Shown here: one piece after another, positions 1 through 45,568 of the stretch
Position numbering within the stretch: position 1 is the stretch's first letter
How the letters are laid out: each line of letters begins with the position of its first letter
DNA from: a virus
IMG/VR virus record: IMGVR_UViG_3300009008_000074
Span: 1-45,568 of that record
Length of the DNA: 45,568 bases
Reading direction: 5' to 3' (one strand)
Notes under the pieces: generated by a model
The model's database searches: none
The model's input: the letters and a program-made list of their open reading frames with translations, nothing else
What the model was told of the DNA's origin: nothing
Program-made: the position numbers and the translations under genes

Positions 1-2
1 CT

Positions 3-68
3 AAACCTAAGGAAGTTTCTAAAAAAGGTGAGCCTGGAAAAAGCGGTTCTTCTTTTTATGATGAATAA
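3..68 (+). CDS. C-terminal end of an upstream gene (partial)
   Basis: The window opens inside a reading frame that ends at TAA 66-68. It gives about 21 residues rich in Lys, Glu, Gly and Ser, ending in FYDE. The next gene starts 6 bases later, which suits the tight packing of this block. A second frame is also open to a TAA at 70-72, so the frame is chosen mainly because its composition looks like a hydrophilic protein tail. From its place before a gp15-like gene it could be a neck or tail-completion protein, but too little is present to tell. Confidence 0.4.
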   Translation, partial: KPKEVSKKGEPGKSGSSFYDE

Positions 69-73
69 ATAAA

Positions 74-1285
74 ATGACAACTCGACAATCTATCAATGAT
101 CCATCAAAAAATCCAACTTCTAAGCAAGAACGATTACCCTCTGGTCTAGAAGGACAAAATATTCCTGATGACTTCTATCTTCCTCCATGCGGGCTGGAGG
201 ATATCGATAAAGCATTGTTTGATTTGTTTGACAAAGAAATACAGTTTTCAATTTCTCAAAAAAGTGAATCTCGGAAGGTGCCTGTTGTATTTGCTACGGG
301 AGAAAGATTTGCGCTAATTAAAAGAAAGAAACCATTAAAAGATGAAAACGGCGCACTTATTTTACCTTTGATTTCAATAAGGCGAACATCAATTGAGCAA
401 TCTTCTTCTGTAGAAAAATTAGCTGACGTTGGAGATCTTGTTATAAAAAGAAGATTAAGTGCCAGAGATCCAGTTTATCAAAATTTAATTAATCGTCAAG
501 ATTTAAGGCACCAAGAAAATGTAAGATCATCTGATAATAATGCAACAAGCGCAGATCCAATATCATCAAAGCCAGGAACAGTCAACTCTAGAAGACTTCC
601 AGTACAAACGGCGTCCGGCGGCCCAGTAATTTCTAACAATGCAGGATCTCATCATATTTATGAAGTAATTACAATTCCTTTCCCACATTTTATCGATGTA
701 TCATATGAAATTACATTCTGGACATCATATACGTCGCATATGAATCAAATGATTGAAAAGTTTGTAGGTTCGTATACAGGAACAAGAAATCAATTCAAAA
801 TTGAATCAGAAAAAGGGTATTGGTTTGTTGCCTACCCAGATGTTTCAGTTTCAAATCAAGATAATTTTGACGACTTTACTAATGATGAAAGAATCATAAG
901 ATATACCTTCAATATGAAAGTTCCCGGGTATATTGTTGCTTCTCAAAATCCAGGTAATATGAGCCCGTTTAGAAAATTTGTTTCTGCACCTGATATTCAT
1001 TTTGATATGTTTACGTCCAATGCACCAATAGTTAATCATCCAAGAGGGCTTCCAGATCCCACAGGAGATCTAAATAAGTTTGTTCTTAGTGACGTAAATG
1101 AATTAAACGAGGCGGGAAACGTAGTTGAAAATGATCGATATGTATATCTGAAAGCACAAACAAAAGTTAGAAATCCTTTTACTAAAGAGGATAAAATAGA
1201 ATACTTAAAAGTACTAACTCGCAATCAACGTCAGGGTGAAACTGTAGTAAGTTCACGTATCATCACAAAGATCGATGAGCTTTAA
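74..1285 (+). CDS. gp15-like tail terminator / sheath stabiliser
   Basis: This 403-residue protein probably caps the top of the tail and joins the contractile tube and sheath to the neck, the role of T4 gp15. Features reminiscent of gp15 are a KVPVVFATGERF segment near residues 68-79 (T4 has RVPITYASKEHF), a following ILPLISIRRTSI segment, and, after a low-complexity linker, a YEVITIPFPHFIDVSYEITFW stretch near 216 followed by a helix carrying NQMIEKFVGSY. It is longer than T4 gp15 (about 270) and carries an Asn/Ser-rich insert near residues 140-205. It lies directly before the sheath genes, close to T4 order (15, 16, 17, 18, 19). No strong Shine-Dalgarno is visible at this ATG. Assignment is by motif and position and is moderate. 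Confidence 0.6.
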   Translation: MTTRQSINDPSKNPTSKQERLPSGLEGQNIPDDFYLPPCGLEDIDKALFDLFDKEIQFSISQKSESRKVPVVFATGERFALIKRKKPLKDENGALILPLISIRRTSIEQSSSVEKLADVGDLVIKRRLSARDPVYQNLINRQDLRHQENVRSSDNNATSADPISSKPGTVNSRRLPVQTASGGPVISNNAGSHHIYEVITIPFPHFIDVSYEITFWTSYTSHMNQMIEKFVGSYTGTRNQFKIESEKGYWFVAYPDVSVSNQDNFDDFTNDERIIRYTFNMKVPGYIVASQNPGNMSPFRKFVSAPDIHFDMFTSNAPIVNHPRGLPDPTGDLNKFVLSDVNELNEAGNVVENDRYVYLKAQTKVRNPFTKEDKIEYLKVLTRNQRQGETVVSSRIITKIDEL

Positions 1286-1308
1286 TTAGACATTTGGGCT
1301 ATTTTTGC

Positions 1309-1315
1309 ATATTTA
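1309..1315 (+). promoter_or_regulatory. Candidate late promoter motif ATATTTA before sheath 1
   Basis: CATATTTATAAG lies 44 bases upstream of the first sheath ATG, in a 67-base gap. The same ATATTTA core recurs before several other virion genes (4551, 7714, 9365, 20051, 36713), which suggests a phage late promoter -10 element. No start site has been measured. Confidence 0.4.
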
Positions 1316-1352
1316 TAAGTGACGTTAGTGAGTCCAGTAGGAGACTAATCAT

Positions 1353-4300
1353 ATGGCTGAGCAAACTTTTAGATCCCCCGGGTTTTTTGAACAAGAAGTT
1401 GACTTAACACAACGAGTTCAATCTCCCTTGGGAACACCCGCAGGTATTATAGGCACTTCTGATAAAGGCCCAGCCTTTGTACCGGTATCTGTAGGGTCCT
1501 TCGCAGATTTTAAAACTAAATTTGGAGATCTTAATTCTAAGAAATTTGGTCCTTATGCGGTAAATGAATTTTTAAAACACAGAGATGCAGTAACCTATGT
1601 AAGAGTTTTGGGTGCAGGAGCAAATGAAACAACTACAGATTTTAATACAACTTCAACACAGGGTTCTGTTAAAAATGCAGGTTTTAAAATAACGCCCGTA
1701 ACTTCAAATGCACAACATTCAGTAGGGGCTGTCCATTTTCTCGCTGCAAAACATTATGTTTCTGCATCAGAAGCTTATGGATATCCGGTCTTTACTCATA
1801 ATGATTCATTTGGTGGAACAAAATTTGTTAATCTAGTTCGAGGCATTATTTTTACAACAAATGATACTCGAGTTGGCGTTTTAAGTGCATCACTTTATGC
1901 ATCTGCATTTAATGCAGGTGATCGATTAGCACTTGAGGGTGGAGACAATATTGCTACACCGTATTCTGCAAGTAATGCTTCGGGAATGGGCGAAAAATTC
2001 AAGCTAATTATTTCCTCATCAGATACAGGTTTCGGAGGAGAAGCTCCTGATGCTGCTAATGGAATTCGTGTTTTAACCGCGTCTCTAAACCCAAGAGACA
2101 AAGATTACATTAGAAATATTCTTAACACGAATCCTGATAAGTTTTCACAAGAAAAACACTTGCTTTATGCAGCATTTGATGTTGAGCCAGAAATTGCTGC
2201 AATGGCAATCGCAGACAAGTCTGTTGTAATGATGTCAGGATCATCGATTACTTCTCCAAATAATAATGGTGGAGAAAACTTCCTTACATCATTTGGTCGA
2301 TTTGATACAAGATATACAACTCCAAGAACAACCAGCTTTATTTCACAACCTTTTGGTCGAACAGAATATGATTTATTCTATTTTGAAACGCTAAGTGACG
2401 GCGCATATGGAACTGGAAAATACAAGATTTCTATAGCTAATGTCCGCGGATCTACAGATGAAAACAACCCGTACGGAACGTTTACAGTTCAAGTAAGAAG
2501 TTACGATGATAACGACAAGTCAAGAGAAGTTCTCGAAGAATTCCCAAATTGTGACTTAAATCCTAGCTCTGAAAACTTTATCGGAAGAATGATCGGCGAT
2601 AAAAAAGTTACATTTAACTTTGACGCTGAACAAGAATCAGAAAGAAAAGTTATTGTTTCCGGAAAATATGCCAACAAATCCAACATTATAAGAGTTGTTC
2701 TTTTAGATGATTTGGTAAGCAAAAGCGCCCCAAAAGAATCTCTTCCATTTGGATTTAGAGGAATACCTACACTTAAAACTAGTAATAACTTAGCAGATTC
2801 ACTTCCTGGAACATCTACATCGACTGCACTTAAATCAACACGATCTAGGCTTGGAATTCATGCAGCACGCACGCTTCCATCTAGTTCACAAGGTGGAAAC
2901 TTAACGGGATCAATTGTTCCGCCTGTCCCACTTAGATTTAAAGTAACAAATGGTGCAGTAAAATCAGGAACTGCTCCCTTTGTTGGATTCCCAGGAGATC
3001 AAGAAACAGTTGATAATCGATTCTACTGGGGCGTTAAGACGACAATGATACCAGGTGATAGCTCAATTCAAGATTCCGGAATTTCAAATGCTGCATTAAA
3101 ATCAAATGCTTCATCTGAGGTCAACAAGGGGTTGATTGATCAAACTAAGTTTTTGGGCATTCAAAAAATGGATGTTCTTGCAACTGGTTCGCAAATAATA
3201 CCTGCAAAGGCTGGCGACTTCAAGACATTCAATAACAATAAGTTTACTTTAGCAAGGGTTGCATTATCACGCCGAGCTGGCGGAACTGCCACAGGAACCT
3301 ATAATGATACAGAGATTACAGGCGCAATTGGCCCGTTTATGAGAGAGGCAGTCTATATAAGAGACGGACTAGTAAATCCGTCATCTTATACAATAAATGA
3401 TAGCCAAACTGAGGGCGCAAATAGAATTACCTTTGCAACGATGCTAAATCAAACTTCTTCGCTTACATTTAATAAGTTTACAGAGTATACAAAGTTTACA
3501 AACATATTTTATGGCGGATATGACGGTTTTAATATTTTAGATAAAAATGCTGCAAGAATGAATGACAAGTCTACATCTCTAGATACGTCTGGCGGAGCTA
3601 ATATATCGTTTACATCACCGGGTATGTCATCTAATATGGCAGGAACAGGTAAAGATAATAATGCAGTAAGATCATATCGTGCAGCAATTGATATCATGAC
3701 AGATCCGTATGCAGTCAATACAAACATCTTAGCAATTCCAGGAATTAGAGAGACATTTGTTACTGACCACGCGTTGGATAAAAACAAAGATTATGGAAAA
3801 TCTATCTATCTAATGGATATGCCAGAGTACGATGGAGATGGAAACAGGCTCTATGATGACTCTACTGGAAAACCAAGCGTCACAAAAACAATTTCAGAGT
3901 TTGAAAGAAGAACACTTGATAATAATGCCGCGGCCGCCTACTTTCCAAACGTAGTTATTAGCGATGATAAAACAGGAGCAAATATCGAGGTGCCAGCCTC
4001 AGTTGCAGCTATAGCAGCGCTAGCCTATAATGATAAAATAGCTTATCCTTGGTTTGCTCCAGCTGGATTCAATAGAGGCGCTTTAGACTTTGTTCAAAAT
4101 GTAGGGGTAAGACTAACAGCGGGCGACAGAGATTCGCTATATAGCGCAAGAATTAATCCAATTGCAACATTCCCACAGCAAGGGTATGTAATATTCGGAC
4201 AAAAAACACTACAACAAGCCAAGTCGGCCCTTGATAGAGTCAACGTAAGAAGAATGCTCCTTGAGGTTAAGAGAATTGTTTCGCAAGTAGCTAATGGATT

Positions 4301-4547
4301 CGTATTTGAACAAAATACGCCCGCGCTACGATCAAAATTTGTTGCTCAAGTTACACCTTTGCTGGCCGTTGTCCAAGCGCAAAGTGGAATTGAACAATTT
4401 AAGGTTGTCATGGACGACTCTAATAATAGCCAAGAGGATATCGAGGCTAACAAGCTAAATGGTCGAATTGTAATTGTTCCGACTAGAAGCATTGAATTCA
4501 TATCAATTGATTTCATTGTCACAAATGCGGGCGTAAGCTTTGCATAA
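1353..4547 (+). CDS. Contractile tail sheath protein, copy 1
   Basis: This 1064-residue protein is a gp18-family sheath subunit that forms the contractile outer tail cylinder. The N-terminus has the family signature: FRSPGFFEQEVDL, then GTPAGIIGTSDKGPAFVPV and a KFG motif. The C-terminal domain (about residue 900 on) has YPWFAPAGFNRG, PQQGYVIFGQKTLQ, a DRVNVRRML helix and a final IEFISIDFIVTNAG strand, all typical of sheath proteins. It is far longer than T4 gp18 (659), so the central region (about 150-800) carries large extra domains. The ATG has a good ribosome site (AGGAG). It is followed 36 bases later by a second, related sheath gene. Confidence 0.93.
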   Translation: MAEQTFRSPGFFEQEVDLTQRVQSPLGTPAGIIGTSDKGPAFVPVSVGSFADFKTKFGDLNSKKFGPYAVNEFLKHRDAVTYVRVLGAGANETTTDFNTTSTQGSVKNAGFKITPVTSNAQHSVGAVHFLAAKHYVSASEAYGYPVFTHNDSFGGTKFVNLVRGIIFTTNDTRVGVLSASLYASAFNAGDRLALEGGDNIATPYSASNASGMGEKFKLIISSSDTGFGGEAPDAANGIRVLTASLNPRDKDYIRNILNTNPDKFSQEKHLLYAAFDVEPEIAAMAIADKSVVMMSGSSITSPNNNGGENFLTSFGRFDTRYTTPRTTSFISQPFGRTEYDLFYFETLSDGAYGTGKYKISIANVRGSTDENNPYGTFTVQVRSYDDNDKSREVLEEFPNCDLNPSSENFIGRMIGDKKVTFNFDAEQESERKVIVSGKYANKSNIIRVVLLDDLVSKSAPKESLPFGFRGIPTLKTSNNLADSLPGTSTSTALKSTRSRLGIHAARTLPSSSQGGNLTGSIVPPVPLRFKVTNGAVKSGTAPFVGFPGDQETVDNRFYWGVKTTMIPGDSSIQDSGISNAALKSNASSEVNKGLIDQTKFLGIQKMDVLATGSQIIPAKAGDFKTFNNNKFTLARVALSRRAGGTATGTYNDTEITGAIGPFMREAVYIRDGLVNPSSYTINDSQTEGANRITFATMLNQTSSLTFNKFTEYTKFTNIFYGGYDGFNILDKNAARMNDKSTSLDTSGGANISFTSPGMSSNMAGTGKDNNAVRSYRAAIDIMTDPYAVNTNILAIPGIRETFVTDHALDKNKDYGKSIYLMDMPEYDGDGNRLYDDSTGKPSVTKTISEFERRTLDNNAAAAYFPNVVISDDKTGANIEVPASVAAIAALAYNDKIAYPWFAPAGFNRGALDFVQNVGVRLTAGDRDSLYSARINPIATFPQQGYVIFGQKTLQQAKSALDRVNVRRMLLEVKRIVSQVANGFVFEQNTPALRSKFVAQVTPLLAVVQAQSGIEQFKVVMDDSNNSQEDIEANKLNGRIVIVPTRSIEFISIDFIVTNAGVSFA

Positions 4548-4550
4548 GGT

Positions 4551-4557
4551 ATATTTA
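4551..4557 (+). promoter_or_regulatory. Candidate late promoter motif ATATTTA before sheath 2
   Basis: GTATATTTAAGAATG lies in the 36-base gap between the two sheath genes, 33 bases before the second ATG. It matches the ATATTTA motif seen before sheath 1 and the tube gene. Confidence 0.4.
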
Positions 4558-4583
4558 AGAATGATATCTTGGAGATTTAAGTA

Positions 4584-7500
4584 ATGGGTGAACGTACTTT
4601 TAAAAGCCCGGGAGTAAGAGCTTTTGAGATTGATAGATCAGGACCAACTCCTTCTGGGCCTACCGGTGTTCCAGCAGGTGTTATAGGAACCTCACAAGAG
4701 GGGCCAGCTTTTGTCCCGGTTACAGTATCAAACTTTTCCGAATTTGAAACAAAGTTTGGTTTTATAGATGGATCACAATTTGGTCCGTTAGCTGCTCAAG
4801 AATGGCTTAAGAATGCAGGAGCTTTGACATATGTTAGGGTTCTTGGAGCAGGTGATGGAAAAAGAAGATCAACATCTGATGGAACTGTAACGCGAGCAGG
4901 ATTTGTTGTCGGTGATCAACAACCTTTGGCAACACAATACCTCGGAGATAATCCGAGTGCCAACACAGGCGGCCCCGGAGGCCAGCTAGGTAGAACATAT
5001 TTTCTAGGCTGTTATATGTCAGAATCTGCAGGGAGTACAATCTTGCAAGATTCAGGGATAGAAAGAGCGGCCGATACCGATACTGTTCGAGGAGCATCAT
5101 CAATACTTCGAGGAGTTCTAATGGCCGCCTCGGGCGTTGCTCTAAGATTATCTTCCTCGAACGGCGTTGTTAATAGCACGACCCCCGCCTCGTCAGATGA
5201 TTCTTCAACAGTCAGAGGATTTCTTACGGGTACTGTTAACTTTGTTAATACATCTCCAAAATTCACTATGCTTCTTCCGGGTCACAAAGGAAGTGATTAT
5301 CCAAGAGTTCTAACTGCGTCTTTTGACCCTACAGATAAAGATTATTTTGCTAATACATTCAATAAGGACCCGCAAAAGATTCAAGATCATGGCTACGTTC
5401 TCTATACGCACTACGATGTTTATCCTAGCTTTGCTGTAGTAACAGGATCAGGAATCACAGCTAAGGGTAGATCTATGATCAATAGCGCAGTTTCACCCGC
5501 AGGCCTCTATTCAGGAAGTGCAGATGTCGCATTCTTGCTCACGGGTGCCTTAGGAAGAGATGCAGGCGCAACAGCCACACCTAATTTTGAAAACTTTAGA
5601 GAAAGATTTAGAGCAGCAAGAACACCATTTATTGTATCACAAAAATTTGGTGGATCTGCAAAAGATCTATTTAGAGTTCATATGCTTAGCGACGGAGTTC
5701 TTAAAGGAAAATCGTCAGATTCAGTAGGGTCTAATACAAAGTATAAGCTTTCAATTGAAAACGTCGCTAAGTCATCAGATGCTTTGAATAAATACGGAAC
5801 ATTCGATCTTGTCCTTAGAGACTTCTATGATAATGATGAAAATGTATTTGTATATGAGTCGCATAGAGGTCTTACCTTAGATCCTACATCGACAAATTAT
5901 ATTGCAAGAAGAATCGGCGATTTAAACACGTATTACGACTTTGATCAAGCAGCAGGATCGCAAAAACTTGTTGTAGAAGGAAAATATCCCAATGTTTCAA
6001 GTAGAATTCGAGTTGAAGTATCGTCCGATGTAGATGAAGACGAGATAGATGATGAAGCACTTCCCGTTGGATTTAGAGGCTTAGATCACCTTCTAACCTC
6101 AGGTTCTAATGCATTAGCAGCACCACCCGATTCATCAGGTGGTGCACATCAAATTCAAAAAAATCCATCGCTTGTTCTAAAATCAGCTGTCCAACCCCCG
6201 GTGCCTTTAAGAGAAAATATTGCAATGGGTCTTGCTCCCAAGAAGATTCCAAACAAATCTCTTTATTGGGGTGTTCAATTTGAAAAGAAAATACTTTTAA
6301 ATGAGCCAAATAAAAGCTCAGTTATTGATCCCACTATTGCCAGCTTTACAAAATTCTTTCCAGATTTTGCAGTTTCAAATCTTAATGTTATGACTGGATC
6401 AAATGCTGGAGAAGCAGATTCTAGTGGGTTTGTATTAGATTGTGATAAGTTTAACAACAATGGCTTTACACTTGAAAATGTTAGAGTTGCAACTGGTTCG
6501 AACGGCTTAGCAACAACGGTAGATAGTTATCTTGTTAATAGCTGGTCCTACGTAAGAGATGGTGATATCTCAATTAGCGATGCAAATAAAACAAGAGCAT
6601 TCAATGTGTCAGATACAGCAAGCCCAGCTGTTAGAAGACTTGCTAAATTCACAATGCCATTCCAGCAAGGATTTGATGGATCTAATATATTTGATAAAAA
6701 TGCTGCAAGCCTATCTAATCTCTCTGCTAAGGGAGAAATGGATGACTCTAATAGAGGATTAACAGCAGGAAATACTGTTGCGGCATTTAAAAAAGCGCTA
6801 GACGTTATGGGAGAAAAAGCAGATGTTAATATCCAGCTTCTAGCTCTTCCCGGAATGAGAGTTTCAACTATAACTGATGATGCAATTTCAACTGTTGAAA
6901 ATAGATTTGATGCACTATACTTGATGGACATTGAAGAAAGAGATACAGTAAACTCTGTAGTTACATCTTCTATTCAAAACGTAAGTGTAACAAATACAGT
7001 TTCGTCATTTAATGATAGATCTTTAGACAGTTCATTTGCTGCAGCATACTTCCCAGACTTGAACGTAGATGTTCAGGTTAAAACACTAAATACAGCAACA
7101 AAAACAGTCGTTGCCAATACTGCGACTGTTCAAGTACCGCCTTCGGTTTCTGTTCTCGGAGCATTTGCATTTAATGATGCTGTAGCATTCCCGTGGTTTG
7201 CTCCTGCGGGCTTTGCAAGAGGCTCTATGGGTGCACAATCAATTGCAGTAAGATTGAATGAAGATAATATCGATGATCTAAACGACAAGAGCATTAATCC
7301 AATTATTAGCTTCCCAAATAGTCAAGGCCCGGTCATATTCGGACAAAGAACATTGCAATCAGCAGCATCTGCTTTAGACCGCGTAAATGTTAGACGACTC
7401 TTGATTGACTTGAGAAGATCTGTAAAACAAGTCGCCCAACAATTAATTTTTGAACCAAACAGAGAATCAACATTGCAAAGATTTACTGCACTCGTCACTC

Positions 7501-7691
7501 CGATCATGAAGCGCGTCCAGCAAAATCAGGGCATCGATCGATTCCGTGTTATTATTGATTCTAGCACTACAACACAAGTAGATATCGAAAATAATACAGT
7601 TAGAGGCAAAATCTTTTTACAGCCTACACGAACAGCAGAGTTTATTTCTCTAGATTTTGTTGTAACAAATTCAGGAGTAGAAGGACTTTGA
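4584..7691 (+). CDS. Contractile tail sheath protein, copy 2
   Basis: This 1035-residue protein is a second gp18-family sheath subunit, clearly related to its upstream neighbour. It shares the N-terminal KSPGVRAFEID and GVPAGVIGTSQEGPAFVPV segments. It also shares the central GFRG and PPVPLR landmarks and the C-terminal FPWFAPAGFARG, VIFGQRTLQ, DRVNVRRLL and AEFISLDFVVTNSG elements. The variable central third differs from copy 1, as expected for exposed domains. A GGAG ribosome site precedes the ATG. Two full-length sheath genes suggest a mixed sheath or alternative sheaths. Neither copy is broken. Confidence 0.92.
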   Translation: MGERTFKSPGVRAFEIDRSGPTPSGPTGVPAGVIGTSQEGPAFVPVTVSNFSEFETKFGFIDGSQFGPLAAQEWLKNAGALTYVRVLGAGDGKRRSTSDGTVTRAGFVVGDQQPLATQYLGDNPSANTGGPGGQLGRTYFLGCYMSESAGSTILQDSGIERAADTDTVRGASSILRGVLMAASGVALRLSSSNGVVNSTTPASSDDSSTVRGFLTGTVNFVNTSPKFTMLLPGHKGSDYPRVLTASFDPTDKDYFANTFNKDPQKIQDHGYVLYTHYDVYPSFAVVTGSGITAKGRSMINSAVSPAGLYSGSADVAFLLTGALGRDAGATATPNFENFRERFRAARTPFIVSQKFGGSAKDLFRVHMLSDGVLKGKSSDSVGSNTKYKLSIENVAKSSDALNKYGTFDLVLRDFYDNDENVFVYESHRGLTLDPTSTNYIARRIGDLNTYYDFDQAAGSQKLVVEGKYPNVSSRIRVEVSSDVDEDEIDDEALPVGFRGLDHLLTSGSNALAAPPDSSGGAHQIQKNPSLVLKSAVQPPVPLRENIAMGLAPKKIPNKSLYWGVQFEKKILLNEPNKSSVIDPTIASFTKFFPDFAVSNLNVMTGSNAGEADSSGFVLDCDKFNNNGFTLENVRVATGSNGLATTVDSYLVNSWSYVRDGDISISDANKTRAFNVSDTASPAVRRLAKFTMPFQQGFDGSNIFDKNAASLSNLSAKGEMDDSNRGLTAGNTVAAFKKALDVMGEKADVNIQLLALPGMRVSTITDDAISTVENRFDALYLMDIEERDTVNSVVTSSIQNVSVTNTVSSFNDRSLDSSFAAAYFPDLNVDVQVKTLNTATKTVVANTATVQVPPSVSVLGAFAFNDAVAFPWFAPAGFARGSMGAQSIAVRLNEDNIDDLNDKSINPIISFPNSQGPVIFGQRTLQSAASALDRVNVRRLLIDLRRSVKQVAQQLIFEPNRESTLQRFTALVTPIMKRVQQNQGIDRFRVIIDSSTTTQVDIENNTVRGKIFLQPTRTAEFISLDFVVTNSGVEGL
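6120..6145 (+). other. GC-rich hairpin inside sheath 2
   Basis: GCACCACC (6120-6127) is perfectly complementary to GGTGGTGC (6138-6145), with a 10-base loop. It lies in codons for a Pro/Ser/Gly-rich linker. It may be a chance product of Pro and Gly codons or an mRNA structure; no U-tract follows, so it is not a normal terminator. Confidence 0.4.
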
Positions 7692-7713
7692 TGGACGTTT
7701 TTGTCGCAACTCC

Positions 7714-7720
7714 ATATTTA
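7714..7720 (+). promoter_or_regulatory. Candidate late promoter motif ATATTTA before the tail tube gene
   Basis: CCATATTTAATAACG lies 31 bases before the tube ATG in a 53-base gap. It is one of the clearest copies of the recurrent ATATTTA motif. Confidence 0.45.
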
Positions 7721-7744
7721 ATAACGTCTGATTAGGAGATCGTA

Positions 7745-8233
7745 ATGGCTGAAACTCTTTCCGTTTCTGAAATGCTTCCAAATAAGTTTGAACCGAAACG
7801 CAATTTTCGGTGGGTTTTTTCTATTGAAGGTATTGATGCCTTCTTAATGAAAGAGGCTGCACGCCCACAAATACAAACTCCAGACAAGGCTATTCCATTT
7901 ATTAATCACACGCGCTATGTTGCAGGACGAACAACCTTTAGCACTCTTGGTGTAACACTTTATGATCCAATTGCACCATCGGGTGCACAACAAGTTATGG
8001 AGTGGATTCGCACGCATTTTGAATCAGTCTCAGGGCGATCTGGCTATGCTGACTTTTATAAACGTGATTGCCAAATTAAAATGCTAGATCCAATCGGAAC
8101 TGTTGTAGAATTGTGGGACATTAAAGGTGCATTTATTACAGATGCTAACTATGGAACTCTAAGCTATGACAGTGATGATCCATCAAATATTACACTCACG
8201 CTAAGATTTGACAATTGCGTTCTTCAATACTGA
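7745..8233 (+). CDS. Tail tube protein (gp19-like)
   Basis: This 162-residue protein is the size of T4 gp19 (163) and should form the inner tail tube through which DNA passes. Tube-family traits are the NFRWVFSIEGIDAFLMKEAARP strand-turn segment near residues 20-40, the VTLYDPI strand, the VMEWIRTHFE helix and a C-terminal beta stretch (ITLTLRFDNCVLQY). Position immediately after the sheath genes matches the 18-19 order of T4-like phages. TAGGAGAT gives a strong ribosome site before the ATG. Confidence 0.9.
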   Translation: MAETLSVSEMLPNKFEPKRNFRWVFSIEGIDAFLMKEAARPQIQTPDKAIPFINHTRYVAGRTTFSTLGVTLYDPIAPSGAQQVMEWIRTHFESVSGRSGYADFYKRDCQIKMLDPIGTVVELWDIKGAFITDANYGTLSYDSDDPSNITLTLRFDNCVLQY

Positions 8234-8262
8234 TCTTTCTTAAATAATTTGTCAATTTAGAG

Positions 8263-8291
8263 TTTAACAGTTTTTGTGCCTGTAATACAAT
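8263..8291 (+). promoter_or_regulatory. Candidate sigma70-like promoter before the gp26-like gene
   Basis: TTTAAC (8263-8268) and TACAAT (8286-8291) are 17 bases apart. The arrangement resembles TTGAAC-N17-TACAAT before the SSB gene and TTGAAC-N17-TATAAT before the second thyX. The -10 overlaps a perfect inverted repeat (8280-8296). Confidence 0.35.
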
Positions 8292-8296
8292 TACAG
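8280..8296 (+). other. Inverted repeat CTGTAA/TTACAG over a -10 box
   Basis: CTGTAA (8280-8285) and TTACAG (8291-8296) form a perfect 6-bp inverted repeat with a 5-base spacer. It overlaps the proposed -10 hexamer and lies just before the ribosome site of the next gene, so it could be an operator or an mRNA hairpin. It is short and may be chance. Confidence 0.3.
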
Positions 8297-8310
8297 CGTA
8301 GGGAGACTTT

Positions 8311-9159
8311 ATGTCTAGAAATGAAATTTTTAATAAGGCTGGAGGCACACCGCCAGTTCCTTCAATGATGAAAGAAACACAGTCACAACTTTCTCAAGAA
8401 TTGGGATTTGATATTCCGGTCGAGACTGTTCCTTTGCCTTCTCTTGGGAAGGTTTATCCTGAGAATCATCCACTTCATATGTCACAAACTGTTGATATCA
8501 GAGCAATGACAGCCAGGGAAGAAGATATCCTTACGTCAAGAGCATTATTAAAAAACGGTAGTATGATTACACGCTTAATTGGATCTTGTCTGACTGATAA
8601 AAATATTGACCCGAATACACTTCTATCAGGTGATAGAAATGCAATTTTAACTGCTATTAGAATTACCGGATATGGGTCTGACTATAATTCTAATATTACA
8701 TGCCCATCTTGTGAAGTAGGACAAGTTCATATTTGCAATCTAACAGACTTGCCAATCAAGTCACTTGATATTGACCCAATAGCACAAGGCCAGAATGAAT
8801 TTGAAATGGTTTTGCCTATGACCGGTAAAAGAATAACTCTGAAGTTCACTACAGGCTATGATGAAAAAGAGTCACAAACAATAGAAGAAAGAAAAAAGAA
8901 GCAAGGTCTTGTGTCAGAATCTTCTGTTACAGATAACCTATTCAGGGCAATTCTTTCAATTGAAGGAAATTCTGATAGGACGTTTATCAACAAGTTTGTT
9001 CGTAATATGCCTGCAAAAGATTCTTTAGCAGCAAGATCATATATAAAGCTTAATGAACCAACCGTAATGATGTCTTCACATTTTACATGCAAGAATTGCG
9101 CGCACGAGGAGGTGCTTCCCCTTCCAATAGGGGCTACCTTTCTTTGGCCTGAATCCTGA
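8311..9159 (+). CDS. gp26-like baseplate/tail assembly protein, zero-frame product
   Basis: This 282-residue protein resembles the T4 gp26 'T4_baseplate' family that acts in tail hub or tube assembly. Family-like traits are the conserved VPLPSLGKVYPENHPLH segment near residues 40-56 and the MTAREEDILTSRALLKNG block near 66-83. Two Cys clusters may bind zinc: C131-x2-C134...C142, and C260-x2-C263 near the C-terminus (HFTCKNCAHEE). The ATG has a GGGAG ribosome site. The gene ends in a short region that overlaps an open +1 frame encoding a conserved-looking extension, so this is likely the short form of a frameshifted pair. Confidence 0.75.
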   Translation: MSRNEIFNKAGGTPPVPSMMKETQSQLSQELGFDIPVETVPLPSLGKVYPENHPLHMSQTVDIRAMTAREEDILTSRALLKNGSMITRLIGSCLTDKNIDPNTLLSGDRNAILTAIRITGYGSDYNSNITCPSCEVGQVHICNLTDLPIKSLDIDPIAQGQNEFEMVLPMTGKRITLKFTTGYDEKESQTIEERKKKQGLVSESSVTDNLFRAILSIEGNSDRTFINKFVRNMPAKDSLAARSYIKLNEPTVMMSSHFTCKNCAHEEVLPLPIGATFLWPES

Positions 9160-9361
9160 AGATAGAGAAATATTTCTTGAAAGTGCTTTTTTATTAATGC
9201 GCTATGGAGGATTCTCATATTCTGAGTGTTATAAACTGCCTGTGCAATATAGAACATGGTTTATCGACAGAATAGTAAAAGAAGTTAGTAAGGAAAAAAA
9301 TGCTAATAGAAGCGCAAGAAATACTAGAAATAATTCTAATATGACAAGAAGATTCACTTAG
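9131..9361 (+). CDS. +1 frame extension of the gp26-like protein (probable frameshift product)
   Basis: The frame +1 to the gp26-like gene is open from 9131 (after a TAG at 9128-9130) to TAG 9359-9361. It encodes a segment containing NPEDREIFLES, LLMRYGGFSYSECYKLP and YRTWFIDRIVKEVSKE, then a basic Asn/Arg tail. An 'LMRY..FSY.xAYxLP..xRxWFxxR' pattern is, from memory, found in small proteins encoded next to gp26 in T4-like phages. There is no good ribosome site: the only in-frame ATG (9197) cuts into the conserved part. Joined through a +1 shift it would make a protein of about 349 residues. It fills what would otherwise be an unexplained 234-base gap. Confidence 0.65.
   Translation, partial: GLPFFGLNPEDREIFLESAFLLMRYGGFSYSECYKLPVQYRTWFIDRIVKEVSKEKNANRSARNTRNNSNMTRRFT
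9142..9159 (+). other. Candidate +1 frameshift site
   Basis: The zero-frame codons here are CTT TGG CCT GAA TCC TGA. Two positions could support +1 slippage into the extension frame. One is CTT followed by T, where the CUU reader can re-pair on UUU, like the CUU-U slip of prfB. The other is TCC followed by the slow stop TGA, where re-pairing is on CCU; this resembles the CCC-UGA site reported for Listeria phage PSA. Either gives the same reading frame. The choice cannot be made from sequence. Confidence 0.5.
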
Positions 9362-9364
9362 CGC

Positions 9365-9371
9365 ATATTTA
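9365..9371 (+). promoter_or_regulatory. Candidate late promoter motif ATATTTA before the tape measure gene
   Basis: GCATATTTAGCC lies 29 bases before the tape measure ATG and a few bases after the end of the frameshift extension. It shares the ATATTTA core of the other virion-gene motifs. Confidence 0.4.
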
Positions 9372-9393
9372 GCCATAAGGATCTATAAAACTC

Positions 9394-11457
9394 ATGGCAG
9401 ACTCTAAAAAACCCGAGCAGACTACCAAGTCAGTTGAAGAATTGACTGCAGCCTTAGAGCGTTTGCAGTCTGTTTTAAGTAACTTTAATTCTGGAGCAAC
9501 AGGCCTAACAGATCTTAAAAAATCTCTAGAAAAGCACCAGGAACTAGTTGCGCAAGTTGCAGAATCACAAAACAAGTCAACACGTGCATTTTTAGAAAAC
9601 AGTAAAAAACATAAAGCAGTTCAAATTGAAGCTTCTCGAGCTATGAATCTTCATAATCAAACACTTCAAAGCAATAAAATATCTATAGACAAATATAACG
9701 ACGCACTTAAGGCAGTAGGCATTACTATTGGTGCAAAATTACTTGCAAAAAAACTTCACTTAGAAAAGCTGGGAAATGCATTTAATAGTCTGGGCAAACC
9801 TTTGCTCGACATTGAGCAAAGATCAATAAAGACGTTTGGAACTATTGAAACAGGCGCCGGCCGCCTAGCGTCTGAGGGCGGCAAGGCACTAAGATCATTT
9901 CTTTCTGAGCAAAATACAGGTCTAGCTGCTTCTAGCGCTTCTTTGCAAACTTTTTCATTCAGTATTGAAAAAGCAAGAGAACAAGCTGTTGAAGAGCTTG
10001 AAGGATTAACAAAGGCAGCAGGTGCTAATGCAGAAAGATTTGCAGCAGAACTCTCTGATCCAAAAGCTCTAATAGGAATAAGGGCAATGAGAGAAGCCCT
10101 TGGTCTTGCCACAGAAGATGTGGGCACTTATATAGACAGAGCAGCTGCCTTTGGAACATCTGTCTCAGCACAACTCGCATCAGCTGTAAGAGCAACTAAA
10201 AAATATGCTAAAGAAACAGGTGTTTCTTTTGGACAAGTTAAGAAAGGCCAGGATGTACTAAGAAAAAATACAAAATCATTTGCAACATTTTCAGAACAAC
10301 AACTGGCAAGAGTAGCAGCCGCCTCTGCAAAAACAGGGGTCTCATTAGCAACAATGGGAGGTGGCCTCATTGATAGCTTTGATAGTTTTGATCAAGCTGC
10401 TGAAAAAGCTGCAATGCTTGGGCAGTCATTTGGAATGAGCATCGATGCCTTCGATCTATTTGCTGCAGAGTCTCCCGAAGAAAGATTGCAATTAATTCAA
10501 AAGTCAGCTGAACAAGCGGGTATTGATATTGCTAATATGGGCCGCCGGGAACTCAATTACTTGTCTGAGCTTACAGGTATGGGTGTTGAAGATACAATGA
10601 AAGCATTAGGTCAAGGAGGCTTAGAAGTAGCTGCTGAAGTATCAAGTATGTCAGGAGCTGAAGATTTACAAGCTTCTCTTGTAGCGGCTCAAGGAGAAAA
10701 CTCTAGAACAGTCAAAGAATTGACAACTGCGATAAGGGCACACATTCCTACATTTGTTGATTCTGGTGAAGATATTTTGGCAGGAAGCATTGATAGACTT
10801 ATTAGAAATGCAACCGGTTTAAGGGGCGCCGCCGAAGAACAAGTAGGTGTTAGTGTCAGGGGCGCAATATCAGGAAAAGTACTTCCAGAATCTGGACAAT
10901 CTCCGGGTGGCATCATGGGCCAAATTGCAAAAATTACATCAGACCCCAAATGGGCTAAAGCACAACAAGAAATGATGACGGTATTTTTGCATGAGGGCGA
11001 AGCCGGCGCAACCAGACTATCAGAAGTTTTTGTAAAACATGCAGAAAAAATAACACAAACATCATCAACTTCGGCAGGAATAAAACAGCTAGCATCAGAA
11101 ATAACAGAGTACGGCAAAGAAAAAATCCAAAAAATCAAAGATGCGGGAGGAAAAATCCTGCAATCAAACTTAGCAAAAAATGCTAAAAGAATGTTGCCAG
11201 GATCTGATCAGGGCGGCACAACCGAAAGATCAGAAATGCTTTCTGCTACTGCAGAGACAGAAACAAATGCGGCAATGAGAAAAGGTTTGGCTCCGTCTTC
11301 GTCAAGCGGCCCAATAAATCTTGTTGTCAATGTTTCTCTTCCTGTTGACGGCGATGCAATTGCAACTGCTGCATACAAAGGAAGTATTCGTCCTGATGTA
11401 ACGGGTGAGCAGGCACTTCAAGCAGCCGCCGCCGGCGAAAACGTGGCAGATCAATAA
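9394..11457 (+). CDS. Probable tape measure protein
   Basis: This 687-residue protein is Ala-, Lys- and Glu-rich and largely helical. It starts with a coiled-coil-like segment (about 10-110, ELTAALERLQSVLSNF...LEKHQELVAQVAESQNKS). Ala/Gly-rich amphipathic repeats follow through the middle, and there is a short Ser/Gly linker before a beta-like C-terminus (NLVVNVSLPVDG). Tape measure proteins set tail length and are encoded just after the frameshifted chaperone, exactly as here. At about 1.5 angstrom per residue it would suit a tail of roughly 100 nm. No peptidoglycan hydrolase motif was seen. The ATG follows AAGGATC. The call rests on position and composition. Confidence 0.65.
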   Translation: MADSKKPEQTTKSVEELTAALERLQSVLSNFNSGATGLTDLKKSLEKHQELVAQVAESQNKSTRAFLENSKKHKAVQIEASRAMNLHNQTLQSNKISIDKYNDALKAVGITIGAKLLAKKLHLEKLGNAFNSLGKPLLDIEQRSIKTFGTIETGAGRLASEGGKALRSFLSEQNTGLAASSASLQTFSFSIEKAREQAVEELEGLTKAAGANAERFAAELSDPKALIGIRAMREALGLATEDVGTYIDRAAAFGTSVSAQLASAVRATKKYAKETGVSFGQVKKGQDVLRKNTKSFATFSEQQLARVAAASAKTGVSLATMGGGLIDSFDSFDQAAEKAAMLGQSFGMSIDAFDLFAAESPEERLQLIQKSAEQAGIDIANMGRRELNYLSELTGMGVEDTMKALGQGGLEVAAEVSSMSGAEDLQASLVAAQGENSRTVKELTTAIRAHIPTFVDSGEDILAGSIDRLIRNATGLRGAAEEQVGVSVRGAISGKVLPESGQSPGGIMGQIAKITSDPKWAKAQQEMMTVFLHEGEAGATRLSEVFVKHAEKITQTSSTSAGIKQLASEITEYGKEKIQKIKDAGGKILQSNLAKNAKRMLPGSDQGGTTERSEMLSATAETETNAAMRKGLAPSSSSGPINLVVNVSLPVDGDAIATAAYKGSIRPDVTGEQALQAAAAGENVADQ

Positions 11458-11458
11458 A

Positions 11459-11635
11459 ATGAGTAAAAAAATACATAGTAATAATATAAGCACTCCTGCT
11501 ATTAATAAAGTACTTGAGATTCTTCCTGAGGAAAGTCAAAATCGAGTTAGAGAAGAATTAAAAATTTATACAGATACTTTGGCAAAAGCATTAAAGGCAA
11601 TCAAGATTCTTAGCGGAGACAAGAATGGCAAATGA
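11459..11635 (+). CDS. Small basic/helical protein, unknown
   Basis: A 58-residue protein starting at ATG 11459, one base after the tape measure stop, and overlapping the next gene by 11 bases. This start is preferred because an earlier in-frame ATG (11405) lies inside the tape measure gene. The sequence has a helical region (AINKVLEILPEESQNRVREELKIY) and a Lys-rich end. No family is recognised. Its place between tape measure and baseplate genes suggests a tail assembly role. Confidence 0.6.
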   Translation: MSKKIHSNNISTPAINKVLEILPEESQNRVREELKIYTDTLAKALKAIKILSGDKNGK

Positions 11636-14600
11636 AACAAAAAAAATTCTTGTCCCAAAAGATAAAAATGGTAATGGAAAACTTGGCAATGATTTTACAG
11701 CAGCAAATGCTAATTATGAAAATCTTCCCGATGTTCAAAGAGCAGGAATGGATGATTTGCCGTATAATGCTCAACCTATCGTAGATAACGTCGAAGCTGC
11801 AAGTATTAGTTCTATTCAAGATAAGGTAAAAGCGGATACACAGATTAATTCTCGTCAACCTGGCGATATAAATAGCTTGGAATCTTCAACACAATTTTTA
11901 CCAGGATCCCGCCGACCAGGAACAATTGATCGACCAAGTCAAACTGCAACTTTGGGTCAATTCTTAAAGCAAGGTCGCCCAGGAAGAAGAATACAAAATA
12001 GTGACCAGATTGGCATTGATCATAATGGGAACGAAGTAAGTAGAAAGCTTGGTGGTGATATCCTAAGAGATATTAATACACAAACGCAGGGACGATTTTC
12101 AACTAGCCCGCACGGAAGACCAGTTGCTGGTACACCGGGACCAGCATATGGAACCCCAGAAGTTCAAAGCGGCGCGGGCCCGGTTGTAAAAAGTTCAGTA
12201 TCTGCTGTCTTGGGTATGAATCGATTCGCAGCTATTGGTGAAAAATCTTTTGCCACTGCAGAAACAAATCCTGACAAACAAGTAGTAGGATCCTTCCAAC
12301 CAGAAGTGGGGTCATATAATCCTAATACAGGAGATGATCCGACACAATTTGGTCAATCATTCAATATTGAAAAGCTGAAGTCTATTGGAATCGACATGCT
12401 CCGCGCCGCCGCTGGAATTCATGAAGAAAATGCTGTTAACAAAGATGTTCAAATGGGAAGATCTAGTTTGAGCGCAGATTCATTGCGCCCAAGAAATTTA
12501 TCATCTGGAGAGATCAATAAAGAGTCATTTGATGTATCAAAAGCTTCCACAGGAGAATTCAATCAACCGGAAGATGGAAAACCAAATTTATCATATGGAC
12601 AACTCAACACGCCGGGTTCACCATTTGCTAGTTTGACTCCGAATGAAATGAAAGCACTTTCAAGTGCAATCATTGCTATAACTGTAGAAGCAATACATTC
12701 TAATTCTCTAGTTAATACATTAGTTGCTGGGGCATCTAACAGTTCGTCTCATGGAAGCGCTCCATATACTAAAGGCAGTTTTGTAGAAAAGCCCAAAAAT
12801 GGCGGAGCTTTTGGAAGATCAGCAGTAATTTCACAATCAGATCTTGGATTTATTAATACAGAAATTGAATTTTCATTGGCTGTTGATGCTGGATTAGCAA
12901 TTCTTTTAGGCGATAATAGCACAGGAATAGTTGAAAAATTCTCTGGAAATTTAAATTTACAAAATAGCATTAATCAAGCAAAACAAAACATTGACGCTGC
13001 CCCCGGGTTTTATGTTAATTTTTGTAGAGCTATTTTAAAAGACTCACAAAATCTTAGTGAAAAATTTGCAGAAGTAGGAAATATGGGCACAGGTTCTACT
13101 GAGGGAGTTGCTGCCGCAATTGGAATTATAGATGTATTTAGATCATCTAAACTAGTTGCTTGCATTAATACACTAGCCACTATTGGAGACTCTGCAGCCA
13201 GAGCTTCATCTAGCCCATATTCAATTGATCAAATTTCTCCTTCGGGCGATATTGGAATTCTTAATGATGGTGCAATTGGAGTGTCATATAATCCAGCATC
13301 ACACGCAATGAAAAGTCGAGATGGTAATAAAGTTGCAGGAGGTGTTGATTCACTTCGTCTTGCATGGAGAAGTTCCTCGACTCCAAGCATGTATCTCCTC
13401 CCAGCAGAAATTGAATATGGTAGTGTAATAAATGGTGCTAAAGGAACTACACCCGGAACTGAATCACCTATGGCTGCGCATGCAAACATGGAAGGGATCA
13501 CAAAATCAGATTCAAGCGGTAGACTTCCGCAGGAGTTTGTTGAAAAGCATGAAGAAATTTTAGATGCTGAATATGTTCCATTCTATTTTCATGATCTTCG
13601 AACAAATGAAATAATTTCATTTCATGCATTCTTAGAAAGTCTAAGTGATGGATTCGCTGCCCAATATACACCTTCGCAAGGAATCGGAAGAGCAGAGCCA
13701 ATAAAGCTATACAAGGGGACAACAAGATCTATTGGATTTAATTTTATTGTTGCTGCAACTAGTAGAGACGACTTCAATGAAATGTGGTTCAAGATCAATA
13801 AGCTTGTTACAATGCTCTACCCGCAGTATACACAAGGCCGCGAAGCAGGAAACCCCACAGAAATATTTGGCCAGCCTATTTTTGGCCAAAACTTTATAAT
13901 GCCCTTTTCTCAAGTAATGTCTGCTTCTCCAATGATTCGTCTTAGAATTGGTGATGTTGTTAAGTCAAACTTTTCAAAATTCAATCTATCTAGATTGTTT
14001 GGCTTGGGAACACCTCAATTAGATCCAATGTCCGCCGGCCTAGGCGTCCCAGCGGCATCATTGGTAGTGTATAGATTGTTATTTCAGGGTCTGGGAATTG
14101 TAAACAATCTTCCCATCCCTGGCATAGCAAAAACAGCAATTTTAAATTCAGCAACAGTTCAATCAAATATTCTTGAGGCTTCACGCTTAATAAAAGAAAA
14201 TGCCAGAAAACTTCCGGTTAGCAATTCTAATGATGCATATGGCTACAAAGTCGGAGACATAGTTAGATTAGGATTTCCAGACATTAGAAAGCTTAAACTA
14301 GCATCTGGGAATGGATCCCCAGAGCTCTTTTTAAATTATAGAAATGCATTTGCAAAAATAGTTTCATTGCCAATTTTTGACGAACAAGGATCTGCAAAGT
14401 CTGTTAGATATCGTGTTCAACTATCAACTACATTTGAAAATGCAAGAACTGGAATCACAGATATATCTGGTCCGACAAATACATATTTTATAAGTCATCA
14501 TGATGTTTCTCTCGTACCCGGTGGACTAATGAAAGAAAGGCTGGTTATTGACGGTTTAAGAAAGGCAACTGGAAAAGCTAACGTTCTTTATAGCACATCT

Positions 14601-14978
14601 GTTCTTACGTTCTTATCAAGCTTTCAAAATGCAGTTGTTCGATCATTTGAGCACTCTGGCGGAAAAGGCCTCCCGGGATTTGTTAAAAACTTAAGCTTTC
14701 AATGGATAGGGCAAGATTCAACATGGGAAGTTGATCGTGGATCTAGAGCGCCAAAGTTTTGCAAAATTCAAGTTAGTTTTGATCCTGTTCACGACATTGC
14801 GCCAGGACTTGATCATACCGGCTATAATAGAGCACCAGTTTATCCTGTCGGCGATGTTGTTAACAATATTGCAGGTAAGTCAAATGATTGGGCTGATGAA
14901 GCTGTTAGTAGTTCCGGAGAATATCTCGATAATGCAGTTTCATGGGTATCTAATAAGACTGAGGATATATTTGAATAA
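11625..14978 (+). CDS. Large baseplate-associated structural protein
   Basis: This 1117-residue protein has a disordered N-terminal third (about 1-300), rich in Asn, Gly, Ser, Pro and Gln. It is followed by a folded part with an EIISFHAFLESLSDGFAAQY segment near residue 660, a GTTRSIGFNFIVAATSRDDFNEMW motif, and GFVKNLSFQWIG...APKFCKIQVSFDPVHDIAPG near the C-terminus. The 'SxGFxxxVAAxxRxDFxxMW' and 'xKxxxxSFxPIHDIxPG' patterns resemble baseplate proteins of large marine myoviruses, but the exact equivalent is not known to me. It overlaps its neighbours by 11 bases upstream and 1 base downstream, so it is in a tight operon with the other baseplate genes. Confidence 0.6.
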   Translation: MANETKKILVPKDKNGNGKLGNDFTAANANYENLPDVQRAGMDDLPYNAQPIVDNVEAASISSIQDKVKADTQINSRQPGDINSLESSTQFLPGSRRPGTIDRPSQTATLGQFLKQGRPGRRIQNSDQIGIDHNGNEVSRKLGGDILRDINTQTQGRFSTSPHGRPVAGTPGPAYGTPEVQSGAGPVVKSSVSAVLGMNRFAAIGEKSFATAETNPDKQVVGSFQPEVGSYNPNTGDDPTQFGQSFNIEKLKSIGIDMLRAAAGIHEENAVNKDVQMGRSSLSADSLRPRNLSSGEINKESFDVSKASTGEFNQPEDGKPNLSYGQLNTPGSPFASLTPNEMKALSSAIIAITVEAIHSNSLVNTLVAGASNSSSHGSAPYTKGSFVEKPKNGGAFGRSAVISQSDLGFINTEIEFSLAVDAGLAILLGDNSTGIVEKFSGNLNLQNSINQAKQNIDAAPGFYVNFCRAILKDSQNLSEKFAEVGNMGTGSTEGVAAAIGIIDVFRSSKLVACINTLATIGDSAARASSSPYSIDQISPSGDIGILNDGAIGVSYNPASHAMKSRDGNKVAGGVDSLRLAWRSSSTPSMYLLPAEIEYGSVINGAKGTTPGTESPMAAHANMEGITKSDSSGRLPQEFVEKHEEILDAEYVPFYFHDLRTNEIISFHAFLESLSDGFAAQYTPSQGIGRAEPIKLYKGTTRSIGFNFIVAATSRDDFNEMWFKINKLVTMLYPQYTQGREAGNPTEIFGQPIFGQNFIMPFSQVMSASPMIRLRIGDVVKSNFSKFNLSRLFGLGTPQLDPMSAGLGVPAASLVVYRLLFQGLGIVNNLPIPGIAKTAILNSATVQSNILEASRLIKENARKLPVSNSNDAYGYKVGDIVRLGFPDIRKLKLASGNGSPELFLNYRNAFAKIVSLPIFDEQGSAKSVRYRVQLSTTFENARTGITDISGPTNTYFISHHDVSLVPGGLMKERLVIDGLRKATGKANVLYSTSVLTFLSSFQNAVVRSFEHSGGKGLPGFVKNLSFQWIGQDSTWEVDRGSRAPKFCKIQVSFDPVHDIAPGLDHTGYNRAPVYPVGDVVNNIAGKSNDWADEAVSSSGEYLDNAVSWVSNKTEDIFE

Positions 14979-15274
14979 TGACAATATCAAGATACGATAG
15001 AGATTCACTAGCTAATAATGGACGATCTTTTGGGTCGTCGCAGTCTATAGTTTTAATAAGAAAAGCCATAAGAATGAATAAGATTAGCTTAAAAGAAACA
15101 ATATCAGCAGAAAATGAAAGATTAGATATAATTGCTGGGCAACAATATCAAGATGCATCTTTGTGGTGGGTTATAGCAGCAGCTAGCAATATTGGCTGGG
15201 GATTACAAATACCTGCAGGAACTCGACTTCGAATACCCACAGATATCTCCCAAATAATGGAGATAATATCTTGA
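14978..15274 (+). CDS. gp53-like / LysM-like baseplate wedge protein
   Basis: A 98-residue protein whose second half reads like a LysM-type or tail-protein-X fold: ERLDIIAGQQYQDASLWWVIAAASNI, then IPAGTRLRIP. The T4 wedge protein gp53 and many small tail proteins carry this kind of domain and help lock the baseplate. Its ATG overlaps the preceding stop (TAATG) and its end overlaps the next gene by 4 bases, which suggests translational coupling. Confidence 0.6.
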   Translation: MTISRYDRDSLANNGRSFGSSQSIVLIRKAIRMNKISLKETISAENERLDIIAGQQYQDASLWWVIAAASNIGWGLQIPAGTRLRIPTDISQIMEIIS

Positions 15275-18207
15275 GTAGCAGTTTTATCAATAATAATAGA
15301 GCTTTAAGAAAATCAGGAGATAGAATTAGAAAAAGCACGGGCTACGGCGGGATTGGAAGAATACTGTCAGTAACACCACAAGGCTCAGTTTCAAAATTTG
15401 ACTCTAAAAAAAATAAACATGTAAAAATAATTGCAGATTCAATTTTAGATAATGTCGATGGTGCTATTCTAGGTGAAGATTTTAAAAAAGCAATTTTTGT
15501 AGGAGATTTAGCGGCGCTAACTAATTTGTCGATCCCCGGCGTAGGAACAACATTTAATGCTGCCTTTAATTTATATACAGAGACAAGTCTGGGCTCCGTC
15601 CCGGGAAATATTGGCTCGACCCCGGGTATAGGTTTTACTACTAAAGAGTTTGCCCCAGTCCTAAAAACGTCATCTTTGAAAAAGGGCGGAATTGTTCAAC
15701 AAGGTCTTTCTGCAGTCCGCGGAGGAATAGCAGCTGTAAATAACAGCATGTTTGGAACAGATTTAACAGTACTTACATGTAAACATTTTGATTTTACACC
15801 CTCGACATCTTATGTTTCTGAGATTGAAGTTTTTGCAAATTCAATTCCAACATATGAGTTTTCTAGATGTGTTCCGCATTTAGACTTTACGTTTTTTACT
15901 GCTACAAAACCTTTAAACAATAGAGGAAAACCTTTATCTATAAGTCTTTCAAAGGCCGCAGTAGGATCAGAAGGCGCCGGAAGATTTGAAATAGGCACAA
16001 GAATGATGGCACAAGGTGCAGAGAGTATTTTAAAAAAGCAAAATTCTCAATTTGGTATTGAGATGTTTACTATGCCACAAACATTCGTCCCTATAAATAG
16101 TAAAAATAGATCAACTCCAATTTTAGATCCCTTCAAGCCGTTTATGTCAATAAAGTCTTTTGATATCTCTGTTGTTCCCGCAGCTGGTCTAATGGAAAAG
16201 AAAAAAGCATCTTTGAAAATAGTTTTGCATGATAGATCTAGGCTTCATGAAATAGCAGAAATAATTCGCCCAGAAAACTTTGGCACAAATGAAATTTTAG
16301 TAGAGTATGGATGGAGTCATCCAGATAAGTCAGGAAGAAATGAATATGCAAACTTTTTAAATTCAATGAAAAATAAAGAAAAATATGCTGTTTATAATTC
16401 GTCTTTTTCTCTCAATGCTGAGGGCGGGGTTGATATTGATTTAACATTATTTGCCAAGGGTAATCTCACTGTAGAAAATACAACAATAATCGATAATCCT
16501 GCAATGAAAGATATTGGGAAAGTCATTGGAGAAATTGAGTCAAAAATAAATAAGATTTTAAGTGAAAATCCAAGAACAGATAAAAAAAGAAAGAATATAT
16601 CTGCAACACAGATTATTGATGGATACGTTGATGGAAATGTTAATGTAGAGGGTTCACAAATTTTTCTTAATATGGAAAATGGAAAAAATGAAATTTTATC
16701 AAATCTAACCGAGCCAAGCCATCTAAGTCTAATGAAAGAATTGCAAAAAATTAAATCACAAAAGAGCGAGCTAAAATCAACAAAAGTCGAAATATTAGAT
16801 GCAATAAAAGAACAACTATTCAACGATACCGCAGATCCTTTTTACCCGTCAGAAACTGCTACTAATGATATTGCAGGTCCCTTAAAGCCACTGCCAGGAG
16901 TACCAAAAAACGAGTATATCTCGGTTGGTAAGCTTTTTTCAATGTTTGTCGGCCGCCCGCTATGCTCATCTAATAAGTACGCAGAAGTTCAATTATTCTT
17001 TTACGGATTTAGCGATGATTCAGGCTTTCATGATTCTTCAATTGTCAAGAATCCTTTGTCAAAATATTCAATAGATCAATTTCTTATTAGAAAAGATGAT
17101 TTTATTGATATGCTCGACAAAATGATCGAATCCAAAGGCACAGCGAATATACCAATTCAAACATTTATTACAAGAGTTATTAATAATTTTATAAAGCATC
17201 CATTTTCTACCCTTTCAAATGTTGTAACTCCAGGAATGATCTATAGAAAAATTATGAAACTTTCGGAGACTAGTGGTGTCTCGCCCGCAGCTATTGCTGG
17301 GGCACAAATTTCAACAGCATCACCCGCTGAATCGTATAAGGATCTTGCAAAAAAATATAGATCTCCCAATATTCAAATAAGATTTGATGCATTGCCAGTT
17401 GCGTCAGCACTTGGCTTAGATTCTTCTGCTAGAAAATCTGTTTTGAGAGTGCATATATTCGATAGTCACAATGGAAGAATGACGCCTTACGTTAATGCCA
17501 TAAAAGCGGGCTCAAATACTATGGAGACGCTTAAATTATCCTCAGCAAAATTATCAGATGCTCTAAAATTAGACCCGTCAGAAGCAGATAGAAAAAAAGC
17601 AGCTAATGATGCGTTAGCTGAAATAATTGAATCTGATCTTTTTGGTATTAAGATTTTACCAGGTATAACTCCCGAGTTTAAGCTTGACATACCTTTTAAA
17701 AAATTAAAAAAAATAATTAGTCAAGGCTACCCTACACTTACATACGGATCTGACGGTTCTATATTAACATCTGCAAAATTTTCCACAATTCAAAACAAGA
17801 AGTTTGCAGATGTTCAGTTGACTAGATACGGAAAAAATCCTAACAAGACTGCAGCAGGAACTGATCCCCGAGGATTACCAATGAAAATTTTGCCAACAGA
17901 GGCACAGGTCACAATGATGGGCTGCCCGCTAATAAAATATGCGCAGCATTTCTTCATAGACTTCGGGACGAATACGTCAGCAGATGATTTATATTATGTA
18001 AAAACTATTAGTCATAGTTTTAAACCTGGTAGTTTTACAACCTCTCTATCTATGATGGCAAGAGATGCAGATGGTGCATATGAAAGCTTATTTGGCCTAC
18101 TTGATAAAGCGACTAAAGTTTTATCTAGAGAGAAAGAAGCCTCTATTGCTGATAAGATCGCAACAGCTGGCGAAACCGCACTCGATCTTCTTAATACTGG
18201 AAACTAA
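15271..18207 (+). CDS. Baseplate hub-like protein
   Basis: This 978-residue protein starts at TTG 15271, overlapping the previous gene by 4 bases. The middle holds SIKSFDISVVPAAGLMEKKKASLKIVLHDRSRLHEIAEII and NEILVEYGWSHPDKSG. The C-terminus has a FIDFGTNTSADDLYYVKTISHSFKPGSFTTSLSM segment, reminiscent of hub proteins of the gp27/gpD type that attach the spike to the tube. A charged helical insertion lies near residues 400-530. It is much longer than T4 gp27 (391), so additional domains are present. It closes the structural block; a probable promoter for the replication genes follows. Confidence 0.6.
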   Translation: MSSSFINNNRALRKSGDRIRKSTGYGGIGRILSVTPQGSVSKFDSKKNKHVKIIADSILDNVDGAILGEDFKKAIFVGDLAALTNLSIPGVGTTFNAAFNLYTETSLGSVPGNIGSTPGIGFTTKEFAPVLKTSSLKKGGIVQQGLSAVRGGIAAVNNSMFGTDLTVLTCKHFDFTPSTSYVSEIEVFANSIPTYEFSRCVPHLDFTFFTATKPLNNRGKPLSISLSKAAVGSEGAGRFEIGTRMMAQGAESILKKQNSQFGIEMFTMPQTFVPINSKNRSTPILDPFKPFMSIKSFDISVVPAAGLMEKKKASLKIVLHDRSRLHEIAEIIRPENFGTNEILVEYGWSHPDKSGRNEYANFLNSMKNKEKYAVYNSSFSLNAEGGVDIDLTLFAKGNLTVENTTIIDNPAMKDIGKVIGEIESKINKILSENPRTDKKRKNISATQIIDGYVDGNVNVEGSQIFLNMENGKNEILSNLTEPSHLSLMKELQKIKSQKSELKSTKVEILDAIKEQLFNDTADPFYPSETATNDIAGPLKPLPGVPKNEYISVGKLFSMFVGRPLCSSNKYAEVQLFFYGFSDDSGFHDSSIVKNPLSKYSIDQFLIRKDDFIDMLDKMIESKGTANIPIQTFITRVINNFIKHPFSTLSNVVTPGMIYRKIMKLSETSGVSPAAIAGAQISTASPAESYKDLAKKYRSPNIQIRFDALPVASALGLDSSARKSVLRVHIFDSHNGRMTPYVNAIKAGSNTMETLKLSSAKLSDALKLDPSEADRKKAANDALAEIIESDLFGIKILPGITPEFKLDIPFKKLKKIISQGYPTLTYGSDGSILTSAKFSTIQNKKFADVQLTRYGKNPNKTAAGTDPRGLPMKILPTEAQVTMMGCPLIKYAQHFFIDFGTNTSADDLYYVKTISHSFKPGSFTTSLSMMARDADGAYESLFGLLDKATKVLSREKEASIADKIATAGETALDLLNTGN

Positions 18208-18214
18208 TTTATTA

Positions 18215-18243
18215 GTGTAGATTTTTGATAATGTATCTATAAT
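18215..18243 (+). promoter_or_regulatory. Candidate promoter for the replication block, leaderless type
   Basis: GTGTAG (18215-18220) lies 17 bases before TATAAT (18238-18243). The polymerase ATG is at 18250, exactly 6 bases after the -10 hexamer, and no Shine-Dalgarno is visible. A normal start point 6-8 bases after the hexamer would begin the mRNA at or within the start codon. Similar GTGTAA boxes precede TATAAT at 29645 and 45390. Confidence 0.45.
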
Positions 18244-18249
18244 AGATAT

Positions 18250-19440
18250 ATGAATATTTGCATTCACAAAAGAATCTTGGGAACAACCCAGCATTTGTCG
18301 ACTAATTTTGAGTCAAAATCTTCATGGGTAGAAGATCCAGATAGTGAAGATCTAACAATTGGATTCAAAAATAACGAGACTATTAATATTGTTTCCTTCC
18401 TTTTGAATAAGAAAATTCCTGATTCACCTGATAAGAAGTTTGCTCTGCCGTTTCGTCATTCAAGCTTAGAAAATATCTTGTGGTCTCATGTGTTGCCCAA
18501 GAAGGAATATAGAAAGTATTTCCAGAGTATCCAGAATGCAATTGGCGAAACTTTAAAGTCTGATCAATACGAATACTTTAATAATCGTATCTCTATTCAA
18601 CAGAAGCTTATCTCCTTTCTTGAGCCATCTAAAATTGATGAAAAAGTTTTTGGAAAATATTGCGCAGATCCAGAGTTAGTCAACAAGTCTGTTTTGACAA
18701 CATTTGCGCCAAAAAAAGGGTTTGCAAAAAATGTTGACTATAATCTAGTAGGGACAAATACAGGAAGGCTCACGATATTAGCTGGTCCACAAATCCTTAC
18801 TCTTAAAAAAGAACTAAGAAATATTTTGACGTCTCGATTTGAAGGCGGAAAGATAATCCAGTTTGACTATACTAGCCTTGAGCCAAGAGTTGCATTGATG
18901 TTATCAGGCAAGAATCCGGAAAGAGATATCTACACCAGTCTATGCAAGCAAGTTTTGGGAGGCAAATACGGCCGCCAAACTGCTAAGCTTCTTACTATCG
19001 CAACTCTCTATGGCATGGGAATCAATCGTGTCAAAGACTTGCTCGGTGTAAGTAAGATCACTGCACGAGAAGTTTTAGACCAGCTTGAAGATTTCTTTGG
19101 TGTTGAAGATATCAAAAAACAATTAGAAAAAGAGGCAGAATCCGGATTTATTAAAAACTACTTTGGTAGAAACATTCGAGTTAGAAACAATGCTTCACAT
19201 GTCTTATATAATAACTATATTCAATCAACAGCAATGGATGCAGCGCTTGAAGGATTCTTTAAAGTAGTTCAAAACATAAAGAGGGAAAAATACCAGTGCA
19301 TTCCGATCTTTGTTTTGCATGATGCTATTATTTTTGATTGTCATCCTGAGTGCTTTGACAAATTAGAAGTTATAATGAATCCAGGACAAAATTTATCTAG
19401 TTTTGAATCACAACTTTATATGGAGGCTGAAGAAGTATAA
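18250..19440 (+). CDS. Miniature family A DNA polymerase
   Basis: A 396-residue polymerase of the Pol I family, with the polymerase core and little else. The TxGRLT motif (170-175) is present. Motif A is QFDYTSLEPR (catalytic D206), motif B is R242-x3-K246-x7-Y254-G255, and motif C is LHDA (D358). There is no 3'-5' or 5'-3' exonuclease domain; a separate 5'-3' exonuclease is encoded at 24745. Oddities: the position equal to E. coli Phe762 is Ile250 and the preceding Asn is Thr. The Glu after the motif C Asp is Ala. The gene overlaps the next by one base (TAATG). The catalytic aspartates are intact, so it is probably active, but low fidelity or a special role is possible. Confidence 0.85.
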   Translation: MNICIHKRILGTTQHLSTNFESKSSWVEDPDSEDLTIGFKNNETINIVSFLLNKKIPDSPDKKFALPFRHSSLENILWSHVLPKKEYRKYFQSIQNAIGETLKSDQYEYFNNRISIQQKLISFLEPSKIDEKVFGKYCADPELVNKSVLTTFAPKKGFAKNVDYNLVGTNTGRLTILAGPQILTLKKELRNILTSRFEGGKIIQFDYTSLEPRVALMLSGKNPERDIYTSLCKQVLGGKYGRQTAKLLTIATLYGMGINRVKDLLGVSKITAREVLDQLEDFFGVEDIKKQLEKEAESGFIKNYFGRNIRVRNNASHVLYNNYIQSTAMDAALEGFFKVVQNIKREKYQCIPIFVLHDAIIFDCHPECFDKLEVIMNPGQNLSSFESQLYMEAEEV

Positions 19441-20042
19441 TGGATTTAGATATCGAGAAAATGCAGGAAGATTATGAGAAATTTCAAGCTCTGACTAAAA
19501 AGACGGGACCAAGAGCTAAGAAGTTACAAAAGCTAGTTGATAAGCTCGGAGAAAGACTAGTAATGGCACCCTCGTCAGAGAGAGATGAGTATTTCAATGC
19601 CTTCTCCGGCGGCCTTCTTGATCATTCTCTAAAGATCCTTGAAACCAGCTACAAAGTCGCCAAGGGTTGTGGAATTGAAGTTTCAAATGAATCTATCATC
19701 CTATGCTCGCTCTTTTGTCTTATTGGAAAAGTCGGTGATGAAAATCAAGACCTCTATATTCCTCAAGATAATTCGTGGAGAAAAGAAAATCTAGGTGAAA
19801 ATTATAAATTCAATAATGATTTGCCTCACATGAGAACAACGCATAGAAGTCTTCTCCTTTTGCAAAAGTTTGGAATTGAGCTTTCACACGATGAGTGGCT
19901 AGCAATTTTACTTGCGGATGGTTTAACAGATGATACGCGCCTTTATTCAATGAGAGAGCCGTCACTAGCGCTCGTAATATCCTCATCGAATAAGCTTGTT
20001 CAGAGCAAGTCAAGAGAAGAAGATAATCCTGTTTCTTTCTAG
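19440..20042 (+). CDS. Degenerate HD-domain-like protein
   Basis: A 200-residue, mostly helical protein. GGLLDHSLKILE near residues 57-68 looks like the first His motif of HD phosphohydrolases. The next helix (SIILCSLFCLIGKVGDEN, about 84-101) sits where LLHDIGK is expected, but the metal-binding His-Asp pair is replaced by Cys-Leu. A later HMRTTHRSLLLL segment could supply other ligands. It may be an inactive HD protein serving as a polymerase partner or regulator. It is translationally coupled to the polymerase gene. Function is unknown. Confidence 0.5.
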   Translation: MDLDIEKMQEDYEKFQALTKKTGPRAKKLQKLVDKLGERLVMAPSSERDEYFNAFSGGLLDHSLKILETSYKVAKGCGIEVSNESIILCSLFCLIGKVGDENQDLYIPQDNSWRKENLGENYKFNNDLPHMRTTHRSLLLLQKFGIELSHDEWLAILLADGLTDDTRLYSMREPSLALVISSSNKLVQSKSREEDNPVSF

Positions 20043-20050
20043 CTTCGTCC

Positions 20051-20057
20051 ATATTTA
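20051..20057 (+). promoter_or_regulatory. Candidate late promoter motif ATATTTA, very close to an ATG
   Basis: CCATATTTAAATATATG places the ATATTTA core 12 bases before the start codon at 20063, with no room for a ribosome site. If it is a -10 element the mRNA would start near the ATG. Confidence 0.35.
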
Positions 20058-20062
20058 AATAT

Positions 20063-20755
20063 ATGAGAAAAGAAATCAAAAGATTTAAACCTAAATTTAT
20101 CAAGCGTGCAAATGACAGCACCACCGGCGCCGGCACCCGCGGAGCAATCTCTAATTCTACTCGACAAAACCCGCCAGATATCCACAGGCTTGGTTGGGCT
20201 CCTCGACCATTTCCTCGATCTGGTATGACAGGAGAGCCCAATAGCTCAATTATGGGCCGAATGGGAACAGGTTCATTGTCAGCCTATACTGATGTCGACC
20301 GCGAAGAATTCGAAGACCAGTCAGGAATGCCAGGAAAAGGCGGAAACTATAAGTTTGGAATGTCAAGACATTACAAGAACAAGGGCGGAGGAAAAGCTAT
20401 GATGGGAACTGGATCCGGACCAATTGGTGAAGAAGTATTAAGAAAGATAATCAGGCAAGAGCTTGTAGAGGCTCTCGGAGACAAGTCTGGTAAAAAAGCA
20501 TTTGCATATGAGCTTATGATGAGCCAAGAAGGCGACGATGAAATCGACGAGGAAGAGGATGAGCTTGATGAATTCTCCGGCGCCACCGCCGTTGCAGGTG
20601 TATCATTACCTCTCGGAGCCTCAACCCCGGGCAAGAAAGCAAAGCCATCATGGGGAATAACAGCTAGAACATTGAATGGAACAGCTGTAAAGCCTGACAG
20701 TTCTAGCACAAGAATTCTAAAAATAAGAAGAATGAAAAAATCTGAATTATATTGA
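20063..20755 (+). CDS. Uncharacterised basic/acidic low-complexity protein
   Basis: A 230-residue protein with no recognised family. The N-terminus is basic (MRKEIKRFKPKFIKRAND), and the middle is Gly/Met/Ser-rich and probably disordered. A helix EEVLRKIIRQELVEALGD near residues 124-141 precedes a strongly acidic run (about 152-167). The end is basic again. The helix resembles the N-terminal LRSLIRES helix of the HAD protein at 40830. Preceded by an ATATTTA motif, it may be a late virion-associated protein lying among early genes. No Shine-Dalgarno is visible. Confidence 0.6.
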   Translation: MRKEIKRFKPKFIKRANDSTTGAGTRGAISNSTRQNPPDIHRLGWAPRPFPRSGMTGEPNSSIMGRMGTGSLSAYTDVDREEFEDQSGMPGKGGNYKFGMSRHYKNKGGGKAMMGTGSGPIGEEVLRKIIRQELVEALGDKSGKKAFAYELMMSQEGDDEIDEEEDELDEFSGATAVAGVSLPLGASTPGKKAKPSWGITARTLNGTAVKPDSSSTRILKIRRMKKSELY

Positions 20756-20780
20756 ACATTCTATGTGGGTTGATTACAAT
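20752..20780 (+). promoter_or_regulatory. Candidate sigma70-like promoter for SSB-recA
   Basis: TTGAAC (20752-20757) and TACAAT (20775-20780) are 17 bases apart. The -35 overlaps the TGA of the preceding gene. The longer string TTGAACATT also starts the promoter before the second thyX (41507), which supports a shared promoter class. Confidence 0.45.
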
Positions 20781-20818
20781 AACATTGATCAATAAAACGC
20801 CAACATAGGAGAAACATT

Positions 20819-21622
20819 ATGGCACTTGATTTTGATGCGATTCGTCGCAAGGTAGCACAACTTTCCGGCAACAAGCGAGGTTCATCATTTTGGCGCCCCG
20901 AGGAGGGTGAGCATACTGTTCGACTCGTGCCATTCTCTGATAATGATGGGCAGCCATTTAAGGAGAGGTGGTTCTACTATAACGTAGGTGAGAACCGAGG
21001 TATTCTCGCTCCTAAGCAATTTGGTAAGCCCGATCCAATTCAGGAGCTTATTAACAAGCTTCGTGATGATGGCTCTCCTGAGTCACTTGAGCTTTGCAAG
21101 CGCTTATATCCCAAGATGCGTGGCTATGCTCCGGTCATCGTTCGCGGCGAGGAGTCAAAAGGAGTCCAGCTTTGGTCGTTTGGCAAGATGGTTTATCAAG
21201 ATATTCTTAATATCATGCTCGATCCTGACTATGGTGATATCACTGACCCAGTCGAGGGCAGAGATATTAAAGTCACCCTTTCAAAGCAGCCAGGACAAAA
21301 CTGGGCCAAGACTTCTGTGATGCCTCGAGGCAAGGTTACTGAGCTATCTGATGATACAGCAAAGATTAAAACGTATCTTGAAAATATTCCAAACCTTGAT
21401 GAGATTTATTCGCTCGAGCCTTACGAAGAGATTGAGAAGAAAGTCAATGATTGGTTAAATGGATCAGCAGATTCTGACGAGGGAACTACTCGAGGAACTA
21501 CGTCTACAACTACTGTATCATCACCTCCCAAGCCAGAGTCTACGAAATCAAAGACACCAAACGCAGAGACAAAGTCATATAACTCACTAGATGACGCATT
21601 TGCAGACTTGCTCGGAGACTGA
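20819..21622 (+). CDS. Single-stranded DNA-binding protein (gp32-like)
   Basis: A 267-residue protein that should coat single-stranded DNA at the replication fork and organise the polymerase, helicase and RecA. As in T4 gp32, a short basic N-terminus (ALDFDAIRRKVAQLSGNKRGSSFW) precedes an OB-type core with aromatic and basic residues (HTVRLVPF, ERWFYYNVG). A Ser/Thr/Pro-rich linker (about 215-250) then leads to an acidic C-terminal tail ending DDAFADLLGD, the usual protein-contact peptide. The zinc motif of T4 gp32 is not obvious. ATAGGAGAAA gives a strong ribosome site. It lies 6 bases before recA. Confidence 0.85.
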   Translation: MALDFDAIRRKVAQLSGNKRGSSFWRPEEGEHTVRLVPFSDNDGQPFKERWFYYNVGENRGILAPKQFGKPDPIQELINKLRDDGSPESLELCKRLYPKMRGYAPVIVRGEESKGVQLWSFGKMVYQDILNIMLDPDYGDITDPVEGRDIKVTLSKQPGQNWAKTSVMPRGKVTELSDDTAKIKTYLENIPNLDEIYSLEPYEEIEKKVNDWLNGSADSDEGTTRGTTSTTTVSSPPKPESTKSKTPNAETKSYNSLDDAFADLLGD

Positions 21623-21628
21623 TCATAA

Positions 21629-22384
21629 ATGGCTAAGGCAAAAAAGCCTGCAAAGACTGCAAAGAAAAAGTCAAAAGTATCTGACGATTTTACGGCAGAC
21701 TTAATCAGGTCTCTTAATAAGGATCACGGAGGACGAATCGCATACAATCTCAGTGTAGATGAGTCACCGACCCACGTGAAAGCGTGGGTCGGCACTGGGA
21801 TTAGGCAGCTCGATCTACTGGTATCTAATCGAAAAAACGGCGGGCTACCCTGTGGCAGAATTGTCGAGATCTTTGGGCCACCATCAATCGGTAAGTCACA
21901 TATCGCTTTGCAGATTGCGCGAAACACGCAATCAATGGGTGGCATCGTTGTCTATATTGACACAGAGAACGGTACATCAGTAGAGAATCTGGCACTCCTC
22001 GGTGTTGATGTATCAAAGCGGTTTGTGTTTATCGAGACTGCCTGCACTGAGGAAGTGTTTGAAGTCGCAGAGTCAACGATCATGAAAGCCCGCGGCCTCA
22101 ATAAAGATATTCCTATTACGATTATTTGGGATTCTGTGGCAGCATCTTCTCCCAGGGCAGAGCTAACAGGCGATTATGATCAAAACTCTATCGGTCTTCA
22201 AGCAAGAACGATCTCAAAGGGCATGAGAAAGATCACCCAGGTCTTTGGTAGCACGAATACACTGTTCATCTGTCTAAATCAGACACGAACAAAGATTGGT
22301 GTTATGTACGGGGATCCCATGTGCGTCGACCCGTTTACGACTAAAATCAAAGTCAGGTATGATAACTCTAATTTCGGCCTATAG
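21629..22384 (+). CDS. RecA/UvsX recombinase N-terminal half fused to N-intein
   Basis: Residues 1-231 are the first part of a RecA-family recombinase: Walker A GPPSIGKS (83-90), YIDTENG (109-115), Walker B ITIIWDSV (163-170), and CLNQTRTKIGVMYGDPM leading into loop L2. At Cys232 the RecA sequence ends and a 20-residue N-intein segment begins (CVDPFTTKIKV...), terminated by TAG. The rest of RecA is encoded at 23794-24303 behind a C-intein. The half-protein lacks the C-terminal part of the core and should be inactive until trans-splicing joins it. A GGAGA ribosome site lies a little far (about 11 bases) from the ATG. Confidence 0.92.
   Translation: MAKAKKPAKTAKKKSKVSDDFTADLIRSLNKDHGGRIAYNLSVDESPTHVKAWVGTGIRQLDLLVSNRKNGGLPCGRIVEIFGPPSIGKSHIALQIARNTQSMGGIVVYIDTENGTSVENLALLGVDVSKRFVFIETACTEEVFEVAESTIMKARGLNKDIPITIIWDSVAASSPRAELTGDYDQNSIGLQARTISKGMRKITQVFGSTNTLFICLNQTRTKIGVMYGDPMCVDPFTTKIKVRYDNSNFGL
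21767..21792 (+). other. Strong GC-rich hairpin inside recA
   Basis: CCGACCCACG (21767-21776) pairs perfectly with CGTGGGTCGG (21783-21792) around a TGAAAG loop, near the start of recA (codons about 47-55). Eight of ten pairs are G-C, which is unusual in this AT-rich sequence. No U-run follows. It may be an mRNA structure that affects translation or decay. Confidence 0.5.
22322..22381 (+). other. N-intein segment (20 residues) of an atypical split intein
   Basis: Starting at Cys232 of the RecA N-half, these 20 codons give intein block A (CVDPFTTKIKV), with Cys as the first splicing nucleophile. They end at a stop. Usual natural split inteins have N-parts of about 90-120 residues. Very short N-parts (about 25 residues in AceL-TerL) are a rarer class. 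Confidence 0.85.
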
Positions 22385-22420
22385 TTATATATGGAACTAA
22401 AACCTCGTTAAAACTATAGG
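22378..22420 (+). promoter_or_regulatory. Hairpin covering the recA-N stop and the endonuclease ribosome site
   Basis: CCTATAGTT (22378-22386) is perfectly complementary to AACTATAGG (22412-22420), with a 25-base loop. The left arm includes the TAG stop of the RecA N-half. The right arm runs into the AGGTGG ribosome site (22418-22423) of the endonuclease, whose ATG is 22430. Similar RBS-masking hairpins keep free-standing and intron homing endonucleases of T4 from being made too early. Ribosomes finishing the RecA N-half could open it. Confidence 0.6.
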
Positions 22421-22429
22421 TGGAATATT

Positions 22430-23440
22430 ATGATAGATTATTTTGATTTTGATTTTAAAATAAAAGATAATAAACCAATAACTAAAATATCTTTAAAGGC
22501 TAAGTTTAAAAAAGAAAAGCCAGCAATGAGAGAATCTGGTTATCCATTTAGTGGAGTAGAGCTGGGTTATTATATTCATCATATTGATGATAAAAATCTG
22601 GCTAACAATGTTTGGAAATTTAGAAAGAAGCTAGCAAATAAAAACTATTTAATTGACTTCCTATTTGAAAACAACGTTATTTCATTGAAGGAATATGAGA
22701 TATCAAATCTGTGGAAACTCAGGACGAGAAAAAAGTTTGTCAAAAACCATTCCATCGCTATGTCGTCTGAAGCTGCCAGGAAAAACATGTCAGATAGCTA
22801 TGACAGGGAATTGCATTCAAAGATTCATAAAGAGTTGTGGAAAAATAATCGTGAAAAGTATATAAAAGCAACACAGTCACCCAAAGTAAAAAAAAGAAGA
22901 ATTGCATCATTTAAAAAGCACCTTGAAGATCCTGCTAACAAGAAAAAATATGATGAAGCAATGCAAAATCCTGAAAGAATTGAAAAAATAAGTAAAGCTG
23001 CTAAAAAGATGTGGGAAAACGCATCTAATGAGAAAAGAAATAAAATGAGATCAAATTGGTCAAAAAAGCTTTCTTATAAAGGCAAGAAAATGAATTCAAT
23101 AGAATTTAAAATTGCTAACTTGTTAGACGAAAAAAATATAAACTGGGAATATGAACCAGTAATTGAGTTTGAAAATTCATTTGTCCAGCCAGATTTTATA
23201 GTAAATAGTAGTATAGTAATTGAATGTTTCGGCGACTTTTGGCATGCCAACCCATCGAAGTACGAAGATGATTTCGTCTTATATGCTGCAAAAACTGCAA
23301 AAGCTCAGAGAGCGTTTGATAAAAATAGACTAGGTTTGTTAAGTGAAAAATTTGAACATATTGTAATTTTGTGGGAAAATGAAATCAATAGTTCTGATAT
23401 AGAAACAATATTAAAAGAGAGGGTTTTATGCCTATTGTAG
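22430..23440 (+). CDS. Free-standing Vsr-like (EDxHD) homing endonuclease
   Basis: A 336-residue protein that probably cuts intein-free recA to spread the element. The C-terminal 110 residues look like the Vsr-type nuclease of I-Bth0305I: NSIEFKIANLLDEKNINWEYEP, then QPDFIV and IECFGDFWHANP with the Asp and His expected of the EDxHD motif. The middle is Lys-rich with NUMOD-like repeats (SPKVKKRRIASFKKH, NPERIEKISKAAKKMWEN) that likely bind DNA. The N-terminal part has YYIHHIDDKNLANNVWKF, resembling an HNH core. The ribosome site AGGTGG is partly in a hairpin. It overlaps the C-intein gene by 13 bases. Confidence 0.85.
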   Translation: MIDYFDFDFKIKDNKPITKISLKAKFKKEKPAMRESGYPFSGVELGYYIHHIDDKNLANNVWKFRKKLANKNYLIDFLFENNVISLKEYEISNLWKLRTRKKFVKNHSIAMSSEAARKNMSDSYDRELHSKIHKELWKNNREKYIKATQSPKVKKRRIASFKKHLEDPANKKKYDEAMQNPERIEKISKAAKKMWENASNEKRNKMRSNWSKKLSYKGKKMNSIEFKIANLLDEKNINWEYEPVIEFENSFVQPDFIVNSSIVIECFGDFWHANPSKYEDDFVLYAAKTAKAQRAFDKNRLGLLSEKFEHIVILWENEINSSDIETILKERVLCLL

Positions 23441-23793
23441 AAGAAGAATTGACGTTTTTCGAATTCGCTGAAAAGTTTTTAAATCTAAATGATATGAAAA
23501 CACCGACAAACCTAGACATATCTAGCCTGGGCATAGAGATTGAAACTCTGCTAAATGATGGAACTGCTGGTTTTCGGCCAATGAATTCGTTTATCGTGAA
23601 AGATCAAGTCGACTCCTACTGCAGGATTGATGAGCTAAGAGGAACTAGCAATCACAGAGTTTTGTTCGGTAATGAGTACATACCTCTGTCTGAGCACCCA
23701 GAATCTATGATTATTGAAGAGCCAATGTGTGTCGTAGATACATCTGTTGAAGAGACAGAAAATTACATAGCAAATGGCCAGGTAAATCACAAT
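23428..23793 (+). other. C-intein segment (122 residues)
   Basis: Together with the 20-residue N-part this makes a Hint domain of about 142 residues, the usual size of a mini-intein with no endonuclease inside. The split therefore lies just after the first strands of the fold. The nuclease is supplied by the separate neighbouring gene. Confidence 0.85.
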
Positions 23794-24303
23794 ACGACTC
23801 CCGGCGGCGCCGCAATACCATTTCACTCCTCAGTTCGAATTAAACTCGGCGCCGGCTCTCAAATCAAGAACAAAGAGGGCGATATCATAGGGATTAATGT
23901 CTCGGCGAAGACAATCAAGAACAAAGTGGCGCACCCATTCAGAACTTGTCATTTTGAGATTCACTTTGGTGTCGGTGTCAAAGAGCATGAGCAAATCACA
24001 GATCTTCTTAGATCGTCTGACGACGTAGAGTTCGAAGGAAAGACATACTCTGTCGAAGGTGCAGGAGCTTGGAAGACACTATCAGTTATTGATTCAAAAA
24101 CCGGTGAACTTATAGTAGAAAAGAAGTTCACCAAAAGTGGAATGGAAGATTTGTTAAACAGTGATGAGTATTTGCCTTATATTGAGACGATGCTAGAGAA
24201 GACTCTTATTAAGAATTTTTCCGGCAATCTAGATATTAATGCAGATTCTTATGAAGAGGTCCGAGCAGTAGCAATGGACCTCGCGGAGGCAGAGTTAAAA
24301 TGA
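23428..24303 (+). CDS. C-intein fused to RecA/UvsX C-terminal half
   Basis: Residues 1-122 are the C-intein: block B with the T73-x-x-H76 motif (GTSNHRVLF), block F (VVDTSVEETENYIANG), and block G ending VNHN, with penultimate His121 and Asn122. RecA resumes at Thr123 (TTPGGAAIPFHSSVRIKLG), matching the GNPETTTGG region of loop L2. The remaining 169 residues complete the recombinase, giving about 400 residues after splicing. Its own ribosome site (AGAGAGGG) precedes ATG 23428. All residues normally needed for splicing are present. It overlaps the dUTPase start by 4 bases. Confidence 0.92.
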   Translation: MPIVEEELTFFEFAEKFLNLNDMKTPTNLDISSLGIEIETLLNDGTAGFRPMNSFIVKDQVDSYCRIDELRGTSNHRVLFGNEYIPLSEHPESMIIEEPMCVVDTSVEETENYIANGQVNHNTTPGGAAIPFHSSVRIKLGAGSQIKNKEGDIIGINVSAKTIKNKVAHPFRTCHFEIHFGVGVKEHEQITDLLRSSDDVEFEGKTYSVEGAGAWKTLSVIDSKTGELIVEKKFTKSGMEDLLNSDEYLPYIETMLEKTLIKNFSGNLDINADSYEEVRAVAMDLAEAELK

Positions 24304-24764
24304 GCATGTTCGTTAAAGTAAAGCTAACACATCCCGATGCAAAGCTACCATCTCAAAAGATAGGTGATGTAGGCTGGGATCTAACATCAGTCGAGTCAGG
24401 AAATATTCCTGCCGGAAAAGTAACGTCAGTTTCTACCGGTGTTGTCTTAGCAGAATCACCATTCACGACTGATATTCATAAGTCTGTTATTATAAAAGTA
24501 GAAGGAAGATCAGGTTTAGCATTTAGACACGCCGTTTTTCCAGTGGGTGGTATCATTGACCCAGGATATCGAGGCGAGATATCTGTAATGCTCTATAATG
24601 GCGGTGACAAAGATTACCGGTTTGAAAAGGGCGATCGAATAGCACAGCTGGTAATCTATGATGTGCATGCGAAGACTAGTAGTAACAAAACACAGTTCCT
24701 AGAAGTTGATACTGTTCATCCATCTCATCGAGGAGACAAGGGCTTTGGATCGTCAGGCAGATAG
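24300..24764 (+). CDS. dut: Trimeric dUTPase
   Basis: A 154-residue enzyme that hydrolyses dUTP to dUMP, keeping uracil out of DNA and feeding thymidylate synthase. All five family motifs are visible: GDVGWDL (1), GRSGLA (2), GGIIDPGYRGEI with the catalytic Asp (3), GDRIAQLVI (4), and the C-terminal RGDKGFGSSG (5). Length is typical. It overlaps recA-C by 4 bases and the exonuclease by 20 bases, so it is probably translationally coupled to both. Confidence 0.95.
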   Translation: MSMFVKVKLTHPDAKLPSQKIGDVGWDLTSVESGNIPAGKVTSVSTGVVLAESPFTTDIHKSVIIKVEGRSGLAFRHAVFPVGGIIDPGYRGEISVMLYNGGDKDYRFEKGDRIAQLVIYDVHAKTSSNKTQFLEVDTVHPSHRGDKGFGSSGR

Positions 24765-25701
24765 ACCCGTCCTAATCTTCGATGCGATGAATTTATTTCT
24801 TCGTGTCTATTCTGCAAACCCAACAATAAGCCAGTATGGACATCATGTCGGAGGTGTAGTCGGCTTTCTTAAGTCAATGAGAAATATCATTGATAAGTTC
24901 GCACCCTCCCAGATCTTTGTTGTCTGGGAGGGTGGCGGTAGTCAAAGACGCCGCGCCATCTATCCTGAATACAAGCATGGACGCAAGCCCAAGCGGATGA
25001 ATAAGTTCTTTGATCAAGAGATCCCAGACACAATTCAAAGTAGAAATAACCAGATTGCATCGCTGATTAGCATACTAAAGAACACACCCATATGCCAGCT
25101 TTATGTAGGCGACTGCGAAGCTGATGATGTTATCGGATATCTCTGCAAGTATAAGCTAAGAGACAGTGACAAGATTATCGTGTCGTCTGATCAGGATTAT
25201 TATCAACTGCTCAATGAGTCTACACAGATCTTTCGCCTAGGCAAAAAAGAAATTGTAAAAGCTTCGGATGTTCTGACTCTAACAGGTGTAACTGCTTCAA
25301 ATTATTGTGTCGCCAAAGCAGCCGCCGGAGATTCGTCAGATAACATCTCTGGCATCAAGGGCGCCGGATACAAGACGATGTCCAAGAGATTTCCATTTTT
25401 ACGAAACGAAGAAGAAGCAGATATTAAAAATATTTTTGACCATGCTTTAGCGAACATAGATAAGAAAATAAAGGTCTACAGAACGATCATAGATAATTTT
25501 GATATTCTGGAACGTAACTGGAAGCTTACATACTTAGATTCGAACAATTTAGCTGCAAATCAGGTGAATCAAATAGAGGATATCGTAGATACATTTGTGC
25601 CCTGCAAGAATAAGATAGGCATGATGAGGAAATTGATTCATGAGGGAATTCAAAACTTCGATGTCGAATCCTTGTTTCTTAGCTTTACTTATCTAGATTA
25701 A
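24745..25701 (+). CDS. 5'-3' exonuclease / flap endonuclease (RNase H-like)
   Basis: A FEN/PIN-type nuclease that likely removes RNA primers, supplying the activity missing from the small polymerase. Metal-binding acidic motifs are in order: LIFDAMNLF, FVVWEGGGSQRRRAIYPEYKHGRK, VGDCEADDVIGYL, VSSDQDYYQL, and GDSSDNISGIKGAG (helix-hairpin-helix). TTG 24745 is chosen as the start: a perfect GAGGAG lies 9 bases upstream, and it gives 318 residues. An upstream ATG (24706) would add 13 odd residues from inside dut. A strong hairpin lies in its coding sequence. Confidence 0.9.
   Translation: MDRQADRPVLIFDAMNLFLRVYSANPTISQYGHHVGGVVGFLKSMRNIIDKFAPSQIFVVWEGGGSQRRRAIYPEYKHGRKPKRMNKFFDQEIPDTIQSRNNQIASLISILKNTPICQLYVGDCEADDVIGYLCKYKLRDSDKIIVSSDQDYYQLLNESTQIFRLGKKEIVKASDVLTLTGVTASNYCVAKAAAGDSSDNISGIKGAGYKTMSKRFPFLRNEEEADIKNIFDHALANIDKKIKVYRTIIDNFDILERNWKLTYLDSNNLAANQVNQIEDIVDTFVPCKNKIGMMRKLIHEGIQNFDVESLFLSFTYLD
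24902..24934 (+). other. Very stable 12-bp hairpin inside the exonuclease gene
   Basis: CACCCTCCCAGA (24902-24913) is perfectly complementary to TCTGGGAGGGTG (24923-24934), with a 9-base loop. Nine of 12 pairs are G-C. It lies over codons for APSQIFVVWEGG. No U-tract follows, so it is not a standard terminator. It could control translation, mRNA processing or transcript ends. Confidence 0.6.
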
Positions 25702-25715
25702 AAAAGAGGTTATTA

Positions 25716-27140
25716 GTGACACACGAGCATAGTATTACGTTTGCATCTTACGGAAAAGACTTTCAAGAAAAAATCGTTCAGAGCTTGCTCACAGACAGAA
25801 TGTGGGCAGAACAAATGGCAGAGGTCATTAACATTGAATTCTTCGATCTTAAATATCTAAAGTTCTTAGCTGATCGATATTTTTCATACCACGAGAAGTA
25901 TAAAGATTTCCCGACTCTGCCTTTGCTTGTTTCAATTATTCGAGATGATCTAAAGACGGGCAACGATATCATTCTTCGTGATCAGATTGTTGATTACCTC
26001 CAGAGAATCAGGCACAATCCAAGTATGGGTGACCTTGAATATGTCAAGGATAAGGCACTTGATTTCTGTCGCAAGCAGGCATTTCGCGGCGCGCTTGAAG
26101 AGGCAGTTGATCTAATCCAGGTTGATAAGTTTGACGCAGTAATGGATCTCATGCGAACAGCAATGTCAGTAGGAACAACACCCTCAGTTGGACATGATTT
26201 CTTTGAGGACATGGAGGCACGATTCGTTCGAATTTCTCGCCACCCGATTCCGACAGGGATTCCAAAGCTCGATGAGAAATCAATCCTTGGCGGAGGCCTA
26301 GGTAAAGGAGAGATCGGTGTAGTTGCAGCCCCGACCGGAGTTGGTAAATCACATATGCTTGTTAGTCTTGGGTGCGCAGCGCTTCAGGCAGGATTCAATG
26401 TAATTCACTATACGTTCGAATTAACTGAGACTCGAACTGGCCTCCGCTACGACTCTAATCTCTGCGATATTCCAAGCAATGATATTCCAGAAAGAAAAGA
26501 AGAGGTCATAGCCTATTATGAAGAGAACAAAAATTCTCTCGGAAAGCTAATGATCAAAGAGTATCCCACCGGAACAGCAACCGTCCAGACACTTCGATCT
26601 CATATTGAAAAATTAAGCCTCAAAGGATTTATTCCGCACATACTGATTGTTGACTATGCAGATATCATGCGATCCTCACGACAATATGACTCAATGAGAC
26701 ACGAGCTCAAAAAGGTATATGAGGACCTTCGAAACCTAGCAATGGAAAAGAACCTCCCAGTATGGACTGCATCACAAAGTAATAGAGATGCAGCAAACTC
26801 AGACGTTATTGGCCTTGAAAGCATGGCTGAGTCATACGGAAAGGCACAGGTTGCTGACCTTGTTTTGTCAATCTCGAGAAAAGCAGAAGAGAAATCTACA
26901 GGCCTAGGGCGTCTATTTGTTGCAAAGAATCGAGCTGGCCGAGACGGAATCTTATTCCCGATTACAATCGATACTGCCAAGAGCAAGATTGCTGTTATTG
27001 AAGGAGCTGGTGAAATGTCGTTCTCTGATGCAAAGAACCAAAATGAGGGCGATCTCAAAAAACTGCTGCAACAAAAATGGAAACAAGTTAGTAAAATTGA
27101 TGTAAAAACTACAGATAAAGAAATCAGCGAGGAAAAATGA
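25716..27140 (+). CDS. DnaB-type replicative helicase (gp41-like)
   Basis: A 474-residue helicase that should unwind DNA ahead of the polymerase on the lagging strand. The helical N-terminal domain (about 1-150) is followed by a RecA-like ATPase: Walker A APTGVGKS (205-212), HYTFELTE (231-238, motif 1a type), Walker B ILIVDYAD (309-316), WTASQSNR (motif 3) and VAKNRAGRDG (arginine finger region). The start is GTG 25716, 14 bases after the exonuclease stop, with AGAGGT upstream. It overlaps the reductase gene by 4 bases. It is uninterrupted by inteins. Confidence 0.92.
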   Translation: MTHEHSITFASYGKDFQEKIVQSLLTDRMWAEQMAEVINIEFFDLKYLKFLADRYFSYHEKYKDFPTLPLLVSIIRDDLKTGNDIILRDQIVDYLQRIRHNPSMGDLEYVKDKALDFCRKQAFRGALEEAVDLIQVDKFDAVMDLMRTAMSVGTTPSVGHDFFEDMEARFVRISRHPIPTGIPKLDEKSILGGGLGKGEIGVVAAPTGVGKSHMLVSLGCAALQAGFNVIHYTFELTETRTGLRYDSNLCDIPSNDIPERKEEVIAYYEENKNSLGKLMIKEYPTGTATVQTLRSHIEKLSLKGFIPHILIVDYADIMRSSRQYDSMRHELKKVYEDLRNLAMEKNLPVWTASQSNRDAANSDVIGLESMAESYGKAQVADLVLSISRKAEEKSTGLGRLFVAKNRAGRDGILFPITIDTAKSKIAVIEGAGEMSFSDAKNQNEGDLKKLLQQKWKQVSKIDVKTTDKEISEEK

Positions 27141-29608
27141 CATTTACATATGATGATGCTTATGCAGGCGCCCTAAAATATTTTAACGGTGATGAACTTG
27201 CTGCTGGTGTATGGGCTGGCAAGTATGCACTGCAAGATAATGGCGAATTTTTTGAAACATCGCCAGATCAGATGCATCGTAGGTTAGCAAAAGAATTTGC
27301 GCGAATCGAAGCGAAATTTGATAACCCAATGTCAGAAGAAGAAATTTTTGACTCAATGGACCGGTTCAAGTATATCGTCCCTCAAGGCTCACCAATGTCA
27401 GCTGTCGGAAACGATATTCAAATGCAGTCGGTCGGAAACTGCTTTGTCATTGAGGCACCTCACGACTCATACGGCGGGATTCTAAAGACAGATCAAGAGC
27501 AAGTTCAGATCATGAAGCGCCGAGGAGGTGTAGGATTTGATATCTCTACAATTCGACCGCAGGGAATGCATACGTCAAATGCTGCAAAGACAACTGACGG
27601 CATCGGCGTCTTTATGGAACGATTTTCAAACTCCTGTCGTGAAGTTGCTCAAGGCGGCCGCCGCGGCGCCCTAATGATGTCAATCTCAGTCCACCACCCA
27701 GATATCATGACATTTATTAATATCAAGCGAGATCAAAGCAAGGTAACTGGAGCCAATATCTCAATCAGGCTCTCAGACGAATTCTTGACTGCTGTTGAGA
27801 ATGATGAAAACTATGAAACCCGATGGCCGGTAGATTCAACAGGTAATAACAGAGAACTCACAGCTAGAATGCCCGCTAAGGCTGTATGGGATGCAATCGT
27901 AGACTCAGCACATCAAACAGCTGAACCGGGCATCTTCTTTTGGGATAACGTTCTAAATACAACACCTTCTCAAATCTACAAAGATGAAGGATTTGAGACA
28001 GTGAGCTCAAATCCCTGCGGGGAAATTGTAATGTCAGCATTTGACAGCTGTCGGCTCCTCCTCCTCAATACGACATCATTCGTTGATGATCCATTCACTT
28101 CACGAGCCAGATTTAACTTCAAGCTATTCAATACAATGAGCCGAAAGGCCCAAAGAATGATGGATGACTTGGTTGAAATTGAAACTGAGAAGATTGATAA
28201 AATTCTGGCAAAGATTGAAGCAGACCCAGAACCAATTGAAGTAAAAAGGACAGAACTTGATCTTTGGAATAATGTCCGACAAATCGCTCTCTCTGGACGC
28301 CGAACAGGCTTGGGACAAACAGGGTTGGGCGACACGCTTGCAATGCTTGGCTTGAAATATGACTCAGAAGACGGAATTGCAATGACTGGAGAAATCTATC
28401 GTGCATTAGTTCTTGCTTCATACACAGAGTCTTGCTACCTTGCGAAAGAGCGAGGCCAATTCCCAATCTACAACTTCGAGAAGGAAGAGGGAAATCAATA
28501 TATCGAACGATTATTTGATACCTCACCAGAGTTACGAGAATTGCATCGTAAGTACGGCCGAAGAAATATTGCATTAACCACCACGGCGCCGTGCGGAAGT
28601 GTCTCATGTCTCACCCAGACAACCTCAGGTATCGAACCAGTGTTCATGCTCGAATATACCCGAAGGAAAAAGATCAACTCAAACGACCCAAATGTTGAAG
28701 CTGACTTCGTAGATGACCTCGGTGATCGATGGCAACACTTCACGGTATACCACCACAACCTAAAGAAGTGGATGGATATCACGGGCGAAACAGACATTAC
28801 AAAGTCACCATATTGTGGTGCTACAGCTAATGAGATCGACTGGGAACATGCTGTAGATGTTCAAGCAGTAGCACAAAAGTGGATTGATCACTCAATCAGC
28901 AAGACATTGAATCTACCCGAATCAGCAACAAGAGAAGACGTAGCCAAAGTATACTGGCGTGGGTGGAAAGCCGGACTCAAGGGCGCAACTGTATATCGAG
29001 ACGGATCCCGCGCCGGTGTCCTTGTTTCCAATGATACAGCAAATGAATCGGATGAAACATTCCAGCAACATCAAGCACCGCAGCGCCCGCACGAGCTTCC
29101 TTGCGAAATTCACCGAGCTTCAATCAAAGGAGAGAAATGGACGATTCTTGTTGGGCTAATGGATGGAAAGCCATACGAGATCTTCGGTGGGCTATCAAAA
29201 TATATTGAGATACCGCGTGTATATGAAAAAGGCGTTATCATCAAGCACCCACGCAAAACAAAGAATTCTGTGTATGATCTCAAGTTCGGGTTCAAGGGCG
29301 ATGAGTTTGCTGTCAAGGATGTCGTCGAGGTATTCGACAATCCCAACCATTCAGCGTTCACTCGAACAATCTCTCTGGCTATGCGCCACGGCGCCCCCGT
29401 ATCATTTATGGTTGAACAGCTTCAAAAAGATAAGGACACTGACTTTACGTCATTCTCGCGTGTAGTTGCCCGAGTTCTCAAGAAATACATTGAAGATGGA
29501 ACGAAGTCAAGTGAGAAGAAGTGTGACAACTGCAACGAAGAAGGTAGCCTGGTGTTTCAAGAGGGGTGTGTTACGTGCCTGGCTTGTGGAGGTTCAAAAT
29601 GCGGGTGA
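27137..29608 (+). CDS. nrdJ: Class II (B12-dependent) ribonucleotide reductase
   Basis: An 823-residue reductase making deoxyribonucleotides. Active-site residues are clear: N292-P-C294-G-E296 (radical Cys and its Asn and Glu partners), with redox pair C102 (GNCFV) and C305 (DSCRLLLLN). The TTTAPCGSVSCLTQTTSGIEPVF substrate-binding block follows. The N-terminus lacks an obvious ATP-cone and no small subunit gene is nearby, both consistent with the adenosylcobalamin class. The C-terminus (EKKCDNCNEEGSLVFQEGC...) is a Cys-rich zinc-ribbon-like tail that may relay electrons from thioredoxin. A phage thioredoxin lies at 35615. Confidence 0.93.
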   Translation: MTFTYDDAYAGALKYFNGDELAAGVWAGKYALQDNGEFFETSPDQMHRRLAKEFARIEAKFDNPMSEEEIFDSMDRFKYIVPQGSPMSAVGNDIQMQSVGNCFVIEAPHDSYGGILKTDQEQVQIMKRRGGVGFDISTIRPQGMHTSNAAKTTDGIGVFMERFSNSCREVAQGGRRGALMMSISVHHPDIMTFINIKRDQSKVTGANISIRLSDEFLTAVENDENYETRWPVDSTGNNRELTARMPAKAVWDAIVDSAHQTAEPGIFFWDNVLNTTPSQIYKDEGFETVSSNPCGEIVMSAFDSCRLLLLNTTSFVDDPFTSRARFNFKLFNTMSRKAQRMMDDLVEIETEKIDKILAKIEADPEPIEVKRTELDLWNNVRQIALSGRRTGLGQTGLGDTLAMLGLKYDSEDGIAMTGEIYRALVLASYTESCYLAKERGQFPIYNFEKEEGNQYIERLFDTSPELRELHRKYGRRNIALTTTAPCGSVSCLTQTTSGIEPVFMLEYTRRKKINSNDPNVEADFVDDLGDRWQHFTVYHHNLKKWMDITGETDITKSPYCGATANEIDWEHAVDVQAVAQKWIDHSISKTLNLPESATREDVAKVYWRGWKAGLKGATVYRDGSRAGVLVSNDTANESDETFQQHQAPQRPHELPCEIHRASIKGEKWTILVGLMDGKPYEIFGGLSKYIEIPRVYEKGVIIKHPRKTKNSVYDLKFGFKGDEFAVKDVVEVFDNPNHSAFTRTISLAMRHGAPVSFMVEQLQKDKDTDFTSFSRVVARVLKKYIEDGTKSSEKKCDNCNEEGSLVFQEGCVTCLACGGSKCG

Positions 29609-29622
29609 GTTCCTGAAGTCAT

Positions 29623-29650
29623 GTGTAAGTCATAATTCGCTAACTATAAT
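29623..29650 (+). promoter_or_regulatory. Candidate promoter before topoisomerase genes
   Basis: GTGTAA (29623-29628) is 16 bases before TATAAT (29645-29650), in the 62-base gap after the reductase gene. The same GTGTAA/G plus TATAAT pairing is seen at 18215 and 45367. Confidence 0.4.
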
Positions 29651-29670
29651 AACGCTGAATACGGAGACGC

Positions 29671-31509
29671 ATGAAATCAATTGAGCAAAAATATAAGAAG
29701 CTTGATGATATCGAGCACTGCTTGCTCCGTCCAGGAATGTATGTAGGGTCGACAAAAACACGCAAAGAAGTCATGAATCTCATTGACGAGGACGATGTTT
29801 TCTCTGAAAGAGAAGTAAGTGTCAATCCTGCCTTTATTAAGATATTTGATGAGATTATTTCAAATGCAGCAGATGAACACCGACGAAACAAAAAGCTTGA
29901 CTTAATTGAGGTCATCACTGACGCAGAGACTGGTGAAATTACTGTTAGTGACAATGGCGGAATTCCAGTAATTCTTCATTCTAAGCACAATGAATACATT
30001 CCAGAGATGATTTTCTCAAACCTAAAGGCTGGCTCAAATTTTGACGACACTGAGAATAGAATCGTCGCCGGAACCAACGGCGTCGGAGCAACTCTGACCA
30101 ACATATTTTCTTCAAAGTTTGCAATCGAAACGTGTGACAAAAAGAAGCTCTACACTCAAGAGTTCAGAAACAACATGCGCGCCAGGTCTGAACCTAAAGT
30201 CATCAAGTCGAAAAGCAGCAAGGGCTATACAAAGATATCGTATATTGCGGACTTCAATCAGTTTGGATTGAGCGGCCTAGATGATGATCACATTGAGATC
30301 ATGAGAAAGAGGTGTATTGACCTCGCAGCTTGCAATCCTTGTTTGACTGTAAGATTCAATGGGACAAAATACAGATACTCAACTTTCAATTCATACTGTC
30401 GCCTCTATATTGATGATATTGTCTATGAAGCCTCTGATCGTTGGCGAATTGGCGTAGGGTCATCTAGCGGAAGCCTAAAGCAAATATCATTCGTCAACAG
30501 TGTCGAGACAAAAGATGGCGGCACACATGTCGACGCAGTCTTGAGTCAAATTATTGCAGAGGTTCGAAAGAAACTCAAGAAGAAGCACAAAGTAGATCTG
30601 AAGCCAGCAGAGATCAAGAACCACATCTTTGTATTTGTAAGTGCAGATATTGTTAACTCATCATTCTCATCTCAGACCAAAGAGAAACTAATCACTGACC
30701 CACGTGACTTCGGGTCAAAGCACACACTCTCGGATAAGTTTCTAAAGTCTGTTTGTGAATCAGAGATGATCCAGAACATCTTAGACTGGGCAATTCAAAA
30801 GAAGGATGCAGATGAGAGAAAAGAGCTCAGAAAACTCAACAAGAAGCTCGGCAAAGAAAAGGTCCAGAATCTGATTGACGCCAAGGGAAAAGACAGGGAA
30901 TCTTGCACGCTAGCTTTGTTCGAGGGGAAGTCAGCCCTGGCAGCTTTTAGAAAGTTTAGAAATCCAATGATTCAAGGGTCTTTCCCGCTTAGAGGTAAAT
31001 TTCTAAACATCGCAGATATGCCGTCCTCCAAGATTATCAAGAACAAAGAGGTCTTATCTCTTCTTAAGGCTACCGGCCTTCGTCTTGGAGAGGATGCAGA
31101 GAATCTTAGATATGGAAAAATCTTGATCTATTCAGATGCTGATCCTGATGGAGATTCAATTGCCGGCCTGCTAACAAACTTCTTTGGGAGGTTCTGGCCC
31201 GACCTGCTAAAAGACAACAAACTTTTCCGAGTAATGACACCACTTGTTGTTGTCAAGAAAAAAGACAAAAAGCTGTTGTTCTACACAGATGAAGAATTTG
31301 TCGAATGGAAATCCGCAGAGGACAATATTAAATCCTGGGATATATCATACAAAAAAGGCCTCGCATCCCTCGCAGATGAAGAATACGAAGAGATTATTAG
31401 AAATCCAGAAATGTTTGCCCTTATTCCGGGTGATAACCTAAGGCAATCGTTGGACAATTGGTTCGGCTCAGATCCTGCAGTTAGAAAACAAAAGATTTTA
31501 AATAAGTAA
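29671..31509 (+). CDS. Type II topoisomerase large (ATPase/Toprim) subunit
   Basis: A 612-residue GyrB-like subunit. The GHKL ATPase has FDEIISNAADE (Asn helix), TVSDNGGIPV (94-100 region) and AGTNGVGATLTN (133-144). The Toprim metal site has EGKS (418-421) and DADPDGD (489-495). It corresponds to T4 gp39 plus gp60 in a single chain. With the subunit at 32069 it would relax or decatenate DNA during replication. CGGAGA precedes the ATG. The M23 peptidase gene separates the two subunits. Confidence 0.92.
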   Translation: MKSIEQKYKKLDDIEHCLLRPGMYVGSTKTRKEVMNLIDEDDVFSEREVSVNPAFIKIFDEIISNAADEHRRNKKLDLIEVITDAETGEITVSDNGGIPVILHSKHNEYIPEMIFSNLKAGSNFDDTENRIVAGTNGVGATLTNIFSSKFAIETCDKKKLYTQEFRNNMRARSEPKVIKSKSSKGYTKISYIADFNQFGLSGLDDDHIEIMRKRCIDLAACNPCLTVRFNGTKYRYSTFNSYCRLYIDDIVYEASDRWRIGVGSSSGSLKQISFVNSVETKDGGTHVDAVLSQIIAEVRKKLKKKHKVDLKPAEIKNHIFVFVSADIVNSSFSSQTKEKLITDPRDFGSKHTLSDKFLKSVCESEMIQNILDWAIQKKDADERKELRKLNKKLGKEKVQNLIDAKGKDRESCTLALFEGKSALAAFRKFRNPMIQGSFPLRGKFLNIADMPSSKIIKNKEVLSLLKATGLRLGEDAENLRYGKILIYSDADPDGDSIAGLLTNFFGRFWPDLLKDNKLFRVMTPLVVVKKKDKKLLFYTDEEFVEWKSAEDNIKSWDISYKKGLASLADEEYEEIIRNPEMFALIPGDNLRQSLDNWFGSDPAVRKQKILNK

Positions 31510-31519
31510 AAATAATCAT

Positions 31520-32056
31520 ATGACATTATTATTAGCTATGCTTTTGTCGACAAACAATACTGTGTGTTTTGCCCCTATTGATATTTCTAAATCTCATATT
31601 TCTTCTCGTTATGGAAAAAGGACATTTAAAAAAGGAAAAGTAATAAATGGTCATATGATAATGCTTAATCATGATCATCATAGTTTCCACCTTGGCGTAG
31701 ATATTGTAGCAAAAAAAGGTACCCACGTGAAAAATCAATTCCGCGGAAGGGTAATCAAAACTTACAAAAGCGATCGCAACGGATCTTACGTTCGGATTGA
31801 ACACAGTGACAAAGAGCATGATACGGTTCAAGTTCTTTACCACCATCTTGATAAAATCTTTGTAAAAGAGGATAGCTGGATCTACCCAGGAGAATTGATC
31901 GGAACAGTAGGGGATACGGGTACAGATCACTACCCACATTTACATCTCAGTGCTCGATATTTCTCTTATTCAACGAGACAAAAGAAGGATATTAACATTG
32001 AAGAAGTTTTTAAGTTCTGTAACTATGAATATAGACATCACGATTATGCCCGCTAA
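31520..32056 (+). CDS. M23-family peptidase (LytM-like)
   Basis: A 178-residue secreted metallopeptidase that probably cuts peptidoglycan cross-links. The N-terminus is a short hydrophobic signal-like segment (MTLLLAMLLSTNNTVCFA). Zinc ligands are H57-x3-D61 (HLGVD) and the HxH pair H140-L-H142; His108/109 in LYHHLD matches the family's third motif. RGRV...YVRIEHSD gives the usual strands. Its position between topoisomerase subunits is unusual and suggests a later insertion or a lysis role. No ribosome site is evident before ATG 31520, so the start is uncertain. Confidence 0.8.
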   Translation: MTLLLAMLLSTNNTVCFAPIDISKSHISSRYGKRTFKKGKVINGHMIMLNHDHHSFHLGVDIVAKKGTHVKNQFRGRVIKTYKSDRNGSYVRIEHSDKEHDTVQVLYHHLDKIFVKEDSWIYPGELIGTVGDTGTDHYPHLHLSARYFSYSTRQKKDINIEEVFKFCNYEYRHHDYAR

Positions 32057-32068
32057 GGAGAGCTTAAT

Positions 32069-33430
32069 ATGTTATTGAAAGATAAAAAGAGTACTTTTGT
32101 TGGTAGAACAGTAGAAAACTTCTTTGATAATGAGCTCAGAAGCTACGCGCTTTACACTATCACGAATCGAGCAATCCCGTCAGTGATCGACGGATTCAAG
32201 CCGTCACAGCGAAAGATTGCATATGCTGCAAAGCTAGTCTGGAAGACAGGCAAAGAAAAGCCAATGAAGGTGTTTCAGCTTGGGGGCTACGCAGCGTCTG
32301 CAACAATGTTCCACCACGGATCACTTGATGGCACAATCATCACGATGACACAGGATTTCAAGAACTCAATGTCTATCTTCGAGGGGATAGGTCAGTTTGG
32401 GTCTCTTCGATCTCCAGAGGCCGGAGCCCCGAGATACGTCGGTGTAAGGTTCAATAAAAACTTTAACCTGCTTTATAAAGACTTTGATCTCCTTGATCAC
32501 AAATACGAAGAGGGCGAGAAGATCGAGCCAAAGTACTTCCTGCCCATCATACCGACTGTCTTGCTAAACGGCGGCTCAGGTATCGCTGTGGGATTCTCAA
32601 CCAACATTCTGAATCGGAACCCGAAGGATTTAATCAAGGCATGTCTGAAGGTGTTAGCAGGAGAAAAATGCCCACCAGTCAGCCCGTGGATCAATGGCTT
32701 CACTGGTGAGTTCAGGCAGGTACCTGACGCGCCAAAGTCATGGGAGATTTACGGTAAGTACGAAGTAAAGAATACGACTAAGGTAGAGGTTACAGAACTT
32801 CCGCCGTCATTTACATACGAAAAGTACGAGGCTCATCTTGATTCATTAATTGAAACGGGCGCATTGTCATCATATGAAGACCATTCAGCTGAAACCCCGC
32901 ACTATATTCTAAAGTTCAAAAGGTCAGAGCTTGCAAAACTAACAAAGAGAGGTAGGCTTGAAAGCGTTCTCAAAATGAGAGAGCGAGTAGGTGAAAACTA
33001 TACAACGTTAGACGAAAACGGAGATCTAAAAGTATTTGAATCACCCGAGGAGATAATCCGATACTTTATCAAGTTCAGGCTCAAGTACTATACAATTAGA
33101 AAGAACCACCTGATATCAAAGCTCACAAAAGAGCTGTGGATCCTGGAGAATAGAAAACGGTTCATTGAGGAGATACTAGGCGGCAATCTCAAGATTAACA
33201 ACCGTCCCAAAAGTGATATTATTTCAAGCTTGAAAAAGATGAATTTCAAAAATCAAAATGGATCATACAACTATTTGCTGGATATGCCGATTCATAGCCT
33301 GACAAAGGAAAAAGCTGAAGAACTAAGGGCTTTGTATGACACTAGAAAAGAAGAGCTGGAAGAGGTTGGCAAAAAAACAACTAAAACAATGTTTGAGAAA
33401 GACTTGCGTGATCTTTATAAAAAGATCTAA
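32069..33430 (+). CDS. Type II topoisomerase DNA-cleaving subunit (gp52/ParC-like)
   Basis: A 453-residue GyrA/ParC-like subunit, close to T4 gp52 in size (442). Catalytic features are PSVIDGFKPSQRKI (38-50), the KVFQLGGYAASATMFHHG segment, and the active-site tyrosine Y123 in APRYVGV with Arg122 before it. The second half is coiled-coil (KNHLISKLTKELWILENRKRFIEE). No C-terminal beta-pinwheel is present, as in T4, so it is not expected to act as a supercoiling gyrase. TAAGGAGAG is a strong ribosome site. Confidence 0.92.
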   Translation: MLLKDKKSTFVGRTVENFFDNELRSYALYTITNRAIPSVIDGFKPSQRKIAYAAKLVWKTGKEKPMKVFQLGGYAASATMFHHGSLDGTIITMTQDFKNSMSIFEGIGQFGSLRSPEAGAPRYVGVRFNKNFNLLYKDFDLLDHKYEEGEKIEPKYFLPIIPTVLLNGGSGIAVGFSTNILNRNPKDLIKACLKVLAGEKCPPVSPWINGFTGEFRQVPDAPKSWEIYGKYEVKNTTKVEVTELPPSFTYEKYEAHLDSLIETGALSSYEDHSAETPHYILKFKRSELAKLTKRGRLESVLKMRERVGENYTTLDENGDLKVFESPEEIIRYFIKFRLKYYTIRKNHLISKLTKELWILENRKRFIEEILGGNLKINNRPKSDIISSLKKMNFKNQNGSYNYLLDMPIHSLTKEKAEELRALYDTRKEELEEVGKKTTKTMFEKDLRDLYKKI

Positions 33431-33432
33431 TT

Positions 33433-33438
33433 TATAAT
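33433..33438 (+). promoter_or_regulatory. Possible -10 box before the ClpP-like gene
   Basis: TATAAT lies 34 bases before the TTG start at 33472. No matching -35 was found at 16-18 bases, so this is weak. Confidence 0.25.
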
Positions 33439-33471
33439 AGAATATCTAATAACAAAAGAAGGAAATCAATA

Positions 33472-34074
33472 TTGATTAAGAATGTTAACATTGACGGTCG
33501 AATTAGCGAAGCAAAGCTTATGTACAACCCAATTGTCGTCAGGGTCGAGAAATTTACACCAGATGGTGCCAAGAAGTTCACATCAGATATGTCAGCAGCA
33601 CACAATTCCGGCCAAGATATCATCCCGATTGTGATTGACTCATATGGTGGACAAGTTTATAGCCTTATGTCAATGATTAGTGATATCAAAAACTCAAAGC
33701 TACCAGTGGCTACTATTGTTGAATCAAAGGCTATGTCTTGCGGAGCTGTTTTATTCACATTCGGAGAGGATGGACATCGCTATATGGCACCCGATGCCAC
33801 AGTTATGATTCACGATGTAAGCTCCGGAGGATTTGGAAAAATTGAGGAGCTTAAAGCAGACGTTAAAGAGGCTGAAAGGCTTGATACAAAGATTTACAAG
33901 ATGATGGCGCAAAACTGCGGGAAGAAGGATGATCACTTTAAAAAGATTGTTCACAAAAAAGGACATGCAGATTGGTTTCTTGATGCAGATGAGTGCAAGA
34001 AGAACAATGTATGTAATCATATACGAATACCCGCGTTTAATGTTAGTATTGATGTAACGATGGAGCTAGAATGA
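33472..34074 (+). CDS. ClpP-like serine protease
   Basis: A 200-residue protein of the ClpP/crotonase fold. The catalytic triad is readable: Ser89 in KAMSCGAVLF, His114 in TVMIHDVSSG, and Asp167 in HADWFLDADEC (compare E. coli RDRFLSAPEA). VIDSYGGQVYSLMSM near residue 55 matches the N-terminal SPGG region. It starts at TTG 33472 with AGAAGGA upstream. Phage ClpP-like enzymes often mature heads, but this one lies between topoisomerase and lysis-like genes, so it may instead help degrade or process host proteins. It overlaps the next gene by 4 bases. Confidence 0.82.
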   Translation: MIKNVNIDGRISEAKLMYNPIVVRVEKFTPDGAKKFTSDMSAAHNSGQDIIPIVIDSYGGQVYSLMSMISDIKNSKLPVATIVESKAMSCGAVLFTFGEDGHRYMAPDATVMIHDVSSGGFGKIEELKADVKEAERLDTKIYKMMAQNCGKKDDHFKKIVHKKGHADWFLDADECKKNNVCNHIRIPAFNVSIDVTMELE

Positions 34075-34691
34075 AACGATATCTCATAATTGGTTCAATA
34101 CTCTGCATGCTAGGTGGGGCATGCCCAGAAGATGAAAAATATAAAGTGCCTGAATATGATATGATTCGAGGCCCAGTTCGCATTGAGCCAAGAGATACAG
34201 CGGGAATTGCAGATCTACTCGAAGTTCAGTCATATCAAGTTTCATTTGTCAGAGATCGACTCTCCAGCCGCCAGACTGATAATGTACTAGAAGTGATGAA
34301 TGCTGCCAAGCTTTACAAGTATGATGTGCATGATCTTCTAGCGATTGCATTCAAGGAGTCTTCATTTCACAATGATGTAATATCAGATACCGGAGACGTC
34401 GGACTATTCCAGGTAAACTATCACTGGTGGGGAAAGAAACTTGGATACAAAGACTTTAGACACTTTTACCAGGCTAATATAGTTCCCAAAAGAAATGCCC
34501 GACATGCAATCGAAATACTCAGAACATTTTCTCCCAAAAAGGCATGCAAGGGAAATAATCTGTTTGCATGTTACAATGGCGGCCCCGGGTGGAAAATGTC
34601 CAAAAATGTTAGATACATCAAGCATTATCGTGACAACGTAGTAAAAACTCGTGACAACATAAAAAGGAATTACCCAGAATGGGCAAAGTAA
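34071..34691 (+). CDS. Lipoprotein lytic transglycosylase
   Basis: A 206-residue SLT-type enzyme that would cleave the glycan strands of peptidoglycan. The N-terminus is a lipoprotein signal (YLIIGSILCMLGGAC) with lipobox LGGAC and Cys18 as the modified residue. The catalytic Glu96 is in AFKESSF, followed by DTGDVGLFQVN and CYNGG, typical SLT motifs. Anchoring to a membrane implies action in the host periplasm, for lysis or for cell-wall remodelling. A GGAG ribosome site lies inside the preceding gene. It overlaps thyX by 13 bases. Confidence 0.85.
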   Translation: MKRYLIIGSILCMLGGACPEDEKYKVPEYDMIRGPVRIEPRDTAGIADLLEVQSYQVSFVRDRLSSRQTDNVLEVMNAAKLYKYDVHDLLAIAFKESSFHNDVISDTGDVGLFQVNYHWWGKKLGYKDFRHFYQANIVPKRNARHAIEILRTFSPKKACKGNNLFACYNGGPGWKMSKNVRYIKHYRDNVVKTRDNIKRNYPEWAK

Positions 34692-35395
34692 AGAATAAGT
34701 CAATTGAACTGTATGGTGACGGAATTGGCAAAGTCGACTACATTCAGCATATGGGGTCTGATCTAACGATTGCTAACTCTGCCCGCGTAAGCTTCGGGGC
34801 ACAAAAGAAAAGGCTAGACAATAAAGACAAAAAGCTAATCAAGTATTTGCTTAAACACAAGCATACAAGCGTTCTTGAGCACAACACAGTCACGTTCAGA
34901 TTCAAGGTTCCGCTCTACATCAGATCGCAGCATCACAGACATCGAACCTGGAGCTACAATGAAATCTCGAGAAGATACACGTCTGTTGATCTTAGGTTTT
35001 ATGAGCCTGAATCGTTTAGGACTCAACACGCATCAAATCGTCAATCAAGCAATAGCGATAACGTAAATCCAGAAATTGAATGGTCGGATGCAACTCACTA
35101 CGGCAAAAAAGCGTCTGAAGTTGTTAAAAAGCATCACAAATATTGCATGAAGCTATTCGAAGATCTGATGGAAGCTGGCGTCTGCAGGGAACAAGCACGA
35201 GGTGTTCTCCCGCAAAATGCATATACAGAATACTATGGAACTGTCAACCTCGGAAACTTGCTAAAATTTGTTGAGCTTAGAACACATGATGGGGCTCAAT
35301 GGGAAATCCAGCAAGTTGCAAATGCATGTTTAAAAATCGCTGAAGAATTATGGCCAGAAACAATCAAGGCTTATAAACAAATCCGTGAGCTATAG
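34679..35395 (+). CDS. thyX: Flavin-dependent thymidylate synthase ThyX
   Basis: A 238-residue enzyme converting dUMP to dTMP using FAD, NADPH and methylene-tetrahydrofolate. The full ThyX signature RHRxxSxNExSxR is present at residues 87-99 (RHRTWSYNEISRR), with LPQNAYTEYYGTVNLGNLLKFVELR and the QWEIQQVA helix downstream. It starts inside the end of the transglycosylase gene, with AAGGA 8 bases upstream. A second, divergent ThyX is encoded at 41565. Confidence 0.95.
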   Translation: MGKVKNKSIELYGDGIGKVDYIQHMGSDLTIANSARVSFGAQKKRLDNKDKKLIKYLLKHKHTSVLEHNTVTFRFKVPLYIRSQHHRHRTWSYNEISRRYTSVDLRFYEPESFRTQHASNRQSSNSDNVNPEIEWSDATHYGKKASEVVKKHHKYCMKLFEDLMEAGVCREQARGVLPQNAYTEYYGTVNLGNLLKFVELRTHDGAQWEIQQVANACLKIAEELWPETIKAYKQIREL

Positions 35396-35406
35396 GTAGA
35401 ATATTA

Positions 35407-35613
35407 ATGTCAAATGAAAAGGTTGATCATCCAAGCCACTACAATCAAGGCAAAATAGAAGTTATTGATGCTATTGATGATTGGGAATTAGGTTTTTATG
35501 AGGGCAATATAATAAAATATGTTGCAAGATATCAGCACAAAGAAGATCCAGTTGCAGATCTTAAAAAAGCAGCGTGGTATTTGAATAGATTGATTGAATT
35601 AAAGGAGAAGTAA
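35407..35613 (+). CDS. DUF3310 protein
   Basis: A 68-residue protein with the DUF3310 signature: HPSHYNQGKIEVIDAI near the N-terminus, then GNIIKYVARYQHK and DLKKAAWYLNRLIELK. The family is common in phages and is often called a nucleotide kinase-like protein, though its function is not settled. It lies within a nucleotide-metabolism cluster, directly before thioredoxin. Confidence 0.85.
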   Translation: MSNEKVDHPSHYNQGKIEVIDAIDDWELGFYEGNIIKYVARYQHKEDPVADLKKAAWYLNRLIELKEK

Positions 35614-35614
35614 A

Positions 35615-35923
35615 TTGGTAGAAGTTCTTACAGAGAAAAACTTTAAAGAGAGAACGTCAGATGGTCTAGTCTTGGTAAAGTTTGGAGCACCCTGGTGTGG
35701 CCCATGCAAGATGATTACTCCCACGCTGACAGAGATTTCAAGAAATCGAAATGATGTTGCAATTCTTGAGGTTGACACAGACGAGTCTCCTGCTCTTGCA
35801 TCACAATTCCAGATTCGAGGAATTCCAGCAATATTTGTCATGAAAGACGGGCAAGTACTTGAGCAAACATCTGGAATGACGAACAAAGACAAGATCAATG
35901 AAATGATTGATCGGTACATTTAA
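35615..35923 (+). CDS. Thioredoxin
   Basis: A 102-residue thioredoxin with the redox motif WCGPCK (about residues 27-32) and the cis-Pro loop RGIPAIF. It starts at TTG 35615, 7 bases after AAAGGAG. It probably re-reduces the phage ribonucleotide reductase at 27137. Its stop overlaps the start of the next small gene (TAATG). Confidence 0.93.
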   Translation: MVEVLTEKNFKERTSDGLVLVKFGAPWCGPCKMITPTLTEISRNRNDVAILEVDTDESPALASQFQIRGIPAIFVMKDGQVLEQTSGMTNKDKINEMIDRYI

Positions 35924-36081
35924 TGACATCGAACAATAAAGAGATGATTCGATTTGCAGGCATATGCTTTATTATCGGATCATTTTTTACATCAAGCACA
36001 GCAATACATACATTAGCTGATGTGTCAATGGTTGGCATTTTAGCAGAGTGGGCTTACAGCTCATACAAAAGAATTAGATAG
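35923..36081 (+). CDS. Small membrane protein
   Basis: A 52-residue protein coupled to thioredoxin by TAATG. It has a hydrophobic stretch (FAGICFIIGSFFTSSTA, about residues 11-27) and a moderately hydrophobic second half ending in a basic tail (YKRIR). One or two membrane spans are likely. No family is recognised; a holin-like role is possible but unsupported. Confidence 0.6.
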   Translation: MTSNNKEMIRFAGICFIIGSFFTSSTAIHTLADVSMVGILAEWAYSSYKRIR

Positions 36082-36089
36082 GAACTAAC

Positions 36090-36320
36090 ATGGCAAAGAA
36101 AATTTATAGACTTGATGATGAGGTAGTTGCAGAGGTCGCCCGGTCACTCCAGCGCGCCCTTTTAACCGGAACTGACATTGTCGATCACATTCGTGCAATT
36201 GAGCTCAATGTAGCCCGAGGAACGGGAGCAATCCAGCTTAGTGCTGAGTATCTAGCTCGAACACAAGAGAATGACAATCGAATGGTCGACGAAGCCCAAG
36301 AGCTTACACTCGAGAACTAA
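36090..36320 (+). CDS. Small helical protein, unknown
   Basis: A 76-residue, largely helical, soluble protein (LDDEVVAEVARSLQRALLTGTDIVDHIRAIEL). TAGGAAC precedes the ATG. It sits between the membrane protein and an NTP pyrophosphatase gene. No family is recognised; its length and helices suggest a small DNA- or protein-binding factor, but nothing specific is seen. Confidence 0.65.
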   Translation: MAKKIYRLDDEVVAEVARSLQRALLTGTDIVDHIRAIELNVARGTGAIQLSAEYLARTQENDNRMVDEAQELTLEN

Positions 36321-36324
36321 TACA

Positions 36325-36702
36325 GTGACATATACAGACAGATTAGACTGTATCTTCCATTTGCAAGAAGCATTTATGAAGGATCTGTCTGATAAAAAAG
36401 AAAAGCTGCCAGAATGGCCCGTAGATCCAAGCGATAAAAAAGCCCAGCAGTTCATCAGGGATATCATTCATCGAGGCACAGAGGAATCGTATGAAGCTCT
36501 GGCGCACCTTAAGAACTGGAAGCCTCACAAACACACTGAAACTAAAGAGTTCAATAGGGCCGAGTTCCTAGAGGAAATGGTAGATGACTTTACCTATAAG
36601 CTCGAGGCTCTGATTCTAATGGGATATGACCCGCAAGAGTTCTTCGATGCGTTCTGCGACAAGAACCGAAAGAATTTAGATAGGGTAAACGGCGATTATT
36701 GA
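36325..36702 (+). CDS. All-alpha NTP pyrophosphatase (dimeric dUTPase/MazG-like)
   Basis: A protein of 125 residues if started at GTG 36325, which avoids overlap with the previous gene; ATG 36271 would overlap it and add 18 unconvincing residues. Helices carry acidic motifs typical of all-alpha NTP pyrophosphatases: RGTEESYEALAHLKNWKPHK and LEEMVDDFTYKLEALILMGY, ending FCDKNRKNLDRVNGDY. It probably hydrolyses a dNTP to dNMP plus pyrophosphate, perhaps dUTP or dCTP. The related N-terminal domain of the protein at 39868 is fused to a nucleotidase. Confidence 0.7.
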   Translation: MTYTDRLDCIFHLQEAFMKDLSDKKEKLPEWPVDPSDKKAQQFIRDIIHRGTEESYEALAHLKNWKPHKHTETKEFNRAEFLEEMVDDFTYKLEALILMGYDPQEFFDAFCDKNRKNLDRVNGDY

Positions 36703-36712
36703 TCTGATCTCG

Positions 36713-36719
36713 ATATTTA
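36713..36719 (+). promoter_or_regulatory. Candidate late promoter motif ATATTTA before tail fibre 1
   Basis: CGATATTTAATAATG lies 23 bases before the fibre ATG. It marks the change from metabolic genes back to virion genes and matches the motif before sheath and tube genes. Confidence 0.45.
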
Positions 36720-36735
36720 ATAATGTGAGATTATA

Positions 36736-38415
36736 ATGCCGCTTACTAAAATACACACTGATGACATATTGTCAGGCTCTATATCCGCAGGATCAATTGG
36801 GCCTGACATAGTCACAGGACAATCTGCTTCTACTAGCGCTGATGACAATGATCTAATTTTAATATATGATGATACTACATCTGCATTACGCAAGATGACA
36901 CGCGCCAATTTCACATCAGGCCTAGGCGGATCTTTAGACGTAGCTTATAATGCTGGAAGCGTTATAACAGCTGATACAGGGCCAGTCGAAATACAAGATA
37001 CCAGCAATACAAATGCTGTAACAACCCTTTTGAAATTAGCGGTCTCCGGCTCAGTCACAGGAGGCGGCGCCGCCGGCCCCGAGATACAGTTTACAATACC
37101 GGTTAGCGGCGGCTCAAAAATAGGATCTGCAATAAGAGGTGTTAAGTTTGCTTCAAGCACATCTGACTCAACTGGAGAAATGCAATTTCTTTGCTCAGAC
37201 AATGATGAGACGCTCGATCTAAGATTGAAAATGGATGGGACTGGGATAGCCGTTCAGGGTGCAGGGTCAACTCTAGCATATCCTAGTAGCGGCGACTCTT
37301 TTATTGTGGCATCCTCTGGGAATGACTATTCGATAGCAGTAACAAATTCAAATGGCAATGTAGGCATTGGCAATAGAAGTGCTGCAGAGTTGTTAGAGGT
37401 AGAAGACGGTACCGGCGCCACTACAATTCAGATTAACAATACTGCTACTAGCGGTGATCCACAATTAGCTTTTGCTCTTAGTGGAACTAAGAAGTTCACA
37501 ATGGGTGTTGATGACTCTGATTCTGACAAGTTTAAAATTGGAACAACAGCAGTTGCTACAAGCACAAGGTTGACAATAGATTCCTCTGGTAATGTCGGTA
37601 TAGGTGAAACAAGTCCATCATATAATCTTCATATATCTTCTACGGGTGATGCCGCGCTCTATCTTGAAGCAGATACAAACAATACACCTGAAGATGATAA
37701 TGCATTTATAAAATTATCCCAGGACAATACAGCAGTTCAATCAATCATAGGGTTGTGCGGAGCAACAAATAAGGATCCGGAGAACGTTACATACACGGGT
37801 GTCGTTAATAATAACATGCTTATTGGTACAACAACAAACTATGGTTTGCAGCTAGGTACAAACGATAACGTTAGAATGACGATTGAAAATTCGGGATACG
37901 TTGGAATAGGGGACACTTCCCCGTCATATCCCCTGTCTTTGTCAAATAGCAACTCCGCCGGTTATGTTGCGCAGTTTTATAACAGCTATAACGGCAGCGC
38001 CGGCGGACTATGGGTCAAAGCAGGTAATACATCATCAACAGGCTCTCCTCATCCACTCATAGTGCAGTCTTACAGTGGCACAAATCAATTCTACGTGCGT
38101 CAGGATGGCAAATACTATCACAGAGGATCGTCGGTGTCAACGGCAGACAGCAAGCGAGATATTATAGCATTGTCAGAAAATGCTGTTAATATGCTGAAGA
38201 ATATCCGAGTAGTTACATACAACTACATAGAAGACACAAATGACAGAGTTGCAAGAATTGGATTTATTGCAGATGACACTGACAACCAGCTGGCAATTGA
38301 TAGTCGACTTACCGACGGCGGAACAGGGTTTGATGTCCAAACAATTGTAGGAACATTAATAAAAGCAATTCAAGAACTAAATCAAAGAATCGAAACTTTA
38401 GAAAGCGGGAGCTAA
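36736..38415 (+). CDS. Tail fibre protein with S74-type C-terminal chaperone
   Basis: A 559-residue fibre-like protein. The N-terminal 70 residues (TKIHTDDILSGSISAGSIGPD ... LILIYDDTTSALRKMTRANFTSG) are shared with the next gene and may be the virion anchor. The middle has repeated VGIG..SP motifs (GNVGIGETSP, GYVGIGDTSP) typical of fibre or spike shafts. The last 90 residues resemble an intramolecular chaperone of the S74 class: ADSKRDIIALSENAVNMLKNIRVVTYNYIED, RIGFIADD and a C-terminal coiled coil (IQELNQRIETLESGS). It likely binds host receptors. Confidence 0.8.
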   Translation: MPLTKIHTDDILSGSISAGSIGPDIVTGQSASTSADDNDLILIYDDTTSALRKMTRANFTSGLGGSLDVAYNAGSVITADTGPVEIQDTSNTNAVTTLLKLAVSGSVTGGGAAGPEIQFTIPVSGGSKIGSAIRGVKFASSTSDSTGEMQFLCSDNDETLDLRLKMDGTGIAVQGAGSTLAYPSSGDSFIVASSGNDYSIAVTNSNGNVGIGNRSAAELLEVEDGTGATTIQINNTATSGDPQLAFALSGTKKFTMGVDDSDSDKFKIGTTAVATSTRLTIDSSGNVGIGETSPSYNLHISSTGDAALYLEADTNNTPEDDNAFIKLSQDNTAVQSIIGLCGATNKDPENVTYTGVVNNNMLIGTTTNYGLQLGTNDNVRMTIENSGYVGIGDTSPSYPLSLSNSNSAGYVAQFYNSYNGSAGGLWVKAGNTSSTGSPHPLIVQSYSGTNQFYVRQDGKYYHRGSSVSTADSKRDIIALSENAVNMLKNIRVVTYNYIEDTNDRVARIGFIADDTDNQLAIDSRLTDGGTGFDVQTIVGTLIKAIQELNQRIETLESGS

Positions 38416-38417
38416 TA

Positions 38418-39836
38418 ATGGGAACAACAGGAATACGCGGAACACAAATCAAAGATGAGACAGTCGAGTCAGTTGATATAGCATCAGGCTCAATCAAAAT
38501 GGGTGAACTCAGCACTGATATCATAACAAGTCAGACAGCTGAAACGTCTGTAGCTGACGGCGATCTAGTCTTGATTTATGATACATCAGCGTCAGCATTT
38601 AGAAAGATGACAAAGTCGAATTTCACGTCCGGAGTTACTGCAGATCCTGCGGGTTCTGACGGCCAGATTCAATATAATAACGGAGGATCCGCAGGGGGTG
38701 CTTCAGGGCTGTATTACGACGACGTCAATAATCGACTAGGCGTAGGGACCTCATCACCCGCAGCATTGCTCCACATAACCTCCTCTGCAGACGGAGATGT
38801 GCTATTTCGTGCAACGCCATATAACCAGTCAAATGATGGTCTTGTTGTAACTGATAGAGACGGTGCAACATATGTCACCCTTAACAAAGCAGGACAATCA
38901 ACATATCCGCTTGACGTAAACGGAAATATAAGAGGCATAGCATTTATTTCCACCGTTGATAGCACGAGTTACGGATTCAGGGTCGGACAATCCCAACACA
39001 CTCTATACGGAGTAGCAGAAGGAAACACAGATCAAGGAGCTGTCTTCCTGATGAAGAATAACGGGGGCTTAGTTATCAGCGGCAGTGATACATCTAGCCC
39101 TCTCCGCGTCCAATCACCAAGCAGTTCAAATATTTTAGTAGCATCAGGTTCTGGCAAGGTGGGAATAGGAACTGACTCCCCTGATAGAGCCCTTGATATT
39201 CTTGACGCATCAAATCCCCAGCTTCGATTAACACATACAGACAATACTGAGTATACAGATTTTCAAACTGACTCTTCTGGAAACCTAGCAATCGGATCGT
39301 CGGGTGATACTGTAGAGATCCAATATGGGGGATCGACTGCTGCGCTAGACATATTCAGTAAATCAACTGACGTTTATATTCGAGGAAAACAACAAGATAT
39401 TGATGTTAACTTTCAAGTTAACGACGGCGGATCAACAACGACAGTTTTAAATCTTGATGCTGCAAATTCTATGGCAAATATAGCTAAGTTCTTGTCATAC
39501 CAGTCAGTGACATACGATTTAGGCTCCGGAACAACATCAACAATTACTCCTACTGCCTCATGCCATTTATTGACTGCTACAACCATAACGGGTGATATGG
39601 GAGTGCATACAATTACATTAGCAAATGGAACTGTATCAGGTCAAGTTTTGCAATTAATTATGAATTCAACTACTAATAGCATAAACATTCAATTTGATGC
39701 AACAACGAATATCCAGGGAACGTGGTCGGGCGGAATAGGAATTCCAGCAGATGCAATCGGAGCTGCCCTGACGTTTATCTGGAATGGGTCATCATGGACG
39801 CTAATGAATAGCAACGGCTTAACAATGGCATCATAA
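38418..39836 (+). CDS. Tail fibre-like protein, paralogous N-terminus
   Basis: A 472-residue protein starting 3 bases after fibre 1. Its N-terminus (TQIKDETVESVDIASGSIK ... DLVLIYDTSASAFRKMTKSNFTSG) matches that of fibre 1. It also has shaft motifs (LGVGTSSP, VGIGTDSP) and a beta-rich C-terminus (about 360-472) different from S74, with no obvious chaperone. It probably attaches to the same virion site and offers a second binding tip, or forms a hetero-fibre. Confidence 0.72.
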   Translation: MGTTGIRGTQIKDETVESVDIASGSIKMGELSTDIITSQTAETSVADGDLVLIYDTSASAFRKMTKSNFTSGVTADPAGSDGQIQYNNGGSAGGASGLYYDDVNNRLGVGTSSPAALLHITSSADGDVLFRATPYNQSNDGLVVTDRDGATYVTLNKAGQSTYPLDVNGNIRGIAFISTVDSTSYGFRVGQSQHTLYGVAEGNTDQGAVFLMKNNGGLVISGSDTSSPLRVQSPSSSNILVASGSGKVGIGTDSPDRALDILDASNPQLRLTHTDNTEYTDFQTDSSGNLAIGSSGDTVEIQYGGSTAALDIFSKSTDVYIRGKQQDIDVNFQVNDGGSTTTVLNLDAANSMANIAKFLSYQSVTYDLGSGTTSTITPTASCHLLTATTITGDMGVHTITLANGTVSGQVLQLIMNSTTNSINIQFDATTNIQGTWSGGIGIPADAIGAALTFIWNGSSWTLMNSNGLTMAS

Positions 39837-39855
39837 ACATTTTTTAGACACATAA

Positions 39856-39861
39856 TATAAT
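39856..39861 (+). promoter_or_regulatory. -10 box exactly 6 bases before an ATG (leaderless candidate)
   Basis: TATAAT (39856-39861) is followed by CTTTAT and then ATG 39868, with no Shine-Dalgarno. This is the same TATAAT-N6-ATG layout as the polymerase gene at 18250. No convincing -35 is seen. Confidence 0.4.
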
Positions 39862-39867
39862 CTTTAT

Positions 39868-40833
39868 ATGATAGACAAACTAAACCTACAGCGGCTCTTC
39901 GAGGTCCAGAATGAATTTTCTGAACTGTTCAATAAAAGAAATGACCTAACCATAGGAGAAAGAGAAAAGCTCACACAGGAGTTCTCTCTGGCACTTCACA
40001 GTGAAATCTCGTCACTAATCAGCGAGATCAATTTCAAGAGTCACTCCCGAGACAAGAAGCAGGTTGTTGAAAACAGCATTCTATTTGAAGGTGTTGATAT
40101 CTTCCGCTATCTTCTGGCAATCTTAAATCTATGGGGGTTCTCGGCCGAGGACTTTGCACAAGCATTTGACGATAAAGAGAACTACCTCCAAGTCAAGTAT
40201 GTCAAGAATGCTCAAAAGTGGGAAGGTCAACCTGTAATTCTGGTTGATGCTGATGATGTTATTGTAGAGTTCAGAAAAGGATACAGTGATTATCTCAATT
40301 CACATGAAGGAATTACTGTTGATCCTGCCTCATCGGAATACTACTTTACCAGTGGTATTCCAAAAGAGTTGTATAATCCTGAGCAGCTATTCCAGGATTT
40401 TATTGACCAGCGCCGCCTAAAAAACCTCGAGGCTACAACATCAACAATTGAGGCTTTAAATGAACTATATGATCAAGGTTACTGGATTCAGATTCTAACT
40501 GCACGACCTTCCGCCAACAAGACATGTCAATATGACACCTACAGCTGGCTCGAGAATAGCGGACTCAAGTTTCACAAAGTTGACTTCTCGCCTGAAAAAA
40601 TGATCTGGGCAGCTCACAGCCCATACTACGATGAAGGAAAGATTGTCTGTGCAATTGACGATTCAGCCAAACATGCAATGGAATATGCAAAGCACGGAAT
40701 CAAGGTTGCAGCACCAGTTCAGCCCTATAATGGTGAGCTAGAAGGCGTTGACAATATTGTCATGTTCAAAACAGGTGAAGAATTAAGAGAAGTAGTGAAA
40801 CAATTCTCTCATTCACGAATATTTAGTATATGA
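39868..40833 (+). CDS. Fusion: all-alpha dNTP pyrophosphatase + 5'-nucleotidase-like HAD phosphatase
   Basis: A 321-residue two-domain protein. Residues 1-110 look like the dUTPase_2 all-alpha fold: LALHSEISSLISEINFKSHS (E46), FEGVDIFRYLLAILNLWG (E74, D77) and FAQAFDDKENYLQVKY. Residues 120-321 are a HAD phosphatase like deoxyribonucleotidases: VDADDV (D127, D129), ILTARPS, FSPEKM and AIDDSAKHAMEYAKHG. The fusion could take a dNTP to a deoxynucleoside in two linked steps. It overlaps the next HAD gene by 4 bases. Confidence 0.75.
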   Translation: MIDKLNLQRLFEVQNEFSELFNKRNDLTIGEREKLTQEFSLALHSEISSLISEINFKSHSRDKKQVVENSILFEGVDIFRYLLAILNLWGFSAEDFAQAFDDKENYLQVKYVKNAQKWEGQPVILVDADDVIVEFRKGYSDYLNSHEGITVDPASSEYYFTSGIPKELYNPEQLFQDFIDQRRLKNLEATTSTIEALNELYDQGYWIQILTARPSANKTCQYDTYSWLENSGLKFHKVDFSPEKMIWAAHSPYYDEGKIVCAIDDSAKHAMEYAKHGIKVAAPVQPYNGELEGVDNIVMFKTGEELREVVKQFSHSRIFSI

Positions 40834-41510
40834 TCAAAATTACAGTAAAAGAGTTACGAAGCTTAATCAGGGAATCTATGATGGATTTAAATCCTGATCT
40901 AAAACCAGATTGCGATACTTTTGCAGTCTTTGACTTTGATGAAACACTTGCTTTGACAAATTCAAGCGTTCTCGTTAAAAACAAAGAAGGCAAGACAATC
41001 AAGGAATTGTCTCCCGCAGAATATGCAATTTACAAAGAAGAGCCAGGTGAGGTATTCGACTTTAGTGAGTTTGATATTGTTAAAGATGGTCGTCCTACTC
41101 CTCTTATGAATATTTTGAGAGACGTTGCATCATGCGGCACTACAGCTGCTGCAATCCTTACAGCCCGAGGTCCCGCAGCGAAAGGTCCTATTAGAGACTT
41201 TCTTAAGACAATGGGCATAAAGCTGCAGATTATCGATACTGTAAATACATCAAATCCTCAAGCTAAGGCTGACAAGATTCGAGGATATGTAACGTCATTT
41301 ACACCACGAGTTCTTCACTTTTTTGAGGATTCACCCAAAAATATCGAAGCAGTTCGGCAGTTAGCAAAGAAAAATCCTGCAATGTCAAATGTTCAAATTG
41401 TGCTCCATCACATTGTTGATCCCGAGGGCGACATGAAGATCAATATTGAAGAGGTCGAGAACGAAGGAATGGAAGCAGTGACTGCCATAATTGATTCAAA
41501 CCACGTTTGA
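40830..41510 (+). CDS. HAD-family phosphatase
   Basis: A 226-residue protein with HAD motifs: FDFDETLA with D35 and D37, ILTARG (motif II) and FFEDSPKNIEAV (motif IV). The substrate is not predictable; it may be a nucleotide or polynucleotide end phosphate. An N-terminal helix (TVKELRSLIRESMMD) precedes the enzyme and resembles a helix in the protein at 20063. Such 'LRxxIRE' leaders are frequent in proteins of large marine phages and their purpose is unclear. The start overlaps the fusion gene by 4 bases. Confidence 0.72.
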   Translation: MIKITVKELRSLIRESMMDLNPDLKPDCDTFAVFDFDETLALTNSSVLVKNKEGKTIKELSPAEYAIYKEEPGEVFDFSEFDIVKDGRPTPLMNILRDVASCGTTAAAILTARGPAAKGPIRDFLKTMGIKLQIIDTVNTSNPQAKADKIRGYVTSFTPRVLHFFEDSPKNIEAVRQLAKKNPAMSNVQIVLHHIVDPEGDMKINIEEVENEGMEAVTAIIDSNHV

Positions 41511-41545
41511 ACATTACCTCCTGATAGCATATAATCATTTATAAT
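41507..41545 (+). promoter_or_regulatory. Candidate promoter before the second thyX
   Basis: TTGAAC (41507-41512) is 17 bases before TATAAT (41530-41535). A second TATAAT follows at 41540-41545. The -35 overlaps the stop codon of the HAD gene, and the extended TTGAACATT is identical to the one before SSB (20752). Confidence 0.5.
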
Positions 41546-41564
41546 AATTCATAAGGAGGCTACT

Positions 41565-42548
41565 TTGCCACAAAATCTAGACCTGACGCCTGTGACTCTT
41601 CCAATGCCATTACGATTTGGGGAGACTCCACAAACAGAATTCGTTAACGATCTTGACGCACTTAAAGTTGAGCTTGTTGATCATCCAACCGCAGAACAAA
41701 TTAGAAACGTTGCATATCGATATGTTAAAGCAACCTGGGCAGATTCACCTGAGGAAACAAACCCCTTGAATGCCACCCAGCGCGAGCTAAGTGAGACGCT
41801 TGAAGAAGTTCTCCAGTTTCGTGCTCTTCCCGCCGGAATGGAGGCTATGAGCTTCACATTCCTCGTCTCAGGTATTGATCTCCAGACTGTAACACATTTG
41901 ATTCGTCATCGTGCAGGAACCTATGCAGCACAATGCACGGGCGACCGCTGGCAGTCACATTCTCGGGTTTTGGTACCGGCTGCTGTACAAAACACCCCAG
42001 AGCTTTATGAGCGCTGGCAGAAGAATGTTCAAGAAAGCAAGCAGCTATATGCTGATATGATTGACACACGAAAGATTTCAATTATGGATGCACGTACAAT
42101 CTTGCCCCGCGCCGTTGAGACCTTCTATTACGCCAGGTTCAATCTAAAAGATCTAATGGGCTTCATTCGTCAGCGGTGTGATAAGCAGATCCAGCCGGCT
42201 GCCGACAATATTATGGCAGCACAAATGGCCTTGGCAGTATGTAGGGTAATTCCTGAGGCAGCTATGTCTATCGGAACGCGTACTCTTACAGGCCCGGCAA
42301 TGCATTATGTTCGAAACATGAGATCAGGAACCGGAACTAATCTTTATTGGCCTGATGCAGACACTGATGCCAAGATCGAATATCATCCTGAGGATACGAT
42401 CTATCAGGCAGAACGTGACAACGTTAATGGAACTAATCCTCCGGCAAATGAGACAGGTGAGAATAGCAAGTTCCGTCAGCATTGGAATGGATTACTATCA
42501 CAGATTCGTGATATTGAGACTGAGTACAAGGATAAGATGGGGCGATAA
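41565..42548 (+). CDS. Divergent ThyX-family protein
   Basis: A 327-residue ThyX paralogue. The fold landmarks are present: LQTVTHLIRHRAGTY (RHR at 114-116), MDARTILPRAVETFYYARFNLKDLMGFIRQR, and a long C-terminal extension. The signature after RHR is eroded: Ser, Asn and Glu of RHRxxSxNE are replaced by Thr119, Ala121 and Ala122, followed by CTGDRW. It may bind flavin and a nucleotide but catalyse a different reaction, or act as a non-methylating partner. TTG 41565 is the start, with AAGGAGG 5 bases upstream. Confidence 0.75.
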   Translation: MPQNLDLTPVTLPMPLRFGETPQTEFVNDLDALKVELVDHPTAEQIRNVAYRYVKATWADSPEETNPLNATQRELSETLEEVLQFRALPAGMEAMSFTFLVSGIDLQTVTHLIRHRAGTYAAQCTGDRWQSHSRVLVPAAVQNTPELYERWQKNVQESKQLYADMIDTRKISIMDARTILPRAVETFYYARFNLKDLMGFIRQRCDKQIQPAADNIMAAQMALAVCRVIPEAAMSIGTRTLTGPAMHYVRNMRSGTGTNLYWPDADTDAKIEYHPEDTIYQAERDNVNGTNPPANETGENSKFRQHWNGLLSQIRDIETEYKDKMGR

Positions 42549-42820
42549 TGCCGTTCGCCAATAAAGATACACATCGAAGGCGAAAGCTAATATTTGATCT
42601 AATCGATGAGGGTTTGTCTACGGGTGAGGTAAATGATAAGCTCAAAGATCAGAACCATCATCCTTTAGACAAAAGTGAAGAAAGTGTCTGGTTCCAGTTT
42701 TTGCATCCGGTATCAAAGAGAGATGAGATAATCTATAGAGGCGTGGTTGCTGATGGGAAAGATCTTGCCTGGGTAGGAAGAACGCTTAAGCATAGACATA
42801 ATAAGCAAACAATATCATGA
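42548..42820 (+). CDS. Small protein, unknown
   Basis: A 90-residue basic protein whose ATG overlaps the ThyX-like stop (TAATG). It begins with a charged helix (THRRRKLIFDLIDEGLSTGEVNDKL) that could be helix-turn-helix-like, followed by a Trp/Phe-containing segment. It overlaps the Smr gene by 4 bases. No family is recognised. Confidence 0.6.
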   Translation: MPFANKDTHRRRKLIFDLIDEGLSTGEVNDKLKDQNHHPLDKSEESVWFQFLHPVSKRDEIIYRGVVADGKDLAWVGRTLKHRHNKQTIS

Positions 42821-43035
42821 GTCTTGACGAAATTGATCTTCATGGTTTGAGTCATGATTACGCAAAAAAGGTTCTTATGAGTTGGGCAAAGAAACATCAT
42901 GTCCCATTTCGAGTCATTACAGGAAATAGTAATACGATGGAAAAAATTGTTCGAGAAGCATTTGATAACAAAAAATACAGATGTGAATATGAGAGTTACC
43001 ATAATTTAGGAGCATTAATTGTCACAAAACGATAA
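42817..43035 (+). CDS. Smr-domain protein
   Basis: A 72-residue stand-alone Smr (small MutS-related) domain. DLHGLSHDYAKKVLMSWAKKH carries the conserved DLHG motif, and FRVITGNSNTMEKIVREAF takes the place of the 'ITGKG...LR..V' motif. The end (GALIVTKR) fits the final strand. Smr domains bind or nick DNA or RNA. The usual Gly-Lys-Gly is Gly-Asn-Ser, so activity is uncertain. No ribosome site is evident; translation is probably coupled to the gene before. Confidence 0.75.
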   Translation: MSLDEIDLHGLSHDYAKKVLMSWAKKHHVPFRVITGNSNTMEKIVREAFDNKKYRCEYESYHNLGALIVTKR

Positions 43036-43246
43036 TGATGACTACGATGAAGAAGAGATAGTCGAGGAGATAATCTTTGATATATCTGCAGACGATGAAG
43101 AAGCGGCAGGAAAGATGATTATCTTGTCACTCTTTAAATCAATTCAAGATGAACAACGAAGAAGCCAGTTTTATTTTACACTTATACCCTTAGCATTTTC
43201 CTTCGGGTTGTTGCTGGGTTATTATATTTCATTCACGAATCTTTGA
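43019..43246 (+). CDS. Acidic protein with C-terminal membrane anchor
   Basis: A 75-residue protein starting at TTG 43019, inside the Smr gene end, with AGGAG 6 bases upstream. The first 30 residues are highly acidic (NDNDDYDEEEIVEEI). A C-terminal hydrophobic span (FYFTLIPLAFSFGLLLGYYIS) should anchor it in the inner membrane with the acidic part in the cytoplasm. Function unknown; a membrane tether or an inhibitor of a host protein is possible. Confidence 0.65.
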   Translation: MSQNDNDDYDEEEIVEEIIFDISADDEEAAGKMIILSLFKSIQDEQRRSQFYFTLIPLAFSFGLLLGYYISFTNL

Positions 43247-43262
43247 AAGGATCAATACAAAA

Positions 43263-43700
43263 ATGAAGGTTTATATCGCATCACCGTTTTTCAACCCAAA
43301 GCAAGTTGAGCAAGTCGAGTTTATGAAGACTGCATTGTCTGAGACCGGCCATGAGTATTTTAGCCCCAAGGACTTTTTTGTCCTCAAGCCTAATGCAACG
43401 CAAGAAGATCGAACACGAATCTTTGATGTCAATTGCGAGAAGATCCAGTGGGCTGACTTTGTTCTTTGCAATACTGAGGCAAAAGATCTGGGAACGATTT
43501 GGGAAGCCGGATACGCATACGGAATCGATAAACCAGTAGCATTCTTTGCTGAGGGTTTGCCAGAGGGTAAATTTAACGTAATGCTTAGTGAGGGCGGAAT
43601 GTCAGTCAACACGACCCGCGAAGGTCTTACTGAGTACTTACAAAAATGCACTGACACAAATGAGCTTGTCTTCGAGCAGTATTCAGGCAATACTCAATAG
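43263..43700 (+). CDS. Nucleoside 2-deoxyribosyltransferase-like protein
   Basis: A 145-residue protein of the NDT family, which swaps or removes the base of deoxynucleosides or deoxynucleotides. The N-terminal YIASPFF strand, the WADFVLCN region with Asp65, and the catalytic-Glu motif DLGTIWEAGYAYGIDKP (Glu81) are clear. Together with the nucleotidase fusion it suggests salvage or destruction of host-type nucleotides, or supply of unusual bases. AAAGGATC gives a ribosome site. Confidence 0.82.
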   Translation: MKVYIASPFFNPKQVEQVEFMKTALSETGHEYFSPKDFFVLKPNATQEDRTRIFDVNCEKIQWADFVLCNTEAKDLGTIWEAGYAYGIDKPVAFFAEGLPEGKFNVMLSEGGMSVNTTREGLTEYLQKCTDTNELVFEQYSGNTQ

Positions 43701-43702
43701 AG

Positions 43703-43834
43703 ATGAGAAAAATCATTTTATTCTTTGCAATGTCTTTGTTGATATCGTGTGTTCACAAACAACACCCAGCTGATACGTTCTGGGCCAAGACACTTGATTG
43801 CGACCCAAACGAGGCAGCATGTGAAGAATTCTAG
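43703..43834 (+). CDS. Small lipoprotein
   Basis: A 43-residue protein, MRKIILFFAMSLLISC at the N-terminus, with lipobox LISC and Cys16 as the predicted lipid-modified residue. The mature part is only 28 residues, with two more cysteines. It starts 3 bases after the previous stop. It may be an outer spanin-like or envelope-modifying lipoprotein; the former would normally be paired with an inner-membrane partner, which is not clear here. Confidence 0.6.
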   Translation: MRKIILFFAMSLLISCVHKQHPADTFWAKTLDCDPNEAACEEF

Positions 43835-43856
43835 CTTTAACTTAAAGGAGAAAACA

Positions 43857-44387
43857 ATGATTAAAGCACTATCAATCGCTGCAGTACTTCTATTGACTGC
43901 AAATACTGCACAAGCAGATGAACAACGAATCGGTTTTGTAGCAGGCTCAACTTATGGTGTAGGTCTAGCTTACTCTAAACAATACGAAAGCGGGCATGGC
44001 TGGCAAATCTCAGCATTACCAATTGTTGAAGACAACCTAGACTCAACAATCTTTTTGGGAGCTACTAAGTTTAAGACACTTAATTCCTCAAGCTGGGGAA
44101 GAGCATATTGGTCACTAGGAATCGCAACCCTATATCGCAGAGATACTGGGCTTTCATTCGAAGAAGTATGCGACGATAACGGATGTGAAGAAACAGAAGT
44201 CCAGGGCGAAAAAGAAGAATTTCTTTTGATGTCGTTTGGTCCAGGTGTTGGCCTCGAACGAAGATGGAAGCAGTTTGCAATATCTCTTGAGCTTCCACTT
44301 GCAATTCAGGTAGGTAGATCTAACAACCAGTTCGGTTTTGCTGGCATGAGACCAATCCCTAATTTCTCACTAATGTATTTCTGGTAG
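43857..44387 (+). CDS. Secreted outer-membrane beta-barrel-like protein
   Basis: A 176-residue protein from ATG 43857, chosen because AAAGGAG lies 6 bases upstream and a clean signal peptide follows (MIKALSIAAVLLLTANTAQA, cleaved before DEQ). The mature part alternates polar and hydrophobic residues as in beta-barrels (IGFVAGSTYGVGLAYSKQYESG, WSLGIATLYRR), with an acidic Cys-containing loop. It ends in an aromatic-rich YFW, the C-terminal signature used by the BAM machine. It may alter the host surface, for example to block superinfection. It is the second envelope gene in a row. Confidence 0.65.
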   Translation: MIKALSIAAVLLLTANTAQADEQRIGFVAGSTYGVGLAYSKQYESGHGWQISALPIVEDNLDSTIFLGATKFKTLNSSSWGRAYWSLGIATLYRRDTGLSFEEVCDDNGCEETEVQGEKEEFLLMSFGPGVGLERRWKQFAISLELPLAIQVGRSNNQFGFAGMRPIPNFSLMYFW

Positions 44388-44393
44388 ACAATA

Positions 44394-45362
44394 ATGAGAA
44401 TTGCAATTACAGGCGAAGCTGGGTTTATCGGTAGAAACTTACCTGTCTCCATTGAAGGTTTGGGGCATACATTTGTTCCACTTTTAAATCACGAGAAAAT
44501 GGTTTGTCTTTCAACCGGTGAACCTTGCGTTCATCAAAATGATTCCGATCTTTGGGCAGAGGTCTTTGAAGAAGAAGATATCGATGTTGTCATTCATAAC
44601 GCTGCTGTAGTCGGAACAGATGTAGTTGCGCTCAGCCCAAACGAAGCATCGCTTACAAACGTTTCTGGAACTCATGTGATTTGTCAGGCTGCAAAGAAAG
44701 CAGATGTTGCTGTATCATATATGGGCACAACGGTAATCTATGACACTGGTGCATATCAACATCAGCTTATACACGAGAACTCTGAGAGAATGCCAACCAC
44801 GCTGTATGGCGCCCAAAAACTAGCATCAGAATATATTGTCATGTCTTCGAAGATTAAGTTTAATGTCATCCGCCCGCTTTTTGCTTACGGCGGAGTTGGT
44901 GATATGAACTCACTGATATCAAAGACTCTGTATGCTGTCAAAGCGGGAAGGGAAAATATTGATATGTTCCTCGACCCAAAGAAGATTAAAGACTACATGC
45001 ACGTAACAGATTATTGTGATGCAGTAGCTTTATCAATCCATAGAGGTATGTGGGGGACTGACTACAACGTTTCCGCCGAGAATCCATATAATACGTGGGA
45101 GATTGCTAAGATGATATCAGATACAGCAGGAAAAGATCTGGAAAATATCATTAACTGGCATCCCGAAACAGATTATCTGGGAAATCATAGACTTACGTCA
45201 GACAAGTTCAGAAATGAAACAAGTTGGAAACCTAAATTCGATCTTAAGGCAGGTATCGAATTATCGTGGGAGTCAATAAGCAAAGATGAGTCTGGGTATG
45301 ACCCGCTGATTTATCTAGACGAAGCGTCTGAAAGAGGATTAGATCTCACACAGTTTTATTAG
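44394..45362 (+). CDS. NAD-dependent sugar epimerase/dehydratase
   Basis: A 322-residue extended short-chain dehydrogenase. The Rossmann motif TGEAGFIG (6-13), the DVVIHNAAVVG region (64-74), the catalytic Y138-x3-K142 (YGAQK) and the DYMHVTDYCDAV segment are typical of nucleotide-sugar epimerases and reductases. It probably acts on a sugar nucleotide, such as for modifying cell-surface polysaccharide, or DNA glycosylation; the substrate cannot be told. It follows the envelope genes by 6 bases. Confidence 0.82.
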   Translation: MRIAITGEAGFIGRNLPVSIEGLGHTFVPLLNHEKMVCLSTGEPCVHQNDSDLWAEVFEEEDIDVVIHNAAVVGTDVVALSPNEASLTNVSGTHVICQAAKKADVAVSYMGTTVIYDTGAYQHQLIHENSERMPTTLYGAQKLASEYIVMSSKIKFNVIRPLFAYGGVGDMNSLISKTLYAVKAGRENIDMFLDPKKIKDYMHVTDYCDAVALSIHRGMWGTDYNVSAENPYNTWEIAKMISDTAGKDLENIINWHPETDYLGNHRLTSDKFRNETSWKPKFDLKAGIELSWESISKDESGYDPLIYLDEASERGLDLTQFY

Positions 45363-45366
45363 CATT

Positions 45367-45395
45367 GTGTAAATTTAGCATTACTACGTTATAAT
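45367..45395 (+). promoter_or_regulatory. Candidate promoter before the interrupted helicase gene
   Basis: GTGTAA (45367-45372) is 17 bases before TATAAT (45390-45395), in a 54-base gap. It matches the GTGTAA/G-TATAAT pairs at 18215 and 29623. Confidence 0.45.
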
Positions 45396-45416
45396 ATTTG
45401 TGTTAGGGGATTATCT

Positions 45417-45491
45417 TTGTCTTTAAAAAATGCGTTTCCTTTTGATGAGCCTCGACAATCACAAATTGATGCCATTGCATTTGCAGTTTAA
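45417..45491 (+). CDS. First exon of an interrupted DinG/XPD-like helicase gene (partial)
   Basis: TTG 45417, 6 bases after AGGGGA, opens a frame of 24 codons ending at TAA 45489-45491. The peptide includes FPFDEPRQSQIDAIAFAV, which looks like the extreme N-terminus and Q-motif of XPD/DinG-type superfamily 2 helicases, normally followed by a Walker A GTGxGKS. All three frames hit stops by about 45500, so the reading frame is cut. The most likely cause is an intron beginning here; a pseudogene is possible. Confidence 0.55.
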   Translation: MSLKNAFPFDEPRQSQIDAIAFAV

Positions 45492-45568
45492 TTTCTAGAT
45501 AGATTCTGCACTTAATAATACTTGCGTATAGAAGCCAGAACAGGGGATAGTCGTGGGAAGACCAAAGT
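45489..45568 (+). mobile_element. Possible 5' end of a group I intron (runs off the window)
   Basis: The helicase frame is interrupted by TAATTTC..., and T4 group I introns also begin TAAT with an in-frame stop. TGCAG at 45482-45486 can pair with CTGCA at 45506-45510 as a P1-like stem. GTGGGAAGACCAAAG (45553-45567) resembles the conserved P element of group I introns. The usual splice-site U-G pair is not evident, and the rest of the intron is outside the window. Confidence 0.4.

Follow-up and report, generated by a model that had tools for sequence, protein, structure and literature searches.

Probable +1 programmed frameshifting in a gp26-family gene just ahead of the tape-measure position of a contractile-tailed phage

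The window, meaning the whole 45.6-kb stretch of DNA that was analysed, is a fragment of a bacterial virus and comes from a contractile-tailed phage. The gene order around the finding is two tandem sheath-like genes, a tail tube gene, a gp26-family gene, an open +1 frame and a gene for a 687-aa protein. The following features are referred to below.

7745..8233, + strand: tail tube protein (phrog_4542, E 3.8e-29), upstream of the gp26-family gene
8311..9159, + strand: gp26-family protein, 0-frame product of 282 aa (PF12322, 50.9 bits; phrog_150, E 2.2e-15)
9107..9114, + strand: Shine-Dalgarno-like AGGAGGTG, which also supplies the 5' arm of the hairpin listed next
9108..9141, + strand: predicted mRNA hairpin (pairs 9108-9114/9135-9141 and 9118-9122/9129-9133), whose 3' end abuts the slip codon
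9128..9130, + strand: TAG stop in the +1 frame, the upstream limit of the extension frame
9139..9148, + strand: putative slip region TTT CTT TGG C (P-site CTT 9142-9144, which would re-pair on TTT 9143-9145; A-site TGG; next +1 codon GGC 9146-9148)
9143..9361, + strand: +1-frame extension, three-helix domain of 72 aa plus stop, a predicted GT-like tail (AlphaFold2, 53-sequence alignment, distant PF20546 match)
9157..9159, + strand: 0-frame stop TGA, 15 nt past the start of the slip codon
9394..11457, + strand: large protein of 687 aa in the tape-measure position (by position only, from synteny with phage immuto, which has a tape-measure gene annotated there)

No sequence match was found for the 9394..11457 protein in Pfam, in PHROG or in the comparison with immuto proteins. 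Each of the two sheath-like genes (1353-4547 and 4584-7691) encodes about 1050 aa and matches the one sheath gene that immuto has. A small ORF with a GTG start (11405-11635) lies 3' of the tape-measure position and overlaps the ends of both flanking genes. The 1117-aa protein encoded at 11625-14978 weakly matches an immuto hypothetical protein and was left without assignment in Pfam, PHROG or NCBIfam.

When the 0-frame product of the gp26-family gene was compared with PF12322, its score was twice the curated cut-off (24.5 bits), and family membership was considered met. The protein carries two CxxC zinc-ribbon-like motifs. The gp26-family domain and the extension were modelled with AlphaFold2 as two separate folds from their native translations, and the gp26-family model reached a mean pLDDT of 90. 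Its top structural match was the HK97 tail assembly chaperone (2ob9_B, Z 4.8, 95 of 104 residues). This Z score is modest and under the usual confidence level, though clearly above that of the second match (2.8). The 0-frame product is likely the equivalent of tail-assembly chaperone G, a prediction in which the function is inferred.

Behind the TAG stop, the +1 frame is open over 9131-9361 (76 aa) and overlaps the gp26-like ORF at 9131-9159. Its first start codon is the ATG at 9197; from the TAG to the conserved portion of the extension, ATG, GTG and TTG are all absent. A start at 9197 would cost 18 of the 72 residues counted from the slip codon, including most of predicted helix 1. The absence of these start codons ahead of the extension core is shared by the window and 21 other lineages (22 of 84). 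The same 1051 bases are present, letter for letter, in two independently assembled metagenome contigs (L001 and L002), and an indel error is therefore excluded. The open length of the frame is by itself weak evidence (among the 552 +1-frame runs within 14 genes of the window, three reach at least 76 codons), and the strong evidence is the conservation in relatives.

In the AlphaFold2 model, the extension has helices at residues 5-22, 26-31 and 34-62, with a pLDDT of about 95 over residues 11-50. The domain is conserved in an alignment of 53 sequences, 36 of which match PF20546 (DUF6760) distantly (best E 1.2e-4); the window member is not among the matches. Nothing meaningful was obtained in phages when the window extension alone was used in tblastn, nor against the PDB by sequence and by fold, and an NCBIfam search gave no meaningful match. 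An exact fusion of the two frames, obtained by reading TGGC as G, has a predicted length of 349 residues. A preliminary description of the locus had stated that the +1 frame is open only from 9131, that it encodes a conserved-looking domain, that this lacks its own ribosome site and that a fusion would have about 349 residues. All four statements held, the third as to start codons (the Shine-Dalgarno-like sequence lies upstream, beyond the TAG) and the last for the predicted fusion.

In public annotations, the extension appears as a truncated or TTG-started hypothetical ORF in immuto (L004, 4336-4446), SP-15 (L011, 4294-4413) and Mel-JY01 (L006, 4240-4476), and in LIS04 it has no annotation. 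The extension gene is missed or truncated in most current annotations.

About 100 IMG/VR and MAG loci were retrieved by the window protein, one relative and a profile, and they too have an open +1 frame at the end of the gp26 homologue. Relatives were counted as non-redundant when their hub proteins were <90 % identical, and there were 92 such hub proteins. The extension domain recurs in about 90 non-redundant relatives, where it lies in the +1 frame and overlaps the 3' end of gp26. Among the named phages, immuto, Mel-JY01, SP-15, LIS04, GXN1 and BRock have an open +1 frame that overlaps the gp26 homologue at its 3' end and continues towards the next gene, and LuckySocke together with about 80 IMG/VR or MAG lineages shares this junction and its +1-frame extension. 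When the proteins were joined, they outscored the hubs on profiles that span the junction: that of L014 rose from 16.1 to 27.5 bits against phrog_23772, and those of L030, L117 and L006 outscored their hubs against phrog_150. Sequence comparison thus shows conservation of the frame arrangement, of the slip codons and of the extension domain.

The codon preceding the junction TGG is TTT (74) or CTT (10) in 84 of 84 lineages, and neither TTC, CTC nor any other Phe or Leu codon was found there. L005 and L116 have no TGG codon at the junction. The rule holds across third-position GC contents of 0.09-0.85, and given the codon usage of each gene itself its log10 probability is -19.4. This value is not corrected for shared ancestry and, as the lineages are related, P values are inflated. 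The codon ahead of YTT is TTT or TTC, which gives the conserved unit TTY-YTT-TGG-CCT (mRNA UUY-YUU-UGG-CCU). Conservation of CCT was left out of the slip evidence because the +1 codon CTN can account for it. The constraint on the slip codons may also be in part a +1-frame amino-acid constraint (TTT GGC CTN, F-G-L). In each of 68 lineages the 0-frame stop lies 12-21 nt past the start of the slip codon.

Re-pairing of a P-site CUU or UUU on UUU, the slip criterion of the prfB type, is met by the YTT-T of all 84 TGG-type lineages. From these counts, slippage of the P-site codon onto UUU at 9142-9145 is likely, and it is favoured against TCC-TGA; the slippage is inferred from sequence alone. Two plausible slip sites had been proposed in the overlap, CTT-T (9142-9145) and TCC-TGA (9154-9159). 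Both are present, and the former held as the slip site. The latter failed, as it is not conserved in relatives. Most relatives have seven T in a row (TTTTTTTGG). The run is broken by TTTCTTTGG in the window and by TTCTTTTGG variants, for which re-pairing is good only for a +1 and not for a -2 shift. A -2 shift was rejected, since TTC-TTT and TTT-CTT re-pair poorly.

A second conserved element lies upstream of the slip codon. Under synonymous randomisation, GGAGG, GAGGT or AGGAG would be expected 25-35 nt upstream in 22.5 of the 68 lineages, and it is found in 59; in one column of the element GAG and GAA occur 44:2 compared with 572:1021 over the remainder of these genes. The window hairpin has a predicted energy of -15.1 kcal/mol in a 45-nt fold, and the same inner stem is given by the fold of a 121-nt window. 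When the 27 nt ahead of the slip region were compared with synonymous-codon versions in 68 lineages, they were more stable, with a mean z of -1.77 against -0.04 for control sites. Hairpin and Shine-Dalgarno-like element are under nucleotide-level selection by sequence comparison. The latter might pair with rRNA or merely form the hairpin arm, both being compatible with the data. Its distance of 25-35 nt from the P site is outside the spacings known to stimulate +1 (~3-4 nt) or -1 (~10-14 nt) shifts. A downstream stimulatory structure was not convincing (z -0.36 for the 60-nt MFE).

We conclude that a +1 programmed frameshift in the gp26-like gene just ahead of the tape-measure position is very likely and is the best reading of the locus (probability about 0.87). 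There are no expression data, and the slippage itself, its rate, the mode of action of the stimulator and the chaperone function are all inferred. In the proposed mechanism, tRNA-Leu would be on CUU (9142-9144) while the A site holds UGG, a codon decoded slowly, and some ribosomes would slip +1 onto UUU (9143-9145). Shifted ribosomes would read GGC CUG AAU CCU GAA and make the 349-residue protein ending in the three-helix domain, and unshifted ribosomes would terminate at 9157, giving the form of 282 residues. The probable stimulator would be the hairpin abutting the slip codon, the Shine-Dalgarno-like element that its 5' arm contains, or both. The short form may coat the tape measure and the long form may recruit tube subunits, like lambda gpG and gpGT. 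The location expected of G and GT is met, as the gene lies between the tube gene (7745-8233) and the tape-measure position. Because of this position, the fold and the proposed two-form expression, the two products are likely a tail-assembly chaperone pair of the G and GT type. This too is inferred, and neither tape-measure binding nor absence from virions has been shown.

The extension is also found in other arrangements. In six jumbo-phage relatives (Atu_ph07, Vibrio 2.275.O, Munch, CBB, XacN1 and LR756511), a homologous extension is in the -1 frame, and T_TTT_TTC or T_TTT_TTT is present at the same Phe-Phe position. Profile comparison of the +1 extension gave 95 % (hhalign) with the jumbo extension and 96 % with the extensions of Firmicutes and Streptomyces. 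In two phages (L023 and L029) gp26 is immediately followed by an ATG-started gene of its own for the extension, so that the fusion is not indispensable. In actinobacterial genomes (L121-L137), in loci which we take to be contractile injection systems, DUF6760 is a separate gene after a CxxC gp26-like protein, in the -1 frame and with an ATGA/GTGA-type overlap that could reflect translational coupling. That a single point has changed among +1, -1 and split-gene arrangements argues for selection on appending or co-producing the extension domain. The putative slip site at the gp26 3' end has no frameshift annotation in XacN1, Atu_ph07, Vibrio 2.275.O, Munch and CBB (L010, L144, L145, L147 and L148).

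The preliminary description had proposed a probable +1 programmed frameshift just before the tape measure gene, and this is supported with the tape measure assigned by position only. It had proposed an alignment of homologues as a check, and the overlap and slip codons were conserved in the non-redundant relatives. It had also stated that a separate extension gene in related phages, with no conserved overlap, would refute the claim. This is met only by L023, L029 and the bacterial injection systems.

Phage T4 was also compared. T4 gp26 and gp51 (gene 26 at 1803-2429 and gene 51 at 2480-3229 of L013) both match PF12322 along their length. gp51 is a paralogue of gp26 (hhalign 98.9 %, E 1.1 × 10−17 over the entire gp26) with about 48 additional C-terminal residues. 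When the gp51 profile was compared with the window-type fusion, the alignment ran through the junction (71 %, E 3.6e-5), whereas gp51 against the extension alone gave 0.5 %; the gp51 tail is too short for significance. The jumbo extension against the gp51 tail gave 44 % (E 2.4e-4). The evidence that the gp51 tail and the extension are homologous is thus only suggestive. T4 may make its G (gp26) and GT (gp51) pair through gene duplication. T4 gp28 was tried as the equivalent of T and showed no relation to the fusion.

It is very unlikely that the extension is a separate small protein, begun at a non-standard start codon in the overlap and coupled to gp26 termination. This reading draws support from the homologous domain being its own gene with an ATG or GTG start and a stop-start overlap in L023, L029 and the actinobacterial contractile-injection loci, and from the upstream AGGAGGTG. 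However, the +1 frame has no ATG, GTG or TTG before the core in the window and the 21 other lineages, the TAG sits between the Shine-Dalgarno-like element and the extension, the slip codons are conserved despite being irrelevant to initiation, and canonical -1 heptamers are at the same place in the jumbo relatives. Shifted mRNAs might also be made by transcriptional slippage, for which the seven T of most relatives would be suited. In about 20 of 84 lineages including the window, however, the run is interrupted and only 3-4 T are left, and frame and extension are kept; transcriptional slippage is therefore all but excluded, and -2 slippage is unlikely.

The possibility that the extension frame is an unexpressed pseudogene or assembly error could be raised while the first-stage reader had one sequence only. 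We regard it as practically ruled out by the same sequence in two independent contigs and by protein-level conservation over dozens of lineages. The frameshift could also be real and its products be minor structural proteins of the baseplate hub rather than chaperones. Baseplate hub is the annotation of the family, and some T4 genetics put gp26 in the hub (PMC3004832). Nevertheless, gp26 and gp51 are tabulated as hub assembly chaperones (PMC3004832), and the position before the tape measure, the proposed two-form expression and the HK97 chaperone similarity also speak against this reading, which we consider unlikely.

A bolder reading extends the frameshift and chaperone interpretation. In this reading the gp26/gp51 family would provide the tail-assembly chaperone for contractile phages of the T4 and jumbo types, the short/long pair would be an ancient constraint with at least four interchangeable solutions at one junction (+1 at YUU_UGG, -1 at U_UUU_UUC, duplication in T4 26/51 and a coupled split gene in injection systems), and the +1 version would be driven by hairpin refolding behind the ribosome. 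As a joint claim, we give it no better odds of holding than of failing. If true, the missing chaperone would turn out to be a family that has carried a baseplate-hub annotation for decades, and the role of T4 gp26/gp51 would be directly testable. It would also provide a natural +1 frameshift that is widespread, has a sense codon in the A site and is preceded by a conserved 5' element, as well as a single junction at which the direction of the shift has changed between +1 and -1.

A 2016 review describes wide conservation of G-T frameshifting among long-tailed phages, with T4 as the exception (PMC5009743). No earlier report of frameshifting in the gp26 family was found in the open-access literature searched, and an unseen report is possible. 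Tail-chaperone frameshifting is already known; what is likely new is the protein family, the +1 shift with a UGG A-site, the conserved 5' element and the switching of direction within one family.

Lambda gpG/gpGT and P2 E/E' occupy the same gene place, between the major tail (tube) gene and the tape measure, and also give a short product and a frameshifted one with an extra C-terminal domain. They differ in using a -1 shift on a heptamer instead of +1 at YUU_UGG, and the N-terminal protein of the gp26 family is much larger. There is no detectable sequence relation to gpG and only the modest fold match to the HK97 chaperone. In the case of prfB (RF2, CUU_UGA), the CUU to UUU re-pairing, a slow A-site codon and an upstream Shine-Dalgarno-like element are shared. 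However, the A-site codon of the window is UGG (Trp) and not a stop, and the element is 25-35 nt upstream instead of ~3, with a hairpin in between; the prfB criterion of a stop codon and a 3-4 nt spacing is not met.

+1 frameshifting was called very likely for the tail chaperone of the haloarchaeal myovirus HSTV-2 (PMC5009743); its host is archaeal, and the likeness rests on the description without sequence comparison. T4 gp26/gp51 shares PF12322 with the window, and the C-terminal 48 residues of gp51 fall opposite the extension when gp51 is aligned to the fusion, whereas its two forms come from separate genes without a frameshift. The two-gene tail chaperonin of phage 0305phi8-36 (gp143/gp144), whose paralogues were proposed to recapitulate G and GT without frameshifting (PMC2147016), belongs to another protein family and is a precedent for the T4 hypothesis only. 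The actinobacterial DUF6760 (PF20546) loci have a domain homologous to the extension right after the gp26-like CxxC protein, and differ from the window in encoding it as a separate coupled gene.
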